DNA of 64,000 bases from Leptothermofonsia sichuanensis E412 (GTDB lineage: Bacteria > Cyanobacteriota > Cyanobacteriia > Leptolyngbyales > Leptolyngbyaceae): assembly GCF_019891175.1 (NCBI RefSeq), contig NZ_CP072600.1:124001-188000 (forward strand). Direction: 5' to 3'. Made by a program: the position numbers and the translations under genes. Positions 1 through 64,000 of this stretch are shown in pieces. The notes under the pieces were generated by a model, which was not told where the DNA came from, did no database searches, and saw only the letters and a list, made by a program, of their open reading frames with translations. The number at the start of each line of letters is the position of its first letter. The stretch's first letter is position 1.

Positions 1-211
1 TAGTGGCAGATTTGCAACAGCTTTAAACGTCTATTCTAATCTGACGGCTCAAAGGCGTTAGATCGGATTCGTCTTGTTGCCAGCCTCTAATGCTCTTAGA
101 CCTGGAAAGCGAGTGTTCTGGCTGGAAGATTTGGCGGGTTGTAGACCCTTAGAATTTAACCAGAATCAACTTTCCAGTGCCCGGTAGTCCGTCAACATTC
201 AATTTGATAGA
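1..211. other. Intergenic spacer downstream of ftsQ
   Basis: No gene was found here. On the minus strand this is the spacer after ftsQ. In most cyanobacteria ftsZ follows, so ftsZ may begin just left of the window; that is inference. A short inverted pair (GTAGTC and GACTAC) lies within about 30 bp of the ftsQ stop and could form a weak hairpin without a T-run. Confidence 0.4.
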
Positions 212-1093
212 CTACTGGTCAGTGTCTGCTTTAACCGGGTCTTTAGGTTGGGTCATCTGGGCAACGGGGGCGTCTGGATTACGCAAATCAATATAAGTGA
301 TTTGACTGAAGCTCGGGTGGGACTTGAGTTTTCGCATCTGGTCTAAGACACTGAGTTGATAGCTGAACTGGGAATCGTAGGAACCGAGATGCACAACCCC
401 CAGTTCCGTCTTTAGTATCAGGTTAGTGGGATCTCGCCAGTCAATCTCGGAGATTTTAACCGGGCTGTTACCAACTTCCTGATAAAGTTTTGACCAATAA
501 GGATGATACTGCTGAAAACTACCGATAATCTTCAGAGATGGCATCTTCAAAGACTGATTGAGAGAAGTATAAAGCTCTAACGGAATCCATAGTCCTTTCT
601 CATCCAGCAACCCAACGGTTGGTGCAGCCCCCTTAGTCTTTGCGCCGGGCAAGGCGGCTCTATTGGGAGCCGTCAAGCGGGGATCAGGAACTGACTGGAC
701 AGCGATCGCCACGGGGAAGCGCTCTTTCACCTGAACAATCAGACTGGGTGGAAAAAGCTGACGGCTGATGGTCACCTCTGCGATCGGTGCTTTTGCCTTC
801 AGGGTATCCGCAATCTGCTGCGGTTCTACCCGCAGTAATGACTGTGGGTAGGGGATTGGGAGCAGAGTCTGGATGGTTTGGGCTGGCAGGTAGTGATTAC
901 CCTGAATGATGACTTGCTCTGGGCGACGAATGACCCAGGCGGGTAGGGTTGCCACCCAAAACAACCCTCCTGCCAGGCTACTCACAGCCAGCACCCTCCA
1001 GACGGTTTGAAGAAACCTGACTCGTCGGCGAAAACGAAGTTGTTGCCGACGTTGAGCTAATTCTGTTTGCGAGACTGACACAATACCTGTCAT
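212..1093 (-). CDS. ftsQ: Cell division protein FtsQ
   Basis: FtsQ/DivIB is a bitopic inner-membrane protein of the divisome that links early (FtsZ) and late (FtsW/FtsI) division proteins. The 293-residue product has a basic cytoplasmic N-terminus rich in R and Q, one membrane segment near residues 30-52, then a POTRA-like region starting around QVIIQGNHYLP and a beta-rich periplasmic domain with VQVKERFPVAIAV, the usual FtsQ signature. The length fits cyanobacterial FtsQ. The ATG at 1093 is the only reasonable start upstream of the basic tail. The C-terminal 20 residues are polar and probably disordered. The upstream neighbour is not a mur gene, so the classical dcw cluster is broken here, as is common in cyanobacteria. 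Confidence 0.93.
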   Translation of the reverse strand: MTGIVSVSQTELAQRRQQLRFRRRVRFLQTVWRVLAVSSLAGGLFWVATLPAWVIRRPEQVIIQGNHYLPAQTIQTLLPIPYPQSLLRVEPQQIADTLKAKAPIAEVTISRQLFPPSLIVQVKERFPVAIAVQSVPDPRLTAPNRAALPGAKTKGAAPTVGLLDEKGLWIPLELYTSLNQSLKMPSLKIIGSFQQYHPYWSKLYQEVGNSPVKISEIDWRDPTNLILKTELGVVHLGSYDSQFSYQLSVLDQMRKLKSHPSFSQITYIDLRNPDAPVAQMTQPKDPVKADTDQ

Positions 1094-1236
1094 CCGGGTT
1101 TCCCAACGGTTGCCCTAAATCTATTGCCGTAAATTATTGCCCTAAATTTATTTAGGATAGTTCCTTAACATACCTGACTTTTAGGGGGGCGTCTCAGGTA
1201 TCAGCGGAATTTATAATCTTTTCTATATTCACGGGC

Positions 1237-1261
1237 AAAAAAAAGCAGCCGAATGGCTGCT
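1237..1261 (-). terminator. Rho-independent terminator (leftward)
   Basis: A perfect 7-bp stem (AGCAGCC and GGCTGCT, 1244-1250 and 1255-1261) with a 4-nt loop is followed, on the minus strand, by an uninterrupted run of T (1237-1243). It would end a leftward transcript arriving from about 1300-1650. It lies 48 nt beyond the stop of the orphan reading frame at 1309-1467. Confidence 0.75.
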
Positions 1262-1308
1262 GGTCAATTAGTGCATGAGGTGCGATTTAAGCTTATAGGG
1301 ATCAACGC

Positions 1309-1467
1309 TCAGGGAATGCCTGGTTTCAGTTTCTGATACCACTTGCAGGGGACAATGGGGAAACCGTCACACCGATTCAGGTCAATCGTTTGAATCTCCG
1401 CCAGACTGTAGACAACTAAGCGTTTAACTGTCTCAACTGCCCCACAGAGTCTCGCCTGAGGGGCAAT
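1309..1467 (-). pseudogene. Orphan 52-codon reading frame, probable gene remnant
   Basis: On the minus strand an open frame runs from just after a TAA (1468-1470) to TGA at 1309. It encodes a protein-like sequence with segments VETVKRLVVYSLAEIQTIDL and CDGFPIVPCKWYQKLKPGIP. It has no ATG, GTG or TTG start in a sensible place (the first codon is ATT), so it looks like the C-terminal remnant of a lost gene. A good leftward terminator follows at 1237-1261, which suggests a real transcription unit once ended here. The region upstream is occupied by small palindromic repeats, a plausible cause of the truncation. I do not recognise the family. An initiation at ATT cannot be excluded. Confidence 0.35.
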
Positions 1468-1489
1468 TTATTTTGGAAAGGTAATTGCT

Positions 1490-1585
1490 CTATAAGCCCT
1501 TTTCAAGGGTGTGGCGTACAATAGAGTGCTTCGTACCCTATTGTACGCCACACCCCCGTACCTCACTTATATCGAGAAACGCTAC
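1490..1585. repeat. Palindromic repeat, TATAGC family, copy 1
   Basis: An 18-bp perfect inverted repeat (arms 1507-1524 and 1538-1555, sequence GGGTGTGGCGTACAATAG and its complement) around a 13-nt spacer. The flanks (TATAAGCCCTTTTCAAG on the left, CCCGTACCTCAC...GAGAAACGCTA on the right) match those of a second copy at 28811-28895, although the palindromic cores differ. This behaves like a small non-coding mobile repeat. Confidence 0.7.
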
Positions 1586-1586
1586 A

Positions 1587-1655
1587 AAAGCCTATCCAAA
1601 AAGCCGTAAACGGCTAAATCTGGTACTAAACTCAGAAAGGTGTCAGATAGGCTTT
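1587..1655. repeat. 69-bp MITE-like element, copy 1
   Basis: Terminal inverted repeats AAAGCCTATC (1587-1596) and GATAGGCTTT (1646-1655) bound a 69-bp element with no coding capacity. Full copies of the same length lie at 41906-41974 and 57278-57346. The right edge overlaps the stop codon of the DUF4870 gene (1654-1656), so the element appears to have inserted exactly at that gene's 3' end. Confidence 0.7.
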
Positions 1656-2001
1656 AAAGTAACCGGAAAATGAATGGGTAGCGGAACGCCTGGTCTGGGG
1701 TGTTCAGGCAGTGAACAATAGCCCATGCCGTCAGCCCCCAGTGAACCAGCCACCAGATTCCACCTGCCAGTCCAAACGTAATGAAAGACAGCGGAATCAA
1801 GATTACCCCATACAGCCAGACATTGAAGTGAAAGTTAATGGCTTCCCTGGCATTGTCCTTGACGACGGGATCATTGGACACGAACAAAAGAGCAATCGGA
1901 ATCCCAATGGACACCAGCAGTCCACTGAAAAAGATTGACCCGTGAGCCAGAGCAGACAACAGTTTTCGTTTGTCAGGATCAAATACCTCAGGCGTTTGCA
2001 T
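1654..2001 (-). CDS. DUF4870 (Tic20-like) small membrane protein
   Basis: A protein of about 115 residues starting at MQTPEVFDPDKRKLLSALAH. It has a polar N-terminus and three or four hydrophobic segments (HGSIFFSGLLVSIGIPIALL, FNVWLYGVILIPLSFITFG, IWWLVHWGLTAWAIV). The patterns K-x-x-x-x-L-x-H near the start and A-R-E-A-I-N-F in the middle are typical of DUF4870, a family of unknown function distantly related to Tic20 transport proteins. The frame stays open 56 codons upstream, but that part is not hydrophobic or family-like, so the internal ATG at 2001 is preferred. The stop codon is formed at the edge of the 69-bp repeat element. Confidence 0.75.
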   Translation of the reverse strand: MQTPEVFDPDKRKLLSALAHGSIFFSGLLVSIGIPIALLFVSNDPVVKDNAREAINFHFNVWLYGVILIPLSFITFGLAGGIWWLVHWGLTAWAIVHCLNTPDQAFRYPFIFRLL

Positions 2002-2188
2002 TGGCAGCCTCACATCCACTGGGGCTTTACTACACTTGCCAATATACAGTGAACTTTGGATCTGGCTGGGAGTGAGAACACGAATGCCAGGGCAGGGTTT
2101 ACCGAAAGCGATTCCCCAATACTTCGTTCTACCCTGATAGATTAGGAGAAGTTTAAGTGGTATTCCCATTACCAGGATTCAGACCATA

Positions 2189-3817
2189 ATGCTCAGTGAA
2201 ATCGAAGCCGAATTACAAGTTGCCGTTGAACAGCGCCGCAACTTTGCCATTATTTCTCACCCGGATGCAGGAAAAACAACGCTGACTGAGAAGTTATTGC
2301 TATACGGGGGGGCAATTCACCAGGCGGGATCGGTCAAAGCACGCCGGGCACAGCGTCATGCCACCTCAGACTGGATGGAGATGGAACAGCAACGGGGAAT
2401 TTCGATTACCTCCACCGTTTTGCAGTTTGAGTACCGGAACTGTCAGATTAACCTGCTGGATACTCCCGGTCACCAGGACTTTAGTGAGGACACCTACCGC
2501 ACCCTGGCTGCCGCTGACAATGCGGTGATGTTGATTGATGCGGCTAAGGGACTGGAACCACAGACCCGCAAATTATTTGAAGTGTGCCGGATGCGTGGCT
2601 TACCCATTTTTACGTTCATCAATAAGCTAGACCGCCCGGGGCGGGAACCGCTGGAGTTACTGGATGAGATTGAAAAGGAACTGGGGTTACAGACCTATGC
2701 GGTGAACTGGCCCATTGGCATGGGCGATCGCTTCAAAGGGGTATTTGACCGTCAGCAGCGCCAGATCCACCTGTTTGAGCGGAGCGCCCACGGTCAACGG
2801 GAGGCGATCGATACGGTGGTTAATCTGGGTGATCCTGAAATTGAAATGCTGCTGGAGGAGGAATTGTATCATCAGTTCAAAGATGAACTGGAATTGCTGG
2901 AAGGTCTGGGACCCGATCTGGATCTGGAGCAACTGCATCGGGGCAAAATGACCCCGGTGTTCTTCGGCAGTGCCATGACCAACTTTGGGGTTGAACTGTT
3001 TCTGAATGCGTTTCTGGACTACGCCCTCAAACCTGGACCCCATGCCAGCAGTCGAGGGGAAATTCCGCCGACTTACCCGGAATTTTCTGGTTTTGTGTTC
3101 AAGCTTCAGGCAAATATGGACCCGAAACACCGGGACCGGGTGGCATTTGTGCGCATCTGCTCCGGTAAGTTTGAAAAGGACATGATGGTGAACCATGCCC
3201 GCACAGGTAAAATGGTGCGCCTTTCCCGTCCCCAGAAGCTGTTTGCCCAGGATCGAGCTGTGATTGATGAGGCCTATCCTGGGGATGTGATTGGCTTAAA
3301 CAATCCAGGGGTATTCGCAATTGGGGATACGATCTATGTCGGACAGAAGCTTGAATATGAAGGGATTCCCAGTTTTTCCCCGGAATTGTTTGCCTACCTC
3401 AAAAACCCCAACCCGTCTAAGTTCAAACAGTTTCAGAAAGGGGTTTCGGAATTGCGCGAAGAAGGGGCAATTCAAATCATGTACTCGGCGGATGAGTCAA
3501 AGCGCGATCCTATCCTGGCAGCCGTAGGACAACTTCAGTTTGAGGTGGTTCAGTTTCGCCTGCAAAACGAATATGGAGTAGAAACTCGATTAGAACTGTT
3601 GCCCTACAGTGTGGCACGCTGGGTTGAAGGGGGATGGGAGGCTTTACAGAAGGTGGGGCGACTGTTCAATACCGTGACGGTAAAAGACCTCTGGGACCGG
3701 CCAGTGCTCCTGTTTCGCAACGAATGGAATCTGCACCAGCTCCAGGAAGACCATCCGGAGTTAAAACTGAACGCGATCGCCCCCGTAGTTTCTGGGAGAG
3801 AACCTGCCTCTTTATGA
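2189..3817 (+). CDS. prfC: Peptide chain release factor 3 (RF-3)
   Basis: RF-3 is a translational GTPase that removes RF-1/RF-2 from the ribosome after peptide release. The 542-residue protein has the G1 motif [14 protein letters not shown] near residue 25, switch region [10 protein letters not shown]3 [11 protein letters not shown], and G4 NKLDRPGR. An EF-Tu-like domain 2 and the RF-3 C-terminal domain ([28 protein letters not shown] region) follow. Length and layout are full. The 52-bp gap to the next gene on the same strand suggests they may be cotranscribed. The ATG at 2189 directly precedes the conserved start. Confidence 0.97.
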
Positions 3818-3869
3818 GGTTATTCTAGATAGCTGTCCTCCCATTCCTTTTTTCAGGAGAACCTCTACC

Positions 3870-6395
3870 ATGCCTCCTGTTCCTGATTCGTCATCTACCC
3901 CCCCCTCTCATGTCATCAACGATGCAGAAACCGGGTTGACGGCTTTGAAGCAAGGCGATTATTCCCAGGCGATCGCCCGACTTGAGAACCTTCCCCTGCC
4001 AGCCAATCATCCCCTCAGCCTGAAGGCAAACATGGGACTGGTGGTGGCCTATACCCGGACTGGTAAGCCGCATCAGGCAATTTCTCTCTGTCAGGCACTC
4101 AGGCAGCACGAAAACCCTCAGGTCAAGGAGTGGGCAACCCGCACCCTGGAAAACCTGACCCGACGGTTTCCCAGAGTGGCTGAAACTGAGGCAATGGATG
4201 GTGGGGATCGCCTGGAAGCTAATAAAGCAGGGACAAAGGCAGAAGCGGCAGAGATCAGAGAAACTACGGAGCTGGAAGACACGGATCAATTTGAGGAGGA
4301 TGTTGACCTGACGGGCTTTGTCCCCTTTGATGGGTCCTCTCTTCCGCGTCAGCAGGTGATTTTGGAGTCGATGGAAGAGGACGTACCAGTCGCAGCGGAG
4401 CAGGACACGGGTGCTGGAAATGGGGTATCGGAGGCTGAGGGTGAGAAAAAACCCCTGACAACTGTTCAACTGAGTGCTCACGTCGAAGCCAACAACCAGC
4501 CCTTAATAACTCCACCCTGCGGGAATGCTGAAGGTGAACACCCCTCTTCCCTCTCCCCTCTCCCTTCTTCCCTTTCCGCCGATCGCCTCCTCTCTTATCA
4601 ACCCGGTTGGCGACAGGCAGAACGGGCGAAGCAATGGAATCCACTGAGAAAGCTGGATATTGCGCCTGCGATTGTGGCCCAGGTGGGAACGGCGATCGCC
4701 CTGTTTTGGGTTTTGCAACAGGTTTTCTACCTGGTAATGCTGGGGTTGGCAGCTTTGCAGACCAGAATTCCGTTTTTTGTGTTCCAGGCCACAATTCCAG
4801 TACCGCCAGTCTGGTCGGTGCTGATTCCACTGGTCATTCTGTTTTTTGCCTCCCGCTGGATTCTCGATGCCCTGTTGACCTTTGGCGATGGATTACAGCC
4901 CCTTTCCATCGCGACCCTGTCGAACTACAGTCCAGAGGTGGCTAAGGCACTGAAGCGCTACAGTCACCAGTGTCGGGTGCCCCTGCCAGCTCTGGGGGTG
5001 GTGCCCACAGCGGCACCAATTGCGTTTAGCTACGGCTGCCTGCCTCGCTTGACGCGGCTGGTAGTCAGCCAGGGACTACTGGAGCAATTGGACAATGACG
5101 AGATTGCGGCAGTGTATGCCAGTGAAATCGGGCATATTGCCTATCGGGATGTGCCACTGATGTCTCTGTTAACCGTGGTGAATCAGATTCCCTACAGCCT
5201 GTATCGCTGGGTGTCGGAATGGGGCAATCGGCAACCGCCTATCGTGAGAGGGCTGGCGATCGCCGTTTCGGCGATCAGCTATGGGCTGTACTCCCTCACC
5301 CGCTGGATTGGGCTATGGCTCTCGCGCCAGCGGGTCTATTACAGCGACCATACAGCGGCTGACCTGACCGGCAACCCGAATGGTTTTACCCGTGCCCTGC
5401 TTAAGATAGCCATTGGCACCGCTAAAGATGTGGAGCGGGAAGGCAGTACCAGCTATCTGCTGGAGGGGTTTGAATTGTTGAGTCCTCTGGGGCACCGACA
5501 GGGAACCACTCTGGGCAGTGTGTACCCCCATGCATCCCTGGAACCTCTGCTGGAATGGGAGTGGACCAACCCCTACCGTCACTGGCTGGCACTCACCGAT
5601 GCCCACCCACCCACGGGCGATCGCCTGCGTCTGCTGGCACAGTATGCCCGCTACTGGCGACTGCCAACCGAACTGGACTTTAACCCAGACCTGGAAGCCC
5701 AGGTTGCCCGGCAGAAAAAATCAGGATTGACGGCTTCCCAGTGGCGCACTCTTCTGCTCCAGGGTGCCCCATTTTTTGGTTTGGGATCTGGTCTACTGCT
5801 GGCATTTGCCCTGTCAATGGTGGGTTGGGTCGGCGGACAGTTGAACTATGAACTTCTTTCCTGGATGTATGGCGATCCCACCCTTGTCCGGGGGTTGCCT
5901 CTGGTTGGATTCTGTCTTGGTACCTTCATCCGCATCAACCCCGGCTTTCCCGATATCAATCCTGCGGCGCTGCGGCACCAGGAAACTCCGCCCAGGCTGG
6001 TGGAACTGCTGCAAAAGCCCGATCTGGTTCCGGTGGATAGTCTACCAGTGCAGTTGGGAGGTAAACTCCTGGGCCGACCAGGCATTGGCAATCTCCTCAG
6101 CCAGGACCTGCTATTAAAAACAGACACTGGACTGATCCGGCTGCGGTGCCTCTCTCCCTGGGGGCCGCTGGGCAATCTTCTACCAACAGAAACCCACTTT
6201 ACCAACCTGCTCAACCATGACCTGACAGCTACTGGCTGGTTCCGTCGCGGGGTTACCCCCTGGATTGATGCAGACCTGCTCCGCACCCCCGCTGGACGAT
6301 TCCACCGCAGCAACCATCCCGTCTGGTCAACCATCCTGGGGGCGATCGCAGCCGCTTTGGGAATTTTCATTATCTTCCGAGGGGGAATAATTTAG
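3870..6395 (+). CDS. TPR-linked M48-like membrane protein with degenerate zinc site
   Basis: The 841-residue protein has a TPR-like N-terminus (about 1-100), an acidic low-complexity linker (about 110-250), two membrane segments (about 275-335), a region like M48/HtpX peptidases (about 350-590), and a further membrane hairpin (about 610-680). The M48 zinc helix HExxH reads SEIGH (418-422), so the first histidine ligand is a serine. The usual E-x-x-A-D third-ligand motif reads H-T-A-A-D (494-498). HtpX-type enzymes cleave membrane proteins; by these residues this one is probably not a normal protease and may be a pseudo-enzyme. The linker includes a P/S/L-rich stretch encoded by CCCTCTCCC-type DNA also seen between genes. 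Confidence 0.75.
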   Translation: MPPVPDSSSTPPSHVINDAETGLTALKQGDYSQAIARLENLPLPANHPLSLKANMGLVVAYTRTGKPHQAISLCQALRQHENPQVKEWATRTLENLTRRFPRVAETEAMDGGDRLEANKAGTKAEAAEIRETTELEDTDQFEEDVDLTGFVPFDGSSLPRQQVILESMEEDVPVAAEQDTGAGNGVSEAEGEKKPLTTVQLSAHVEANNQPLITPPCGNAEGEHPSSLSPLPSSLSADRLLSYQPGWRQAERAKQWNPLRKLDIAPAIVAQVGTAIALFWVLQQVFYLVMLGLAALQTRIPFFVFQATIPVPPVWSVLIPLVILFFASRWILDALLTFGDGLQPLSIATLSNYSPEVAKALKRYSHQCRVPLPALGVVPTAAPIAFSYGCLPRLTRLVVSQGLLEQLDNDEIAAVYASEIGHIAYRDVPLMSLLTVVNQIPYSLYRWVSEWGNRQPPIVRGLAIAVSAISYGLYSLTRWIGLWLSRQRVYYSDHTAADLTGNPNGFTRALLKIAIGTAKDVEREGSTSYLLEGFELLSPLGHRQGTTLGSVYPHASLEPLLEWEWTNPYRHWLALTDAHPPTGDRLRLLAQYARYWRLPTELDFNPDLEAQVARQKKSGLTASQWRTLLLQGAPFFGLGSGLLLAFALSMVGWVGGQLNYELLSWMYGDPTLVRGLPLVGFCLGTFIRINPGFPDINPAALRHQETPPRLVELLQKPDLVPVDSLPVQLGGKLLGRPGIGNLLSQDLLLKTDTGLIRLRCLSPWGPLGNLLPTETHFTNLLNHDLTATGWFRRGVTPWIDADLLRTPAGRFHRSNHPVWSTILGAIAAALGIFIIFRGGII

Positions 6396-6435
6396 AGGTG
6401 AGGAGTGAGGGGAGGAGAGTTAGAGAATAGGTCAA

Positions 6436-6984
6436 TCAATCAAACTCAGGTGCCCAAATGCTTTCAACTTCCATCTCCCACCCCGGAAGTAGATCTGGCA
6501 GAGTCAACACATCACCATCTCTGAGAACTACCGCTTCCCTATCAAGGCGATGAATCTCAATGGTGCGAATCATGGGGTTCACTAAAACACCAACCTGAGT
6601 GCCGAGCCTTAAAAATTCCTGGATTTTGGCTCGTAGAGTATCCACAGAGTCATTTCCAGAAACAACCTCAAACATCAGATCAGGGACAAGTTGGGCGAAT
6701 TTTCGGGTAGTCCGCCGCAGGCGATCGGCTCGAACAAACGAGCAGTCAGGTGCTCGAACGTCTTCATCCGCATTGGGAAGGACATAGCCAGCACTGGAGG
6801 CTACTACGCGACCGAGCCGACGTGGGCGAATCCAGTTACCAAGTTGCCGGATAATCTCGGCAGCGATTTCATCCGACTCGAAACCTGATGGACTCATGAC
6901 GATAAGTTCCCCATGCACCAACTCAATACGATAGTCGGGGAAGCTCTGTTGTGCTTTCTCCAGGTCTTTGATGGTGAGAGCCAT
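6436..6984 (-). CDS. Uma2 family putative endonuclease
   Basis: A 182-residue member of the Uma2 (DUF820) family, abundant in cyanobacteria and placed in the PD-(D/E)xK restriction-endonuclease-like fold. Visible signatures are YRIELVHGELIVMSP near the start, the central DEDVRAPDCSFVRADRL, and LMFEVVSGNDSVDTLRAKIQ with the acidic and lysine residues of the predicted active site. The role is unknown; multiple copies per genome are normal. The ATG at 6984 is used. A second, interrupted copy lies at 12669-13232. Confidence 0.88.
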   Translation of the reverse strand: MALTIKDLEKAQQSFPDYRIELVHGELIVMSPSGFESDEIAAEIIRQLGNWIRPRRLGRVVASSAGYVLPNADEDVRAPDCSFVRADRLRRTTRKFAQLVPDLMFEVVSGNDSVDTLRAKIQEFLRLGTQVGVLVNPMIRTIEIHRLDREAVVLRDGDVLTLPDLLPGWEMEVESIWAPEFD

Positions 6985-7143
6985 AAGGCTGACTTAAAGT
7001 AAATACTGGAAAGAATGGATATGGTGAGTCTAGCTTACCTCCTATATTACAAAGCCTGGAAACCCGCCCTTAATCAAGGTGTAAATTTGCCCCCTTAACC
7101 CCTCAATTTTGGAGGGAGATGATACGCTCAACTCCCAACGCTC

Positions 7144-9510
7144 TCACGGATTTGAATCTGGCAACTGTTGTGCCCTTTCGGTACTGGATTTCTGGGTAGC
7201 CAGCAATTTGCTGCGCTCTACCAGACGGATGAATTCTGTCCGGTAGCCTTCCGGGTCGTTGCCTCTTGCCTGGTTTGCCAGTCGCAGCACAGTGTCAAAG
7301 GTTGCCTGTCCCTTGAACTCTGAGTCGCGCAGGAGCATCCCAAACAGTGCGATCGCCGAAGAAAACTTGAGATTCGCCGAGGCAGACTCCAGGGAGGCAT
7401 CTCGGTCCTGAATCGTATGGGCAATGAGTTGGCTGCTGGAATCTCTGGGATGTTTGTAGCGGAGTTTCACCTGCATCAGCTCTGGACTGCTGGAGCCAGG
7501 CGCGATCGTCGGTTGCTGGTACTTGAGCGGATCGATGGAAGGCAGTTTAATATCCGTGGTAATTCCAGTGGGGATAATTTCGTAGAGGGCCGTGACGGTA
7601 TGCCCGGAACCAACTTCACCCGCATCAATCGTGTCGTCGTTGAAATCCTGGTCTCGTAGCAGGCGGTTCTCGTACCCAATCAGCCGATATGCCTGCACTC
7701 TGGCGGGATTGAATTCTACCTGAATTTTCACGTCTTTGGCGATGGTGAACAACGTACCACGCAGGTCGTTCACCAGCACCTTCCGCCCCTCCATCAGACT
7801 ATCAATATAGAAGTAATTGCCATTCCCCTTATTGGCCAGTTGCTCCATCTTGGAATCTTTGTAGTTGCCATAGCCAAAGCCCAGAATGGTCAGGAAGATT
7901 CCCCGATCGCGCTTCTGCTCAATCAAGCGCACCAGTTCCCCATCGCTGGAAACCCCCACATTAAAGTCCCCATCTGTTGCCAGAATGACGCGGTTGTTGC
8001 CGTCCTTGAGAAAGTGCTGTTGCGCCATTTTGTAAGCCAGTTCAATGCCTGCCCCGCCTGCGGTGGAGCCACCCGCTTCAAGCTGGTCAATTGCCTGCAT
8101 GATTTTTTCTTTCTGGCTACCGGGTGTGGGAGGCAGCACCAGTCCAGCATTTCCGGCATAAACGACCAGCGTTACCCGATCCTGGGCAGAGAGTTCATTC
8201 ACCAGCAGACAGAGGGATTGCTTCACCAGCGGCAGTTTGTTGGGCGGCATCATGGAACCGGAGACATCCACCAGAAATACCAGATTGCTGGGCTGGAGGG
8301 TCTGTAACTGCTTCCCTTTCAGACCAATCTGGACCAGTTTGTGTTTGGGGTTCCAGGGAGCGGCAGCCACATCTGTGGTAACGGAAAACGGAGTATCTCC
8401 CTGGGGCTGGGGATAGTCGTAGGGGAAGTAGTTGATCATTTCCTCAATTCGCACGGCATCTTTGGGAGGCAGTTGCCCCTGGTTCAGGAATCGCCGTACG
8501 TTGCTGTAGGATGCAGTGTCTACGTCAATTGAAAAGGTGGAAAGGGGATTGAGGCTGGGACGGAAAAACGGGTTTTCGGTGATCAGGTTGTAGCCTTCGG
8601 TGTTAAAGGTACCCGGTCGGTGTCTGCGCTCCTGGGGTGAAAGCCCGCTGGGGTGGGGCCTGACGGGGAGCGGGACCTGAGCCGGAATGGCAGTTGGTGC
8701 TATCTGCTCTCGACTACCAGCGATGCCCCCTCTAGAACCGGGATTGGTGCCAGCCCCGATATTTAACTGAGATGGTGCAATGGATAGCTGCCCCCCTGCT
8801 CCAATTGTTGCAGGAGCTTCCAGCGTATCTATCCGTCCCCCATCACCCGCCTGTTCTGAACGATACAGCGCATCTAAAGTCTGGAGGATTCTCAAGTCCT
8901 GATTTGAATAATTGATTTCTCCCTTTGAAATTAACTGATTCATCTGCTCCCTGGCTTTATTTAGCGCTGTTGCAAATTGATTGCGGGTGAGGTTGCGATC
9001 GCCAGCCAACCTGACAGACAACCGATATTTTTGAATTAAAAATTGCAGGGCAAGAATCTGTGCAGATGTCACCTCTTTGCCCCCTAAAGGCATCAATGCC
9101 TGCTCATAGGCACTGGCACCGAATAAATCCAATACATATTTTGCTTGTAGTCGCTCTAATAATGCCCGCTCGGACTGTGAACCACTATCCCGGGTGGAGG
9201 CTGAATGGTATCTCGCCTGAGCCAAAACCAGACTCAGGGCGATCGCAAACTCGTATCGCGTGACGGGTCTTTCTCCAAAACCGGGTGCATAAGGCACTGT
9301 AATGTCGTACCGGGAGAGGAGCGTGCTCAGCGCCTTCACATCCGGATCCTCTGGACGCAATAATTCCGCTCCCTGGCAGGCCACCCCTACCTGAGGTTTC
9401 CGGGGAGTAGCCTGGGTCGCCAATGGTGTAAGGGGTGCTGGAACCATCAGCAAAACTACTACCAGAATACCCAGACGACGACGAAGTCGATATCGTAAAA
9501 TGTGCGACAT
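7144..9510 (-). CDS. Secreted von Willebrand factor A domain protein (YfbK-like)
   Basis: About 788 residues. A signal peptide (LGILVVVLLMVPAPLTPLA) is followed by an S-layer-homology-like region (VTRYEFAIALSLVLAQ, about 60-200), a Pro/Gly-rich linker, the YfbK/VWA N-terminal region (FSIDVDTASYSNVRRFLNQG), a VWA domain with MIDAS motif DVSGS in FLVDVSGSMMPPNKL, and a C-terminal DUF3520-like part (SSPELMQVKLRYKHP). VWA domains bind metal and protein ligands; with the SLH-like part this suggests a cell-envelope protein. The start is ATG 9510, preceded by GAGGGA at 7 nt spacing; a TTG at 9525 is less likely. Confidence 0.85.
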   Translation of the reverse strand: MSHILRYRLRRRLGILVVVLLMVPAPLTPLATQATPRKPQVGVACQGAELLRPEDPDVKALSTLLSRYDITVPYAPGFGERPVTRYEFAIALSLVLAQARYHSASTRDSGSQSERALLERLQAKYVLDLFGASAYEQALMPLGGKEVTSAQILALQFLIQKYRLSVRLAGDRNLTRNQFATALNKAREQMNQLISKGEINYSNQDLRILQTLDALYRSEQAGDGGRIDTLEAPATIGAGGQLSIAPSQLNIGAGTNPGSRGGIAGSREQIAPTAIPAQVPLPVRPHPSGLSPQERRHRPGTFNTEGYNLITENPFFRPSLNPLSTFSIDVDTASYSNVRRFLNQGQLPPKDAVRIEEMINYFPYDYPQPQGDTPFSVTTDVAAAPWNPKHKLVQIGLKGKQLQTLQPSNLVFLVDVSGSMMPPNKLPLVKQSLCLLVNELSAQDRVTLVVYAGNAGLVLPPTPGSQKEKIMQAIDQLEAGGSTAGGAGIELAYKMAQQHFLKDGNNRVILATDGDFNVGVSSDGELVRLIEQKRDRGIFLTILGFGYGNYKDSKMEQLANKGNGNYFYIDSLMEGRKVLVNDLRGTLFTIAKDVKIQVEFNPARVQAYRLIGYENRLLRDQDFNDDTIDAGEVGSGHTVTALYEIIPTGITTDIKLPSIDPLKYQQPTIAPGSSSPELMQVKLRYKHPRDSSSQLIAHTIQDRDASLESASANLKFSSAIALFGMLLRDSEFKGQATFDTVLRLANQARGNDPEGYRTEFIRLVERSKLLATQKSSTERAQQLPDSNP

Positions 9511-9653
9511 GACTGAATCCCTCAATACGGAAGTTGGGCTGATTATAGTTCTGTAGAAAGGGAATCAGGGGTTCGTTGCAGGAATGGTAACGAGATCCTG
9601 GGAGTTAATCTAATCGATGGTCAATCCTTGGGTTATCTTCTGCCCCGGATGAC

Positions 9654-10064
9654 TTACGGATTCAGGCGTTTCTGGATCAACCGGATTTTGTTTCCTCGCC
9701 CGGAAATGGTGGCAGTCTCTTTTTCGATCTGCACATACAGCTTGCCCGCAAAAAAGCTACTGGGAATCGGGCGAGAATAGACTGTGAATTCTTCGAGCTG
9801 GCCACTCTCTTCATAGCCCAGTTGTTTCAAAGTATCCTTAAGCTTTTTGAGAAAGGCTCCCCGGTTTTTAATGGGAAGCGTCAGGGTCTGATGGCTGTTG
9901 AAATAAGCCCCAACCACCCCGGAGGCTAAACCAAATAGAATCCCTACCTGAAAAGGATTAAACGTCAGATCAGGTCCAACTCCTTTGTTCAGCACAAAGG
10001 CAGCAATGAAGGTCGTGCCAACAAAATAGAACAGGAAGGTTGGAACAAAGCCTGGACCTTTCAT
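9654..10064 (-). CDS. Conserved cyanobacterial membrane protein, unknown function
   Basis: A 136-residue protein with two N-terminal membrane segments (FVPTFLFYFVGTTFIAAFVL and FQVGILFGLASGVVGAYF) and a soluble C-terminal domain of about 75 residues, with a lysine-rich LKKLKDTLKQLGYEE and the beta-like FAGKLYVQIEKETATISG. I do not recognise a named family. The start ATG at 10064 has AAGGA upstream. The gene is separated from coaBC by a probable mobile inverted-repeat element. Confidence 0.6.
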   Translation of the reverse strand: MKGPGFVPTFLFYFVGTTFIAAFVLNKGVGPDLTFNPFQVGILFGLASGVVGAYFNSHQTLTLPIKNRGAFLKKLKDTLKQLGYEESGQLEEFTVYSRPIPSSFFAGKLYVQIEKETATISGRGNKIRLIQKRLNP

Positions 10065-10075
10065 GAGGTTGCTTC

Positions 10076-10231
10076 CTTAGAAACTGTTTGTAAATGAATA
10101 TAAACGCCTTGATAAGCAAGGAATTCAAGATCTTATAGAAGAAATAATCTCAGTCTCGAAACTTTTGAGCTGCAAACACCTGGATAGATTTAACACTGGT
10201 TTACAATGCTGATTTACAAACAGTGTCTTAA
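10076..10231. repeat. MITE-like inverted-repeat element beside coaBC
   Basis: A perfect 13-bp inverted repeat (ACTGTTTGTAAAT at 10083-10095, complement at 10212-10224) extends with mismatches to roughly 20-bp ends (TTAGAAACTG... and ...CAGTGTCTTAA). The interior is A/T-rich and non-coding. The right end abuts and partly overlaps the coaBC stop codon (10228-10230). Confidence 0.55.
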
Positions 10232-11436
10232 ACTGACTGAATAAAATCAAGCAACTGGTGCGCCATTTGTAGCTTACTGCATGGTCCGATCGCCCGTTGT
10301 CTTCCCTGGCTATCCAGAAACACTGCCTGATTGGTGTCACTCCCAAATCCACTGTCGGGCTGGTCTATCGGGTTGGCAGCGATCGCGTCCAGTTTCTTGC
10401 GCAGCAGTTTCTCTAACGCCGGAGTAACGATGTCCCCTGTCTGTGCCGCAAACCCAATGACTTTCTGGTGGGGGCGTTTCAGGCTGCCCAGTTCTGCGGC
10501 AATGTCGGGCACAGGTTCCAGCGGCAGCATGGCAGGCAGGGCAGCCTTGGGTAACTTGGCTGAACTGTAGTGGGCAGGGCTGACATCGGCAACAGCAGCA
10601 GCCATGATGGTCCAGTCGGCATGGGGAAAGTATTCCAGCAGTGCCTGCCGCATTTCTGCCGCGCTGACAACGGGAATTGCCCGTACCGTTGCAAGGGACG
10701 CCAGAAGTCCTGGCTCGACCGGACCATGCACCAGGGTCACGCTCGCCCCGCGATGGGTGGCTGCCTGTGCCAGGGCAATCCCCATTTTGCCTGTAGATGG
10801 ATTGCCAATGAAGCGGACCGGATCCAGGTGTTCGCGGGTGCCGCCAGTGCTGATGAGGAGGTGTTTGCCTGCCAGGTCACGCTGTCCCTTTGTGTGCAAC
10901 AGGCTATCAATACAGGACAGTATTTCAGCAGGTTCTGCCATGCGCCCGGTGCCGATGCGATCGCAGGCCAGCATCCCTGCCCCCGGTCCAACCGGATGAT
11001 AACGCGGGTCCGACTGAAGTTGAGTCCAGTTCCGCTGGACCGTCTGCTGCTCCCACATATCTGTATTCATGGCTGGAGCCAACAAAGCGGGACAGGTCGA
11101 TGCCAGTACCGTATTGGTCAAGAGATTATCTGCCAGACCGTACACCAGCTTTGCCAGGGTATTTGCCGTTAAAGGGGCAATCACCAGCACCTCTGCCCAC
11201 TCTCCCAACTCAATGTGCAGGGGGCGGGCATGGGTGGGTTGCCAGAAATCCTGATCCGTACAGGCAGGATGACGACAGAGGGTAGAAATCGTGAGCGGAG
11301 TGATGAATTGTTGGGCTGACTGGGTCAGGATTGCCCTGACTTCTACACCGGACTTGGCCAGAGATGAAATGACCTCGCATACCTTATAAGCGGCAATGCC
11401 ACCGCCAATCCCTACGAGAACCCGTCTACCCTGCAT
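10228..11436 (-). CDS. coaBC: Bifunctional phosphopantothenoylcysteine decarboxylase/synthetase
   Basis: CoaBC carries out two steps of coenzyme A synthesis: CTP-dependent coupling of cysteine to 4'-phosphopantothenate (CoaB) and FMN-dependent decarboxylation (CoaC). The 402-residue protein has the flavoprotein N-terminal half ([17 protein letters not shown], active-site His region [13 protein letters not shown], substrate clamp PAMNTDMWE) and the synthetase half ([26 protein letters not shown]-like [24 protein letters not shown]). The length is standard. It may share a transcript with the small DUF2555 gene 95 bp upstream. The stop codon lies at the edge of an inverted-repeat element. Confidence 0.96.
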
Positions 11437-11531
11437 CTGGTTTCCAATGGCTGGATTATTGGATTAGAAGTCTTTGGAATTGACCCGGGTCAGACTTCCG
11501 ATTTTTCTAAAAAATCAGAGGTCTTAACATC

Positions 11532-11762
11532 CTACGCTTCGTCGAATGCTTCCATGTCCAGCAGATAGAAATAGGGTTCCGCCAGTTCTGGACGCTGAAA
11601 CGCGATCGCCCGCAACAGGTGCCAGTCGTTCAGTTCTTCTGAAGTGGTCGTGTACTCATCAGCCTCCAATCTGGAGGCAATCTCGGCGACATCTGCCGCT
11701 GTCAGGGCAGAAACATTGAGTTGCTCTAAGCTGAGTTGTTCTAAGCTAGCCGTTGCCATCAT
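11532..11762 (-). CDS. DUF2555-type small cyanobacterial protein
   Basis: A protein of about 76 residues with the core LTAADVAEIASRLEADEY and NDWHLLRAIAFQRPELAEPY, which resembles DUF2555, a family found in cyanobacteria with no assigned role. It is acidic and has no membrane segment. The start at 11762 (or the adjacent ATG at 11759) is supported by GGGGGAGG about 6 nt upstream; the frame extends further but without a ribosome site. The N-terminus repeats LEQLSLEQL. It lies just upstream of coaBC on the same strand. Confidence 0.7.
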   Translation of the reverse strand: MMATASLEQLSLEQLNVSALTAADVAEIASRLEADEYTTTSEELNDWHLLRAIAFQRPELAEPYFYLLDMEAFDEA

Positions 11763-11867
11763 TTTCGCCTCCCCCTTGCCTACGGAAAATGACCGAGACC
11801 AGATGCCCCGTGGATTCACTTATATTCTATCCCGTGACGTTTCACTGAAACCCGATCCCAGCAATCA

Positions 11868-12518
11868 TTAATCTCCTATCAACACATCTTCAACGAATTT
11901 TTGCATTTGTTTCAGGACAGGGATCTGAATCTCATGTCCCATGTCAAATTCCTGGTACTGAAGATTCACGCCCAACGCCTGCAAACTGTCCCGTGCCTGG
12001 TGGGCAGCGGTCAGGGGAACCACGGCATCCAGTCTGCCGTGCACCATCAGAACTGGGGGAAACGGGTGCGTCTGAGGCTGAAGCGGCGCGTGAAGGTATC
12101 CACTCAACACCATCAACCCAGCCAGGGGAAGGTGCAACCCGACATCAAGTGTCATTGCTCCCCCCTGGGAGAAACCGCCCAGAATGGTGCGTGAAAGGGG
12201 AACACCTGTCTGGTCTGCCAGGGTTTTCAGGAAATCGGACAATTGTTCACGGCTGGTGGAAATATCTGGACGAGGCTGAAAACCAGGGGTACTTTGAAAA
12301 TTAAAGTCAGCCGTAAAATTGTACCACATTCTTCCTCCCGGTACCTGGGGATGCTCAAACGGGGCGTCAGGAAAAATCATCTGCACATCAGGCAGATGGA
12401 TAAAATTTGCCAGACCCAGCACATCCTGAGCATTGGCACCCCATCCGTGCAGGATAACAAGTACCCCCTCCGCAGGCAGCCCAGATTTGGGTGGTACAGT
12501 GATCGCTTGTAACTGCAA
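11868..12518 (-). CDS. Alpha/beta hydrolase, carboxylesterase/phospholipase family
   Basis: About 216 residues with the alpha/beta-hydrolase layout of the phospholipase/carboxylesterase (Abhydrolase_2) family: oxyanion region LVILHGWGANAQDVLGLA, nucleophile elbow GGFSQGGA (Ser nucleophile), acid in GRLDAVVPL, and the final catalytic His in DMGHEI. It probably hydrolyses small carboxyl esters in the cytoplasm; the substrate is not predictable. I prefer the TTG at 12518 because AAAGGAGA lies 7 nt upstream and the family usually begins at this point; the frame continues upstream to a TTG at 12566. Confidence 0.85.
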   Translation of the reverse strand: MQLQAITVPPKSGLPAEGVLVILHGWGANAQDVLGLANFIHLPDVQMIFPDAPFEHPQVPGGRMWYNFTADFNFQSTPGFQPRPDISTSREQLSDFLKTLADQTGVPLSRTILGGFSQGGAMTLDVGLHLPLAGLMVLSGYLHAPLQPQTHPFPPVLMVHGRLDAVVPLTAAHQARDSLQALGVNLQYQEFDMGHEIQIPVLKQMQKFVEDVLIGD

Positions 12519-12668
12519 TGCAATATCTCCTTTGAATACACTGACGACCGAATTTAACAATTGCAATTTAACGATTCAAATCAGCCGCAGACAACCTCAA
12601 ACTCAACACTAGCGGCTTTGTCTGTCCGCTCCATTTCAATTGCTGGACATGCGGCTGGGTGTACTGCT

Positions 12669-13232
12669 TTACTCCAACAACCAACCAAATACCAAACCCA
12701 CACTCAAATTCAACTCATTGGCAAAGGAGGGGACAGGAAGTGTCTGCTCTGGCTGATCAAACACTTCTGGTTGTTGCTTTGAAAGATATACAAAAACAGT
12801 TTGCTCATCGGGATCAATTAACCAACTCGTTTGAGTTCCGTGATTCAGACAATGCAGAATGGTTTTGGTTACTTTGGTTTGACTCTGATCAGGTGAGAGG
12901 ATTTCAATCGTCCAGTCAGGAGCGATCGCAAAGGTATTAGCAACCTCACCATTTTGGTCACGGGGAATTCTCTTCCACGTAAACACAGACACATCTGGAA
13001 CGATTGAACGCCCACCAAAGGTACAACGTAGTTCTGAAAACGCTCGTGCAATTTACTGAGGTTTGAGAACCATATTGATCGTAGTAGAGAACTCGGTTTG
13101 AATTGTGCTGTGCTTCCCCTGGGGCATCGGTTTTTGGATGATTTGCCCATCAATATACTCACTGGCAGGCTTGGTTTCTGGTAACTTCGGAAATTCCTCT
13201 AAAGTAATGGGTTTGAGCGGAGACTGTACCAT
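12669..13232 (-). pseudogene. Uma2 family gene interrupted by one in-frame stop
   Basis: From ATG 13232 (AGGAAA upstream) the frame reads a Uma2 N-terminus (ITLEEFPKLPETKPASEYID, DGQIIQKPMPQGKHS). It reaches TAA at 13053-13055 (codon 60) and continues in the same frame with a perfectly family-like sequence: ARAFSELRCTFGGRSIVPDV, DWTIEILSPDQSQTKV, GTQTSWLIDPDEQTVFV, ending at 12669. Only this single nonsense codon separates the halves, with no frameshift. A very recent pseudogene, a sequencing error or a suppressed stop are all possible. The intact length would be 187 residues. Confidence 0.8.
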
Positions 13233-13342
13233 TTGAATTTCCTTGCAACAGGAGTTGAACAGGGCCTGTCCTAAATCGATTAGAGTTTGGCAGAGCAATC
13301 TAAACCTGAGAACCACACCTCTAGACCATTACCTGGTGCTTC

Positions 13343-13657
13343 TCACCGATTTCCGTGCGTCGGGCAGGGTGGAGCTGAGATCGAGTGATCAAGCCAACCC
13401 ACGGCTTGCTGAAGCCGGGGTAACGCTTCCTCTGGTTGGTCTTTAAGCAGAAACACTAAAGCCGCTGCTGCCTGCTCTCCTGCCCGTGCCCTACGGTTGG
13501 ACTTGAGCCGATGCCAGTTTCCATCCGTAATTGCCAGTTTTTCTAACAGAGCCTGGGCAAGCTCCACCGCCGTAAATTGCCGTAGAGTACTGGAGTCCTT
13601 AGAAACTTCACCCGAATTGGGAGCGTGAACAGAGGTATCAACCATAGGATTGGGCAT
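13343..13657 (-). CDS. Conserved cyanobacterial protein (DUF6439-like)
   Basis: A 104-residue soluble, helical protein. The core TAVELAQALLEKLAITDGNW, HRLKSNRRARAGEQAAAALV and EALPRLQQAVGWLDHSISAP resembles a small cyanobacterial family that I recall as DUF6439; that name is from memory and should be checked. Function is unknown. The start ATG at 13657 gives a non-conserved polar N-terminus of about 25 residues. It is divergent from the coiled-coil gene at 13700, with only 42 bp between the two starts. Confidence 0.6.
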   Translation of the reverse strand: MPNPMVDTSVHAPNSGEVSKDSSTLRQFTAVELAQALLEKLAITDGNWHRLKSNRRARAGEQAAAALVFLLKDQPEEALPRLQQAVGWLDHSISAPPCPTHGNR

Positions 13658-13699
13658 TATTGTTGATAGGTGTCATGATCTTTACTCTACTACGCGCTC

Positions 13700-14134
13700 A
13701 TGAAATCTCCCCAGGAGCCATCTCACAACCCAGACGAATCCCTGTCTGATGAACTTGATTTTGAGCAAGCCCTGGCATCCGTGGAACAGTCTTTCCAGGC
13801 GCTTAAAAAGCGCTATATCCAGGTACAGCAGGATCAGCAAACTCAGTTGCAGGTACAACGGCGCAGGGATGAACTCAAACAACAACTGCGGCGATCGCCC
13901 ACTCCCGAACTGCAAGCTGAACTCAAACAGATCCAGAACCGGCTTGATGAACTGGAAATCAACCTGGAAAGTCGCCTGTTTTCCTGGAAGAGCCTGAAGG
14001 AACCCTTCTGGCAAATTGTGCGCTTCGGTGGTTTAGGCGTTGTGATTGGCTGGTTCCTTGCCCTGGCTGTGATCAAATCCCCACCACCAGAACCCCAGCC
14101 ATCAGCACCGAGTCCAGAAAATACCCGGCCTTGA
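13700..14134 (+). CDS. Coiled-coil protein with C-terminal membrane anchor
   Basis: A 144-residue protein: an acidic N-terminus, a long charged coiled coil (about 15-100, rich in Q, E, K and L), one membrane segment (FGGLGVVIGWFLALAVI, about 113-130) and a Pro/Ser tail. This is a tail-anchored arrangement. I do not recognise a named family; such proteins are common in cyanobacteria. A short hairpin (14165-14183, 8-bp stem) follows the stop but lacks a T-run. Confidence 0.6.
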   Translation: MKSPQEPSHNPDESLSDELDFEQALASVEQSFQALKKRYIQVQQDQQTQLQVQRRRDELKQQLRRSPTPELQAELKQIQNRLDELEINLESRLFSWKSLKEPFWQIVRFGGLGVVIGWFLALAVIKSPPPEPQPSAPSPENTRP

Positions 14135-14527
14135 ATGGCATTGACATAAAGGGTGAAAGATCTTCAACTTCTTCGAGAAGTTGGAAATCTGGGCGATTGT
14201 ATCTGGCTTAATTGGGCTTAATTAATTCAGTGCCACTCCACCCAGTCTTAAATACTCTCTTCTATCACTTCTGCTCTTCTATCACTTCTGCCGGAAAAAA
14301 TTCTACCCAACTTCCATTCCAGGCTTCCAGCTTAGGAATGTGGAAACGAGGGATTCGTGGAATTTATCTTCAAACTGAAAACCTTAGAACTCTATGGGTA
14401 ACGAAACGCAGACGGCCGTTCACCCCCTTTTTAACCTGACCAATAACCGGACAATCAACGCTAAACTCGATTTCAGTGCTGTTCAGATTCAGTACAATCA
14501 AACTTCCACTTCATTCCTGATTTATCC
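14135..14527. other. Intergenic region upstream of asnS
   Basis: No gene seen. It contains an 8-bp hairpin (14165-14183) and an imperfect 17-bp tandem duplication (CTTCTATCACTTCTGC twice, about 14257-14291). The asnS promoter is presumably in the A/T-rich last 120 bp, but no clear -10/-35 pair stands out. Confidence 0.4.
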
Positions 14528-15916
14528 ATGATTCGACGCATTATTGATTTGCTCCGCAATGGTCAGCCTAATGAAACAGTCACCATCAGGGGTTGGGTGC
14601 GCACTAAGCGGGAGCAGAAAGAATTTAGCTTTGTCGAAGTAAATGATGGTTCCTCTATGGCAGGGCTACAGGTTGTGGTCAATCAGGATGTACCGGGGTA
14701 TGCAGAGGCGATCAAGCGGGTAAACACAGGTGCATCGGTAGAAATGGCTGGTACGCTGGTGGAGTCTCCGGCAAAAGGGCAACGGATTGAACTCAAGGCA
14801 AGCTCGATCACGGTTTACGGAGAGGCAGACCCGGAAACCTATCCGCTTCAGAAGAAACGCCACTCATTTGAATTTTTACGAGAGATTGCCCATCTGCGAT
14901 CGCGCACAAATACCCTGGGGGCGGTGTTCCGGGTTCGCAATGCGGCTTCTACCGCCATTCACCAGTTTTTCCAGGAGCGGGGCTTTATCTGGGTACACAC
15001 TCCTGTGATCAGTGCCAGCGACTGCGAAGGAGCGGGGGAAATGTTCACGGTCACGAACCTGGACCTGAAGCAGGTGCCTCTGACAGAAGACAATACTGTG
15101 GACTTTAGCAAGGACTTCTTTGGTAAACAGGCCTATCTGACAGTCAGTGGGCAACTGGAAGCTGAAATCATGGCAATGGCATTCAGTAACGTCTACACCT
15201 TTGGTCCCACCTTCCGGGCAGAAAATTCCAATACCTCCCGCCACTTAGCAGAATTCTGGATGGTGGAGCCAGAAATGGCATTCTGTGACCTGCAAGGGGA
15301 CATGGATCTGGCAGAAGCGTTTCTGAAACATATTTTTAAAACGGTGCTGGAGCAGTGCCCGGAAGACATGGAGTTTTTTAATCAGCGCATTGACCAGACC
15401 GTCTTAGCCACGGCTGACAATATCATTCACAACGAGTTTGCACGGGTCACCTACACAGAGGCCATTTCGATTCTGGAAAAATCGGGTAAAACCTTTGAGT
15501 ACCCGGTGGAGTGGGGGCTGGATATGCAGTCTGAGCACGAGCGCTATCTGGCAGAAACCTATTTCAAAAAGCCCGTCATTGTGACTAACTATCCTGCCAA
15601 AATCAAAGCGTTCTATATGCGGCTTGATGAGGATGGGCAGACCGTAGCTGCAATGGATATTCTCGCACCTAAGATCGGTGAAATTATTGGCGGCTCCCAG
15701 CGGGAGGAACGCCTGGATGTGCTGGAGCGGCGTATTCAGGCTGTAGGGCTAGATCCCAAACCCTACTGGTGGTATCTCGACTTACGGCGTTATGGGACGG
15801 TTCCCCATGCGGGATTTGGGCTTGGCTTTGAGCGCCTGGTGCAGTTTATGACTGGGATGGGCAATATCCGGGATGTGATTCCGTTTCCCCGTGCTCCCCA
15901 GGAAGTTGAATTTTAG
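14528..15916 (+). CDS. asnS: Asparaginyl-tRNA synthetase
   Basis: A class IIb aminoacyl-tRNA synthetase that charges tRNA-Asn. The 462-residue protein has an N-terminal OB-fold anticodon-binding domain ([20 protein letters not shown]) and a catalytic core with motif 2 ([20 protein letters not shown]) and motif 3 ([12 protein letters not shown]). The asparagine-specific [12 protein letters not shown] segment is present. The start ATG at 14528 gives the expected MIRRIIDLL. Its stop codon overlaps, by 4 bases, the stop of the convergent glycosyltransferase gene. Confidence 0.97.
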
Positions 15917-17124
15917 AGAGCATCGGGAAACATTTCCAGAATTTGCCGTTCAATCCGCTCCGCCAGATCGATTCGCTGAGATTCTCGCTGTTTCAGGTTT
16001 GCCTGATGGAGGACCTGGAATAATTCAGCGTTGCTGGCTTCAGTACAGCCAGATGCAGTTTGAGCACTCCCGATACCCCAACAAAACTGGGCAGCCATTT
16101 CATCGCCGCTCAACAACAGGGCCAGTCCCAGATTCCAATAGCTGAGGGAGCAGGTGGAATCAACTTCCAGACTGGCTTCATACAGGGCGATCGCTGTTTC
16201 ATAGTCACCCTGCTCTAAACACAAGGCTGCCTGTCGTTTTCTGTATAAGTCCGGCTGAAACACAAAGGAGTTAGCCCTCTCAGGTCTGGCTGAAATCGCT
16301 TGCAATGCTGGTTCCAGGTAGGTTGTTTCAGGGCACTGAGTCATCAGGTCAAAGCCAACTTCAGCAATGTGGGTTCTATCCTGGGGACGATCTAAAAAAT
16401 CCAGGCAGGTTGCAACTAAATGGTCATAGTCCGAGAAAACAATTCCTGGGGCAAACGCAGATTCTTCTACCGGATTGCAGCCTCGCTCTGAAATCACAAA
16501 TCGCCGATTCGCCAACAGGTAGGATACCCGGACAATTTCAAAGACTTTAGCTGGGTAAAAATGCATATTCAACACAATTTTTGAGCGAGCGATGTAGGCA
16601 TCCCGCTCTGGTCCATAGAGACCGAAAATTTCGGCAACGTTTACCCCCTCAGATCTCAAGGATTCTAGAATCTGGTGCCGACGCTGGTTGACAGACCCAT
16701 AAAAGAGAACGTCGATGTCCTCGTCCAGGGCAGGAATCCGGGTCAGTTCAGGAACATAGCCGATGGGGACAGGCTGTACCGGAGCAATGCCCATCTGATG
16801 CAACTGGTCAATATTGGCCTGGCTGTAGTCCCAGAGGGGGTATTGCAGAAAGTGGTCTAAAACGACAGGCTGTAGCCAGGGAGATCCGGGATAAATTTGA
16901 TCCAGGTTATAGAGAATCGTGTTTGGAGCTAGCTTGCCGTCGTAAGCCACTAGCATGTTGGGCAGCAGGGTAATATGCTGGCGATCGCTGGTACTGGTAT
17001 CAAACGTGATGACCGAGTCATGCCCCAACTGAACCAACCCATAGTGGAGGGTTTCTGCCACTTCCCAGACGGACCGTGCATGGGGATAATTCGGCGGGCT
17101 GATGATGGAAACCGCAAACTTCAT
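15913..17124 (-). CDS. Glycosyltransferase (CgeB/GT4-like) with C-terminal TPR
   Basis: About 403 residues. The first half ([37 protein letters not shown]) and the second Rossmann-like half ([55 protein letters not shown]) resemble CgeB-type GT-B glycosyltransferases. Residues about 300-370 form TPR-like helices ([20 protein letters not shown]). It may add sugars to a surface glycan or protein, but the acceptor is unknown. The internal ATG at 17124 is preferred over 17148 because family homology begins there. It could be cotranscribed with the 84-residue gene upstream. Confidence 0.75.
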
Positions 17125-17163
17125 GATGTACCTGCCGCCCGGACCCAATAGCCGCCACCCACT

Positions 17164-17418
17164 CTAACTCAACTGCACCCGCTTTTCAAATTCCTCGCGG
17201 GTTGTTTCTACCAGATCGAGAGCCTCCTGGTAAATTGCAGGATGTTCCTGCTTCAGCCAGGCCAATAACCGGGTTAACTGGGCATTTCTCAGCTCCAGGT
17301 CTGCTTGAAAAATGGCAGCCGTTGCCATGTGAGTCGCGTACTCTGTGGGATGTCCCTGGGCAACAAACGTAACTGTCAGGGCTTCTAAGGCATGTTGACG
17401 AACAGAATCGGCTCTCAT
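17164..17418 (-). CDS. Small helical protein, unknown function
   Basis: An 84-residue soluble, all-helical product (QHALEALTVTFVAQGHPTEY, LTRLLAWLKQEHPAIYQEAL). No named family is recognised. It lies between the AAA+ ATPase and glycosyltransferase genes on the same strand, 39 bp upstream of the latter, so cotranscription is plausible. A G-rich tract of the kind found in several spacers here (GGGGATAGGAAACC) precedes it. Confidence 0.5.
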   Translation of the reverse strand: MRADSVRQHALEALTVTFVAQGHPTEYATHMATAAIFQADLELRNAQLTRLLAWLKQEHPAIYQEALDLVETTREEFEKRVQLS

Positions 17419-17534
17419 AAGTAAGTAGGGACAGGGGATAGGAAACCGGGGACCGGAAACCGGGTTATTTAAGAGAGGAAATCAGTGCATGGCGTAAACA
17501 ACCAGGAAAAGCCATCAACAGGGAACTACACAGA

Positions 17535-19370
17535 CTAACGCTGTGTAGACAGTAGTTGGTAAGCGGCAGTGAAGTCATCCGTAGAAATTTGGATTGTGGT
17601 GGGGTCAGTTTGACCCTGGGCACGGTAACGCCGGATGGCTTCCAGGGCTGCCTGGTTGCTGAGGAGTGCCAGATCGGCACCATTCCAGCCGTCGGTCAGG
17701 GTTGCCCACTCGGCCAGATCAACCGAGGCTGCCAGGGGGCGATCGCGATTATGAACGTGCAGAATCGCCAGACGGCTGCTCTGATCTGGAAGGTCTACTT
17801 TGAGTTGAAAGTCCAGTCGCCCGGCTCGCAGGAGGGCCGGATCAAGGGCATCGGGGCGGTTGGTGGCACCAATTAGTAGAACGTTGAGACATTCCTGCAA
17901 TCCGTCCAGTTCAGTCAGAAGTTGCCCGACGACGCGATCGCTCACCCCCGAATCGCCCTGGAACCGACCCCGGGCGGGAGCCAGGGTGTCAATTTCATCA
18001 ATAAACACCACGCAGGGAGCCGCCTGGCGTGCTTTGGCAAACAGTTCTCGCACTTCCTGCTCGGCAGCCCCAACCCAGCGGCTCAACAGTTCGGGACCGT
18101 TGACCGCGATGAAATTTGCCCGTGCCTGGGAAGCCACTGCCTTTGCCAGCAGGGTTTTTCCCGTTCCGGGGGGACCCCAGAGCAGAATCCCTCTGGGAGC
18201 TTTGGCACCAGTGCGTTCGTACAGTTCGGGGTAGAGCAGGGCACCTTCGACAGACTCTTGCAGGGTGCGTTTGATCGCTTCCAGTCCCCCAATCTGCTCC
18301 CAGGAAACATTGGGCGCTTCCACTTCCACGGATCGCAGCACCGAAGGTTTAACTTCCTTGAGAGCCTGAACAAAATCTTCCCGGTTGACGGTCATGGTGT
18401 CGGGTAACGGGGCTTGCAGGGAAGGCACCTGGCGGCGCAGGGCGCTATAGGCGGCTTTCTGGCAGACGGCCTTCAGGTCAGCCCCAACCATGCCTACCGT
18501 GAGGTCGGCGATCGCCCCCAGATCGACAGTTTCGTCCACTGGCATGGAGCGGGTGAGAATAGTAAGAATTTCCAGGCGTCCGTTGCGATCAGGCACCCGG
18601 AACGGCACTTCCCGGTCAAACCGACCGGGACGCCGCAAAGCCGGATCTAGATGGTCGGGGCGATTGGTTGCTGCCAGGACAATCACTCCCTGGGTTTTGG
18701 CAAAGCCATCCATTAACCCCAACAGTTGGGCAACCAGCCGTTTTTCGACTTCGCCTTCCACCTTGCTGCGATCGGGGGCAAGACTATCAATTTCATCGAT
18801 AAACACAATACAGGGAGCCGCTTTGGTCGCCTTTTCAAAAAGGTTGCGCAGTCGTCCTTCCGCTTCCCCGTAGTATTTGCCCATGATTTCAGGACCGACA
18901 ATCGCAATATAATTGACCCCCAGTTCTTCTGCCAGACCCCGTGCAGTTAAGGTTTTTCCAGTCCCCGGCGGACCGACCAGCAAGACCCCCCGTGGTGGTT
19001 CCAGTCCCAGTTTTGCCAGCAGGTCTGGGCGCTTGAGGGGAATCTCCACCAGTTCCCGCAACTCCTTGACGACCTCTGCCAGCCCACCAACGTCCTTTAA
19101 GGATGCACTCGAACTCCCGGCAGCAGCAGGCGGTGGGGTTATGATCACGTCTGGATCAGGGCGGCTCCCCGATTCCTCTGCGCCTCCGCCTGGATGCGGA
19201 TGTACACGGCTGACTCCAATCCCGCCTGGAATGTTGCCCTGTCTGGGAATACTGCTGAAAGAACGGGAGTTAATCTGAATATCCGTTTTTAATTCGCCTT
19301 TCTCTGCTTTTTCTTCCAGGGTTTTGGCAAGTTCCAGCAGTTGTTCAAAGCTTTTGAAGAGATCGCTCAT
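17535..19370 (-). CDS. Tandem AAA+ ATPase, CDC48/VCP-like
   Basis: About 611 residues: a short coiled N-terminus (FKSFEQLLELAKTLEEKAEK), a Gly/Pro linker, then two complete AAA modules. D1 has Walker A GPPGTGKT and Walker B CIVFIDEIDSLAP; D2 has GPPGTGKT and CVVFIDEIDTLAP. Both have arginine-finger regions (ALRRPGRFDRE; ALLRAGRLDFQ). CDC48-type enzymes form hexamers that unfold or remodel proteins; bacterial forms are rarer and their clients here are unknown. There is no CDC48 N-domain. ATG 19370 is preferred over the upstream start at 19532, whose extra residues come from a G-rich repeat tract. Confidence 0.9.
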   Translation of the reverse strand: MSDLFKSFEQLLELAKTLEEKAEKGELKTDIQINSRSFSSIPRQGNIPGGIGVSRVHPHPGGGAEESGSRPDPDVIITPPPAAAGSSSASLKDVGGLAEVVKELRELVEIPLKRPDLLAKLGLEPPRGVLLVGPPGTGKTLTARGLAEELGVNYIAIVGPEIMGKYYGEAEGRLRNLFEKATKAAPCIVFIDEIDSLAPDRSKVEGEVEKRLVAQLLGLMDGFAKTQGVIVLAATNRPDHLDPALRRPGRFDREVPFRVPDRNGRLEILTILTRSMPVDETVDLGAIADLTVGMVGADLKAVCQKAAYSALRRQVPSLQAPLPDTMTVNREDFVQALKEVKPSVLRSVEVEAPNVSWEQIGGLEAIKRTLQESVEGALLYPELYERTGAKAPRGILLWGPPGTGKTLLAKAVASQARANFIAVNGPELLSRWVGAAEQEVRELFAKARQAAPCVVFIDEIDTLAPARGRFQGDSGVSDRVVGQLLTELDGLQECLNVLLIGATNRPDALDPALLRAGRLDFQLKVDLPDQSSRLAILHVHNRDRPLAASVDLAEWATLTDGWNGADLALLSNQAALEAIRRYRAQGQTDPTTIQISTDDFTAAYQLLSTQR

Positions 19371-19673
19371 AAGGGGATGAGGGGTGAGGGGGCGGGTATG
19401 GGTATCGGGTATGGGGTATCGGGAAACTAACAACCAATCCCCCGATGTCGTGTATCCCTTATCCGCATTACTTGTAATCAGGTTCCGCTCAGATAACCTG
19501 TTAAGTTGAGTGTTCCCAAACCGATGAATCAATTTGACGTGCTGGGATTGTCGATATTTTTTGCACCCTGACCGCTACCCGTTTGATTCAAAAGAGGCTA
19601 TTTTGAGAAAACAAAAATCATCCAACTGGTACAGGTGAGGATGCAGCCGCGTTCAAAATCTCCTGAAAGGCCT

Positions 19674-20858
19674 ATGCGTTTATCATTGACTGGACTGATG
19701 GTTACCCTTGGACTCACCGTTGGGGTGGGAGTTCTGCCTGTTCAGGCTCAGTTTTCAGAGGGCAAAATTGGTGCATTTGTGGAGGCACTGCGGCAGGCGG
19801 CTCCCCAAACCGGACGCAGGTATGATGGGTTGTATAGCGATTGGCAGGTTCAGCCTCAAAATATCCCTCGCTGGTCGAGGGCCTGTATTGGCCGAGAACT
19901 GACCCCAGCCCAATTTGCGGCCAGTTCTGCCACTGCCCGCGAAATCATTGCCTGTGTGATGCGGGATGTGTTGCAAGAGGAGTACCGTGCCAGCGGGAAT
20001 AGTGAACCACTGGCGATTCGTCGGGCGGCTGCCTGGTGGATGACGGGCAATCCCAATCGTTATAACAGTGGTGACACTGCCATCTACACCCAACGAGTGT
20101 TAAGTCTTTACCAGCAACAGAACCAATCGGCTTCCACCCGATCCGTTCCGCTGCGATCTCAGGGACAGGCTGCCCCTGCGGCGACCGGGCAAACGACCAC
20201 GCCAACCACAGCTTACGATCGCTACATGATGGCAGGTTACGAGGCAACCAGACGCCGGGAACACTCCACGGCCTTACTTTATTTCAAGCGGGCGTTAGAT
20301 GAGCGCCCCAATGACTCCTATGCCTCGCAGGCAATTCGCAATGTGGAATCCTACATGGAGGAGAATCGCCCGAAAACCCAGGGAAAAAATGCATCCCAGC
20401 CGACGGCAGCGACCCCGATTACCCAGCAACAGGCTGTCGATTTAATCAATCAATGGTTGGAAGCGAAATCAGAAATCTTTGCGCCTCCCTTTAATCAAAC
20501 ACAACTCAGCCGGTTTGCCACCGGAGAATTGTATGCCTCTTTAGCCAATCCCAATGGGTTACTGGATTGGTTAAAGAATAACCGGGCTTACTACCGCTAT
20601 GGGGTGCAGAAAGTGGATGCGGTTGAACGGTTTGCGGCTGATCGCGATCGCGCAACGATTGAACTGAAAATCACAGAAGATCGCACTCTGTATCAAGATG
20701 GGGCTGTCAACCCGCAACATACGGATTTTTCAACTAAACCTGTGCGCTACACATTAGAGCGCGTGGACGGTCATTGGAAAATTGCTGACTATAAAACAAC
20801 GGAAGGATTACTCCTGGAGCGATCGATCTTAAATCCAACCTCCTCCAATTCCAGGTAA
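19674..20858 (+). CDS. Exported protein with IMS (ARC6/Ftn2-type) domain
   Basis: About 394 residues with a signal peptide (LTGLMVTLGLTVGVGVLPVQA), a cyanobacterial N-terminal domain (about 30-150, YDGLYSDWQVQP...RAAAWWMTGNPNRY), a TPR-like helix pair (TALLYFKRALDERPNDSYAS) and a C-terminal IMS domain (AVDLINQWLEAKSEIFAPPF ... VDGHWKIADY). IMS domains occur in ARC6/Ftn2, where they sit outside the membrane and bind partners in the division or plastid import machinery. This protein looks fully exported, so a direct division role is not implied. The start could also be ATG 19641 or GTG 19635. It is divergent from the AAA+ gene. Confidence 0.78.
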   Translation: MRLSLTGLMVTLGLTVGVGVLPVQAQFSEGKIGAFVEALRQAAPQTGRRYDGLYSDWQVQPQNIPRWSRACIGRELTPAQFAASSATAREIIACVMRDVLQEEYRASGNSEPLAIRRAAAWWMTGNPNRYNSGDTAIYTQRVLSLYQQQNQSASTRSVPLRSQGQAAPAATGQTTTPTTAYDRYMMAGYEATRRREHSTALLYFKRALDERPNDSYASQAIRNVESYMEENRPKTQGKNASQPTAATPITQQQAVDLINQWLEAKSEIFAPPFNQTQLSRFATGELYASLANPNGLLDWLKNNRAYYRYGVQKVDAVERFAADRDRATIELKITEDRTLYQDGAVNPQHTDFSTKPVRYTLERVDGHWKIADYKTTEGLLLERSILNPTSSNSR

Positions 20859-20876
20859 TGTATCGCAGGTAATGGT

Positions 20877-21287
20877 ATGAAACAGCTATTACAATGGGTG
20901 GTCACTGGCTGGATACTCACCTATCCTTCAATTGCCTTCGCCGCAGAGTGGATAGCCGTTGCAACTAACTCTGTGGGTGACCAGTTCTTTGTCGATAAAA
21001 ATTCTATTCAACGCAAAGGAGACGCTGTCTGGTACTGGGAGTACCGCCGCTTCTCAGAGCCTAACAATGCTTTTTTTGAAGAACCGATTAATCAGCCAGT
21101 CTATGGCGCGGTTATTCAATGGTCGGTGGATTGTAGAAGTCAGGTTCAGCGGCTGCGGCAGTTGGCAGCCTATGCTCAGGATAGAAAAGCGATTCAAACG
21201 TTTGACTATGGGGATGCTGGCAGTCTGGCCCAACCCAGACCCGGAAGCAGTGCCCATAAGGTTGTGGAGTATGTCTGTAATTATTGA
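20877..21287 (+). CDS. Exported protein, surface-adhesin-E-like
   Basis: A 136-residue protein with a signal peptide (MKQLLQWVVTGWILTYPSIAFA) and a small beta domain (EWIAVATNSVGDQFFVDKNS, DAVWYWEYRRFSEPNNAF, VDCRSQVQRLRQLAAY) that resembles the surface-adhesin protein E fold common in cyanobacterial exported proteins. Function is unknown. It follows the IMS gene by 18 bp, and its last 17 bases overlap the start of glpK, so the three genes are probably one transcription unit. Confidence 0.6.
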   Translation: MKQLLQWVVTGWILTYPSIAFAAEWIAVATNSVGDQFFVDKNSIQRKGDAVWYWEYRRFSEPNNAFFEEPINQPVYGAVIQWSVDCRSQVQRLRQLAAYAQDRKAIQTFDYGDAGSLAQPRPGSSAHKVVEYVCNY

Positions 21288-22842
21288 CGGCCAGTATATT
21301 CTTGCGCTTGATCTGGGTACTACAGGTAACCGGGCTTTTTTGTTCAATCAAGAGGCCAAAGTGATTTGTTCTGCCTATAAGGAATTGACCCAGTACTATC
21401 CCCAGCCGGGCTGGGTGGAGCATGACCCGCTGGAAATCTGGCAGGATACTCAGTTGGTTATGCATAGGGTTATTCAGCAGGCTGGCATTCAGCCCAGGCA
21501 GATTGCGGCAATTGGGTTAACGGTGCAGCGAGAAACCTGTCTGTTATGGAACAGCAGAACCGGGCAACCCCTGCACCCTGCGATCGTCTGGCAGGATCGA
21601 CGCACAACTCCCCTGTGTAAACAGTTGCGAGAACAGGGCCAGACTCAAGCTATTTATGAGCGTACAGGCTTAGTCATTGATGCCTACTTCTCAGCCACCA
21701 AACTGGCGTGGTTGCTGGAACACGCGGTTCCATCAGACATTGACCCGGAATGGATTCTGGCGGGCACCATTGATAGCTGGGTATTGTGGAATCTGACCGG
21801 CAGGCGAATTCATGCTACCGACGATACCAACGCCAGCCGCACGATGTTGTTTAACATTACGACCCGTCAGTGGGACGATCGCCTTCTGGACTTACTTCAG
21901 ATTCCCGCTGCCATCTTACCGGCCGTACAACCGAGCCTGGGTCAGTTTGGTGTCACCGATGCCAGCCTGCTGGGGGCAGAAATTCCGATTATGGCAATTT
22001 TAGGAGATCAGCAGGCCGCTCTCCTGGGGCAGGGGTGCGATCGCCCCGGTTTAATGAAATGTACCTACGGTACTGGCTGCTTTCTGGTTGCACACACCGG
22101 CCCAACCATTGTGCGCTCCAGCCATCAGCTCCTCTCCACCATTGCCTGGACTCACACCCCTGAATCATCCGACGCCTTCCTGCCGCAAACCGACAGGAAT
22201 CCATCTTCCGCTCACTCTTCACCCATTGGCTATGCCCTCGAAGGCAGCCTGTTTACTACCGGAGCCTGTGTTCAATGGCTGCGGGATGGCTTGAAACTGA
22301 TTCAATCTGCCCCTGAAACTGAACGCCTGGCAACCCAGGTGAAGGATAACGGTGGTGTTTATTTTGTGCCAGCGCTGAGTGGATTGGGTGCCCCCCACTG
22401 GGATATGACGGCAAGGGGGGCGTTTCTGGGCATTACTGGTGGGGTCAAGCGGGAACATATGGTGCGGGCGGTGCTGGAGGCGATCGCCTTTCAGGTCAGG
22501 GAGGTCGTGCTTGCCATCCAGGAAGACTGCCAGATTGAGGGGAGCACCGGGGAGTTGCGGCTCAAAGTGGATGGAGGAGCCTGCGAAAACAACTTTTTGA
22601 TGCAGTTCCAGGCCGATCTGCTGGGGATGCCTGTGGAACGTCCGCTGATGCGGGATTCAACGGTGCTGGGGGCAGCATTTGCGGCAGGGCTGGCGGCAGG
22701 TTTTTGGCCCAGCTATCAGGCGTTGATCCAGCAACGGCAGATTGAGTGCATTTTTGAGCCGGGTGCTGGCGCGACCCAGGCACTCAACCATTTTGTTACC
22801 TGGCAAAAGGCCGTTGAACGCGCTAAACATTGGGCAGAGTAG
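21271..22842 (+). CDS. glpK: Glycerol kinase
   Basis: FGGY-family kinase that phosphorylates glycerol to glycerol-3-phosphate with ATP. The 523-residue protein starts at MSVIIDGQYILALDLGTTGNR (ATG 21271, GGAG just upstream) and contains the substrate motif GWVEHDPLEIW, QRETCLLWN, the FGGY-type KCTYGTGCFLVAHTG, and the C-terminal signature GGVKREHMVRAVLEAIAFQV. A Ser/Pro-rich insertion of about 25 residues (about 295-320) sits where the family normally has a short loop. The start overlaps the preceding gene by 17 bases, suggesting translational coupling. No glpF or glpD is nearby. Confidence 0.95.
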   Translation: MSVIIDGQYILALDLGTTGNRAFLFNQEAKVICSAYKELTQYYPQPGWVEHDPLEIWQDTQLVMHRVIQQAGIQPRQIAAIGLTVQRETCLLWNSRTGQPLHPAIVWQDRRTTPLCKQLREQGQTQAIYERTGLVIDAYFSATKLAWLLEHAVPSDIDPEWILAGTIDSWVLWNLTGRRIHATDDTNASRTMLFNITTRQWDDRLLDLLQIPAAILPAVQPSLGQFGVTDASLLGAEIPIMAILGDQQAALLGQGCDRPGLMKCTYGTGCFLVAHTGPTIVRSSHQLLSTIAWTHTPESSDAFLPQTDRNPSSAHSSPIGYALEGSLFTTGACVQWLRDGLKLIQSAPETERLATQVKDNGGVYFVPALSGLGAPHWDMTARGAFLGITGGVKREHMVRAVLEAIAFQVREVVLAIQEDCQIEGSTGELRLKVDGGACENNFLMQFQADLLGMPVERPLMRDSTVLGAAFAAGLAAGFWPSYQALIQQRQIECIFEPGAGATQALNHFVTWQKAVERAKHWAE

Positions 22843-22860
22843 ACGCTCAGATGTTGTCAT

Positions 22861-24144
22861 TCAGAATGGCAGGGTGATCGTCACCACCTGGGGCATTGGG
22901 GACTGGGGCGTTAAGGAAACCGTGCGGATAGTGCTATGGTTGCCTGCTCTGACGGTGACCTGATAGCGTCCAAAAAAAGCCTGAGCTGCAACTACCCCAC
23001 TGGAATTAGTTTTTCCATTCACCTTTGTCCACCACTGGTTAAAGACCAGGTCTTGATAGGTCCGGGCAGCCAGGGTTGGCTCAAAGTTATGCTTGAAGAT
23101 CGCCGCCGCTGGTTCCCAATTTGCCCCTGCCCAAAACCCCCACATCAGGATTCCAGTCACGGCTGGATGGGCAAAAGCGACTGTATATAGATCCTTCAAA
23201 ATGCGGGCTTGCTCTGCTTCGGTCGCAGCGACCACTCCCAGTTCCGTAATTTTAATGGGCAACCGAAACTGTGCTAGTGTGTCCAGGCAATGCTGGATCT
23301 GTGCTGCTGTCATGGGTTCTCGAACATGGGCCTGTACTCCAATCCCACCTACGGGTACGCCTCTGTCTAACAGCGAACGGATTTGATGCACATAAGCATC
23401 CAGTAATTTGCCATTAAGAACGTCATAATCATTCACATATAAGCGGGCAGTTGGATCTGCATCCCGACACCACTGGAAGATTTGATCGACAATTCCTTCT
23501 CCCAGGCGCTGTTGATAAAAATCTCCATGCAACAACTCATTCAACACATCATATTCAGAAATTTTGCCCCGATAGCGGTGGCAGATTTCGGTGGTCCTTC
23601 GCTCTACGGCTTGTCTCAGTTCTTGCGGGCTTAGCGCTCGCACCCAGGGCTGATTCCATTTCTCCACGGCCCAAAATAAGGTGTGCCCCCGCATTTTGAG
23701 TCCATTGGCTTCACTCCAGGCAAGAATGCGATCGGCATCGGCATAGCTGACCTGACCCTGCTCTGGCTCGGTCGAATACCACTTCAGCGCATCTTCATGC
23801 ACACTGGCGTTAAACCACTGCTTTGCGATCTGGAGGTACTGAGCTTGCTCATGCGCAGCTACATTTGGACGAAACATTTGAGTGCTCAGGGCTGTACCAA
23901 AATCAAAATCGTGGGCTGTTTGTTCCAACGTGACGGTTGCCCCGGCAACAGGTTGTTGCTGAGAGTCAACCACCCGAATCACCAGGTCGCCAGTACGCAG
24001 GCGACGAATGCTGGCATCGAGTTTGGTCGCACTGGTGGTGGCTGCCATGGTTTGGGCACCACCACTACAGAGCCAGTGAATGAGACCACTCGCGATCGCC
24101 AGCAGTCCCAGTACCAACCATTGCCTCATCCGAGTATGCCTCAT
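22861..24144 (-). CDS. GH10 endo-1,4-beta-xylanase-like glycoside hydrolase
   Basis: 427 residues with a signal peptide or anchor (WLVLGLLAIASGLIHWLCSG), a short beta domain with DLVIRVVDSQQQPVAGATV (about 50-90), then a GH10 barrel. The acid/base lies in SEYDVLNELLHGDF and the nucleophile in LPIKITELGVVA; RLYVNDYDVLNG and GVPVGGIGVQAHV are GH10 signatures. GH10 enzymes cleave beta-1,4-xylan and sometimes beta-glucan. As the last gene after hlyD and cellulose synthase, it may trim or release the polymer made by that cluster; this is inference. An alternative ATG lies at 24129. Confidence 0.88.
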   Translation of the reverse strand: MRHTRMRQWLVLGLLAIASGLIHWLCSGGAQTMAATTSATKLDASIRRLRTGDLVIRVVDSQQQPVAGATVTLEQTAHDFDFGTALSTQMFRPNVAAHEQAQYLQIAKQWFNASVHEDALKWYSTEPEQGQVSYADADRILAWSEANGLKMRGHTLFWAVEKWNQPWVRALSPQELRQAVERRTTEICHRYRGKISEYDVLNELLHGDFYQQRLGEGIVDQIFQWCRDADPTARLYVNDYDVLNGKLLDAYVHQIRSLLDRGVPVGGIGVQAHVREPMTAAQIQHCLDTLAQFRLPIKITELGVVAATEAEQARILKDLYTVAFAHPAVTGILMWGFWAGANWEPAAAIFKHNFEPTLAARTYQDLVFNQWWTKVNGKTNSSGVVAAQAFFGRYQVTVRAGNHSTIRTVSLTPQSPMPQVVTITLPF

Positions 24145-24186
24145 CCTACTCTCGGCTCCTTACCCTGCATTAAACCCACACGACCA

Positions 24187-24385
24187 GTGCATTGCGGCAG
24201 AAGTTTTTCACCCCAAAGGCACGAAGGGACACAAACGTTTTCTAACGCCTATCCGAAAACTTCCTCTAAGGCGGAAACCTTTGTGTGTTCTGGAATACCC
24301 TTTCATCCTTCTGCCTTGCGGTACCAGGCTTTACCACAGAGACACTGAGGGCACAGAGGAATGGCTTTCGGTTCCCTGTGCCTCT
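24187..24385. repeat. Decayed composite of palindromic repeats
   Basis: 24187-24240 matches the left arm of the ACTAGTGCA-ended element (compare 34804-34929), with GTGCATTGCGGCAGAAG and CAAAGGCACGAAGGGACAC. 24245-24270 matches the left 26 bp of the 69-bp element (GCCTATCCGAAAACTTCCTC), in the same position as in the nested copy at 41906. 24332-24385 is a related palindrome (ACCACAGAGACACTGAGG and CCTGTGCCTCTGG). The composite has lost its right side. It fills the gap between the cellulose synthase and GH10 genes. Confidence 0.6.
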
Positions 24386-24418
24386 GGGTTGAGGTTTCAG
24401 GGTATAAGATCCTCATTT

Positions 24419-26689
24419 CTAAGAACTGTAACCTCTAAAAACAGGCTTGAGCTGCAGTGCAGAGGATACCATCATCAAAAACCCGTCCAGGATACCGTGT
24501 TTCTTCCGCTGTTTCCACCAGTTCATATCACTATAGAGCAGGGTCACCAACTTCCGGGTTTGCTCTACGGTCAGGTCAGGAAAAGTCAATGACATCTGAC
24601 TGCGGTTCTCTTTCACACTGGTGCGCAGGACCTTCGCTTCCACAGCAAAGTGATGCTCCAGAAACTCCAGGGTGACCGTGTGATTACCTGTGACGAAAAC
24701 AACGCGATCGCTGGTTAATGTCAGGTTTGTTCCGGTTTCTGAAAGATTATTGGTGTAGCCCCAGTAGGTATGGTGTCCCGCGGTTAACTTACAGGCCGTA
24801 AACAAAGGAAAGCGATCGACCACCCGACGGACAGGTTGATCAATCCCTGACAGAATCGCAACTGCCATTATGATTGCGTTATACACAACCCAGAACAGCA
24901 GCACCCCCTTACCTTCATATTCGTGCTGCAATGGGGTCCAAAGCCCCAGCCCATAGCCTCCGTAATGCAGCAACAGCCCGAAAGCAGTCAATCCCAGCAA
25001 CACCAGCAGAGGAAACGTCAGGTGCAGATTGTAATGCTTGTGCTCCGCTTTCACACCCTTACGGGTAGCTGTGCTGGCTTTTGCAAAGGGATTCCGCAAA
25101 ATCAAGGCAATCCGCCCCAGTGCGGGAAAACAGAATGCGGTATCATACACCTCATTCCAGAATGCAGACAACCGATAATCATTCCCCCAGGTAAAACTGA
25201 CAAAATACATCAACGTAAAGGGCATCGCATAAAAAATATATTCTGGAACTGATGCCACTAATGGAGATGAACCTAAATAGAGACTCAGTAGCGGCACCAG
25301 AAGAGAAATCAGACGAATGACTGGATTCAATGAAAACAAAATCAGTGTAATATGGTGACTCTTCTGTAACCAGTTCAACTTTGACCAGATGGGTAACTCA
25401 TTACTGCAAAAGTATACTTGCAGGTTGCCTTGTAGCCAGCGTAATCGTTGATCAATAAAGTCAGCAAAGGTGCGAGTTGATTCCCCCATGCTCAGAATTT
25501 CATTCAAGTAAATGATTCGGGCACCTTGAGTCAGCATCCGAATTGAGGTCTGGTAATCTTCCACACAACAGCGGGTATAGTAACCACCGACCGCTTCTAA
25601 ACTACTGCGGCGTACCACATAGGAGGTGCCGCAACAGATTACACTATTGGTACTATCTCGACCAGGTTGCACATGCCCAAAAAAGTGCTCCATATCATTG
25701 GGTTGCACCTGTTCTAACCCCAGATTGCGAGCGTGGTAATCTGGGTTATAGAAATGCTGAGGCGTTTGCACCAGATCAATTTTGGGATCCTGGAAAAAGC
25801 CGACTGTGCGCGTCAAAAAGTGTTTGAAGGGAACAAAGTCAGCATCCATGACCGTGATCAACTCGCCGGAAGTTTGCTTCAGCGCATTATTCAGGTTTCC
25901 GGCTTTGGCGTGGTTGTTGTCTGGACGGGTGATATACTCACATCCCAATTCCTCAGCTAATGCTTTGATGTGAGGGCGGCGAGTATCATCCAGGATGTAA
26001 ATGGTTTTATTGGGGTACTCCATTGCCTGACAGCCAATCACCGTGCGCCGCACAATATAGTCTGGTTCTTTATAGGTTGGAATAAAGACATCCACAGACG
26101 GAACATACCGCTTGGCCAGCACATCCTGAGCGTAATGATTGGCGGCAACACTGCGATTTTTCTCGGTTGTCCAGGCTGTTTGTGCTAGGTACAACAGGTA
26201 AGAACCAATCCAAACCAGTTCATTTAAGAAAAATGCCAGACTGAGTGCAATACTTGCCCAGTGAGCAAAGTTGAGTGTGGCAACGGAACGCCAGATCAGG
26301 TAACGAATAGCGGAAACCGCCATCACGCTGCGGACAATCAGGCGAGAGCCATTCGTTGGTGGAATCCAGCGCAAACAGATAGAAAATGCAAGGGTGCCCA
26401 GGATTGGCAACCAGATACTTTCAGCATCCTGGGGCAGGGACAACCCCTCCGGCAAACCACGCAGAACCGTGGGATTTACCTCCTCCAGTGGAAAGAGAAT
26501 GGGTCTGCCCAGGGTGAAGAATACAGCCCCCAACCATATCAGGGCGCTGATGATGAAAATATTCCAGATCAGGGGAGAGATTCCTGAATCAGCAATGGTT
26601 TGTTTGGAGGAGCTGATTCCCTTAAAGGAAGGCGATCTGAGAACCTGAAGAAGTGTTTTTCTCGACGGTTGTAATTTGGGTAAACGCAT
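24419..26689 (-). CDS. bcsA: Cellulose synthase catalytic subunit (BcsA-type GT2)
   Basis: About 756 residues: two N-terminal and later C-terminal membrane segments around a cytosolic GT2 domain and a C-terminal PilZ-like region. The processive GT2 motifs are present: DVFIPTYKEPDYIVRRTV, ILDDTRRPHIKAL, the DxD in VMDADFVPF, the catalytic base in CVEDYQTSIRM, and QRLRWLQGNLQ. The enzyme polymerises UDP-glucose into beta-1,4-glucan across the membrane. PilZ domains in this family bind cyclic-di-GMP, which suggests the usual second-messenger control. The ATG at 26689 is used; GTG 26704 is possible. There is no BcsB or BcsC here; the upstream HlyD protein may take the periplasmic role. Confidence 0.9.
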   Translation of the reverse strand: MRLPKLQPSRKTLLQVLRSPSFKGISSSKQTIADSGISPLIWNIFIISALIWLGAVFFTLGRPILFPLEEVNPTVLRGLPEGLSLPQDAESIWLPILGTLAFSICLRWIPPTNGSRLIVRSVMAVSAIRYLIWRSVATLNFAHWASIALSLAFFLNELVWIGSYLLYLAQTAWTTEKNRSVAANHYAQDVLAKRYVPSVDVFIPTYKEPDYIVRRTVIGCQAMEYPNKTIYILDDTRRPHIKALAEELGCEYITRPDNNHAKAGNLNNALKQTSGELITVMDADFVPFKHFLTRTVGFFQDPKIDLVQTPQHFYNPDYHARNLGLEQVQPNDMEHFFGHVQPGRDSTNSVICCGTSYVVRRSSLEAVGGYYTRCCVEDYQTSIRMLTQGARIIYLNEILSMGESTRTFADFIDQRLRWLQGNLQVYFCSNELPIWSKLNWLQKSHHITLILFSLNPVIRLISLLVPLLSLYLGSSPLVASVPEYIFYAMPFTLMYFVSFTWGNDYRLSAFWNEVYDTAFCFPALGRIALILRNPFAKASTATRKGVKAEHKHYNLHLTFPLLVLLGLTAFGLLLHYGGYGLGLWTPLQHEYEGKGVLLFWVVYNAIIMAVAILSGIDQPVRRVVDRFPLFTACKLTAGHHTYWGYTNNLSETGTNLTLTSDRVVFVTGNHTVTLEFLEHHFAVEAKVLRTSVKENRSQMSLTFPDLTVEQTRKLVTLLYSDMNWWKQRKKHGILDGFLMMVSSALQLKPVFRGYSS

Positions 26690-26964
26690 TGGCTTGATGA
26701 GCACATATAGGGTTGACTACTCAGCGCTTAAGTAGGGGTGGGGAGTTCCTGAATAGTCCTATGAGTTGAAACTTTGTCCCGGTTCATTCTGCCTCTAATG
26801 CATACTCAGAATCAGCTTCATACCCAGAATCAGCAACGCTGGAGTCGAAAAGAGGCATGATGCAGGTTGATAAAGATGCAATCATTGTGAATGACTTCCT
26901 ACTTAATCGTCTTCAAACTAAGCGTTTAACAACATCTGAACTAAAAGAACTGAGGCAGCTAACT
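26690..26964. other. Spacer between hlyD and cellulose synthase genes
   Basis: No convincing gene. Positions about 26794-26852 hold a partial copy of the GTATGAATT...AATCAGCAATGCC repeat also found at 58961-59040 and 63583-63661 (CTTCATACCCAGAATCAGCAACGC). A rightward reading frame (26857-27129) runs into the antisense of hlyD and is not supported as a gene. Confidence 0.4.
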
Positions 26965-28194
26965 TCAACGAACTTTGAAGCTTACCTGTGCCGTATGTCC
27001 GACGTAACAAAACTGCTCGAAACTTCCCTGTTCAGTTCCCGGGTCAAGATCGACACGGACTTGAGCCTTGCGAGGCGCATTGGAGGCAACAGGGACGGCA
27101 ATATCTTCTCCAGCCGAGAGCCTGCCTGAACCTGGGCGAATACTGCTGACCTGCCCCTGCAATACCTGAGATTCAGCCCCATAGAGTTTGACAGTGGCTG
27201 GGGTTCCTGGTTGCAGCGATCGCGCCGCCTGTTCATCCACAAAAGCATCCACCCAGCGTCCACTACAGTTCAGCACCTGTCCCAGTGATTCACCCTGCTG
27301 GACAAACTTGCCAGGTTGCACCGCTAATCGCCAGATTACTCCGGTAGTGGGAGCATTCACAACTACCGACTGTTGTCTTTCGACATCGATGTTTGCTTGA
27401 GCCAGTTCTGCCTCCGTCCCCTGAATGCTTTTCCGCAGGGTTTGAATCACCTGGCGCTGGTCTGCAATTTGCATCTGCAACTCTTCCAGGCGAATCCTGG
27501 GATCAGAATTGCTACTGGTTTTTGCCAGAGACAGGTTGAGCCGGGCAGCCTGCTCGCTCGCCTGCAAAGCCTTGATCTGCCGTTCCAGTCCAGTAACCTC
27601 GGCACTCCGCTCTTGAACTTCAGCGGCGGCAGCGTCCAGCCGTGACTGGGAGAGTGCCCCTTGCGCAGCCAGGTATCGGATGCGATCATAATTCACCTTA
27701 GCCAGTTGATGACGTGCCTGGGCACCCTTCAAATCAGATGCAACTTTTTCCGTAGAATGCTGCGCCGCAACGGTTTCTAAATACTGCTGTTGCTCTTGGT
27801 CAACGGTGACCGTTTGCAATAGCGTAAGTTGTTGATTTAGCTTCGCTTCAGCCCGTTCCAACTCTGCCTGTTGTTGACTGAGTTTACCCTTCAGGGACTC
27901 GATCTGAAGCTGGCTGATGCGCCTGTTTTCAATCGTCAACAGGGGCTGATCGCGGTCTAATGGCTTACCCGTACTGCCTCGCAGTGTTGATACCACTCCC
28001 GCCTGAGGTGCCCGGATATCGGTAACAATTCCATTAACAACGGCATCAACACTGGTAATTGAGAAAAATCGTTCCTGAATCAGACGAAAAGTCCAGACCA
28101 TTAACCCTGCACTGAGGAAGGCAATCAATAAATTGGACAGCAGCGATCGCGAAGGTGCTCTATAGACAGGTGATGATACCGGAGACTCTTGCAT
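26965..28194 (-). CDS. HlyD-family periplasmic adaptor linked to cellulose synthase
   Basis: About 409 residues: a short cytoplasmic N-terminus, one membrane anchor (LLSNLLIAFLSAGLMVWTF), split lipoyl/barrel-sandwich halves (GIVTDIRAPQAGVVSTLRG ... VVVNAPTTGVIWRLAVQPG) around a long coiled-coil hairpin (about 100-280), and a beta-barrel end. Such adaptors bridge inner-membrane machinery to a TolC-like channel. In cyanobacteria an HlyD-like and a TolC-like protein are known to work with cellulose synthase, and gene order here (this gene, bcsA, GH10) fits that. ATG 28194 is chosen over 28224, because the anchor and polar head then have normal length. The 5' region carries a palindrome cluster. 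Confidence 0.85.
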   Translation of the reverse strand: MQESPVSSPVYRAPSRSLLSNLLIAFLSAGLMVWTFRLIQERFFSITSVDAVVNGIVTDIRAPQAGVVSTLRGSTGKPLDRDQPLLTIENRRISQLQIESLKGKLSQQQAELERAEAKLNQQLTLLQTVTVDQEQQQYLETVAAQHSTEKVASDLKGAQARHQLAKVNYDRIRYLAAQGALSQSRLDAAAAEVQERSAEVTGLERQIKALQASEQAARLNLSLAKTSSNSDPRIRLEELQMQIADQRQVIQTLRKSIQGTEAELAQANIDVERQQSVVVNAPTTGVIWRLAVQPGKFVQQGESLGQVLNCSGRWVDAFVDEQAARSLQPGTPATVKLYGAESQVLQGQVSSIRPGSGRLSAGEDIAVPVASNAPRKAQVRVDLDPGTEQGSFEQFCYVGHTAQVSFKVR

Positions 28195-28487
28195 AAAAAT
28201 GTAAAGTTGGTAGAACAGGAACACAAAACATCGGTTGACTGATAAACATCAGTCAACAAACAAATCAGCACCCCGTGGGATTAACAAGAAGATTGACGTT
28301 GCTGAAAACCGGGATGAATTGAAACACCGCTTCAAACACCCAGCAACCTTTTCGTCTCGCAAATGACTAAGCCCAAAAACTGGAAACCTGAGAGGGATTT
28401 ACCAGTTTCAATACGAACAATACGAACCTGGCGCTGTAAATTTTTCAGCTTTTAAGAAAAATCTAATAGCTTTACCTGAAATGTTCC

Positions 28488-28574
28488 GTATTGATTCAGT
28501 AAAGATTAAAGAATACGTATTAACTTTCCATAAAGTATTCGGAATACACCTAGATTTTATGTATTATAAAATAC
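28488..28574. promoter_or_regulatory. Cluster of GTATT/AATAC palindromes
   Basis: Within 87 bp there are three palindromes built from the same half-site: AATACGTATT (28512-28521), GTATTC-G-GAATAC (28535-28547) and GTATT-ATAA-AATAC (28561-28574), plus a single GTATT at 28488. The region is A/T-rich and lies about 300 bp upstream of the hlyD start on the minus strand. This resembles a multi-site operator for a dimeric regulator of the cellulose cluster, but spacing between half-sites varies, so this is only a candidate. Confidence 0.35.
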
Positions 28575-28734
28575 AGATTTGACTGAATTTGCTGAGAACT
28601 CATTCCCCAGGAATTGCTCCTGGAGTAGCCTTGCAGGTCCGGTGGGAATGTCCGGGCAGGCGTCACCACCTGGTGGTCTATTGAAAATCACTGTACGTCC
28701 TCTGCAAGGGACAGACCCCGTTCTTTCCAAACGA

Positions 28735-28781
28735 TTTCAGCCAGCATTTCAAAATGTATCCGCTTGAAATGCTGGCTGAAA
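28735..28781. repeat. Perfect 18-bp inverted repeat (hairpin)
   Basis: Arms TTTCAGCCAGCATTTCAA (28735-28752) and the exact complement (28764-28781) flank an 11-nt loop. There is no T-run on either side, so it is not a standard terminator. It may be a single-copy palindromic repeat or a structured RNA element. Confidence 0.6.
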
Positions 28782-28810
28782 CGGTATTATCATGAGAGAC
28801 CCAACGGTTT

Positions 28811-28895
28811 TATAGCCCTTTTCAAGAGAGTGAGGTACAGTGGCCACTGTACCTCACTTTCCCGTGCCTGACTCAATTGAGAAATGCTGTATAGA
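28811..28895. repeat. Palindromic repeat, TATAGC family, copy 2
   Basis: A 30-bp perfect loopless palindrome (28829-28858, half AGTGAGGTACAGTGG) lies between TATAGCCCTTTTCAAG on the left and TTGAGAAATGCTGTATA on the right. The outer ends are imperfect inverted repeats of each other. The flanks match the copy at 1490-1585. Confidence 0.7.
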
Positions 28896-28926
28896 GCCAG
28901 AATCGCTGTTGGGATGCGATCGCGCG

Positions 28927-29802
28927 TCAGGCAATAGACCTGGCATAGGCTTTAGCAATTTCTGCGATGTCGTCAGCCCGGTCCAGACCATTCACAATTC
29001 TTCTGGCATTAAAGAAATCTTGTCCAATAAAGTCACTTAAACCGACTCCGGTAAAACTGCCATCCCGCATTCCCTGGACCAGAATAATGGCAGCAATATC
29101 AGGGATAGCCGTCTTTTCTGGATGATTCAACAAGTCAATGCCCAGTTTCTCACCCCAGAGACGATAGTTGCGCCGCCCTGTAATCTGGACAAAACCTCTC
29201 CCTTTGAAGCGAGGTCCATCTCCTGGTTGAGTATTTTCCAGGTCGTCACGCCCTTCGTACTGGCTCCCGTCTGCTAGCTCGATCATGAAACGCCCAAAAT
29301 GGGATTCGTGCTCCGCCGTCGCAAAAACATAGGCAATCTGGTCACGATTGGTCACACCATTTCTGAGACACGCATTCAGAATAAGCGGTAAATTTTTCTG
29401 GGCAAAGGGGCGAATGGCTGAAGGTGTTTTTGCCCTGTTTAATATCTCGTCAACTCCAGGAAAACCGCCCGGTATTTCCTGGTTAGCGGGTTCGCGGCTG
29501 ATCATTTTGATTTCTTCTGGCTGCACCTTCATCAGTTCCGCCCACGTATCCCGATCAACAATGCCAGTAATCTTCAATCCTTCTGGAACAAATGGACTTC
29601 TCAGTGGATCCGCCGGACGCAAACTTTGAAAGCGCTCAACCGCCGCCTGGGTAGCCGGACCAAACAGCCCATCCACTTTGGCATCTTTTGGCAAAACGCC
29701 CCAGTCTTTCAATCGTCTTTGCAAAATCTCAACCTGATCAACCAGGTGAGGGGTATCGATGATACCGTCATTGACTTTTAATTCAACTCTTTCAATCACC
29801 AT
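28927..29802 (-). CDS. Peptidoglycan-binding, GH19-like lytic enzyme
   Basis: About 291 residues. An N-terminal peptidoglycan-binding domain (VEILQRRLKDWGVLPKDAKV, DGLFGPATQAAVERFQSL) is followed by a GH19/lysozyme-like catalytic domain (QIAYVFATAEHESHFGRFM, with the acidic pair in EHESH; FKGRGFVQITGRRNYRLWGE is the typical second motif). This layout is common in endolysins and in cyanobacterial cell-wall enzymes. There is no signal peptide, so export would need a holin or a leaderless route. No phage genes are nearby. ATG 29802 with GGAG upstream is preferred over 29841. Confidence 0.8.
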   Translation of the reverse strand: MVIERVELKVNDGIIDTPHLVDQVEILQRRLKDWGVLPKDAKVDGLFGPATQAAVERFQSLRPADPLRSPFVPEGLKITGIVDRDTWAELMKVQPEEIKMISREPANQEIPGGFPGVDEILNRAKTPSAIRPFAQKNLPLILNACLRNGVTNRDQIAYVFATAEHESHFGRFMIELADGSQYEGRDDLENTQPGDGPRFKGRGFVQITGRRNYRLWGEKLGIDLLNHPEKTAIPDIAAIILVQGMRDGSFTGVGLSDFIGQDFFNARRIVNGLDRADDIAEIAKAYARSIA

Positions 29803-29940
29803 ATGGATTGCTCTCCAATAGTCATCTGGTCGTGAAATCACCTTCCCTCACCCTGGCTTTCACTGTAGGCAAACCAACTGGCTCTGCCCAGTACCCCGAC
29901 GGGTTATTCTTTCAGGGCATTGGTTCTCTTTTTTTAAAGT

Positions 29941-29958
29941 GTTCAGTACACACTGAAC
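29941..29958. promoter_or_regulatory. Palindromic operator upstream of GbsR/MarR gene
   Basis: GTTCAGT-ACAC-ACTGAAC is a perfect 7+7 palindrome 23 bp before the regulator ATG. A possible -10 (TATGTT, 29964-29969) follows and a T/A-rich -35 region precedes it, so a bound dimer would block the promoter. Autoregulation by the adjacent MarR-type protein is the simplest reading. Confidence 0.6.
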
Positions 29959-29980
29959 TAAGATATGTTAAGCTAAGGGC

Positions 29981-30508
29981 ATGGGCACATTGACAAATAC
30001 CGATATTGATGCGTTAAAAGCGAGTCCTGACCAGCTCAGGCAGATGCACTTCGTCGAAGACGTGGGGCTTTCCTTTGAGATGGTAGGTTTGCCGCGTATG
30101 GCAGGGCGGATTTTTGGCTGGCTGTTAATTTCTAATCCGCCCCATCAATCGCCCCGTCAACTGGCAACGGTGTTGCAGGCAAGCAAAGGCTCCATCAGCA
30201 CAATGACTCGCCTGTTGCTTCAGCTCAGGTTGATCGAGCGCATCAGCCTGCCGGGGCAACGGCGAGACTACTTTCGCATTAAGCCCCATGCCTGGACTGA
30301 GTTAACCCGGCAGCGGATGACCCAGATTACCCTGTTTCGTCAACTGGCTGAACGGGGGCTGGAAATCCTGCCAGACAAAGATCCGCTACTGCGCCAGCGG
30401 TTAGAGGAAATGCGCGATATGCATGCTTTCCTGGAACAGGAGTTACCCTCAATGCTTGAGCGCTGGGAGCAGCGGCGATCCCTCCACCTGGAGGAAGGCG
30501 GTCAGTAA
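29981..30508 (+). CDS. GbsR/MarR-family transcriptional regulator
   Basis: A 175-residue winged-helix protein with MAGRIFGWLLISNPPHQSPR and QLATVLQASKGSISTMTRLL (recognition helix) and the wing LPGQRRDYFRIKPHA, followed by a helical dimerisation tail (EEMRDMHAFLEQELPSMLER). GbsR/MarR proteins of this type usually repress a neighbouring efflux operon until a ligand binds. It is followed at 30613 by a complete membrane-fusion/ABC exporter operon in the same direction, and a palindrome overlaps its promoter (29941-29958). The start ATG at 29981 fits the family. Confidence 0.87.
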   Translation: MGTLTNTDIDALKASPDQLRQMHFVEDVGLSFEMVGLPRMAGRIFGWLLISNPPHQSPRQLATVLQASKGSISTMTRLLLQLRLIERISLPGQRRDYFRIKPHAWTELTRQRMTQITLFRQLAERGLEILPDKDPLLRQRLEEMRDMHAFLEQELPSMLERWEQRRSLHLEEGGQ

Positions 30509-30612
30509 ATGGTTTGCCAGACTGGTGGTCTGTTGGCTGTGTAGAGGTTTTACGTTTCTCAGCCTGCTTTGTTAGCCCTGAATTTTAATTCTGAATTCTA
30601 GTTCTGAATCCT

Positions 30613-31953
30613 ATGCAACTTCCTCTGATTAAAACAGTGACCCAAAAGACCACGCCCTGGATGCTTGGGCTGGTAGCAGCGGGGCTGGTTGGGGTTTCTG
30701 CCACAGCTATTGTGGCTGTCCGAAATGCGCCCAGGCAGGACATCAGTGATCTGACGGTGCCTGCCCAAACTAAAACCGTGACAATGCGGATCACTGCCAG
30801 TGGGGAAGTGGTACCTGTGAGGCGGCTGAACCTCAATCCCAAAGCAGTGGGTCGCCTGGATGCATTGCTGGTCGAGCAGGGCGATCGCGTCCAGGAAGGG
30901 CAAATCATTGCTCGCATGGATAGTAGTGAACTGGTTGCCCAGCGCGACCAGGCCCAGGCTGAGCTGGCAAGAGCAGAGGCCAATCTGGAAATGCTGCGGG
31001 CTGGCAATCGGCCTGAAGCGATTGGACAGGCGCGTGCTTCCGTTGACCAGGCTCAGGCGGAGGTGAGGGCTGCCCAGACCCGTTTAGACCTGGCGCGGGA
31101 ACGACTGAATCGCAACCAGATGCTGGCAGCGAGTGGGGCAATCTCCCGCGATCGCCTGGATGAAGTGGTCAACGAAGAACGCAGTGCCCAGGCAAATCTG
31201 GAACAGGCTCAGGCACGCCTGAACAATGCCCGCCAGCAGTTAAGCTTGCAGCAGAGCGGCTATCGAGTTGAGGAAATCGATCAGGCGGCGGCCCAGGTGG
31301 CTTCCGCCCGAGCCAGATTGAATGAAGTCAGCAGTCGCTTAAATGACACCATCATTCGAGCACCCTTTGCCGGGGTCATTACCCAGAGAAATGCCACAGA
31401 AGGGGATTTTGTCACCCCCACCAGTTTCGCTTCCAGTACATCGGCAGCGACCTCTATTGTTACCCTGGCAAACGACCTGGAAATTCTGGCAAAAGTCCCG
31501 GAGGTGGACATCGGACAGATTAAGCCAGGACAGCCCGTTGAAATTCGGGTAGATGCCTATCCCAAACAGGTGTTCAAAGGTGTTGTGCGTCTGGTGTCCC
31601 CGGAGGCAAAGGAAGACCCCACCCAGCGCGGGGTGATTACTTTTGAAGTGCGGGTGCGTGTCACCACAGGCAAGGATAAGCTACGCTCTGGCATGACCAC
31701 TGATCTGGCTTTCCTGGGGTCCCAGCTTGACCAGGCTCTCATGGTACCCAGTGTGGCGATTGTCACCGACAGGGGACAGTCGGGTGTCCTGGTTCCTGAT
31801 CGCAACAACAGACCGCGATTTCAGCCCGTGACCACGGGAACGATGATCGGCAACGAAACCCAGATTCTGGATGGCATTCAACCTGGTGACCCCGTCTTTG
31901 TTGAATTGCCTGAAGGGGTGAGATTGGAAAATATTACAAAGGGAGTTCGTTAG
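30613..31953 (+). CDS. RND/MacA-type periplasmic adaptor (efflux)
   Basis: A 446-residue membrane fusion protein with an N-terminal anchor (WMLGLVAAGLVGVSATAIVA), a lipoyl half (GEVVPVRRLNLNPKAVGRLD), a long Ala/Gln-rich coiled coil (about 100-230), then IIRAPFAGVITQRNATEGDF, a beta-barrel (EILAKVPEVDIGQIKPGQPV) and a membrane-proximal domain. It would connect the MacB-like permease and ATPase encoded downstream to a TolC-type channel encoded elsewhere. The gene follows the regulator by about 100 bp, and the permease follows after 90 bp, so regulator, adaptor, permease and ATPase are probably one operon. Confidence 0.9.
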   Translation: MQLPLIKTVTQKTTPWMLGLVAAGLVGVSATAIVAVRNAPRQDISDLTVPAQTKTVTMRITASGEVVPVRRLNLNPKAVGRLDALLVEQGDRVQEGQIIARMDSSELVAQRDQAQAELARAEANLEMLRAGNRPEAIGQARASVDQAQAEVRAAQTRLDLARERLNRNQMLAASGAISRDRLDEVVNEERSAQANLEQAQARLNNARQQLSLQQSGYRVEEIDQAAAQVASARARLNEVSSRLNDTIIRAPFAGVITQRNATEGDFVTPTSFASSTSAATSIVTLANDLEILAKVPEVDIGQIKPGQPVEIRVDAYPKQVFKGVVRLVSPEAKEDPTQRGVITFEVRVRVTTGKDKLRSGMTTDLAFLGSQLDQALMVPSVAIVTDRGQSGVLVPDRNNRPRFQPVTTGTMIGNETQILDGIQPGDPVFVELPEGVRLENITKGVR

Positions 31954-32043
31954 TGTTTGAGAACTTCTCACGTTGCAGGGCTTGGCCCTTTCCGCAGAGC
32001 AGGTTGCAGTTTGAATTCCGCGTAGCGGCACCAGGGGGAAGGA

Positions 32044-33261
32044 ATGGACATAATTGACAGCACAAAAATGGCCGTCAAGACACTGACTGCCAACAAGCTC
32101 CGGAGTGCGCTGACCATGCTGGGTATTATTATTGGCAATGCTTCCGTCATTGCCATGGTGGGTATTGGTCAGGGGGCACAACGGCTGGCATCAGAACAAT
32201 TTGAATCCCTGGGACCCAATGTGTTGTTTGTTTCTCCAGGAACACGGGAAGCCCGTAACCGCACATTTGATATGCCCAGAACCCTGGTTTTGGAGGATGC
32301 CAGGGCGATCGCTGCCCAGGTCCCTTCGGTGCAGGAGGTCGCGGCCCAGCGCCAGAGCCAGTTACCAGTGGTCTACCGTAATCTCAATACCAGTTCCCTG
32401 GTCGTTGGCACAACCCCAGAATTTCTCTCCGTCCGTACCTTTGATATGGCGAAAGGGCGTTTCATCAGTGAACAGGATGTGGAGAAAAACAGCCAGGTGG
32501 TTGCCCTGGGGTCTGACCTGGCAACCCGCTTTTTTGGCAATCGTGACCCCATTGGTGAGCAGGTTCGGATCCGGGGAATTCCGTTTCAGGTGATTGGGGT
32601 ATTGCAATCCAAAGGAGCCTTTCTGGGTACTAATCAGGATGATGCCGCGTACATTCCCATCACCACCCATGCCAACCGTTTAACCGGGCGCACCTCTCCC
32701 TATGGTCTGGACCTGACCTTTATCTCCATCTCTGCTAAAGATGCAGACAGCATTCGGGCAGCCGAATTTCAGGTCACTAATTTGCTGCGCCAACGGCACA
32801 AAATTACAGGGGAAGATGATTTTACGGTCCAGACCCAGAAGGACATCTTAAACATCGTCGGCACCATTACCGGTGGTTTGACGGCAATGCTGGCCGCGAT
32901 CGCGGGTATCTCCCTCCTGGTGGGTGGCATTGGGATTATGAACATCATGCTGGTTTCGGTCACCGAGCGCACTGAGGAAATTGGGTTACGGAAGGCGATC
33001 GGGGCTTCCCAGCGTGACATTCTGGTGCAGTTTATGATCGAGGCAGTCATCCTGTCGGCGGCAGGTGGCTTACTGGGGACTGCGATTGGTATCGGTGGCG
33101 TTGCTGCCGTAGGCTTTGTGACTCCCCTCAAAGCGAGTATCTCCCCTGTTGCGATCGCCCTTGCGGTCGGTGTTTCCGGTGGCATCGGCTTATTCTTTGG
33201 GGTCTTTCCTGCCCGTCAGGCTGCCAAACTCGACCCCATCGTGGCACTCCGCAGTGCCTGA
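32044..33261 (+). CDS. MacB-like ABC transporter permease
   Basis: A 405-residue MacB/FtsX-type permease. It has one N-terminal membrane segment (LRSALTMLGIIIGNASVIAM), a large periplasmic MacB_PCD domain (about 50-270), and three C-terminal segments with the FtsX signature TERTEEIGLRKAIGASQRDI. These permeases transmit ATP-driven motion to the adaptor and export peptides, lipoproteins or small toxic molecules rather than forming a classic channel. There is no fused ATPase; it is encoded by the next gene, 40 bp downstream. The start ATG at 32044 gives the typical IIDSTKMAVKTL. Confidence 0.92.
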   Translation: MDIIDSTKMAVKTLTANKLRSALTMLGIIIGNASVIAMVGIGQGAQRLASEQFESLGPNVLFVSPGTREARNRTFDMPRTLVLEDARAIAAQVPSVQEVAAQRQSQLPVVYRNLNTSSLVVGTTPEFLSVRTFDMAKGRFISEQDVEKNSQVVALGSDLATRFFGNRDPIGEQVRIRGIPFQVIGVLQSKGAFLGTNQDDAAYIPITTHANRLTGRTSPYGLDLTFISISAKDADSIRAAEFQVTNLLRQRHKITGEDDFTVQTQKDILNIVGTITGGLTAMLAAIAGISLLVGGIGIMNIMLVSVTERTEEIGLRKAIGASQRDILVQFMIEAVILSAAGGLLGTAIGIGGVAAVGFVTPLKASISPVAIALAVGVSGGIGLFFGVFPARQAAKLDPIVALRSA

Positions 33262-33301
33262 TTCCCCTCTCCCCTTCCTCCCCCTCTCCTTCCTTTCCCC
33301 T

Positions 33302-34024
33302 ATGCCCAACTCCGTTATCATCCGCATCGAAGATATGTATAAGATCTACGGCTCCGGAGAAGCTGAAGTGAAAGCTCTCTCTGGCGTTGACCTGATCATC
33401 GAGCAGGGTGAGTACTGCGCCATCATGGGAGCCTCCGGCTCCGGCAAATCCACCATGATGAATATGATTGGTTGTCTTGATCGCCCGACCTCTGGCAAAT
33501 ATTATCTGGATGGGGTGGATGTGGCCGGGCTGAGCGATGCCGAGCTGGCTTTGATTCGTAACCGCAAAATCGGGTTTGTATTCCAGCAGTTCCACCTGCT
33601 GCCCCAACTCAATGCCCTGGAAAATGTCATGCTACCGATGGTCTATGCCAATGTTCCCAATGCTGAACGGCGGGAACGGGCAGAGGAGGCATTGCTCCGG
33701 GTTGGACTGGGGAACCGGATGCAAAACCGTCCCAACCAGATGTCCGGTGGACAGCAACAACGGGTGGCTATTGCGCGGGCGATCGTCAACCGTCCAGTTT
33801 TGCTCCTGGCTGACGAACCAACGGGGGCACTCGACTCCCGCACAACCGAAGAAGTCCTCAGCATCTTTACGGAACTGAACAACAGCGGCATTACTGTCGT
33901 CATGGTCACCCACGAACCGGATGTTGCCCGCCTGACCCACCGCATCATCTGGTTTAAGGATGGTCGGGTAGTTCACTCCCACCTGGCACCCGATGACCTG
34001 ACACAGATGATGGCCACCGCCTAA
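33302..34024 (+). CDS. MacB/LolD-type ABC transporter ATP-binding protein
   Basis: A 240-residue ATPase with Walker A GASGSGKST, Q-loop FVFQQFHLLPQL, signature MSGGQQQRVAIARA, Walker B LLLADEPTGALD and the H-loop VTHEP. It energises the adjacent MacB-like permease. The frame is open upstream into the permease gene, but ATG 33302 starts the conserved region (IRIEDMYKIYGSGEAEVKAL). The 40-bp spacer before it is a C/T-rich tract of the kind repeated through the window. Substrate unknown. Confidence 0.94.
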   Translation: MPNSVIIRIEDMYKIYGSGEAEVKALSGVDLIIEQGEYCAIMGASGSGKSTMMNMIGCLDRPTSGKYYLDGVDVAGLSDAELALIRNRKIGFVFQQFHLLPQLNALENVMLPMVYANVPNAERRERAEEALLRVGLGNRMQNRPNQMSGGQQQRVAIARAIVNRPVLLLADEPTGALDSRTTEEVLSIFTELNNSGITVVMVTHEPDVARLTHRIIWFKDGRVVHSHLAPDDLTQMMATA

Positions 34025-34029
34025 ACTTC

Positions 34030-34770
34030 TTACCCCTCACCCCTCACCCCTGCCCGCGCCCAGCGAGAGCTTTTCCACAGGAAAAAGAACAAAACCGCCG
34101 CAATCAGAGCACCAATACTCCATTTCAGGGCATTTTTGCGCACCTCCAGACGTTTTGTTTCATTCGCCTGGACCTGTTCTTGAACCTGCTTTTTCACCTG
34201 TTCCTGGGCCTGACTTTTAAGCTGGTTAACCCGGGTCAGGAGGTCTGCCTTTGCTTTTTCAGGATCCCGTGTGTCAAACGTGATGCCAAGATTACTGAGT
34301 TGATCTCCTAATTTTTTGATGTCTTCAGGACCGCTTTTATTTAGCTGCGCTTCAAGCTGCTGGATTTGAGTCAGAGTGGGGGCTGCCTGTCTTAAAACCT
34401 GCTGTTGAATCTGGTTGGAGTCCAGACGTGCCAGTTGAGAATCCACCTGCAAGGCCCCAATCGCTCCCAGCGGAATCAACAGCAAAAATGCGATCGCCAG
34501 TAATAACGAAAGCCAGGACATGAATGTTAACAGCGGTTTCTCAAAGGATTTGCGATCATAAAACTCACCAAAAAAGATGAGTCCAAACCCCAAGAGGGGG
34601 ACAACCACTGTCTCCACCAGTTTCCCCATAATTTGCAGCTTCCAGGCTGGTTCCGCAAAGTTAGGCGGAATAAATGTCGAAATAGCATCAATGAAGGCAA
34701 ATAACAAAAAGGCGTATCCAAGCCAGCGCAGACGATAGACTGACTGATTCCCACCGACTGACTCAGCCAT
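34030..34770 (-). CDS. HpsJ-like membrane protein
   Basis: 246 residues: three or four N-terminal membrane segments (LGYAFLLFAFIDAISTFI, VETVVVPLLGFGLIFFG, WLSLLLAIAFLLLIPLGAIG), a periplasmic coiled region (about 125-205, many Q, K and E), and a final membrane segment (WSIGALIAAVLFFFLWKSS). This layout matches the HpsJ family, named from the hormogonium polysaccharide locus of filamentous cyanobacteria. A role in surface polysaccharide or motility is possible but not shown. The cyanoexosortase pair lies upstream on the same strand, separated by a 126-bp mobile repeat. Confidence 0.65.
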   Translation of the reverse strand: MAESVGGNQSVYRLRWLGYAFLLFAFIDAISTFIPPNFAEPAWKLQIMGKLVETVVVPLLGFGLIFFGEFYDRKSFEKPLLTFMSWLSLLLAIAFLLLIPLGAIGALQVDSQLARLDSNQIQQQVLRQAAPTLTQIQQLEAQLNKSGPEDIKKLGDQLSNLGITFDTRDPEKAKADLLTRVNQLKSQAQEQVKKQVQEQVQANETKRLEVRKNALKWSIGALIAAVLFFFLWKSSRWARAGVRGEG

Positions 34771-34803
34771 GAGGCTGTCTCCTTGTGTGATTGATCAATA
34801 TGT

Positions 34804-34929
34804 ACTAGTGCATTGTGGCAGAAGTTTTTCACCACAAAGGCACGAAGGGACACAAAGTTTCTGAGTGCGCTTTGTGTCTTTGTGGTTCAACCTGAAACTG
34901 GCGGGTTATTTTCAGCAACCTGCACTAGT
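34804..34929. repeat. 126-bp element with ACTAGTGCA ends, intact copy
   Basis: Perfect 9-bp terminal inverted repeats (ACTAGTGCA at 34804-34812, complement at 34921-34929) bound an element with internal palindrome arms ACCACAAAGGCACGAAGGGA and CTTTGTGTCTTTGTGGT. No coding capacity. A second copy at 41849-42041 carries the 69-bp element inside it. Related arms occur at 24187, 50749 and 58745. Confidence 0.75.
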
Positions 34930-34941
34930 GGTCTGTCAAGA

Positions 34942-34973
34942 ATTATTTTGTGGGTTGAAAACCCCAAAATAAT
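34942..34973. repeat. Imperfect palindrome
   Basis: ATTATTTTGTGGGTT and AACCCCAAAATAAT form a near-perfect stem with one extra base and a short loop, between the mobile repeat and the exosortase-associated gene. It could act as a transcript end for the leftward exosortase genes, though no T-run is present. Confidence 0.4.
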
Positions 34974-35016
34974 AACCCTTTTCCATTCCCAGACTCACAA
35001 ATTCAAAGCTGATAAG

Positions 35017-35697
35017 TCACTGGGCAGGCGGGAAATTTAACTCCCACCAGCGATGCCAGGAGTACCAGGCATTCTCCAGGGTCTTCAATGCCTCTTCAGC
35101 CGCTACGCGATCGGGTTTTGTATTGGGGGGTAATGGCATAGACATCAATGTCCACAGGCAACGCTGATCCAGCAAAGGTTCTTGACCCAGTATCCAGGGT
35201 AATACACGACTGACCTGCAAATCATACTTATAACGGTTTTGCATAAATTGTGGTTCGGTGACCGTGCTTTCTCCACGGGGATTCACGCAGGCACTCAGGT
35301 ATAGCCGATCTTGATGGACTAACACCCCATAGTGTCCGACGCCCGTGTGGTACCTGATTTGCAGACCCGCATTGGCAGATTTGATCGGCGTATGGACAAA
35401 CAGCAAACGACTGATATTGCCATCGCTGATCATCAATCGGACTTTAACCTCTAAAGGGGTTGCCCGTTGACGATACTGGTACTGGCGACCGCGCGGCAGG
35501 TCGGCTTCCGGTTCCAATTCTGAACTGGTTTGCAGTTCCCACTCACTCAGGGAAATTTTTTCTGGTAGATTATTGGGTTGTTCTGAGATTGTTTTGACTT
35601 CATGTGTGGAGATCGCCCGACCCAGTACCCAGAGCGTACTGCCCAATACCCCTGCCAGTAAAACGAGTCGAATGGGTTTCCAGAATCCGCTAACCAT
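35017..35697 (-). CDS. Cyanoexosortase A-associated protein
   Basis: 226 residues with an N-terminal membrane anchor (IRLVLLAGVLGSTLWVLGRA) and an exported domain (about 45-225) ending in basic/aromatic DQRCLWTLMSMPL and WYSWHRWWELNFP. It matches the protein that regularly accompanies cyanoexosortase A (EpsI/DUF3485-like role). It starts 3 bp after the exosortase stop codon, a tight operon arrangement. These partners probably help exosortase process or export PEP-CTERM proteins. The precise biochemical role is unknown. Confidence 0.8.
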   Translation of the reverse strand: MVSGFWKPIRLVLLAGVLGSTLWVLGRAISTHEVKTISEQPNNLPEKISLSEWELQTSSELEPEADLPRGRQYQYRQRATPLEVKVRLMISDGNISRLLFVHTPIKSANAGLQIRYHTGVGHYGVLVHQDRLYLSACVNPRGESTVTEPQFMQNRYKYDLQVSRVLPWILGQEPLLDQRCLWTLMSMPLPPNTKPDRVAAEEALKTLENAWYSWHRWWELNFPPAQ

Positions 35698-35700
35698 AGT

Positions 35701-36552
35701 CTACCCTCCTGCCACAGGGGTTTGGGGTGGAGTGCGGAGAAAGGCAAGCCAGCAAAACAGCCCAAACAACCCCACCGAGATCATGGAAAAAATCACAGAC
35801 CCGTTACCGCTATGCCAGTATTCAAATGCGCCCTTGTTAGAAAAGGCAACCAGAATCGCCATCAACGCCACCCGTGCCGAGTTGACCCAAAATCCGATCA
35901 AAACCGCAACCACCAGACAGAGCAACTTCTTGACATCGGAATACAGGGGAAACATCAGCAGAAACAGGACTGCAATATTCACCATCAGCAGCAGGGTGTT
36001 AATGCCAGAACAGGCTCCATACACCTCAACGCGCCCGGTCTGCAAATTCAAAAACACGCCATCCTGCTGCACCTGAAAGCCGGAATACCAGAGCATAAAC
36101 ATCGCTGCTTTCGCCGTTAGCAGGGGCAGATCAATCGATTGCAGAAACACTTCCAGAACCCGATGCAGTGCCAGCAGCCCAAAAATAATGAATTCTCTCC
36201 AGTACTGCAACAGCCCTGCGAACCCCGATGCCAGCAAGCCAATGCTCAGGAGAGAGACAAACGGCAATGCCCGCAGCATGGAAGTCGAGTCTGGCAGAGC
36301 CGCGCATCTTAGCAAGATTAACCCCAGCAGGGACGCGCCCAGCAGACTGGGAACAAAGCCGCTGTCAAACGTTAATGTATGGCGCTTTTCCCACAGCAGA
36401 GAACCCGCTGCAATCCAGAACAGAAGGCTGGTAGCAAAAATTTCTTCCGACTCGTCCAGGCGATTGAGCAGTGCCAGGTGCAGAGCCGCAAAGGCAGCCG
36501 CAATGCCAAGCAACCACAGGTCTGGTTCTTGCAGGCGTTTGAGGAGATCCAT
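35701..36552 (-). CDS. Cyanoexosortase A
   Basis: A 283-residue multi-pass membrane cysteine transpeptidase of the exosortase/archaeosortase family. The catalytic triad is visible: Cys181 in VYGACSGINTL, Arg227 in FWVNSARVALM and His247 in EYWHSGNG. Exosortases recognise C-terminal PEP-CTERM sorting tails, cleave them and release or anchor proteins at the cell surface, usually together with polysaccharide export. No PEP-CTERM protein is seen in this window, so substrates must be encoded elsewhere. ATG 36552 is used. Downstream partners are the associated protein and, after a repeat, the HpsJ-like protein. Confidence 0.88.
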   Translation of the reverse strand: MDLLKRLQEPDLWLLGIAAAFAALHLALLNRLDESEEIFATSLLFWIAAGSLLWEKRHTLTFDSGFVPSLLGASLLGLILLRCAALPDSTSMLRALPFVSLLSIGLLASGFAGLLQYWREFIIFGLLALHRVLEVFLQSIDLPLLTAKAAMFMLWYSGFQVQQDGVFLNLQTGRVEVYGACSGINTLLLMVNIAVLFLLMFPLYSDVKKLLCLVVAVLIGFWVNSARVALMAILVAFSNKGAFEYWHSGNGSVIFSMISVGLFGLFCWLAFLRTPPQTPVAGG

Positions 36553-36690
36553 GGGGAAAGGTCTGAGGTGTCAGGTGTTGGGTTACAAAAGGGGCATCGG
36601 TTCAAGAGGTTGGTCTTTGATCTATCCTACCCTGGTGGTTACTGCGACCTTGCAATCAGTGCTGGACCCTGCCATCTTATCTGTAAACCC

Positions 36691-36721
36691 TATAGCCGGG
36701 GATAGGAAACAGGGGACGGGG
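36691..36721. repeat. G-rich tract next to TATAG
   Basis: TATAGCCGGGGATAGGAAAC followed by AGGGGACGGGG. Reverse-complement versions (CCCCTGTTCCCTGCTATA type) lie at 45444-45477, 46881-46928 and 53840-53880, and looser forms at 17427-17465 and 19371-19433. This is a dispersed short repeat family in spacers. Confidence 0.5.
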
Positions 36722-36791
36722 TAAAAGGAACTACCCATCCTTCACCTACGGCCCTGCGGAGACTAATGTTGTCGTACGGCATGGGGGGACT

Positions 36792-39700
36792 TTATGCACT
36801 AAAGTATTTGGCCGCCGGATGGTATGCCACGATCGCCGTGGTTGATTGCTCCGGGTACAACTGCTCACTTTCATCCATATAGAGGTTGATTCGCCTGGCA
36901 TCCAGCAGGTCCAGTTGAGTGTACTGATCCTGCATATTGGGACAGGCGGGATAGCCGAAGCTGTAGCGGGAACCCCGGTAGCGCTGGGCCAGGACATCCC
37001 GGATGTTGTCGGGGTCTTCATCACCGAAGCCCAGTTCTCGCCGAATTCGGGCATGGACCCACTCAGCTAACGCCTCTGCCAGTTGTACGGCAAGCCCGTG
37101 GAAGTAGAGGTAGTCTGTGTACTGATTTGCCTCAAACAGCTTCTTAGCATACTCCGTGGCAACCTCGCCCATCGTCACTGCCTGCATTGGGAATACATCA
37201 ATTTGTGCCGATTCCCTGGGGGCATAGAAATCAGCAATGCAGTAGCGACGCAGGGACTTTTGCCGGGGAAACTTGAAGGTGGCTACAGGGTCCGGCAACG
37301 GTGAACTGCCATTGGTTCCAACGGCAGGGTCATACACATGCAGGCTGTTTCCGTCTGCCTGACAGGGGAAATAGCCATAGATTGCCTGGGGATGGAGCAG
37401 TTTTTCTGCCACAATCCGCTGTTTCCACTCCTCCAGGATGGGATGGACCTTCTCCTGTAAGAACGCTTCGTATTCTTCCCGTGACTGCTCCCGTGGCTTC
37501 CGGAACTGCCACTGTCCGGCAATCAATGCCTGCAAGTCCAGGTACCAGAACACCTCTTCCCAGGGAATCTCTTCTGGCTGGAGTATGCGGGTACCCCAGA
37601 AGGGTGGGGTGGGACGTGGGATGTCAGTCGCGATCGCCTCTGATCGAAGGGTGTCTTCGGGGTCAGGGGTCAGGGATTGGGGATCAGGGGTCAGGGAAGA
37701 CTCCTGGCTGCCAGCCTCTGTCCCCTGTCTCCTATCTTCTCGTGTCAGACTTCCTGCTTCCTCCAAAAAACCGCTCAAATCGTCCCATTTCCCTGCGGCC
37801 TTGGCGGGCATCAGCTTATCCATAAAGTGCAGGTCAGAGAAGGCATCCTTGCCATAGATGACCCGTCCTTTGTAGGTATTCTGGCAGTCCTCATAGACAA
37901 ACTTAGGGGTGAGTGCTGCCCCTCCCAGGATGACCGGGACGGTGATACCGCGATCGTTGAACACCTCCAGGTTTTCCTTCATGAAGGCAGTGGATTTCAC
38001 CAGCAGACCACTCATGGCGATACAGTCTGCTTTGTGCTGTTCATAGGCTTCAATGATGTTTTCGACAGGTTGTTTGATGCCCAGGTTAATTACGCGGTAG
38101 CCATTATTGGACAGAATAATATCGACTAGATTCTTACCAATGTCGTGGACATCTCCTTTGACGGTGGCAATGATAAAGGTACCTTTTCCACTCCCGTCTG
38201 CTTCGGATTTCTCCATAAATGGCTCCAGGTAGGCGACGGCTGCCTTCATCGTTTCGGCGGATTGCAACACAAAGGGCAACTGCATTTGTCCGGAGCCAAA
38301 CAAATCGCCCACCACCTTCATCCCATCCAGTAGAAAGGTGTTGATGATATCCAGGGGTTTATAGGTTGCCAGAGCCTGCGTCAGAGCGTCTTCCAGCCCA
38401 ATCCGTTCGCCATCAATAATGTGGCGTTTGAGCCGTTCTTCAATCGGCAAATCGGCGAGCGAGTCTTTGGAGCGGGCATCCTTAGTGGAAACACCCTCAA
38501 ACAATGTGGTCAGTTCCGTCAGGGGATCGAAAACACAAACCTCTCCCTCAAACTGACGCTGGTCATAGATCAGTTGGCGGCAGATCTCCTGGTGTTGTGG
38601 CTCAATTTTTGCCAGGGGCAGAATTTTAGCAGCACTGACGATCGCTCCATCCATACCTGCCTGTACTGCCTCATGCAGGAACATGGAGTTCAGTACAATC
38701 CGCGCTGCTGGACTGAGACCAAAGGAAATGTTGGAAACGCCCAGAATGATATGGCATCCCGGCAGGTTTTGCCGGATCATGCGGATTGCCTCGATGGTGG
38801 CGCGTCCGTTTGCCCGGTCTTCTTCAATCCCGGTAGAAATGGGCAGCGCCAGCGGGTCAAAAAAGATTTCATAGGCAGGAATGCCAAACTCCAGTGCCTG
38901 CCGGTAAGCCCGCCGGGCAATCTGAAACTTTTTCTCTGCCGTGCGGGCCATGCCATCTTCATCAATCGTGCCGACGACCACCCCGGCACCGTACTCCCTG
39001 GCAATTTCCAGCACTTTCAGGAAGCGGGGTTCACCGTCTTCGTAATTGGTTGAGTTGAGGATGCACTTTCCCCCTGCCACCTTCAGCCCGGCTTCCATTT
39101 TTTCCCACTCGGTGGAGTCAAGCATCAGTGGCAGGTTGACATTGGTGACCAGCCGCGACACCAGTTCGCGCATATCCCGAACACCATCCCGTCCCACGTA
39201 GTCCACGTTGACATCGAGAATGTGTGCCCCTTCGCGCACCTGGGCGCGGGCAACTGAAACCAGTCCATCCCAGTCTTCTGCATTCAGCAGTTCTCGTACC
39301 TTTTTAGAACCGCTGGCGTTTAACCGCTCACCGATGATCAGGAAGGAATTGTCCTGCTCGTAGGGTTGGGCGGAGTAGATGGAAGCCGCGGCAGGGATAT
39401 AGTTGAAGGCGGGGCGGGGGGAAGGGAGAGGGGAGAGGGGGGAGGGGGAAGACAATTCTGAATGATTGCGGGTGGGGCGCTCTTTGGGTTTCAGGGATGA
39501 ACCAATCTCAGCCAGTTGTTGAATGTGTTCCGGGCGGGTACCGCAACAGCCGCCGATTACCTGTACCCCCAGGTCTTCGACAAAGCGGGTCAATGCCAGC
39601 CGCAGTTCCATTGGGGTCAGTTTGTAGTGGGCGTGCCCACCCACGTTTTCAGGAATTCCGGCGTTGGGAATGCAGGAGATGACAAAGGGGGAGTGCTGGG

Positions 39701-40427
39701 ACAGGTACTTGATATGTTCTGCCATGCGATCGGGTCCGGTGGCACAATTCAGACCCAGAATGTCGATAGGATAAGGCTCCAGAATAGTCAGCATGGCAGC
39801 CACATCAGAGCCGACCAGCATCGTGCCCTGAATTTCCATGGTGACGGACACCATGAGCGGACGGCGATCGCCCTTCTTTGCAAAAACGGACTCAATCCCG
39901 TTCAGGGCTGCCTTAATTTGCAGCACATCCTGGCAGGTTTCAACGATAAACAGGTCAACCCCACCCTCCCATAAGCCCTCCGCCTGCTCGGCAAAGCTGG
40001 CTTTCATGGTGTCATAGTCGATGTGCCCCAGGGTTGGCAGTTTGGTGGTGGGACCCATGGATCCGGCGACAAATCGGGGTTTTTCGGGGGTGGAAAATTC
40101 GGCTGCCACTTTTTTTGCCAGTTCAGCAGCCGCCTTATTCAGGGCATAGGCCTGCTCTGCCAGGTCATACTCTGCCAGGACAATGCTGGTAGCACCAAAG
40201 GTATCGGTTTCGATCACGTCTGCCCCCGCTGCCAGAAAATCCCGGTGGACTTTGGTAACGGCTTCGGGTCTGGTAAAGACCAGGTACTCGTTACAGCCCT
40301 CATACTCTGGTCCGCCAAAGTCTGCCGCTGTCAGGTTTTGGGTTTGCAGGTTGGTTCCCATCGCGCCATCGAAGACGATAACGGGGCGATCGCGATGGTG
40401 AAGCCGTTCAAGAAAGGGACTGGTCAT
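36792..40427 (-). CDS. metH: Cobalamin-dependent methionine synthase
   Basis: MetH moves the methyl group of 5-methyltetrahydrofolate through cobalamin to homocysteine. The 1211-residue protein has all four modules: homocysteine domain (1-320, zinc cysteines in [12 protein letters not shown] and [10 protein letters not shown]), pterin domain (about 370-625, [18 protein letters not shown]), B12 domain (about 690-900, [13 protein letters not shown] with the cobalt-binding His), and the AdoMet reactivation domain (about 960-1200, [20 protein letters not shown] and [12 protein letters not shown]). Two low-complexity linkers (Ser/Pro/Leu near 325-345, and Gln/Ser/Asp/Pro near 905-940) are encoded by the same G-rich tract DNA seen between genes. 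No cobalamin riboswitch was found upstream. Confidence 0.97.
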
Positions 40428-40699
40428 CAGGGTAGCCTGGGGTGAGTGATGGAAAGGGGTGCTGATTGTTTTTTAAGCGATTCAGTCAAAGTACTACGGC
40501 CCTAGAGAAAATTCATCAGGCAAACTTTATCTATCTTTAAAGATTCTGCAAAATTCCTGGCCCATGATGCAAATATTAAAGTCAAAGCTGTCTCAATTCC
40601 TCAAGGAAGGGAACCAAGAGTTACTGTCTGGGCTTTGCCCGGTAGGAAATGAGGATGGTATACCCCCCTTTCCAGCCCTTCTTTATTGATTACAGACCT

Positions 40700-41716
40700 T
40701 TATTGATTACAGATCAGGATCAGCGTTCCACTGACAGCACCCTGATCAAGCAATTCATGGGCGTGAATGGCTTCCGCCAGAGGTAAACAATCTGCAATGA
40801 CAGGTTTAATTTGCCCCCCGGCTAACAGGTTTAGCAGGATTGTCAAATCTTCTCTATACCAATCGGGATGCTTCGTTTTGTAACTGGCAATACTATAGAA
40901 ACTTGCTTTGCGAGTATCTGGAATCAGATTCAGTAACCCTACCTGAACCAGAGTGGCACCAATTGCAACCATTTTATTGCTACTGCCCTTAAAAGCAGAG
41001 AGAAATCCATAATTCACTAAGCGACCCCCCTGACACAGCAATCGGTATGACCGCCACAGGTTGAGACCTCCGATCGCATCAAACACTACATCAATGCCGC
41101 CTGTTGTCAGTTGGCGGATGCGATCGCCAAAATCTTCACTCTGGTAATCAATCGGAATGCCACCCAGTTGGGACACCAGCGCGTGTTTTGCCTGAGCCTC
41201 GGTTCCGTACATTTCTAAGCCAGCCAGTTTCCCCAATTCGAGCAGGGCAGTGCCTACCCCGCCCCCAGCTCCATGAATCAGAATTCGCTCTTCAGCCTCT
41301 ACTCTGGCAACCCGATGTAGCATCTGGTAAGCTGTCAGATAATGCAACACAACACTGACAGCTAGAATGGAGTCCGCAGACTCTGGTACCGGGACGAGAT
41401 CATGAGCGGGAATACATAAAAACTCACTGTAACCGCCTACAATAGTGAGTGCTACAACCCGTTGCCCCAGTGTAAAGTCAGAGACTTCCTGACCCAACTT
41501 ATCTATGGTGCCAACGATGTTATAGCCGGGAGAGTAGGGTAGTTCAGGCACGCCAGGATAGACACCTTCACGCATCATGACATCAGTAAATGCGACCCCC
41601 GTTGCCAGAATTTTCACCCGAACTTCACCTGCTTTTGGTTCTCGAAGTTCATCTTCAACCATTTTCAAAACATCAGGTCCCCCTGGGTGGGTAATGACAA
41701 CGTGTTTGTATTTCAT
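40700..41716 (-). CDS. MDR-family NAD(P)H:quinone oxidoreductase-like protein
   Basis: About 338 residues of the zinc-free medium-chain dehydrogenase/reductase group: N-terminal GroES-like domain (AGEVRVKILATGVAFTDVMM, LPYSPGYNIVGTIDKLGQEV) and Rossmann domain (ERILIHGAGGGVGTALLELG, cofactor glycine motif GAGGGVGTA). There are no structural zinc cysteines. It probably reduces quinones or enones with NADPH; substrate unknown. ATG 41716 fits the conserved MKYKHVVITHPGGP start; the frame is open for 18 more codons. It ends in a repeated TTTATTGATTACAGA at the 3' boundary (40681-40709). Confidence 0.85.
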   Translation of the reverse strand: MKYKHVVITHPGGPDVLKMVEDELREPKAGEVRVKILATGVAFTDVMMREGVYPGVPELPYSPGYNIVGTIDKLGQEVSDFTLGQRVVALTIVGGYSEFLCIPAHDLVPVPESADSILAVSVVLHYLTAYQMLHRVARVEAEERILIHGAGGGVGTALLELGKLAGLEMYGTEAQAKHALVSQLGGIPIDYQSEDFGDRIRQLTTGGIDVVFDAIGGLNLWRSYRLLCQGGRLVNYGFLSAFKGSSNKMVAIGATLVQVGLLNLIPDTRKASFYSIASYKTKHPDWYREDLTILLNLLAGGQIKPVIADCLPLAEAIHAHELLDQGAVSGTLILICNQ

Positions 41717-41848
41717 AATCGGCTGTCGAGTTACAGCAATAACAAAACCTGTTTCACAGTTAACTTTCAAGATAGCCTCTAACCTTGAGGAACTTGTGAG
41801 GGCTGTAATACTGGTGCAACTTTGAACCCATTGAATCTGAAGAGCACC

Positions 41849-42041
41849 AATGCATTGCGGCAGAAGTTTTTCACCACAAAGGCACGAAGGGACACAACGT
41901 TTCTTAAAGCCTATCCGAAAACTTCCTCAGTCTGGGTTTGAGCTTTGTCCATTGGGGCTTTTCGGATAGGTTTTTAGTGCGCCTGCTGTCTTTGTGGTTC
42001 AACCTGAAACTGGCGGGTTATTTTCGCCAACCTGCACTAAG
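41849..42041. repeat. 126-bp-type element carrying a nested 69-bp element
   Basis: The outer parts (TGCATTGCGGCAGAAGTTTT at 41851 and CAACCTGAAACTGGCGGGTT near 42000) match the intact copy at 34804-34929. The interior is split after GACACAACGTTTCTT by the 69-bp element (41906-41974). Outer length minus 69 bp equals that of the intact copy within 1-2 bp, so this is a genuine nested insertion. Confidence 0.75.
41906..41974. repeat. 69-bp MITE-like element, copy 2 (nested)
   Basis: Ends AAAGCCTATC (41906-41915) and GATAGGTTTT (41965-41974) with interior ACTTCCTCAGTCTGGGTTTG. Flanks TTCTTA and TTAGTGC suggest a 2-3 bp (TA or TTA) target duplication. Inserted in the larger repeat described at 41849-42041. 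Confidence 0.75.
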
Positions 42042-42081
42042 CACCTGCTGCCATAGGCCGAGTCTGCTGGTTAAATTGGTT

Positions 42082-43197
42082 TCACAAATAGCTCACCTGA
42101 TTCATCAAACCTGCCATCAAATTGATTTCTGTATGGACACTCTGGAACTTATCTGCCAGTTCCTCAAAGGTAATTTCTGCCTGTCCCTGGCAACCAATTA
42201 ACACGGCTTCATCTCCCCACCTCACGGTCTGGGGCAGGTCCGTCACATCCACGGTGGTAATGTTGAGCGACACTCGCCCCACGACTGGGCAACGATGACC
42301 GTGGATCAGAACAATGCCTTTGTTGAACAGGGAGCGGGGATAACCTTCACCAAAACCGACTGGCAGCGATGCAATTAAACTATCGCGTTGAGTGGTGTAC
42401 AGATTGCCATAACCAATCGTGCTTCCAGCAGGTACAGAGCGTACCTGAGCCACCCTGGTTTTGACTGACATCACAGGCTTTAGCTCCGACGGATTAGAAA
42501 ATGCCTGGGACGTGCGAACCCCATAGCAGGCAGCTCCCACCCTGACCAGATGATTGCGTTGAGCGGGCAGGCGTATGGTTGCGGCACTGTTATGGGTATG
42601 GGTCAGTACCCCATCTGGAAGGAAGTCGTGCAAATGGTGGCAGAGGTGATTAAAGGCTGCCAGTTGTTTTTTCGTCATTGCTAGATCTTGACCATCCGCC
42701 GTAGCAAAGTGGGTCATGACGCCGACGATACGAAGACCGGGCAATCGACAAACCTTCTGAATCTGCTCAAGTTCGGTGGTGAAAAACCCGCTTCTACCCA
42801 TGCCGGTATCAATGTTGATATGAACCGGAATTTCCTTACCCCGCCGGATCCCTGCCGTTGAGAGGTAATCTGCCACCTCCATTGAACCGACCTGTTCTTC
42901 AATCTGTAGCTGGTCGATCGATTCCTCCAGTTCTTCTGGCAATGCCATCCGCAGGCGCAGAAGTTTGACATCCAACCCCAGGCGGCGAATGGTTGCCGCT
43001 TCAGGATTGGTGCAAATCCCAATGTAGTGAGCACCTGCTGCAACAGCGGTCGGTGCCAGTGCCTCTAACCCGTGCCCATAGGCATTTGCCTTCATGACCA
43101 CACACAGTTGGGCCGGGGCAACCTGATCGCGTAGATAGCGAATATTTGCCGCAAACGCTGGTCTGGAAACCGTCACTTGAATGTGATGCTGGTTCAT
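42082..43197 (-). CDS. alr: Alanine racemase
   Basis: A PLP enzyme that interconverts L- and D-alanine for peptidoglycan. The 371-residue protein has the PLP-lysine motif VVMKANAYGHGLEALAP, the barrel residues MTHFATAD and THNSAATIRLP, the C-terminal domain catalytic Tyr region RVGAACYGVRTSQA, and GYGNLYTTQRDSLIASLPVG. Length is normal. ATG 43197 is used. It is divergent from the DUF1611 gene with 88 bp between starts, so they share a promoter region. Confidence 0.95.
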   Translation of the reverse strand: MNQHHIQVTVSRPAFAANIRYLRDQVAPAQLCVVMKANAYGHGLEALAPTAVAAGAHYIGICTNPEAATIRRLGLDVKLLRLRMALPEELEESIDQLQIEEQVGSMEVADYLSTAGIRRGKEIPVHINIDTGMGRSGFFTTELEQIQKVCRLPGLRIVGVMTHFATADGQDLAMTKKQLAAFNHLCHHLHDFLPDGVLTHTHNSAATIRLPAQRNHLVRVGAACYGVRTSQAFSNPSELKPVMSVKTRVAQVRSVPAGSTIGYGNLYTTQRDSLIASLPVGFGEGYPRSLFNKGIVLIHGHRCPVVGRVSLNITTVDVTDLPQTVRWGDEAVLIGCQGQAEITFEELADKFQSVHTEINLMAGLMNQVSYL

Positions 43198-43285
43198 TTA
43201 GCGATAGCATTTGGTGAGACTGTCACTGAAAACTGGTTGAAGTTTACTCCTGGTCACTTTAGATAAACTGTGTTCGCTGTACCAA

Positions 43286-44326
43286 ATGATGACGCCTGAT
43301 CATCGAGTTGTGATTCTGATGCATGAAGGCATCCGAGGGTTGCATGGCAAAACGGGCCTGGCAATGCTGCGGTTTTCGGATGCCAGGATTGTTGCCGTGA
43401 TTGACCGGGAGTGTGCTGGTGAATCGCTGGCTGACTTAACTGGGATTCAGCGCCCGGTGCCGATTGTGGCTTCGGCAGAAGCGGCCTTGCAGTATGAACC
43501 AGAGGTGCTGGCAATTGGGATTGCAAAACTGGGGGGGGAATTGCCAGAGGACTGGCGGGAAGACATCCGGGTGGCGATCGCGGCGGGTGTTTCGGTTGCC
43601 AACGGTCTGCATCATCGGCTCAAGACCGACCCCGAATTGACTGCCCTCCTCAGACCGGGACAGTGGCTTTGGGATGTGCGTGAAGAGCCGCCTCACCTGC
43701 CAGTGGGCACAGGGCAGGCCAGGTTGTTATCCTGCCTGCGGGTACTGACGGTAGGGACCGATATGGCAGTCGGGAAAATGTCTACCAGTCTGGAACTGAA
43801 TCGGGCTTCCCTGAAGCGGGGACTGCGCTCTAAATTTCTGGGCACAGGGCAGGCGGGCATTATGATTTCGGGGAGTGGTATTCCCCTGGATGCTATCCGG
43901 GTTGATTTTGCGGCGGGTGCCGTGGAACAACTGGTGATGCAGGCAGGAAATGATTACGACATTTTGCACATCGAGGGGCAGGGTTCCTTTTTTAATCCGG
44001 CCTCGACGGCGACGTTGCCGCTGATGCGGGGGTGTCAGCCGACCCATCTGGTTTTAGTCCACCGGGCAGGGCAGACCCACATTCGGCGTTATGAGGATTT
44101 CCCGATCCCACCCTTGCGAGAGGCCGTCAGGGTCTATGAAACCGTTGCCACCGCTGGGGGCACCTTTACCCCTGCAAAAGTGGTGGCGATCGCCCTGAAC
44201 ACCGCCCATCTGGATGACACCGGGGCACAGCGAGCCATTGAACAGGCTGCCATTGAAACCGGACTGCCCTGCACCGATCCGGTGCGCATGGGCGCAGATT
44301 TGCTGCTAGATGCCATTCTGCGCTAA
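43286..44326 (+). CDS. DUF1611 family protein (DgcN-like)
   Basis: A 346-residue protein with an N-terminal Rossmann-like part (IVAVIDRECAGESLADLTGI) and a P-loop-like NTP-binding domain (VGTDMAVGKMSTSLEL, about 155-170; then FLGTGQAGIMISGSGIPLDA and DILHIEGQGSFFNPA). It matches DUF1611. Members called DgcN act in D-glutamate metabolism with a partner DgcA epimerase; no DgcA is seen here. Its divergent neighbour is alanine racemase, which supports a link to D-amino acids, but that is inference. The double ATG at 43286 makes the exact start uncertain by one codon. Confidence 0.8.
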   Translation: MMTPDHRVVILMHEGIRGLHGKTGLAMLRFSDARIVAVIDRECAGESLADLTGIQRPVPIVASAEAALQYEPEVLAIGIAKLGGELPEDWREDIRVAIAAGVSVANGLHHRLKTDPELTALLRPGQWLWDVREEPPHLPVGTGQARLLSCLRVLTVGTDMAVGKMSTSLELNRASLKRGLRSKFLGTGQAGIMISGSGIPLDAIRVDFAAGAVEQLVMQAGNDYDILHIEGQGSFFNPASTATLPLMRGCQPTHLVLVHRAGQTHIRRYEDFPIPPLREAVRVYETVATAGGTFTPAKVVAIALNTAHLDDTGAQRAIEQAAIETGLPCTDPVRMGADLLLDAILR

Positions 44327-44401
44327 CCATGACCGGGGGTTGCTGTCCCCGTCCCCTGCCCCCTCCTATAAAGATCCGCTAACCTGAATACTGATGCTCA
44401 A

Positions 44402-45400
44402 ATGACGCTCAAAACCCCAAATTCCCAAATCTCCATGAACCAGCCATCTGTCAGCCTGATCCGGGCACAATCCTACGATCGCACTCTATTACGTCAATCT
44501 CTGGAAACTTTATTGCAGCCATTGGGCGGCATGACCGCCTTTGTTAAACCGGGCGATCGGGTTCTGCTGAAGCCCAATTTGCTGACCGGAGCACGTCCCG
44601 GTAAGGAATGTGTGACCCGTCCAGAACTGGTTTACTGTGTTGCCCAGATGGTACAGGAAGCTGGGGGACAGCCGTTTCTGGGAGATGGTCCCGCCTTTGG
44701 CAGTGCTCAGGGTGTGGCAAAAGCCAATGGCTATCTGCCAGTACTGGCAGGGCTGAACCTGCCGATTGTTGATTTTCACGGTAAACGTTACCAGACTGTG
44801 AGTGATGAATTTAATCACCTGCTGCTCTGCAAAGAAGCCATGGATGCTGATGTGGTGATTAACCTGCCCAAGGTCAAATCCCATGTGCAACTGACGATGA
44901 CTCTGGGCGTAAAGAATCTGTTTGGCTGTGTACCGGGCAAAATGAAAGCCTGGTGGCATCTGGAAGCGGGGAAAGATCGCGATCGCTTTGGGACGATGTT
45001 AGTTGAAACCGCACGGGCAATTAATCCAAACCTGACTATTCTGGACGGAATTATAGGGCACGAAGGGAATGGACCCAGCGGAGGTGAACCACGGCGATTA
45101 AACCTGCTGGCAGCTTCAACGAATGTCTTTGCTCTCGACCGGGCAGTCCTGGATATTCTGACGGTCGATCCAGCCACCGTTCCAACCCTGGTGGCATCTC
45201 AGCGGTTAGGACTCTGTCCCGCCACCAGTGCCATCCACTTTCCCCACCTGCGTCCAGAAGACCTCCAGGTCAACGACTGGCAGCTACCCGGAACGCTTGT
45301 TCCGATTGATTTTGGCCTTCCTCGCATCCTCCGCTCCACCTTCAAGCATCTCTATATCCGCTTTATCAAAGAGCCGATACAGGCATACGCCAACCGCTAA
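44402..45400 (+). CDS. DUF362 domain protein
   Basis: A 332-residue soluble protein with DUF362 features: VSLIRAQSYDRTLLRQSLET, VKPGDRVLLKPNLLTGARPG, a central NLPKVKSHVQLTMTLGVKNL, and ILDGIIGHEGNGPSGGEPRR. DUF362 proteins often carry extra 4Fe-4S domains; this one has none, and its role is unknown. It follows the DUF1611 gene by 75 bp, filled by a C-rich tract, so cotranscription is possible. Family similarity starts near a second ATG at 44435, which may be the true start. Confidence 0.8.
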   Translation: MTLKTPNSQISMNQPSVSLIRAQSYDRTLLRQSLETLLQPLGGMTAFVKPGDRVLLKPNLLTGARPGKECVTRPELVYCVAQMVQEAGGQPFLGDGPAFGSAQGVAKANGYLPVLAGLNLPIVDFHGKRYQTVSDEFNHLLLCKEAMDADVVINLPKVKSHVQLTMTLGVKNLFGCVPGKMKAWWHLEAGKDRDRFGTMLVETARAINPNLTILDGIIGHEGNGPSGGEPRRLNLLAASTNVFALDRAVLDILTVDPATVPTLVASQRLGLCPATSAIHFPHLRPEDLQVNDWQLPGTLVPIDFGLPRILRSTFKHLYIRFIKEPIQAYANR

Positions 45401-45551
45401 TTCCGGCCCGGATTGTGCTGAATCGACTACAGAATCCCATCATTCCTTTCTCTCCTTCCCCTGTTCCCTGCTATACAAAGCTCTCAGGGATTGCCAACCT
45501 GATTTTTAATCAGGTTGCGGCACTCCATTCTTTAGTAAAAAATTCATTTAT

Positions 45552-45605
45552 CTTAAAGATCCTCCCGGTTTAACTTAACCTTATCTTTACTGACCTGATG
45601 TACTG
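45552..45605 (+). promoter_or_regulatory. Pho box and promoter of the pst operon
   Basis: CTTAACCT (45574-45581) and CTTTACTG (45585-45592) are octamers spaced exactly 11 nt apart, matching the cyanobacterial PyTTAAPyPy(T/A) Pho-box repeat. A weaker CTTAAAGA at 45552 is 22 nt further up, in the same phase. TACTGT at 45600-45605 is a plausible -10. The response regulator SphR/PhoB should activate here under phosphate starvation. Confidence 0.7.
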
Positions 45606-45637
45606 TAGGGGGAAAAGTTCACCGAGCTACAGAAATT

Positions 45638-46738
45638 ATGGTTTTGTCACTGAAGGTAACTCGTAGGGCGGTTTCCGTTTCCGCAGCTGCTCTGGCATTG
45701 GGGCTGGTAGCCTGTGGACCCAGCCCTACCCCCCCAGCAGCGACTGATGGTGCCAGTCCGGCAGCAACAACTGGCGGTGGAACTGTCTCTCTCAGCGGCG
45801 CAGGCGCTACATTCCCAGCACCTCTTTATCAACGCTGGTTTGCTGAGTACAACCAACAAAATCCCAATGTTCAGATCAGCTACCAATCTGTAGGTAGTGG
45901 TGCAGGTGTTAAGCAATTTCTGGCTAAAACTGTTGACTTTGGCGCAACCGATGCTCCTCTAACTGATGAAGAAATTAAAAAATACCCTGCCGAACTGGGG
46001 CAACCGCTGCAAATTCCGATGACGGGGGGTGCCGTCGTCTTTGCTTACAATCTGGAAGGAGTTGACAATCTGAGACTCTCCAGAGAATCTTTCTGCGGTA
46101 TCGTAACAGGCGAAATCAAGACCTGGAACGATCCTCAACTGGTAAAAGACAACCCAGGAGTCAACCTGCCAGGTTCACCGATTACCTTTGTTCACCGTTC
46201 AGATGGTAGTGGTACCACCTTTATCTTTACAAATCACATCAGCGCAGCCTGTCCCAACTGGAAAGCTGGAGCCGGTAAAGCGGTTGAGTGGCCCACCGGG
46301 ACTGGGGGTAAAGGAAATGAGGGTGTCACAGCCGCGGTTCAGCAAACGGCTGGTTCGATTGGATACACAGAATTCTCCTATGCCAAGGAGAATAATTTGA
46401 AAATGGCAACCATCCAGAACAAGGCAGGGGAGTTTATTGAGCCTTCCCCTGAGTCGGCTGCAAAGGCAATTGAAGGCGTTACTGTTCCGGCAGACTTTGC
46501 TCTGATCGTTCCGAATCCAGAAGGAAAGGATGCCTATCCCATTGTGGGTTTAACCTGGCTGCTGGTCTACGGCAAGTATGATGACTCAGCCAAAGCGGAT
46601 GCACTCAAGAGTGTAATTCGGTGGGCCTATTCCGATGGGGCTAAATTCGCTACCGAACTGGGTTATCTACCTATTCCCAATGATGTTTCTAGCAAAGCGC
46701 TGGCAAAATTGGATACCATCCAGGTGGCTACTAAATAG
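45638..46738 (+). CDS. pstS: Phosphate ABC transporter substrate-binding lipoprotein
   Basis: PstS captures phosphate in the periplasm for the PstCAB importer. The 366-residue precursor has a lipoprotein signal (AAALALGLVAC, lipid Cys26), a Thr/Pro/Gly linker, and the binding-protein core (LSGAGATFPAPLYQRWFAEY, FVHRSDGSGTTFIFTNHISA, PTGTGGKGNEGVTAAVQQTA, SIGYTEFSYAKENN). The phosphate-binding SGAGATF and RSDGSGTT residues are intact. It is preceded by a Pho box. A 278-bp spacer with a possible 10-bp stem (about 46759-46795) separates it from pstC, which may allow higher pstS expression. Confidence 0.96.
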   Translation: MVLSLKVTRRAVSVSAAALALGLVACGPSPTPPAATDGASPAATTGGGTVSLSGAGATFPAPLYQRWFAEYNQQNPNVQISYQSVGSGAGVKQFLAKTVDFGATDAPLTDEEIKKYPAELGQPLQIPMTGGAVVFAYNLEGVDNLRLSRESFCGIVTGEIKTWNDPQLVKDNPGVNLPGSPITFVHRSDGSGTTFIFTNHISAACPNWKAGAGKAVEWPTGTGGKGNEGVTAAVQQTAGSIGYTEFSYAKENNLKMATIQNKAGEFIEPSPESAAKAIEGVTVPADFALIVPNPEGKDAYPIVGLTWLLVYGKYDDSAKADALKSVIRWAYSDGAKFATELGYLPIPNDVSSKALAKLDTIQVATK

Positions 46739-46880
46739 CTCGAGGTTTATTTGATGCTGTAGTCTGCTAGCAAACTTACACACGCAGGCTACAGTGCCCA
46801 GTTTGTTATTTCCTGGCGATATAGCGATAGTCAGGATGGTCAGGACAACTTAGCAACCGCAAACCCTAATCATCCCAATC

Positions 46881-46928
46881 TCTTTCACCCTGTTTCCTGT
46901 TCCCTAACCTTTGCCCTCTGCTATATCT
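46881..46928. repeat. C/T-rich tract ending GCTATA in the pstS-pstC gap
   Basis: CACCCTGTTTCCTGTTCCC followed by TTTGCCCTCTGCTATATCTC. The same motif type occurs at 45444-45477 just upstream of pstS and at 53840-53880 upstream of rplY. No coding or clear terminator function. Confidence 0.45.
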
Positions 46929-47016
46929 CATTGCTGGTATGGAATGAGCTGCGTGGTAAGTTGTGAATAATTTGGATGTTGCGACCAAAGGCTGTCTAAT
47001 AGTTTTTATTTAACCT

Positions 47017-47970
47017 ATGGCTCCGATCGTTGATACCTCATCGGCACCTTCCTGGAAAAGGACTGATGCCTCCCGTTGGATTGATAATGGTTTTGTCTGG
47101 TTGACGGCTGCCTTTGCGATCGCCGTGGCGATTTTGTTAATTGCGATCGCCCTCCAGGTGGGTGGTCAGGCGATGCCTGCCATCCGGGCATTTGGGTTGG
47201 GCTTCTTAGTGAACAGCCGCTGGGATCCCGTGGCTAACATCTACGGTGCCTGGCCCCAAGTCTACGGCACCATCGTTACGGCGTTGATTGCCCTGGTGAT
47301 TGCGATGCCTGTCGGGGTAGGGATTGCCCTGTTTCTCAGTGAAGATTTTTTGCCGGACAAGATTAAGCAGCCCATTGTGTTTTTAATTGAGCTGCTGGCG
47401 GCCATTCCCAGCGTAATTTACGGCATCTGGGGCATTTTCGTGTTCATCCCATTCATCCGCCCCCTTGGCAACTGGTTACATCAGAACTTTGGCTGGATCC
47501 CCCTGTTCAGTACGCCACCGGCAGGGCCAGGGGTCTATGTTGCTGGCATTATTCTTGCCGTTATGATTCTGCCAATTATCGCAGCCATTTCACGGGATGC
47601 GCTGGTTGCAGTGCCCTCCGAACTCCGGCAAGCGGCTTACGGCTTGGGAGCAACTCGCTGGGAAACTATCTTCAAGGTAATTTTACCTGCCGCTTCCTCC
47701 GGGATTTTGGGGGGAGCGATGCTGGGGCTGGGTCGGGCAATGGGTGAAACGATGGCAGTCACCATGGTGATTGGAAATTCCAACGCGGCTTCTCCATCCA
47801 TTCTGGCTCAGGGGTCTACCGTGGCTTCGCTGCTGGCAAATCAGTTTGCAGAAGCGGGTGGCTTGCAGGTGTCCTCCCTCATGTATGCAGCCCTTGTTTT
47901 ATTTTTGTTGACGCTGATTGTGAACATCATTGCACAGTATATTGTCAGCCGGATTCGCCTGAAGTATTAA
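47017..47970 (+). CDS. pstC: Phosphate ABC transporter permease PstC
   Basis: A 317-residue inner-membrane permease with six membrane segments (first: VWLTAAFAIAVAILLIAIAL) and the EAA loop ALVAVPSELRQAAYGLGATR, RWETIFKVILPAASSGILGG, GLGRAMGETMAVTMVIGNS. It forms the phosphate channel with PstA. Typical length and start (ATG 47017). Same strand and order as pstS, pstA and pstB. Confidence 0.96.
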   Translation: MAPIVDTSSAPSWKRTDASRWIDNGFVWLTAAFAIAVAILLIAIALQVGGQAMPAIRAFGLGFLVNSRWDPVANIYGAWPQVYGTIVTALIALVIAMPVGVGIALFLSEDFLPDKIKQPIVFLIELLAAIPSVIYGIWGIFVFIPFIRPLGNWLHQNFGWIPLFSTPPAGPGVYVAGIILAVMILPIIAAISRDALVAVPSELRQAAYGLGATRWETIFKVILPAASSGILGGAMLGLGRAMGETMAVTMVIGNSNAASPSILAQGSTVASLLANQFAEAGGLQVSSLMYAALVLFLLTLIVNIIAQYIVSRIRLKY

Positions 47971-48114
47971 CACTTGAAGCATTAACGTTTTCAGGATGAG
48001 CTGTTGGTTTGGCGGTCAGGGAGGTTCAGAGTCCACCGTTGACGGATGCCCTGGTTAATGGATTCTCTGAGAGACAGGAACGCTAATTATTTGTAAGGAA
48101 CTTGGGACTGTAAG

Positions 48115-49017
48115 ATGGTAGGAAATGATTTGGCAGCGAATTCCTTTTCAGGACGGACTCTGAATAAGAAGCCCACTTCTCCCCGCACCCTTTTTTCCAG
48201 CATTATGTCAGGGGTGGCGATGTTCTGCGCTGTCTTGGCTTTGATTCCTCTCTTTGCAGTGCTTTACTACGTTATGGTCCAGGGGTTTTCATACCTGAAC
48301 CTGGATTTGTTCTTGAAACTGCCGCCGCCGCCCCTGGTCAAGGGTGGTGGATTTGGTAATGCCTTCATTGGGACACTGATTACTGTTGGCCTGGCTTCTT
48401 TAATTTCCATCCCATTTGGTGTCATGGCAGCCATCTATCTGGCGGAGTTTGCCCGAGACACCAAACTTGCCTACTGGATCAACTTTTTTACCAACGTGTT
48501 GAGTGGCGTGCCTTCAATTGTGATTGGGGTATTTGCCTATGCCCTGGTTGTGATCCGCACCGGAACGTTCTCGGCGGTGGCTGGTGGTGTGGCGCTGGCA
48601 GTGTTGATGCTGCCCACCATTGTGAGAACGGCAACTGAAGCGCTGGAGGCTGTGCCCAGGGATTTCCGGCAGGCTGCCATTGGGCTAGGAGCAACCCGAA
48701 TTCAGACAACCCTGGGAATCGTTTTACCTGCGGCAGTTCCAGCGATTTTAACGGGGGTCATGCTGGCGATCGCACGGGCGGCAGGAGAAACCGCACCCAT
48801 CCTCTTCACAGCGCTGTTTAATCAGTTCTGGAATCGCCCCATCTGGCAGGGGGGACTGTGGGAACCCACCGCTACGATGTCCATGCTGGTTTATAACTTC
48901 TCCGTCGTGCCCTATAAAAACCAGCAACAGCTTGCCTGGGCAGGGGCACTGGTTCTGGTGGCGCTGGTTCTGGTCACCAGCATCGCCGCCCGATTTTTAA
49001 CCCGACGGCGCAGATAG
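48115..49017 (+). CDS. pstA: Phosphate ABC transporter permease PstA
   Basis: A 300-residue permease with six membrane segments (GVAMFCAVLALIPLFAVLYY first) and the EAA loop EALEAVPRDFRQAAIGLGAT followed by RIQTTLGIVLPAAVPAILTG and AIARAAGETAPILFTALFN. Partner of PstC in the phosphate channel. The polar N-terminus of about 30 residues is not conserved, so the start is less certain than the body. The 144-bp gap before it holds no gene. Confidence 0.96.
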   Translation: MVGNDLAANSFSGRTLNKKPTSPRTLFSSIMSGVAMFCAVLALIPLFAVLYYVMVQGFSYLNLDLFLKLPPPPLVKGGGFGNAFIGTLITVGLASLISIPFGVMAAIYLAEFARDTKLAYWINFFTNVLSGVPSIVIGVFAYALVVIRTGTFSAVAGGVALAVLMLPTIVRTATEALEAVPRDFRQAAIGLGATRIQTTLGIVLPAAVPAILTGVMLAIARAAGETAPILFTALFNQFWNRPIWQGGLWEPTATMSMLVYNFSVVPYKNQQQLAWAGALVLVALVLVTSIAARFLTRRRR

Positions 49018-49099
49018 GCTTTTTGATTGCTAGTGCTCTTCCAATTCTGTTCTGAACCCGGTATTGCCAAAAAACAATTCAATTCAATCCAACTGACCT

Positions 49100-49906
49100 A
49101 TGACTTCCGACCTTCAAGTTGCTCGCCAAACCGACACCGTTTTCCGCACGGAAAACCTTGACATTTACTACGGTAAATTCAAAGCTGTCCGGGATGTCAA
49201 CATTTCCATTCCCAAAAACGCCATTACCGCTTTTATTGGACCCTCTGGTTGTGGCAAGAGTACAGTTTTGCGGTGTTTTAACCGCCTGAATGACCTGATT
49301 AAAAGCTTTCACATTGATGGCAAAATTTACTACCACGACCAGGATCTCTATTCACCGGATATTGACCCGGTTGAGGTGAGACGGCAGATTGGGATGGTGT
49401 TCCAGAAACCAAACCCCTTCCCCAAGACCATCTATGACAACATTGCCTTTGGTCCTCGCCTGTTGGGGTTTAAGGGTGATATGGATGAACTGGTGGAGCG
49501 TTCGCTCAAGCAGGCCGCCCTGTGGGATGACGTCAAAGATAAGCTGAAAGCAATGGGAACGGATCTGTCAGGTGGTCAGCAGCAGCGGCTCTGCATTGCC
49601 CGGGCGATCGCAGTGCAGCCGGATGTCATTCTGATGGACGAACCCTGCTCTGCCCTCGACCCCATTTCTACGCTGAAGGTGGAGGATTTGCTTCAGGAAC
49701 TGAAGGAAAACTATACCATCATCATTGTTACCCACAATATGCAGCAGGCATCGCGGGCTTCTGATTTCACCGCATTCTACAACGTTGAAGCGAATGAGAA
49801 GGGGCAGCGAACTGGCTACATTGTGGAATATGAGCGAACTGAAGCAATTTTCCAAAATCCTCAACAGGAGGCGACGAAAGAGTACGTCAGCGGTCGTTTC
49901 GGTTAA
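49100..49906 (+). CDS. pstB: Phosphate ABC transporter ATP-binding protein
   Basis: A 268-residue ATPase that drives PstCA. Walker [11 protein letters not shown]-loop [16 protein letters not shown], signature [17 protein letters not shown], Walker [21 protein letters not shown] and H-loop [13 protein letters not shown] are all canonical for PstB. Start ATG 49100. It is the last gene of the operon: a strong terminator follows at 49942. No phoU is present downstream. Confidence 0.97.
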
Positions 49907-49941
49907 GCGATAAAAATCTACGTAGGTCGGTGAATTACCTG

Positions 49942-49967
49942 GAGGGCATGAAAGCTGCCCTCTTTTT
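49942..49967 (+). terminator. Rho-independent terminator of the pst operon
   Basis: Perfect 7-bp stem GAGGGCA and TGCCCTC (49942-49948, 49956-49962), 7-nt loop, then TTTTT. It lies 36 nt after the pstB stop. Confidence 0.85.
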
Positions 49968-50260
49968 GTTGCAGGCCCGATCCGTCCCTAACCAGAGAAT
50001 GATCCCCAGGGTCTTAAATCACGATAGGATAATTGAGGTTCAAGTTTTAGAACTTACGCAAGTTGGTCAATTCTGGTTTTGAATATGCCATTTGCATATG
50101 ACAACGATAAGCCACTGATAACGGGCCATTGATAAACGGTTATCGCCTCAGCAGCGAATTACCGGATTGGTTCTAAGGACCACATCCAGTACCCGGTATC
50201 CAGATCTTCGTAAGTTCCTCCTGTTTCAGAAGCCCAGCCCATAATCCCGACGATTTGCCA
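49968..50260. other. Spacer between pstB and psb27
   Basis: No gene seen. It contains short inverted motifs (GAATATGCCATTTGCATATG, and GATAAGCCACTGATAACGGG with a loose repeat to its right) and the AACTTACGCAAGTTGGTCAA motif (50051-50070), which contains an ACTT/AAGT inverted pair. The psb27 promoter should lie in the last 100 bp. Confidence 0.4.
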
Positions 50261-50674
50261 ATGTTTATGAAGCGTTATCTATCACGCCTGCTCTCTCTAC
50301 TGCTGGTTGTCTGCATCAGTCTGGTGGGATGCTCTGCTGCACCTGAAGGCTCAATTGGTCTGACCGGAGATTACCGTCAAGATACCCTGGCGATGGTTAA
50401 CACCTTAAGAGATGCGATCGCCCTGCCAGATGATTCGCCTGAAAAAGTTTCTGTCCAGGCGCAGGCGCGTCAACTCATTAATGACTTCTCGGCGCGTTAC
50501 CGGCGGGATGATTCCCTCACCCGCCTGAGTTCTTATACAACTATGCGAACTGCCCTGAACTCCCTGGCAGGACATTATAGTTCTTACCCCAACCGTCCAA
50601 TTCCTCAAAAATTGAAGGATCGGCTGGAGACAGAATTTAAGCAAATTGAACTCGCCATCAGTCGCGGCGCGTAA
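50261..50674 (+). CDS. psb27: Photosystem II assembly protein Psb27
   Basis: Psb27 is a thylakoid-lumen lipoprotein that binds CP43 in inactive photosystem II and assists assembly and repair of the manganese cluster. The 137-residue precursor has a lipoprotein signal (LLSLLLVVCISLVGC, Cys24) and the four-helix Psb27 core (YRQDTLAMVNTLRDAIALPD, QARQLINDFSARYRRDDSL, MRTALNSLAGHYSSYPNRPI, LKDRLETEFKQIELAI). ATG 50261 or 50267 are the likely starts; a TTG at 50255 also opens the frame. It is monocistronic, as usual in cyanobacteria. Confidence 0.95.
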   Translation: MFMKRYLSRLLSLLLVVCISLVGCSAAPEGSIGLTGDYRQDTLAMVNTLRDAIALPDDSPEKVSVQAQARQLINDFSARYRRDDSLTRLSSYTTMRTALNSLAGHYSSYPNRPIPQKLKDRLETEFKQIELAISRGA

Positions 50675-50748
50675 ACCCCAGGTCAAAAAATTCCCCGCCG
50701 CTGGAGGGAATTCAACAGGCGGACAATCAACCGAAACCCCTGGAGGTT

Positions 50749-50812
50749 TACCACAGAGGCACAGAGAACACAGCGCCATTTCTCAGTGCTCTCCGTGTCT
50801 CTGTGGTGAAAT
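50749..50812. repeat. Palindromic repeat, ACCACAGAGGCAC type
   Basis: Arms ACCACAGAGGCACAGAGA and TCTCCGTGTCTCTGTGGT (16 of 18 pair) with a loop of about 25 nt. Related to arms at 24332-24385, 34804-34929 and 58745-58803. It lies between psb27 and the convergent deaminase gene. Confidence 0.6.
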
Positions 50813-50841
50813 CAAGTTATAAAGTCTCTAACATCCAGCCC

Positions 50842-51924
50842 CTAACACCTGGAACCTGACACCTGCTTCTGTTCTGTTCCCTCACAGGAACCATCCCGAT
50901 CGCCCTCCACCTTAAGCAGTCCATTCAATAGAGAGGCTGGACGCTGGGAGTAGGGCCAGGCAAATGCATGGCGAAATGCGGCATCCTGACAGGCTTGAAG
51001 TTCTTGAAAGCCAATGATGTCGTGGGTCAGCAAATTCTCGTACTCAAATGGGAGTCGAACGTTGTGCAAACCAGCATTATCTGTGCAGATAGCAATATCG
51101 ACTCCAGCATCAAAACAACGGTCAAATACCTGCTTTAGTTCTGACATGTCTTTCAATGTGCCAGTTTTAGGGTAAGTAGTTGGACAGATTTCCAGGCATT
51201 GCCCGCGAGCCGCAACCTGTTTGAGCAGGTGAGGGTAGTGTAATGGGATTTGAATGCCGTGCCCAATGCGCATCAGGTAAGGCAATAATTCTGGATGGCA
51301 GCCTTCCCGCGTTTCGTACAGGTGTCCGGTGGTGTTAATGCCCAGCGATCGAGCATAGGCATAAAGCTCTACAAACTCATCCAACCGCTCGCCGTAGTGG
51401 TTGTCCCCTCCGGCCAGGTCGATCGCGCACACATACTCTCGCGATTGAGCCGCCAGATCCACAATCGCCCGGTTCACCTCATAGGGCAGGCGCGCATGCA
51501 TACAGAGAATTTGGCTGGTTACAATCGGATACTCATTCAACCGACTGGCTTTGCCCACAATATCGACAATTTGCGCCATCAGATCGATTCGCCGGGACTG
51601 AGGCAAATGGTCTGGTGTGCGCAAATAGGGTGTGTAGCGCAATTCCAGATAAGCCAGATTCTCAAAAATATAGGCACCCCGCATCAGGCGGTAGACAAAG
51701 TAAGGCAGGGCCTCCGCTGTTTGTACACTTTCAACCAGGGTGTGTAATTCCAGATACTCGTCCAGGGTGTTGCGAGGGCGTGTGTAGAAATCTTCAAATT
51801 CAGCATAGGCGGGAAAACGCTGAACCAGGTCAGCATCATTCCGCTGGAGATACCGCCACAGAATGCGAGGGACTACGGAGCCTCCCAGGTGGCGGTGGAG
51901 TTCAGCATACAGAGCCACGGGCAC
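50842..51924 (-). CDS. Adenosine deaminase-family protein
   Basis: A 360-residue metal-dependent hydrolase of the adenosine/AMP deaminase superfamily. The first metal motif HxH is in AELHRHLGGSVV, followed by AYIFENLAYLELRYTPYLRT, TTGHLYETREG (His and Glu), RIGHGIQIPLHYP, and the C-terminal DIAICTDNAGLHNVRLPFEY, where the usual Asp-Asp reads Asp-Asn. The zinc ligands are conserved but the substrate pocket departs from true adenosine deaminases, so the substrate is uncertain. The final 25 residues are polar and encoded by G/A-rich repeat-like DNA. Confidence 0.82.
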   Translation of the reverse strand: MPVALYAELHRHLGGSVVPRILWRYLQRNDADLVQRFPAYAEFEDFYTRPRNTLDEYLELHTLVESVQTAEALPYFVYRLMRGAYIFENLAYLELRYTPYLRTPDHLPQSRRIDLMAQIVDIVGKASRLNEYPIVTSQILCMHARLPYEVNRAIVDLAAQSREYVCAIDLAGGDNHYGERLDEFVELYAYARSLGINTTGHLYETREGCHPELLPYLMRIGHGIQIPLHYPHLLKQVAARGQCLEICPTTYPKTGTLKDMSELKQVFDRCFDAGVDIAICTDNAGLHNVRLPFEYENLLTHDIIGFQELQACQDAAFRHAFAWPYSQRPASLLNGLLKVEGDRDGSCEGTEQKQVSGSRC

Positions 51925-53737
<1,813 letters not shown>

Positions 53738-53839
53738 AAGGCTAAAAGCTAAACTGCTTCCTTTCTCCTTCCCGTATGACAGGAGCCATCCAGGTCAGGA
53801 CAAATTAGAATGTTCAGAGCCTGATCCCGCCATCTTTTC

Positions 53840-53880
53840 CTGTCCTCCGTCCCCTGTCCCCCGTATCCCCTGCTATATAA
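53840..53880. repeat. C/T-rich tract ending GCTATATAA upstream of rplY
   Basis: CCTGTCCTCCGTCCCCTGTC followed by CCCCGTATCCCCTGCTATATAA. A member of the same short dispersed family as 45444-45477 and 46881-46928 (and, inverted, 36691-36721). It ends 8 bp before the rplY ATG. Confidence 0.5.
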
Positions 53881-53888
53881 CCTGAACT

Positions 53889-54482
53889 ATGGAACTCTCA
53901 CTTGAATGTCAAACCCGTCCCGCTAACAGCAAAGCCAATGCTCTCAGGCATTCTGGCATGATTCCTGCCGTGTTGTATGGTCATAATGGAGTTGAGTCTG
54001 TGGCGTTAGCTGTTAAGGCAAAAGATGCTGAACTCCTGGTCCGGGATGCTTCTGTGAACAACACACTCATTACTCTCAATGTCCCTGCCTTGCCCTGGAC
54101 GGGCAAGGCACTGCTCCGGGAAGTGCAATCCCATCCCTGGAAAAAAACTTTGTATCACCTTAGTTTTTTCTCCGTTGGATCCCATGCAACGCTCGATGTA
54201 GATGTTCCAGTTCACACGGTTGGAGAAGCTCCTGGCGTTAAGACGGGGGGTGGTTCTCTCGACCTGCAAATCAATGAACTCCAGGTTCGCTGTGCTCCTG
54301 ATCGAATTCCCGAAGTGATTGAAGTAGATGTGTCCAATTTGCAGGTTGGGGATGCTCTCCATGTCCATGAACTCACCCTCCCAGAAGGTGTGACGGCCCT
54401 GGTTGAACCGGATCAGATTGTGGTAACCGTGCTTTCGGGAGGGGGGGGCAGTGCTGCCTCTGAGGCGGAGTCTGGTTCCTGA
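53889..54482 (+). CDS. rplY: 50S ribosomal protein L25 (Ctc form)
   Basis: A 197-residue long-form L25 that binds 5S rRNA. The N-terminal domain (LECQTRPANSKANALRHSGM, IPAVLYGHNGVESVALAV) and C-terminal beta domain (LDVDVPVHTVGEAPGVKTGG, LQINELQVRCAPDRIPEVIE, DVSNLQVGDALHVHELTLPE) are clear. The tail is a Gly/Ser-rich stretch (GGGGSAASEAESGS). Start ATG 53889. Confidence 0.96.
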   Translation: MELSLECQTRPANSKANALRHSGMIPAVLYGHNGVESVALAVKAKDAELLVRDASVNNTLITLNVPALPWTGKALLREVQSHPWKKTLYHLSFFSVGSHATLDVDVPVHTVGEAPGVKTGGGSLDLQINELQVRCAPDRIPEVIEVDVSNLQVGDALHVHELTLPEGVTALVEPDQIVVTVLSGGGGSAASEAESGS

Positions 54483-54508
54483 GCTTGTTTAGTAGTCTGC
54501 CAACCAGA

Positions 54509-54535
54509 TTTTGAAGGGTTGCAAGCCCTTCAAAA
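54509..54535. terminator. Hairpin after rplY, possible terminator
   Basis: Perfect 10-bp stem TTTTGAAGGG and CCCTTCAAAA with a 7-nt loop, 26 nt after the rplY stop. There is no T-run after it on the plus strand, so termination is uncertain; the arms themselves begin with T4 and end with A4. Confidence 0.45.
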
Positions 54536-54621
54536 CTCCGTAAACTGGTTTTTCTGGGTTCAGATCACCAGGCAAAGTTCTTTTAGTGAACTACTGGCGA
54601 GAGGTACCCCAGTAGAGGTCT

Positions 54622-55305
54622 TCATTTAAGCCAGGAAACGCTGGTAGAGAAGGAACTATGGGCGGAGTCTCGAACCCAGAGAGCAAGCCCACCGCCTCGA
54701 CCACGGGCCGCAATCAGGTCCTCTGTTACGAGAAAGAAAGCAAAAAAAGGGAGGCTGGAAATGGACTGGGTGCGAAAATCGTCTGCCTGAGCCTTGCCAC
54801 CCCGAATTGCACCCTCGTAAAGGGTACGACCGAATAACTGAATTTGCATCTGCGTGAAGTCAAATGCCAGCAGATTCTTTCTACCCAGGTACTTACAGGG
54901 ACCTGTAAAGGCTATCAGAAGTGGACCCAGGCAGGCTTGATTGCCAATCTTGCCATAACCGCAGTCGGCGGTCCGATCTAAATCTGGTTCTACCGTCTGA
55001 GAACTCGCGAAAGAAATCTGGGCTTTGGCCACGCTGGGTACGTACCAGCCCTGTCCCAACAAAATGCCCCCCCGCTGACGCGCTTTGCGGGTGCCGGTTG
55101 CAAAACAGAGTTGCCAGTCGCCAACCAGTGCACTGAAAGGATAGGTTAACCGCCCGTGCCTGGCAGCTTTTTCAGCTTGCAGCAAGGCACTGACCACAGT
55201 ATCCCCAGAAGGGCGGGGAGATGTCTTATCCCGGAATGCCGCGATCGCATCTGTCAGGGTTACAAGGTAGGCAGGTTGGGCTGTTGGGGAAAAATCGACC
55301 GTCAT
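54622..55305 (-). CDS. PAP/fibrillin-like protein, tentative
   Basis: 227 residues, soluble, with a helical N-terminus (YLVTLTDAIAAFRDKTSPRP) and a beta-rich body (FSALVGDWQLCFATGTRKAR, ILLGQGWYVPSVAKAQISFA, CKYLGRKNLLAFDFTQMQIQ). The LVGDWQLCF pattern and the order of strands recall plastid-lipid-associated (fibrillin) proteins, which associate with thylakoid lipids in cyanobacteria. This assignment is weak. Start ATG 55305. A possible 47-residue gene and a 36-bp direct repeat lie just upstream. Confidence 0.5.
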   Translation of the reverse strand: MTVDFSPTAQPAYLVTLTDAIAAFRDKTSPRPSGDTVVSALLQAEKAARHGRLTYPFSALVGDWQLCFATGTRKARQRGGILLGQGWYVPSVAKAQISFASSQTVEPDLDRTADCGYGKIGNQACLGPLLIAFTGPCKYLGRKNLLAFDFTQMQIQLFGRTLYEGAIRGGKAQADDFRTQSISSLPFFAFFLVTEDLIAARGRGGGLALWVRDSAHSSFSTSVSWLK

Positions 55306-55311
55306 GGAAAA

Positions 55312-55420
55312 GGCAAGGCGACTATTTGCGAGATGGAGTCGTGGATAGATTGCAACATATCCTATTAATTTTGACTACATCATGGCAAGGCGACTATTTG
55401 GGAGATGGAGTCGTGGATAG
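55312..55420. repeat. Pair of about 36-bp direct repeats
   Basis: GGCAAGGCGACTATTTGCGA followed by GATGGAGTCGTGGATAG (from 55312) recurs from 55383 with one mismatch. The copies are 71 bp apart. The right copy covers the 3' end of the possible small gene at 55394-55537, and the left copy abuts the start of the fibrillin-like gene, suggesting a local duplication. Confidence 0.65.
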
Positions 55421-55537
55421 GGTGTCAATCACGGTCACCTGATTGTCAAACCCTGGATACGGAAGAAAGGTGGCAATTAGCGTTACCACGCCCAGGCAAA
55501 CAAGGGTAGGGATCAGTTTGGGTCTGACAGATTTCAT
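55394..55537 (-). CDS. Possible 47-residue single-pass membrane or exported protein
   Basis: ATG at 55537 opens a 48-codon frame: a basic head (MKSVRPK), one hydrophobic segment (LIPTLVCLGVVTLIATFLPY) and a polar tail (DNQVTVIDTLSTTPSPK). The layout is that of a real small membrane protein, and it lies in the same direction as the fibrillin-like gene. The ribosome site is weak and no family is recognised, so this could also be a chance frame. Confidence 0.35.
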   Translation of the reverse strand: MKSVRPKLIPTLVCLGVVTLIATFLPYPGFDNQVTVIDTLSTTPSPK

Positions 55538-55919
55538 GGAGAGGCGACGATGGGTTGAGTGTTCTAATTTGTCCTGATCTGAATGGCTTCCGCTATAGCA
55601 AATGCCAGGGAGGAAATGGCTGTGAGACAGGGTTCTACGCTGTCCGATCTGTTCTGACTATCAGGGTTATGACTTATCAGGACTATGACTATGACTACTC
55701 AAGCTTGACGCCAGTATCCGGGAACTTGACACAATGATGAACGGATAGGCCACAGTTATATCTCATATCTCCAGAAAAGCTGCTAAAAAAATATCCTGGA
55801 ATGACCATACAGCTAATTGGTCAGGATAACCTCATCCCGTGGGGTGGTGACCGTCGGGATTAAATTGGAAATCCTATCGGTACTTCTATGAGAACTCCGA
55901 CTCGACAACCAGTGGCTAT
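55538..55919. other. Spacer with no recognised gene
   Basis: About 380 bp between the possible small gene and the solute-binding lipoprotein gene. It includes a short ACTATGACT-type tandem (about 55675-55700) and no convincing reading frame, hairpin terminator or known repeat. Confidence 0.35.
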
Positions 55920-57239
55920 TCAGCCCGTACCAAAAACCAGATCCACTCTTCGTTGAGAAGCTTGCAGAGCCTCCTCAGGGGAGTTTCGCTCCATCAGAGT
56001 GGCTTCGATCGCCCGTCCCAGGTTTTCGGAGATGCGGCTATAGCCAGGGAAGATGGGGCGCGATCGCCCATATTTTGCCTGCTCCAGAAAAACATCGACC
56101 GCAGGCTGTTTTGCCTTGAATGCGAGATAGTCTGGATTCTGTCTTGCCTTCAAGTTGACCGGGAGATAGCCCGTACCAATTGCCCACCGGGTCTGAAATT
56201 GTTCGCTCAACACAAACTCAGCAAAGGTGAGCGCAGCCTGCTCTCGCTCTGGGGTGGTTTTCATGATGAACAGGTTTTCGCCACCAATCACGGTTGCCTG
56301 TTTCACATCGCTGGGAATGGGCAGGACGCTGAAATCAACGCCAGTGGTTTGCAGTTGCCCCAGGGTCCAGGGGCCGGAAAGCTGCATTGCCACTTTCCCT
56401 GCCAGAAAACCATCAAGCTCATAGCCCCGCTCTGGTCCAGACAGAATGGCAGAGCCATCTTTGATCAGGTCTTGCCAGAGGTTGAGAGCGGCGATCGCGC
56501 CAGCGTTGGCCAGGTTGATTTTGAATTGAGCCGCTCCCGTATCCTTCATTTCCACCAACTCACCGCCACCACTCCACATGAATGGCAACCAGGTAAACAC
56601 GGTCCATTCTCCTTTCCCCAGGGGGAGTACCATCCCATAGTGATCGACCTTGCCATCGCCATCGGTGTCACGGGTCAGTTGGCGGGCAACCTGCCGGAGC
56701 GCTGTCCAGGTTTCAGGCAAGTGGGTGATCCCGGCTGCTTGAAACAGACTGGGGCGGTAGTAAATGCCCACATTGTTGGTGCCAAACGGGACTGACCAGA
56801 GGTGCCCCTCTAGCTGCATACTGTCCAGCAGGGCCGGGTCAATCTGTTCTCGAAGCGGCAACCGATCCCACCAGTCATCCAGGGGACGAATGGCCTCCAG
56901 TTCCACCAACTGCCCGGTCAGCATGGGCGCGAACCATAGCATATCCGGAACAGCATTGCCCACGACTGCTGCCAGAATTTTGGGTAATTGCTGGTCTGCC
57001 TGTCCGACGTACAGGGACTCTACCTGAATCGTGGGATGTTCTCGATTAAACTGATCCACCAGTGTTTGCAAAACATCCCGGTTGGGGGGAGGATTGACCC
57101 CCTGCCATAGGGTCAGATGGGTAATCCCGTCGGAGTTGGATCGCGAAGATTGACATCCCGGTAGCAGGATTAAACTGACCCCCAGCAGGAGGAGAACCAG
57201 CGATCGCCCCACGGCCTTTGCCACATGCCTTAAATCCAT
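55920..57239 (-). CDS. ABC transporter solute-binding lipoprotein (family 1, sugar-type)
   Basis: About 439 residues with a lipoprotein signal (SLVLLLLGVSLILLPGC) and a MalE-like bilobal fold (HLTLWQGVNPPPNRDVLQTL, VPDMLWFAPMLTGQLVELEA, LWSVPFGTNNVGIYYRPSLF, GTGYLPVNLKARQNPDYLAF). It probably binds a sugar, oligosaccharide or glycerol-phosphate. No permease or ATPase gene is adjacent. ATG 57239 is chosen because the frame upstream of it runs through a 69-bp mobile element and gives no signal peptide. Confidence 0.85.
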   Translation of the reverse strand: MDLRHVAKAVGRSLVLLLLGVSLILLPGCQSSRSNSDGITHLTLWQGVNPPPNRDVLQTLVDQFNREHPTIQVESLYVGQADQQLPKILAAVVGNAVPDMLWFAPMLTGQLVELEAIRPLDDWWDRLPLREQIDPALLDSMQLEGHLWSVPFGTNNVGIYYRPSLFQAAGITHLPETWTALRQVARQLTRDTDGDGKVDHYGMVLPLGKGEWTVFTWLPFMWSGGGELVEMKDTGAAQFKINLANAGAIAALNLWQDLIKDGSAILSGPERGYELDGFLAGKVAMQLSGPWTLGQLQTTGVDFSVLPIPSDVKQATVIGGENLFIMKTTPEREQAALTFAEFVLSEQFQTRWAIGTGYLPVNLKARQNPDYLAFKAKQPAVDVFLEQAKYGRSRPIFPGYSRISENLGRAIEATLMERNSPEEALQASQRRVDLVFGTG

Positions 57240-57277
57240 CAGTCGCAGTCCTATGTATTCGGTGATGGGGTATGAAG

Positions 57278-57346
57278 AAAGCCTATCCGAAAAGCCCCAA
57301 CTGTTAAAGCCCAGACCCAGCCTGAGGAAGTTTTTGGATAAGCTGC
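57278..57346. repeat. 69-bp MITE-like element, copy 3 (inverted)
   Basis: AAAGCCTATC (57278-57287) to GATAAGCTGC (57337-57346); its reverse complement aligns with the interior of copy 2 (ACTTCCTCAG, GGGGCTTTTCGGATAGG). The right end overlaps the last base of the HlyD stop codon (57346-57348), so the element inserted exactly at the gene's end. Confidence 0.72.
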
Positions 57347-58701
57347 TAACGAACTGAAAAAGCATTGTCTAAGCTGGCAGTAATCGGTTCAAGAATAAAG
57401 GAAAGGACTGTTCGTTGGCGGGTCACAATCTCGGCGGTGACTGCCATACCAGGAGCCAGTGGTACCTCCTGTCCTCTTACCCGAACGGAATGCTGTTTCA
57501 ACCGAATTCGGGCAGGGAAGACCAATCCCTCTTGTGGATGAGTTACTGAATTGGGGCTGACTCGTTCTACGGTGCCACTCAAAATGCCAAATTCTTGATA
57601 GGGGAAAGTTTCAAGCTTCACTTTGACCGGCATTCCAGGCTTGACAAAGCCAATGTCCCGGTTCAGTACCCTTGCTTCGACTACCAGTTCTTCTCCCGTC
57701 GGCGCAATGGATAACAATTCTTCTCCGGGTTGTAGGGTGGCACCCGTTTTGGCAATTTTAACGTTGTAGACAGTTCCACTCACGGGGGCGGGGATGGTGT
57801 CGCGATCGCGTTGCTCCTTTGCCTGAGCCAGTTGCCCTTCCAGGCTGGCTAACTCCTGTTGCTCCTGGGTTAATTGGGTCAAAATTTCGCTGCGCTGGGC
57901 TGCCTCCAGTTGTTTGAGTTCCTCTGTTGCCTGAGCAATCTCCTGTTCTTTGGCAACGTACTCTTCCTGAAGAGACGCAAACTCAGTCTGGGCTTCCAGA
58001 TAATCCATCCGGGGAATGGCCCCATTGTGAAACAGCATGCCCAGACTTTGCCGCCTGGTATCTGCCAGAGAACGGTGGATTTGCACTCGCCTTAAGCTGG
58101 CTTGAGCCGCTCTGACCACACTCCGTTGGCGATTAACTCTGGCACGGGCTTCTTTAGTGCGCTCTGATAGTAACTCATTCTGTAATGGATTGCTGGTTTG
58201 AGATTTGCCGCTCCGTTCGGCTTCTAAGCGGGTCAAGTGTTCTCGCTTTAACTGAACCAATGCTCGTAGCCGCTGAAACTCTGCCTCAGAAAGAGTCGGG
58301 TTCAGCTTTACCAGGGGGTCGCCTTTTCGCACATAATCCCCCTCTTTGACTTTGATTTCCTGCAACAACCCCCCTCCCAGGGCCTGAACAGGTGTGACTC
58401 GACTGGAAGGAAGAATTTCTCCAGAAGCCGTCGCCACAACATCTACCTTGCTCACCGCCGCCCAGGTAATTGTGCCAAATACCAGCAAACTCAACGCACC
58501 GACCAGTGCCCGCGCAGCCCAGGGCGGCGGAGCTTCGATCGCAATTCCCAACTCATAGGCCAGATATTCTTTGAAGCTGCTAATGCTAAATTGATGTTTT
58601 GTTTGCTGGCGTTGAACCGAGGCGATAATGGCTTCATCGGTTTCATTAGCTTCATCAGTTTCATTGGTTGGATTGGCACTGGTAATTTCATTGCTGATCA
58701 T
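57346..58701 (-). CDS. HlyD-type periplasmic adaptor of a type I secretion system
   Basis: About 451 residues: a polar Asn/Thr/Glu-rich N-terminus, one membrane anchor (ALVGALSLLVFGTITWAAV), barrel-sandwich halves (VATASGEILPSSRVTPVQAL and DTIPAPVSGTVYNVKIAKTG) around a long coiled coil, and the C-terminal HlyD signature VSPNSVTHPQEGLVFPARIR with RGQEVPLAPGMAVTAEIVTR. This is the T1SS adaptor type that pairs with a peptide- or protein-exporting ABC transporter. An ABC exporter lies about 5 kb upstream on the same strand (63668-64000). ATG 58701 has GGGAG 9 nt upstream. Confidence 0.9.
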   Translation of the reverse strand: MISNEITSANPTNETDEANETDEAIIASVQRQQTKHQFSISSFKEYLAYELGIAIEAPPPWAARALVGALSLLVFGTITWAAVSKVDVVATASGEILPSSRVTPVQALGGGLLQEIKVKEGDYVRKGDPLVKLNPTLSEAEFQRLRALVQLKREHLTRLEAERSGKSQTSNPLQNELLSERTKEARARVNRQRSVVRAAQASLRRVQIHRSLADTRRQSLGMLFHNGAIPRMDYLEAQTEFASLQEEYVAKEQEIAQATEELKQLEAAQRSEILTQLTQEQQELASLEGQLAQAKEQRDRDTIPAPVSGTVYNVKIAKTGATLQPGEELLSIAPTGEELVVEARVLNRDIGFVKPGMPVKVKLETFPYQEFGILSGTVERVSPNSVTHPQEGLVFPARIRLKQHSVRVRGQEVPLAPGMAVTAEIVTRQRTVLSFILEPITASLDNAFSVR

Positions 58702-58744
58702 GGCAATTTCTCCCTGGGAGCAAAGATTAAATAACCTGTAAAAC

Positions 58745-58803
58745 TCACCACAAAGGCACAAAGGACACAAAGTAAACTCTTGGTTCTCCTGGCGTTTTTG
58801 TGG
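58745..58803. repeat. Decayed palindrome, ACCACAAAGGCAC type
   Basis: CACCACAAAGGCACAAAGGA and a weak complement (GTTTTTGTGGTTC) lie just upstream of the HlyD start. Same family as the 34804-34929 element. Confidence 0.5.
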
Positions 58804-58960
58804 TTCTGTTTCAGAACGACATCTTAATTAATTCACATTCCTTAAAATTAGAGGATTCTTCTGCAATAACCTGTTCGATGATTCAATCATTTCCGTAATC
58901 CGGTTTATAGTTTGGTTGAGACAGATGACGCTGCTACGAATGTCTTTCATAAATAGGTGG

Positions 58961-59040
58961 TGCTGGATAGCCGTATGAATTGAAACCTGGATTCAATTCA
59001 TGCAACGCTCAATTCATACCGAAAATCAGCAATGCCTTCA
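58961..59040. repeat. GTATGAATT repeat, copy A
   Basis: TGCTGGATAGCCGTATGAAT begins a segment of about 80 bp with internal inverted motifs GTATGAATTGAAAC and CAATTCATAC, ending AATCAGCAATGCCTTCAC. Copy B at 63583-63661 has the same order and direction. Together they bracket the cargo block. A partial third copy lies at 26794-26852. Confidence 0.7.
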
Positions 59041-59074
59041 CAAATGTCCTTGAGCGTTGATCTGGAGTTTGCCT

Positions 59075-59476
59075 GTGCAAGGAACTTATCGATGCCGTTG
59101 TGGCGCAAATCTCATTGTTCTCGAAGGTGAAAAGCGAATTCTCTGTGGAACCTGTGGAACCTGGCATGACCTGCCAGCTACTTACTGGCAGGAGACTGGG
59201 AATGGGAAGACACGATCTCAACCAGCGACCCAACGACCAGCAACTCGACCCAACTATGTGGTGCATGTCAGTTATCGCTACGCCATTTCGTTCATTTTTG
59301 TGACCATTTACAGACGTTCTGCCCCTCACCGAATTGATGGCATCAATCGCTTTCTGTTTCCTGCGTTTTACTCATTGATTACCCTTTTACTGGGCTGGTG
59401 GGGAATCCCCTGGGGACCGATTCGCACGATTCAGGCTGTGTGGATCAATGTTCGGGGTGGGGAAATGGTTTTTTAG
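59075..59476 (+). CDS. Zinc-ribbon membrane protein, unknown function
   Basis: About 133 residues: an N-terminal zinc-ribbon-like module with four cysteines (YRCRCGANLIVL, ILCGTCGTWHDLP), a polar linker (about 45-65), then one or two membrane segments (YRYAISFIFVTIY and FPAFYSLITLLLGWWGIPWG) and a conserved-looking end (GPIRTIQAVWINVRGGEMVF). I do not recognise a named family. GTG 59075 is preferred (GGAG 8 nt upstream) over TTG 59057. It is the only rightward gene within the cargo block, so it may not belong to the system. Confidence 0.6.
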   Translation: MQGTYRCRCGANLIVLEGEKRILCGTCGTWHDLPATYWQETGNGKTRSQPATQRPATRPNYVVHVSYRYAISFIFVTIYRRSAPHRIDGINRFLFPAFYSLITLLLGWWGIPWGPIRTIQAVWINVRGGEMVF

Positions 59477-59501
59477 TTGGACAGCATGGGTTACGCTATC
59501 G

Positions 59502-59774
59502 CTAGCCCATCCTACCTAAATTTGCCATGAAGAAGATGAGCAGGTATGTGGCTGCAAATCTTAGCCAGGACCAGGATAAATGACTGAGTCTTGCCCATAA
59601 GCCAGTAATCAGAGCCGAAGTGATACAGATACCTAAAACGCGATCGAGTTCCCCATTAAATGGAGGATTTGCGGAGTTCGCGGTGTTGGCAATGTAAATT
59701 GCCACAATGATGATTAATAAGTAGTGAATGCCTGCACAGATAAATGCCTTTCTGAATGGCTTGTCTGTTTTCAT
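59502..59774 (-). CDS. Small membrane protein downstream of cargo 2
   Basis: 90 residues with about three membrane segments (YLLIIIVAIYIANTAN, VLGICITSALITGLWA, FAATYLLIFFMANLG) and a short basic N-terminus (MKTDKPFRKAF). No family recognised. It follows the large cargo-like gene by 63 bp on the same strand. In toxin-export loci this position is often taken by an immunity protein, so that is one hypothesis, without direct evidence. Confidence 0.55.
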   Translation of the reverse strand: MKTDKPFRKAFICAGIHYLLIIIVAIYIANTANSANPPFNGELDRVLGICITSALITGLWARLSHLSWSWLRFAATYLLIFFMANLGRMG

Positions 59775-59837
59775 TGTTTTGTCCTTTTGATTGAGAAGAG
59801 TAACTCTGTTGGTAATTCGGCAGTACTCACCTTACTT

Positions 59838-61475
59838 CTACTTAAAAAGCTTGTTGCCTAGTTTTTCTCCTCCTTTAGAGCCGAGGTAACTACCAGCAGT
59901 ACCCAGGGCAAAACCGATCGCTGCTCCTGGAACGGCTCCAACTCCCCCAAATGCGGCTCCGATAGCGGCTCCCGCTGCGGCTCCGGCTGCACCACCAGCT
60001 AACCCTCCCGCTACTTTGGTAGTCGTTCGTTTCGCGTTCGTTCCAAACTTTCCGCCATCTCTGTCTACTGCACGCTTAATATCTACGGCATCCATGCCCA
60101 GGCCAACAACCTGACCAGCAATCCCTAAACGTCTTACTCCCCTCATAGCAGCACTTGCTCCACCTGAGCTGCCTCCTGGCGAGCTGCTATCTCCCCTGGG
60201 TGTTTGTCCAGAAGGTCTGGTTGTAGGTCTGGCTTGCGGTTGTGCAGGAGGGCGGCGACGTGGAGCATTACCTCCGCTGCCAGGTGGGCGAGGATTACCC
60301 CTTCCGGTTGGTACTGCCTGCGGTGGTTGTGTTCTAGCGGTGCCTCCAGGGGGACGGGATGGGCGGGTACCACCCGTTCGTGCCTGGGTACCCCCTGAGC
60401 GAGGTGCCTGTCCTCCAGATTGACTTCCAGGGGGACGGGGTGGGCGGGTGCCACCAGTTCGCGCCTGAGTTCCCTCTGAGCGAAGTGCCTGCGCTCCAGA
60501 TTGGCTTCCAGGTGGACGGGTTGAGCGGATTCCACCAGTTTGTGCCTGGATGCCATTTAAGCGAGGTGCCTGCACTCCAGCGTTAATATTAGGTGATCCA
60601 TCATTGCCGAAAAGTTTTTTAGGGTTTTGATTTGGGAAGCCAGTAATTCTTCCTTTTGGAATAAAGCGTTGGTGAGTCAGATTTTCTCCTTGAACAATCC
60701 ACTCAAATACTCCTCGCTTATCGTTGAATTTACCTTCAACCTGAGTTAAGTTTGCGTAACCACTTCTACTTTGAATGGTAAAGTGTTGACCTCGACCTTC
60801 ATGGACAAGCTGGGAGAGAAGCCGGGTTGGAAGATTGTGATGTGGATCCATTTTCAAAGCACTGCCTTTGGCAGGTGCTCCCCTGAGTTCTGCTGCGGCT
60901 AACTCAGCTCTGTGTCTTGCAGCTAGTGCAACATTTCGAGGATCGATGCGGCTACCTAGATTACCTCTACCGGAATGTTCACGCTTGATGCCGACTACAG
61001 ATGAATCTGTCCGTTGTTGAGAGGCTGTTCTGAATTGATCAATCCGAGTGGCTGCCCTTTCTGCCAACCACCTTCCTGGTTCGATGAAGCCCACTCCTGC
61101 GGCGATCGCACGACCTCCTTCCCAGGCAATGTTGTTAGCTTGATCATTCCAATCACGAGATTGAAAAGAAGGATCACCATTAGTCACTTGTGCTAGTTGC
61201 CCTGGCTTATTCAGCTCTGCTTGAATGTCATTTCCAACAGAGGTCCATTGGGATGGCGCTAGCTGTGTTGTTTGGGTTTCGTGTTCCAATCCTGAGCTAA
61301 AGATTTGATTGCGGTTTGCTGGATTTAACCAATCGGAAGAATCCATATGAGGAATGGAGGTGCTATGGGAAGTCGGTTGGTTCCAGCCATTGGGGTTAAA
61401 TGGTTGGCGCAGGGGCGATCGCGGTTGAAAGCTGGCTGTATTTTGTTGATTAGTGTATAGATGTTCACGGGGCAT
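59838..61475 (-). CDS. Modular cargo-like protein 2 with glycine zipper
   Basis: 545 residues, no signal peptide. The N-terminus (residues 10-26) carries QQNTASFQPRSPLRQPF, matching the same positions of the protein at 62526-63518. A central region (about 100-275) has KMDPHHNLPTRLL (His212-His213) and FEWIVQGENLTHQRFIPKGR. A Pro/Arg/Gly/Gln-rich part (about 290-440) holds imperfect tandem repeats of about 27 residues (RTGGTRPPRPPGSQSGG type). The C-terminus (about 480-545) is a Gly/Ala glycine zipper (GGAAGAAAGAAIGAAFGG), able to insert in membranes. AGGAGG lies 6 nt before ATG 61475. It is probably exported by the adjacent T1SS; activity unknown. Confidence 0.65.
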   Translation of the reverse strand: MPREHLYTNQQNTASFQPRSPLRQPFNPNGWNQPTSHSTSIPHMDSSDWLNPANRNQIFSSGLEHETQTTQLAPSQWTSVGNDIQAELNKPGQLAQVTNGDPSFQSRDWNDQANNIAWEGGRAIAAGVGFIEPGRWLAERAATRIDQFRTASQQRTDSSVVGIKREHSGRGNLGSRIDPRNVALAARHRAELAAAELRGAPAKGSALKMDPHHNLPTRLLSQLVHEGRGQHFTIQSRSGYANLTQVEGKFNDKRGVFEWIVQGENLTHQRFIPKGRITGFPNQNPKKLFGNDGSPNINAGVQAPRLNGIQAQTGGIRSTRPPGSQSGAQALRSEGTQARTGGTRPPRPPGSQSGGQAPRSGGTQARTGGTRPSRPPGGTARTQPPQAVPTGRGNPRPPGSGGNAPRRRPPAQPQARPTTRPSGQTPRGDSSSPGGSSGGASAAMRGVRRLGIAGQVVGLGMDAVDIKRAVDRDGGKFGTNAKRTTTKVAGGLAGGAAGAAAGAAIGAAFGGVGAVPGAAIGFALGTAGSYLGSKGGEKLGNKLFK

Positions 61476-61527
61476 GAGCAACCTCCTGAATACTCAGTGA
61501 AACAGGTTTAGCGAACAGGCTGGTGGA

Positions 61528-61758
61528 AGAAGAGAGGAGAGAGAAGAGAGGAGAGAGAAGAGAGGAGAGAGAAGAGAGGAGAGAGAAGAGAGGAGAGAGA
61601 AGAGAGGAGAGAGAAGAGAGGAGAGAGAAGAGAGGAGAGAGAAGAGAGGAGAGAGAAGAGAGGAGAGAGAAGAGAGGAGAGAGAAGAGAGGAGAGAGAAG
61701 AGAGGAGAGAGAAGAGAGGAGAGAGAAGAGAGGAGAGAGAAGAGAGGAGAGAGAAGAG
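61528..61758. repeat. 14-bp minisatellite, about 16 copies
   Basis: A nearly perfect tandem array of the 14-bp unit GAGAAGAGAGGAGA runs for about 231 bp. Reading frames through it on both strands (Leu/Ser-rich one way, Glu/Arg-rich the other) are artefacts of the repeat. The array ends 53 bp upstream of the cargo 2 start codon, in its probable promoter or leader region. Confidence 0.9.
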
Positions 61759-61895
61759 GGAAGGGGGAAGGTAAAATCCTGATTGATTCTGACTGTGAGC
61801 TTCAATGGACTGAGGGGGTATTTACAACAGGGTGTGCTGGGGAAGCGTTAGCCAGTGAGAAGTGCGATCGCCCACTGGCTAACCACTGGTTAAGA

Positions 61896-62465
61896 CTAAA
61901 AATCACGTTCGTTGATGGGGAGTGTTCGAGCGGTGCCACCTTTCACAGGATGGAGTGTAGCTGTGTAGTTCATCCACCTTATGCCAGAAGGCGTCCTAAT
62001 TTCCCTGAAATTGAGCGACTCTCGAAATTGGGAATACAGACGGCTCTGGGAGAATCGCTGCGTGTTGGGATTCCAGTTGGTGCCAATGCTGAACTTTAAT
62101 GTGCAACGACAGGAACCAATTTGTTTGAGGGTTACTTCCCGATTGGCCTGTATATAGACAAATCGTTGCGTTCTTCCAGATGCTTGATCGACCAGTTTGA
62201 TGATTGCGTCATAACCAGTTCCATTGATTACTTTTAAGGTGCCACGACCTTGAGCATTCTGGGGTGACGTGAGGTTTGTGCCGTTGGGCAAAGAACCCGC
62301 AGAGCGTTGGGCAATCGGTATGCCTGTGCGTTTTGATGGATTGGATGAGGTGAGCGATCGCGGTAACGGGCTGGCATGAACTTCGGTGTTCAAAACTGCT
62401 ATATTGAGTGGCGTTAAAGCCATGACGGTTGCCAGGGCGAGTGGGCGCAATGGGTTCTTGAGCAT
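61896..62465 (-). CDS. Sec-exported protein within the cargo block
   Basis: 189 residues: a signal peptide (LALATVMALTPLNIAVLNTE, cleavage near VHA-SP), a Ser/Pro/Thr-rich linker, and a beta-rich domain (about 75-189) with GTLKVINGTGYDAIIKLVDQ, RFVYIQANREVTLKQIGSCR and TNWNPNTQRFSQSRLYSQFR. This domain resembles one I have seen in other exported or membrane-linked bacterial proteins of unknown function. AGGAGA lies upstream of ATG 62465. It lies between the two cargo-like genes on the same strand. Unlike them it uses the Sec route. Confidence 0.65.
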   Translation of the reverse strand: MLKNPLRPLALATVMALTPLNIAVLNTEVHASPLPRSLTSSNPSKRTGIPIAQRSAGSLPNGTNLTSPQNAQGRGTLKVINGTGYDAIIKLVDQASGRTQRFVYIQANREVTLKQIGSCRCTLKFSIGTNWNPNTQRFSQSRLYSQFRESLNFREIRTPSGIRWMNYTATLHPVKGGTARTLPINERDF

Positions 62466-62525
62466 GATGAATCTCCTGATTTTGTAAGGTGATTGTGGGT
62501 TGGCTTCAGCCTGGTTAGCAGACGA

Positions 62526-63518
62526 TTAGCTGGAGGGGAGGCTGGATGCACTCATGGCGGATACTAATTGGTTAAACCAGGGGGCTGGACGCAAGTTCAA
62601 AGGCCGTTGGGAAGGTTGCTGCCGTCTACCAGGAAGTGGCTGTCGTCCGCCAGAGCGGAAGGGTCTGGGTGGTTTTCCGGTAGGGTTGGTCAAGCGAGTT
62701 GGCGACGGACGGAGGCGAGTGGGGGAAATTCTTGAGGCAGAAGGCTTTTGGGGGCTGGATGGTTGATTAATGGCTACATCCAGATCGACTTTGAGTGGAT
62801 TCTGTCCAGTCTGTTGCAACAAGCCAGAGACCAGATCGTTGATGCCATTGATTGCTCCTGGTAGTCTGGTTAAATCGCGGGTGCCCACTCCCCGCAGATC
62901 CACATCAACATCGAGCGGTTGCTGCCCTGTCTGTGATTTCGGCGTTTCCAGATCGAAATGCACCGAATTAGGTTTTATATTCAGCTCAATCGTGGCTCCA
63001 TTCAGTCGATTGTTAGTTCCCTGAGCCGTTTGGAGTCGTGCCGGCTGAGAGGATGGCTGATTGGGTTTACTGGATGGATTGGGTTGTCCCAGGGCATTGG
63101 AGACCAGTCCATTGACACCCTCAAAGGCTCCGGTTAATTGGGTCAGATTGTTTGTGCCAATGCCCTGGAGGTTGAGATCAACATCGAGCGATCGCGTTCC
63201 ACCCTTTTGCCTGGGTGTTTCAATATCCAGTTCAATTGAATTGGGTTTAGCGGTGAATTCAACGGTGGCATTTTGTAAATTGATCCCGTTTTTCTGTCTG
63301 GGGTGGGAACCTTGCGTAGCCTGACTGTTAATCCAGTTGCCGATGCGATTGAGCACACTAGAGAAAGGACTGGCATTCCCCGGATTGAGGTTTATCGTGG
63401 AACTACTGTGAGCCACAGGGTGCCCTGAGTTCCCCTGCGCAAAGGGCATTTGACGGAATGTTGACGGGGGTTGAAAACTGGCAGATTGTTGATGAGCGTG
63501 GGAATGATGGGTTCTCAT
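62526..63518 (-). CDS. Cargo-like protein 1 with internal duplication
   Basis: 330 residues, no signal peptide, His/Gln-rich start. Residues 10-26 (QQSASFQPPSTFRQMPF) match the same positions in the protein at 59838-61475. The body holds two similar units of about 75 residues: NATVEFTAKPNSIELDIETP...LTQLTGAFEGVNGLVSNAL and GATIELNIKPNSVHFDLETP...LTRLPGAINGINDLVSGLL, plus a third partial unit (QNPLKVDLDVAIN). The C-terminal 90 residues are Pro/Arg/Ser-rich and end APWFNQLVSAMSASSLPSS. AAGGAGA lies about 7 nt before ATG 63518. No family recognised; probably a substrate of the adjacent exporter. Confidence 0.62.
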   Translation of the reverse strand: MRTHHSHAHQQSASFQPPSTFRQMPFAQGNSGHPVAHSSSTINLNPGNASPFSSVLNRIGNWINSQATQGSHPRQKNGINLQNATVEFTAKPNSIELDIETPRQKGGTRSLDVDLNLQGIGTNNLTQLTGAFEGVNGLVSNALGQPNPSSKPNQPSSQPARLQTAQGTNNRLNGATIELNIKPNSVHFDLETPKSQTGQQPLDVDVDLRGVGTRDLTRLPGAINGINDLVSGLLQQTGQNPLKVDLDVAINQPSSPQKPSASRISPTRLRPSPTRLTNPTGKPPRPFRSGGRQPLPGRRQQPSQRPLNLRPAPWFNQLVSAMSASSLPSS

Positions 63519-63582
63519 GAGGGTTCTCCTTGAAAATCAATAAAGTGAAAATCGATAAAGTGTTTATTCGCGAAACCGGCGC

Positions 63583-63661
63583 TGCTGAATAGCAGTATGA
63601 ATTGGAACGAAGTTTCAATTTATACACGCTCTAATTCATACCCAGATTCAGCAATGCCTCA
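63583..63661. repeat. GTATGAATT repeat, copy B
   Basis: TGCTGAATAGCAGTATGAAT begins a segment aligned along its length with copy A at 58961-59040, including AATTCATACCCAGATTCAGC and AATGCCTCAC at the end. Same orientation as copy A, about 4.6 kb apart. Confidence 0.7.
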
Positions 63662-63667
63662 CGAGAC

Positions 63668-64000
63668 CTAAATGGCTGCCTGTTGCTGCTGGTAGAGCAC
63701 CCAGTACGCACCTTTTCGTTGCAATAGTTCTTCGTGGGTGCCCTGTTCTACCAGCACTCCTTTTTCCAATACAAGAATGAGATCGGCTTGCTTGAGCGGA
63801 CTGAAGCGATGGGTAATCATCAGGCAGGTGTGATCGCCCCTCACGTTTTGCAAGTTTTGCATCACCTTCCGTTCCGTTTCGCTGTCGAGGGCACTGGTGG
63901 CTTCATCCAGAATCAGAATCGGCGCATGGGAAAGAAACAGGCGAGACAGCGCCAGCCGTTGCCGTTGCCCACCCGATAGCCCGGTGCCCCGCTCACCAAT
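63668..64000 (-). CDS. ABC exporter, C-terminal ATPase part (cut by window edge)
   Basis: The visible 110 residues are the end of an ABC ATPase: signature TGLSGGQRQRLALSR, Walker B APILILDEATSALDSETERK, H-loop CLMITHRFSPLKQADLILVL, and the exporter-type tail VLEKGVLVEQGTHEELLQRK. This form is found in HlyB/peptidase-containing or NHLP-type peptide exporters with a fused membrane domain. The rest lies to the right of the window, so a C39 or other peptidase domain cannot be checked. Same direction as the cargo-like genes and the HlyD adaptor. Confidence 0.9.
   Translation of the reverse strand: MGERGTGLSGGQRQRLALSRLFLSHAPILILDEATSALDSETERKVMQNLQNVRGDHTCLMITHRFSPLKQADLILVLEKGVLVEQGTHEELLQRKGAYWVLYQQQQAAI

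What the first reader, a model, noticed from the sequence alone, without database searches (positions are those of the whole stretch)
41849..42041. Nested insertion of one small element in another
The 126-bp element (intact at 34804-34929) is interrupted here by the 69-bp element, and subtracting 69 bp restores the intact length within 1-2 bp. The remnant at 24187-24270 shows the same junction, so the composite itself has probably spread as a unit. This gives the relative age of the two families and an exact target site.
Basis: seen in the sequence. Interest (0 to 1): 0.55.

Follow-up and report, generated by a model that had tools for sequence, protein, structure and literature searches.

The report
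Tiny transposon nested inside another
In this bacterial genome a 67-base non-coding jumping element has landed inside copies of a larger non-coding repeat at one and the same three-base site, and which version of the small element a copy holds no longer matches the repeat around it, as if dispersed copies exchange DNA.

Summary
The interrupted element (41851-42036, 186 bp) is the 116-bp simple element plus 70 bp: a 67-bp core (41907-41973) between two copies of TTA. The core is a miniature element of IS5 type: 15-bp inverted ends, and at unique sites 20 of 32 copies carry an exact 3-bp duplication (10 TAA, 9 TTA, 1 TGA), with G after TAA in 16 of 20. A related genome holds an 886-bp element with matching ends around IS5 transposase pieces. 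The site hit in the host repeat is the only CTTAG of its consensus, in the hairpin loop. I recovered 52 simple and 33 composite two-ended copies. Insertion happened at least twice and probably more often (both orientations, different sub-families). Plain 'spread as a unit' does not fit: in a supported 13-copy core lineage all share one orientation, yet their host arms differ as much from each other (0.129) as from simple copies (0.128). Host arms share old polymorphisms, often in all four combinations, which suggests gene conversion among dispersed copies; this step is inferred. No autonomous partner with these ends was found in this genome. Ordinary in kind; the decoupling is the notable part.

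The parts
41851..42036 (+). Composite copy: outer repeat element interrupted by the 67-bp core
   Evidence: 186 bp between CCAA and CTAA; 85 kept two-ended outer copies comprise 52 simple, 28 composite A, 4 composite B, 1 composite unassigned
41847..41850 (.). Left flanking tetranucleotide CCAA (probably a decayed CTAG-type flank)
   Evidence: CTAG is the commonest flank, 41 left and 42 right of 85
42037..42040 (.). Right flanking tetranucleotide CTAA
41907..41973 (.). 67-bp inner MITE with IS5-type inverted ends AAGCCTATCCGAAAA / TTTTCGGATAGGTTT, orientation A relative to the outer element
   Evidence: left end identical to that of an 886-bp IS5 element in a relative
41904..41906 (.). Left copy of the target duplication TTA
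41974..41976 (.). Right copy of the target duplication TTA
34809..34924 (+). Simple (uninterrupted) outer element, 116 bp, flanked by CTAG on both sides; target triplet reads TGA
24188..24266 (+). Truncated composite: left outer arm and the first 22 bases of the core in orientation A
57279..57345 (.). Degenerate solo copy of the inner MITE, no target duplication left (AGA/CTA)
1588..1654 (.). Old solo copy of the inner MITE (CAA/TAA flanks)

Best explanation
A 67-bp IS5-type MITE inserts at TWA, usually followed by G and often within CTWAG, and duplicates the three bases. It has inserted more than once, in both orientations, into the single CTTAG in the hairpin loop of a dispersed 116-bp repeat. 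SHOWN: exact junctions, target duplication, target consensus, IS5-type ends in a relative, both orientations with different core sub-families, and the lack of correlation between core and host sequence. INFERRED: the core was mobilised in trans by an IS5 transposase that I did not find here with matching ends. After a founding insertion the 'insert' allele has been passed among dispersed copies of the host repeat by homologous exchange (gene conversion), perhaps with some transposition of the composite, so that it behaves like a recombining allele in a family of repeats.
For: Empty and filled site: TTTC-TTA-GTG in 27 of 52 simple copies against TTTC-TTA-[67]-TTA-GTG. Unique sites: 20 of 32 with exact 3-bp duplication; with TAA on top, G follows in 16 and C precedes in 11 of 20. 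IS5 link: 886-bp element in G006, left end identical over 15 bases, right end different in its outermost base, three IS5 transposase ORF pieces (NF033580, PF13340, PF01609); 12 of 12 sampled G018 ends lie at TWAG. More than one hit: both orientations, different sub-families; starred branches of the core tree force at least 5 label changes for orientation A and 4 for B. Descent of the largest lineage: 13 of 13 in one orientation, chance 2.4e-4 given 11:11 in solo copies. Decoupling: host distance inside that lineage 0.129 (11 copies), 0.128 to simple copies, p 0.68 for being tighter than random sets, core distance 0.043; Mantel r 0.077, p 0.32; in 25 of 28 common host polymorphisms both alleles occur with and without the insert; in 13 of 28 pairs of transversion sites all four combinations occur at least twice. 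TTC, a non-TNA allele found in 15 of 52 simple copies, is at the right junction in 6 of 32 composites and at the left in 0 of 32.
Against: No conversion event is seen directly: no sister strain with the same sites was available, and no match was found in 57 relatives. Linkage with the insert does not decay evenly: r2 0.288 at -7 bp, at most 0.027 from +4 to +10, 0.072 at +31; r2 among host sites shows no significant trend with distance. Three of 28 allele frequencies do differ between simple and composite copies by more than 0.15. Opposite orientation could in principle arise by inversion between the core's own inverted ends, and some changes on the tree may be exits of the core rather than entries. 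Two G006 copies with both ends have TTA/TAA and TAA/TTA flanks, not matching triplets. The core tree is poorly resolved (67 columns, 58 of 83 inner branches open).
Confidence: 0.72

Rival explanations
1. One insertion created the composite, which then transposed as a unit through the outer element's ends; no recombination needed.
For: The main core lineage in the outer element is scored 34 A to 4 B (one of the four, 507190, is the second member of a tandem and probably A), and one supported clade is 13 of 13 A. The 33 two-ended composites keep recognisable outer ends.
Against: Host arms of composites carry the same polymorphisms as simple copies. Mean core distance 0.069 against host 0.114; no tightness of host arms in the 13-copy lineage; orientation B composites with other core sub-families.
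Confidence: 0.2
2. Every composite is an independent insertion of the small MITE into an existing outer copy, drawn by the CTTAG site.
For: The outer CTTAG fits the target consensus. Sub-families and orientations vary. Host arms are as diverse as in simple copies. Cores identical to solo copies occur in composites.
Against: The largest supported lineage is 13 of 13 in one orientation while solo copies are 11:11. TTC at the right junction in 6 of 32 composites is not a TNA target and would need repeated identical mutation.
Confidence: 0.25
3. The 67-bp part is an original part of the larger element, and simple copies are deletions.
For: Composites are numerous: 33 of 85 kept two-ended copies.
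Against: 27 of 52 simple copies would have to have lost the core plus exactly one TTA. The core also occurs at 32 unique sites, 20 with their own duplications, and in a second host repeat. Its ends belong to an IS5 element in another genome.
Confidence: 0.02

Closest known systems
IS5-family insertion sequences and MITEs derived from them (NF033580 / PF13340 type)
   Same: 15-bp end shared with an 886-bp element carrying IS5 transposase pieces; 3-bp TNA duplication; a resident IS5 element, L319, with other ends also sits at CTAA/TAAG.
   Different: 67 bp, no coding capacity, and no full-length partner with these ends found in this genome.
REP-targeting insertion sequences (ISPsy8, ISPa11, ISPpu9, ISPpu10, ISRm19, ISRm22; PMC1525189, abstract and passages seen)
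   Same: Mobile DNA that repeatedly lands at the same position of a dispersed palindromic repeat.
   Different: There the insert is an autonomous IS, for these six always found in REPs; here it is a MITE with a short general target that the repeat happens to contain. Solo sites show no hairpin preference.
Nezha and other cyanobacterial MITEs (seen as mentions and citations in PMC10969869 and PMC3733652; otherwise recalled)
   Same: Short non-coding elements with inverted ends, dispersed in cyanobacteria (this genome is probably one).
   Different: Sequences not compared here.
Small dispersed repeats of cyanobacteria (Elhai et al. 2008; recalled, paper not held)
   Same: Very small mobile repeats, recalled as often lying inside other repeats.
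   Different: Recalled as much shorter; no sequence comparison done.

Membership tests
IS5-derived MITE (inner element) | Terminal inverted repeats shared with an autonomous-type IS5 element | tested here: met
   G006 L373 1501-2386: AAGCCTATCCGAAAAC left, GTTTTCGGATAGGCTC right, three IS5 transposase ORF pieces, so that copy itself is broken
IS5-derived MITE (inner element) | Short TNA target duplication | tested here: met
   20 of 32 unique sites exact: 10 TAA, 9 TTA, 1 TGA. That TNA typifies the IS1031-like group of IS5 is recalled
IS5-derived MITE (inner element) | Autonomous partner in the same genome | tested here: not met
   13 lone ends and 20 further stretches gave no IS with these ends; the one IS-sized pair is a core split by another IS; IS5/IS4-type loci lack such ends in pairs; best resident match to the G006 transposase 27% identity. 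End lists were capped, so a miss is possible
IS5-derived MITE (inner element) | Mobilised in trans by the transposase | not testable with these tools
   Needs a transposition assay
MITE (outer element) | Dispersed copies with constant ends at unrelated sites | tested here: met
   85 kept two-ended copies; 124 right ends
MITE (outer element) | Terminal inverted repeats of about 10 bp or more | tested here: inconclusive
   Ends match as CTAGTGCA...TGCACTAG; the arms beyond differ
MITE (outer element) | Target duplication | tested here: inconclusive
   CTAG on both sides in 21 of 85, identical tetranucleotides in 26 of 85; CTAG could be target, end, or both
REP-like loop-targeting insertion | Preference for hairpin loops at independent sites | tested here: not met
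   20 unique sites: enclosing pairs in the predicted fold 9.95 against 10.76 at 1,500 control sites, p 0.68; an earlier, less sensitive stem score gave p 0.10

The most novel reading that the evidence does not exclude
Dispersed copies of a short non-coding repeat in one bacterial chromosome exchange sequence so freely that they behave like a recombining population: an insertion made once (per lineage) is passed among existing copies by gene conversion, so one MITE multiplies inside another with little or no transposition of either.
Probability: 0.42. Interest if true: 0.62.

Novelty: new member of a known kind. Interest (0 to 1): 0.4.

Why it matters
The insert is a directional marker inside a dispersed repeat family, so it makes testable whether bacterial miniature repeats evolve as independent transposed lineages or as a gene-converting pool. 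If the second holds, copy numbers and divergences of MITEs cannot be read as transposition histories, and small inserts can multiply by homologous exchange alone. It also ties an apparently orphan MITE to an IS5 group through its ends and target.

Tried and rejected
Hairpin-loop targeting: suggested by the position of the host site. A first stem score gave p 0.10 but scored even the host hairpin low; counting predicted pairs that enclose the site, which does see the host hairpin (19-21 pairs), gave 9.95 against 10.76 in controls, p 0.68. Rejected as a general rule.

Autonomous partner in this genome: 13 lone ends with about 1.5 kb on each side; 44 loci of IS5/IS4-type transposase matches (14 of 14, 30 of 41) scanned for the ends, 18 of these loci for their own inverted ends; 20 further stretches around ends first listed. 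One IS-sized pair, 561246-562569, turned out to be a core split by another IS. tblastn of two resident transposases against the 119 stretches found nothing.

Orthologous empty site: of 15 relatives searched only G006 (75% identity) holds a close match to the neighbouring alr protein, and the oxidoreductase gene was not found beside it, so no empty site could be read. Plasmid records: no match at E 1e-3. Rfam: no family over window 34700-42200 at gathering scores. Literature: the listings showed no bacterial case of one MITE spreading inside another by gene conversion; of papers I saw listings, and abstract or passages of PMC10969869, PMC1525189, PMC3733652 and PMC3116915 only.

Rows dropped: one search set aside 7 of 92 two-ended hits (5 with doubtful ends, among them one damaged composite; 2 partial or with another insert). 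One search left out one further composite with a shifted core (4852344) and merged the unassigned one with A (84 rows); the Mantel test also left out one tandem (27 rows). Three of the 52 clustered core copies are not in the outer element. mis-oriented 833744, 836741 and 1968573 (right); one search scores 507190 as B though it is probably A; 3906984 and 3335419 are of uncertain orientation. Lists are incomplete: DNA searches scored 40 candidates, pattern searches listed 100 places. Seventeen more cores found later in 20 stretches (10 with exact duplication) are not in the clustering, tree or orientation counts.

Full report
WHAT IS THERE. The window lies at 124001-188000 of a 6.43-Mb single-contig genome. 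It is probably cyanobacterial: the octamer GCGATCGC occurs 60 times in the window and its reversed control 0 times; that this octamer marks cyanobacteria is recalled. The flagged stretch is a 116-bp dispersed repeat enlarged to 186 bp by a 67-bp core and a second TTA. It lies between two minus-strand genes that look like an alanine racemase and a quinone oxidoreductase (names by recall from the translations).

CENSUS. The composite query gave 44 matches, the simple form 40, the core 44, each with only 40 candidates scored. A right-end pattern found 124 places with up to 3 mismatches and 0 for the reversed control. From 118 fetched stretches plus search loci and the window I recovered 92 two-ended outer copies. 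Seven were set aside, leaving 52 simple and 33 composite: 28 with the core in orientation A, 4 in B, 1 unassigned. Of the core I recovered 101 end pairs, 96 with regular spacing, and 17 more later. All are lower bounds.

THE INSERTION. Composite and simple forms differ by TTA-core-TTA against one TTA; of 52 simple copies 27 read TTA at the site, 15 TTC, 5 TGA, 5 others. The 96 core copies fall into a cluster of 52 (49 of them in the outer element), 12 in a second palindromic repeat, and 32 at unique sites. At unique sites 20 of 32 have an exact 3-bp duplication: 10 TAA, 9 TTA, 1 TGA. Read with TAA on top, G follows in 16 of 20 and C precedes in 11 of 20; by my reading of that list 8 of 20 are full CTAAG. 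The outer site, read the same way, is CTAAG, by inspection the only one in the outer consensus. It sits in the loop of the predicted hairpin, but unique sites show no hairpin preference, so sequence rather than structure seems to be the target.

WHOSE ELEMENT. The ends recur elsewhere. In G006, of the same family-level group, an 886-bp element carries AAGCCTATCCGAAAAC and GTTTTCGGATAGGCTC around three ORF pieces that match the IS5 transposase model NF033580 and PF13340/PF01609. In G018 there are 28 hits to a one-base variant; all 12 sampled loci break off 49-206 bp inside the element, as expected for a multi-copy IS in a draft assembly, and 12 of 12 flanks read TWAG. A resident IS5 element (L319) with other ends also sits at CTAA/TAAG. 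Against this: the two G006 copies with both ends have TTA/TAA and TAA/TTA flanks, and resident transposases match the G006 one only at 27-35% over parts. So the core is an IS5-type MITE by ends and target, apparently without a partner here.

MORE THAN ONE HIT. Orientation B composites hold other core sub-families (GGGCAAAGCCC in 5, single copies of others), and two A composites hold further ones (1782659, 5357321). On the core tree the starred branches force at least 5 changes for the A label and 4 for B; three sets of identical cores span different hosts or solo sites. Some changes could be exits, and inversion between the core's ends could flip orientation, so I claim at least two insertions at this trinucleotide and think five or more likely.

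UNIT SPREAD TESTED. If one composite had spread intact, core and host arms should share a history. They do not: Mantel r 0.077, p 0.32, n 27; mean core distance 0.069, mean host distance 0.114. At 25 of 28 common host polymorphisms the minor-allele frequencies of simple and composite copies differ by less than 0.15; the exceptions are A/C seven bases left of the insert (r2 0.288), the target base itself (0.131) and a site at +31 (0.072). In a 13-copy core lineage (support 100/92, all in the outer element) the 11 copies with two-ended hosts have mean host distance 0.129, against 0.128 to simple copies and 0.125 among simple copies (p 0.68 for being tighter than random sets), while their cores differ by 0.043. 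Repeated independent insertion could explain that, but solo copies are oriented 11:11 and this lineage 13:0 (chance 2.4e-4). Exchange among dispersed copies explains both. In support, 13 of 28 pairs of transversion sites show all four combinations at least twice, and right junctions read TTC, a non-target allele of simple copies, in 6 of 32 composites, left junctions in 0 of 32. Against it, linkage does not fall off evenly with distance. Gene conversion therefore remains an inference.

RANGE. The composite was not found at E up to 1e-5 in 57 relatives, one of them of the same genus, nor in plasmid records. As far as searched, the expansion is confined to this lineage; with host copies about 12% apart it need not be very recent.

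VERDICT. A real, exactly defined nested insertion; its parts are new members of known kinds. The unexpected part is the decoupling of insert and host sequence, which turns the composite into a marker for recombination among miniature repeats.

Noticed in passing
L445 (G000:C1 561246-562569): Three-level nest: the second host repeat carries the core, and the core is split by a further IS of about 1.2 kb with two transposase-like ORFs (189 and 151 aa; IS630-like by recall).
   Followed up: partly
G000:C1 5933434 (locus L178): An outer copy is interrupted in its loop region by a different insert, with ACCACAGAGACACAGAGGGCACAGAGG; a second kind of nesting.
   Followed up: no
G000:C1 886410, 1329240, 2082149, 6245973 and others: A second host repeat, two palindromes (GGTGTCCAGGC.. 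and GCGGCTCTGCCGC..), carries the core between them in 12 copies; the 10 with an exact TAA/TTA duplication all share one orientation. At least six more such copies in the later stretches.
   Followed up: partly
Flanks of outer copies, e.g. window 34925-34970: 18 right and 10 left ends of 85 outer copies abut a CTAGTGGTCTGTCAAG-like repeat at a shared CTAG, as if several repeat families use the same site.
   Followed up: partly
Outer-element flanks genome-wide: Flanks other than CTAG are mostly CTGG and CCAG (43 of 170 ends; CTAG itself 83 of 170), as if CTAG decays by particular transitions.
   Followed up: no
G000:C1 507120/507190 and 3335419/3335488: Tandem pairs of the core sharing one TAA, as if a second copy landed at the first one's duplication.
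   Followed up: no
L315 895-1835: A resident IS5-type element flanked by CTA and TAG, i.e. at a CTAG site: a possible model for the unknown enzyme of the outer element.
   Followed up: no
L069-L073 (G000:C1 79406, 881062, 1854454, 592563, 833570): Another small repeat ends like the outer element (CAACCTGCACTAG in four of the five, one base different in the fifth) but has a different body.
   Followed up: no
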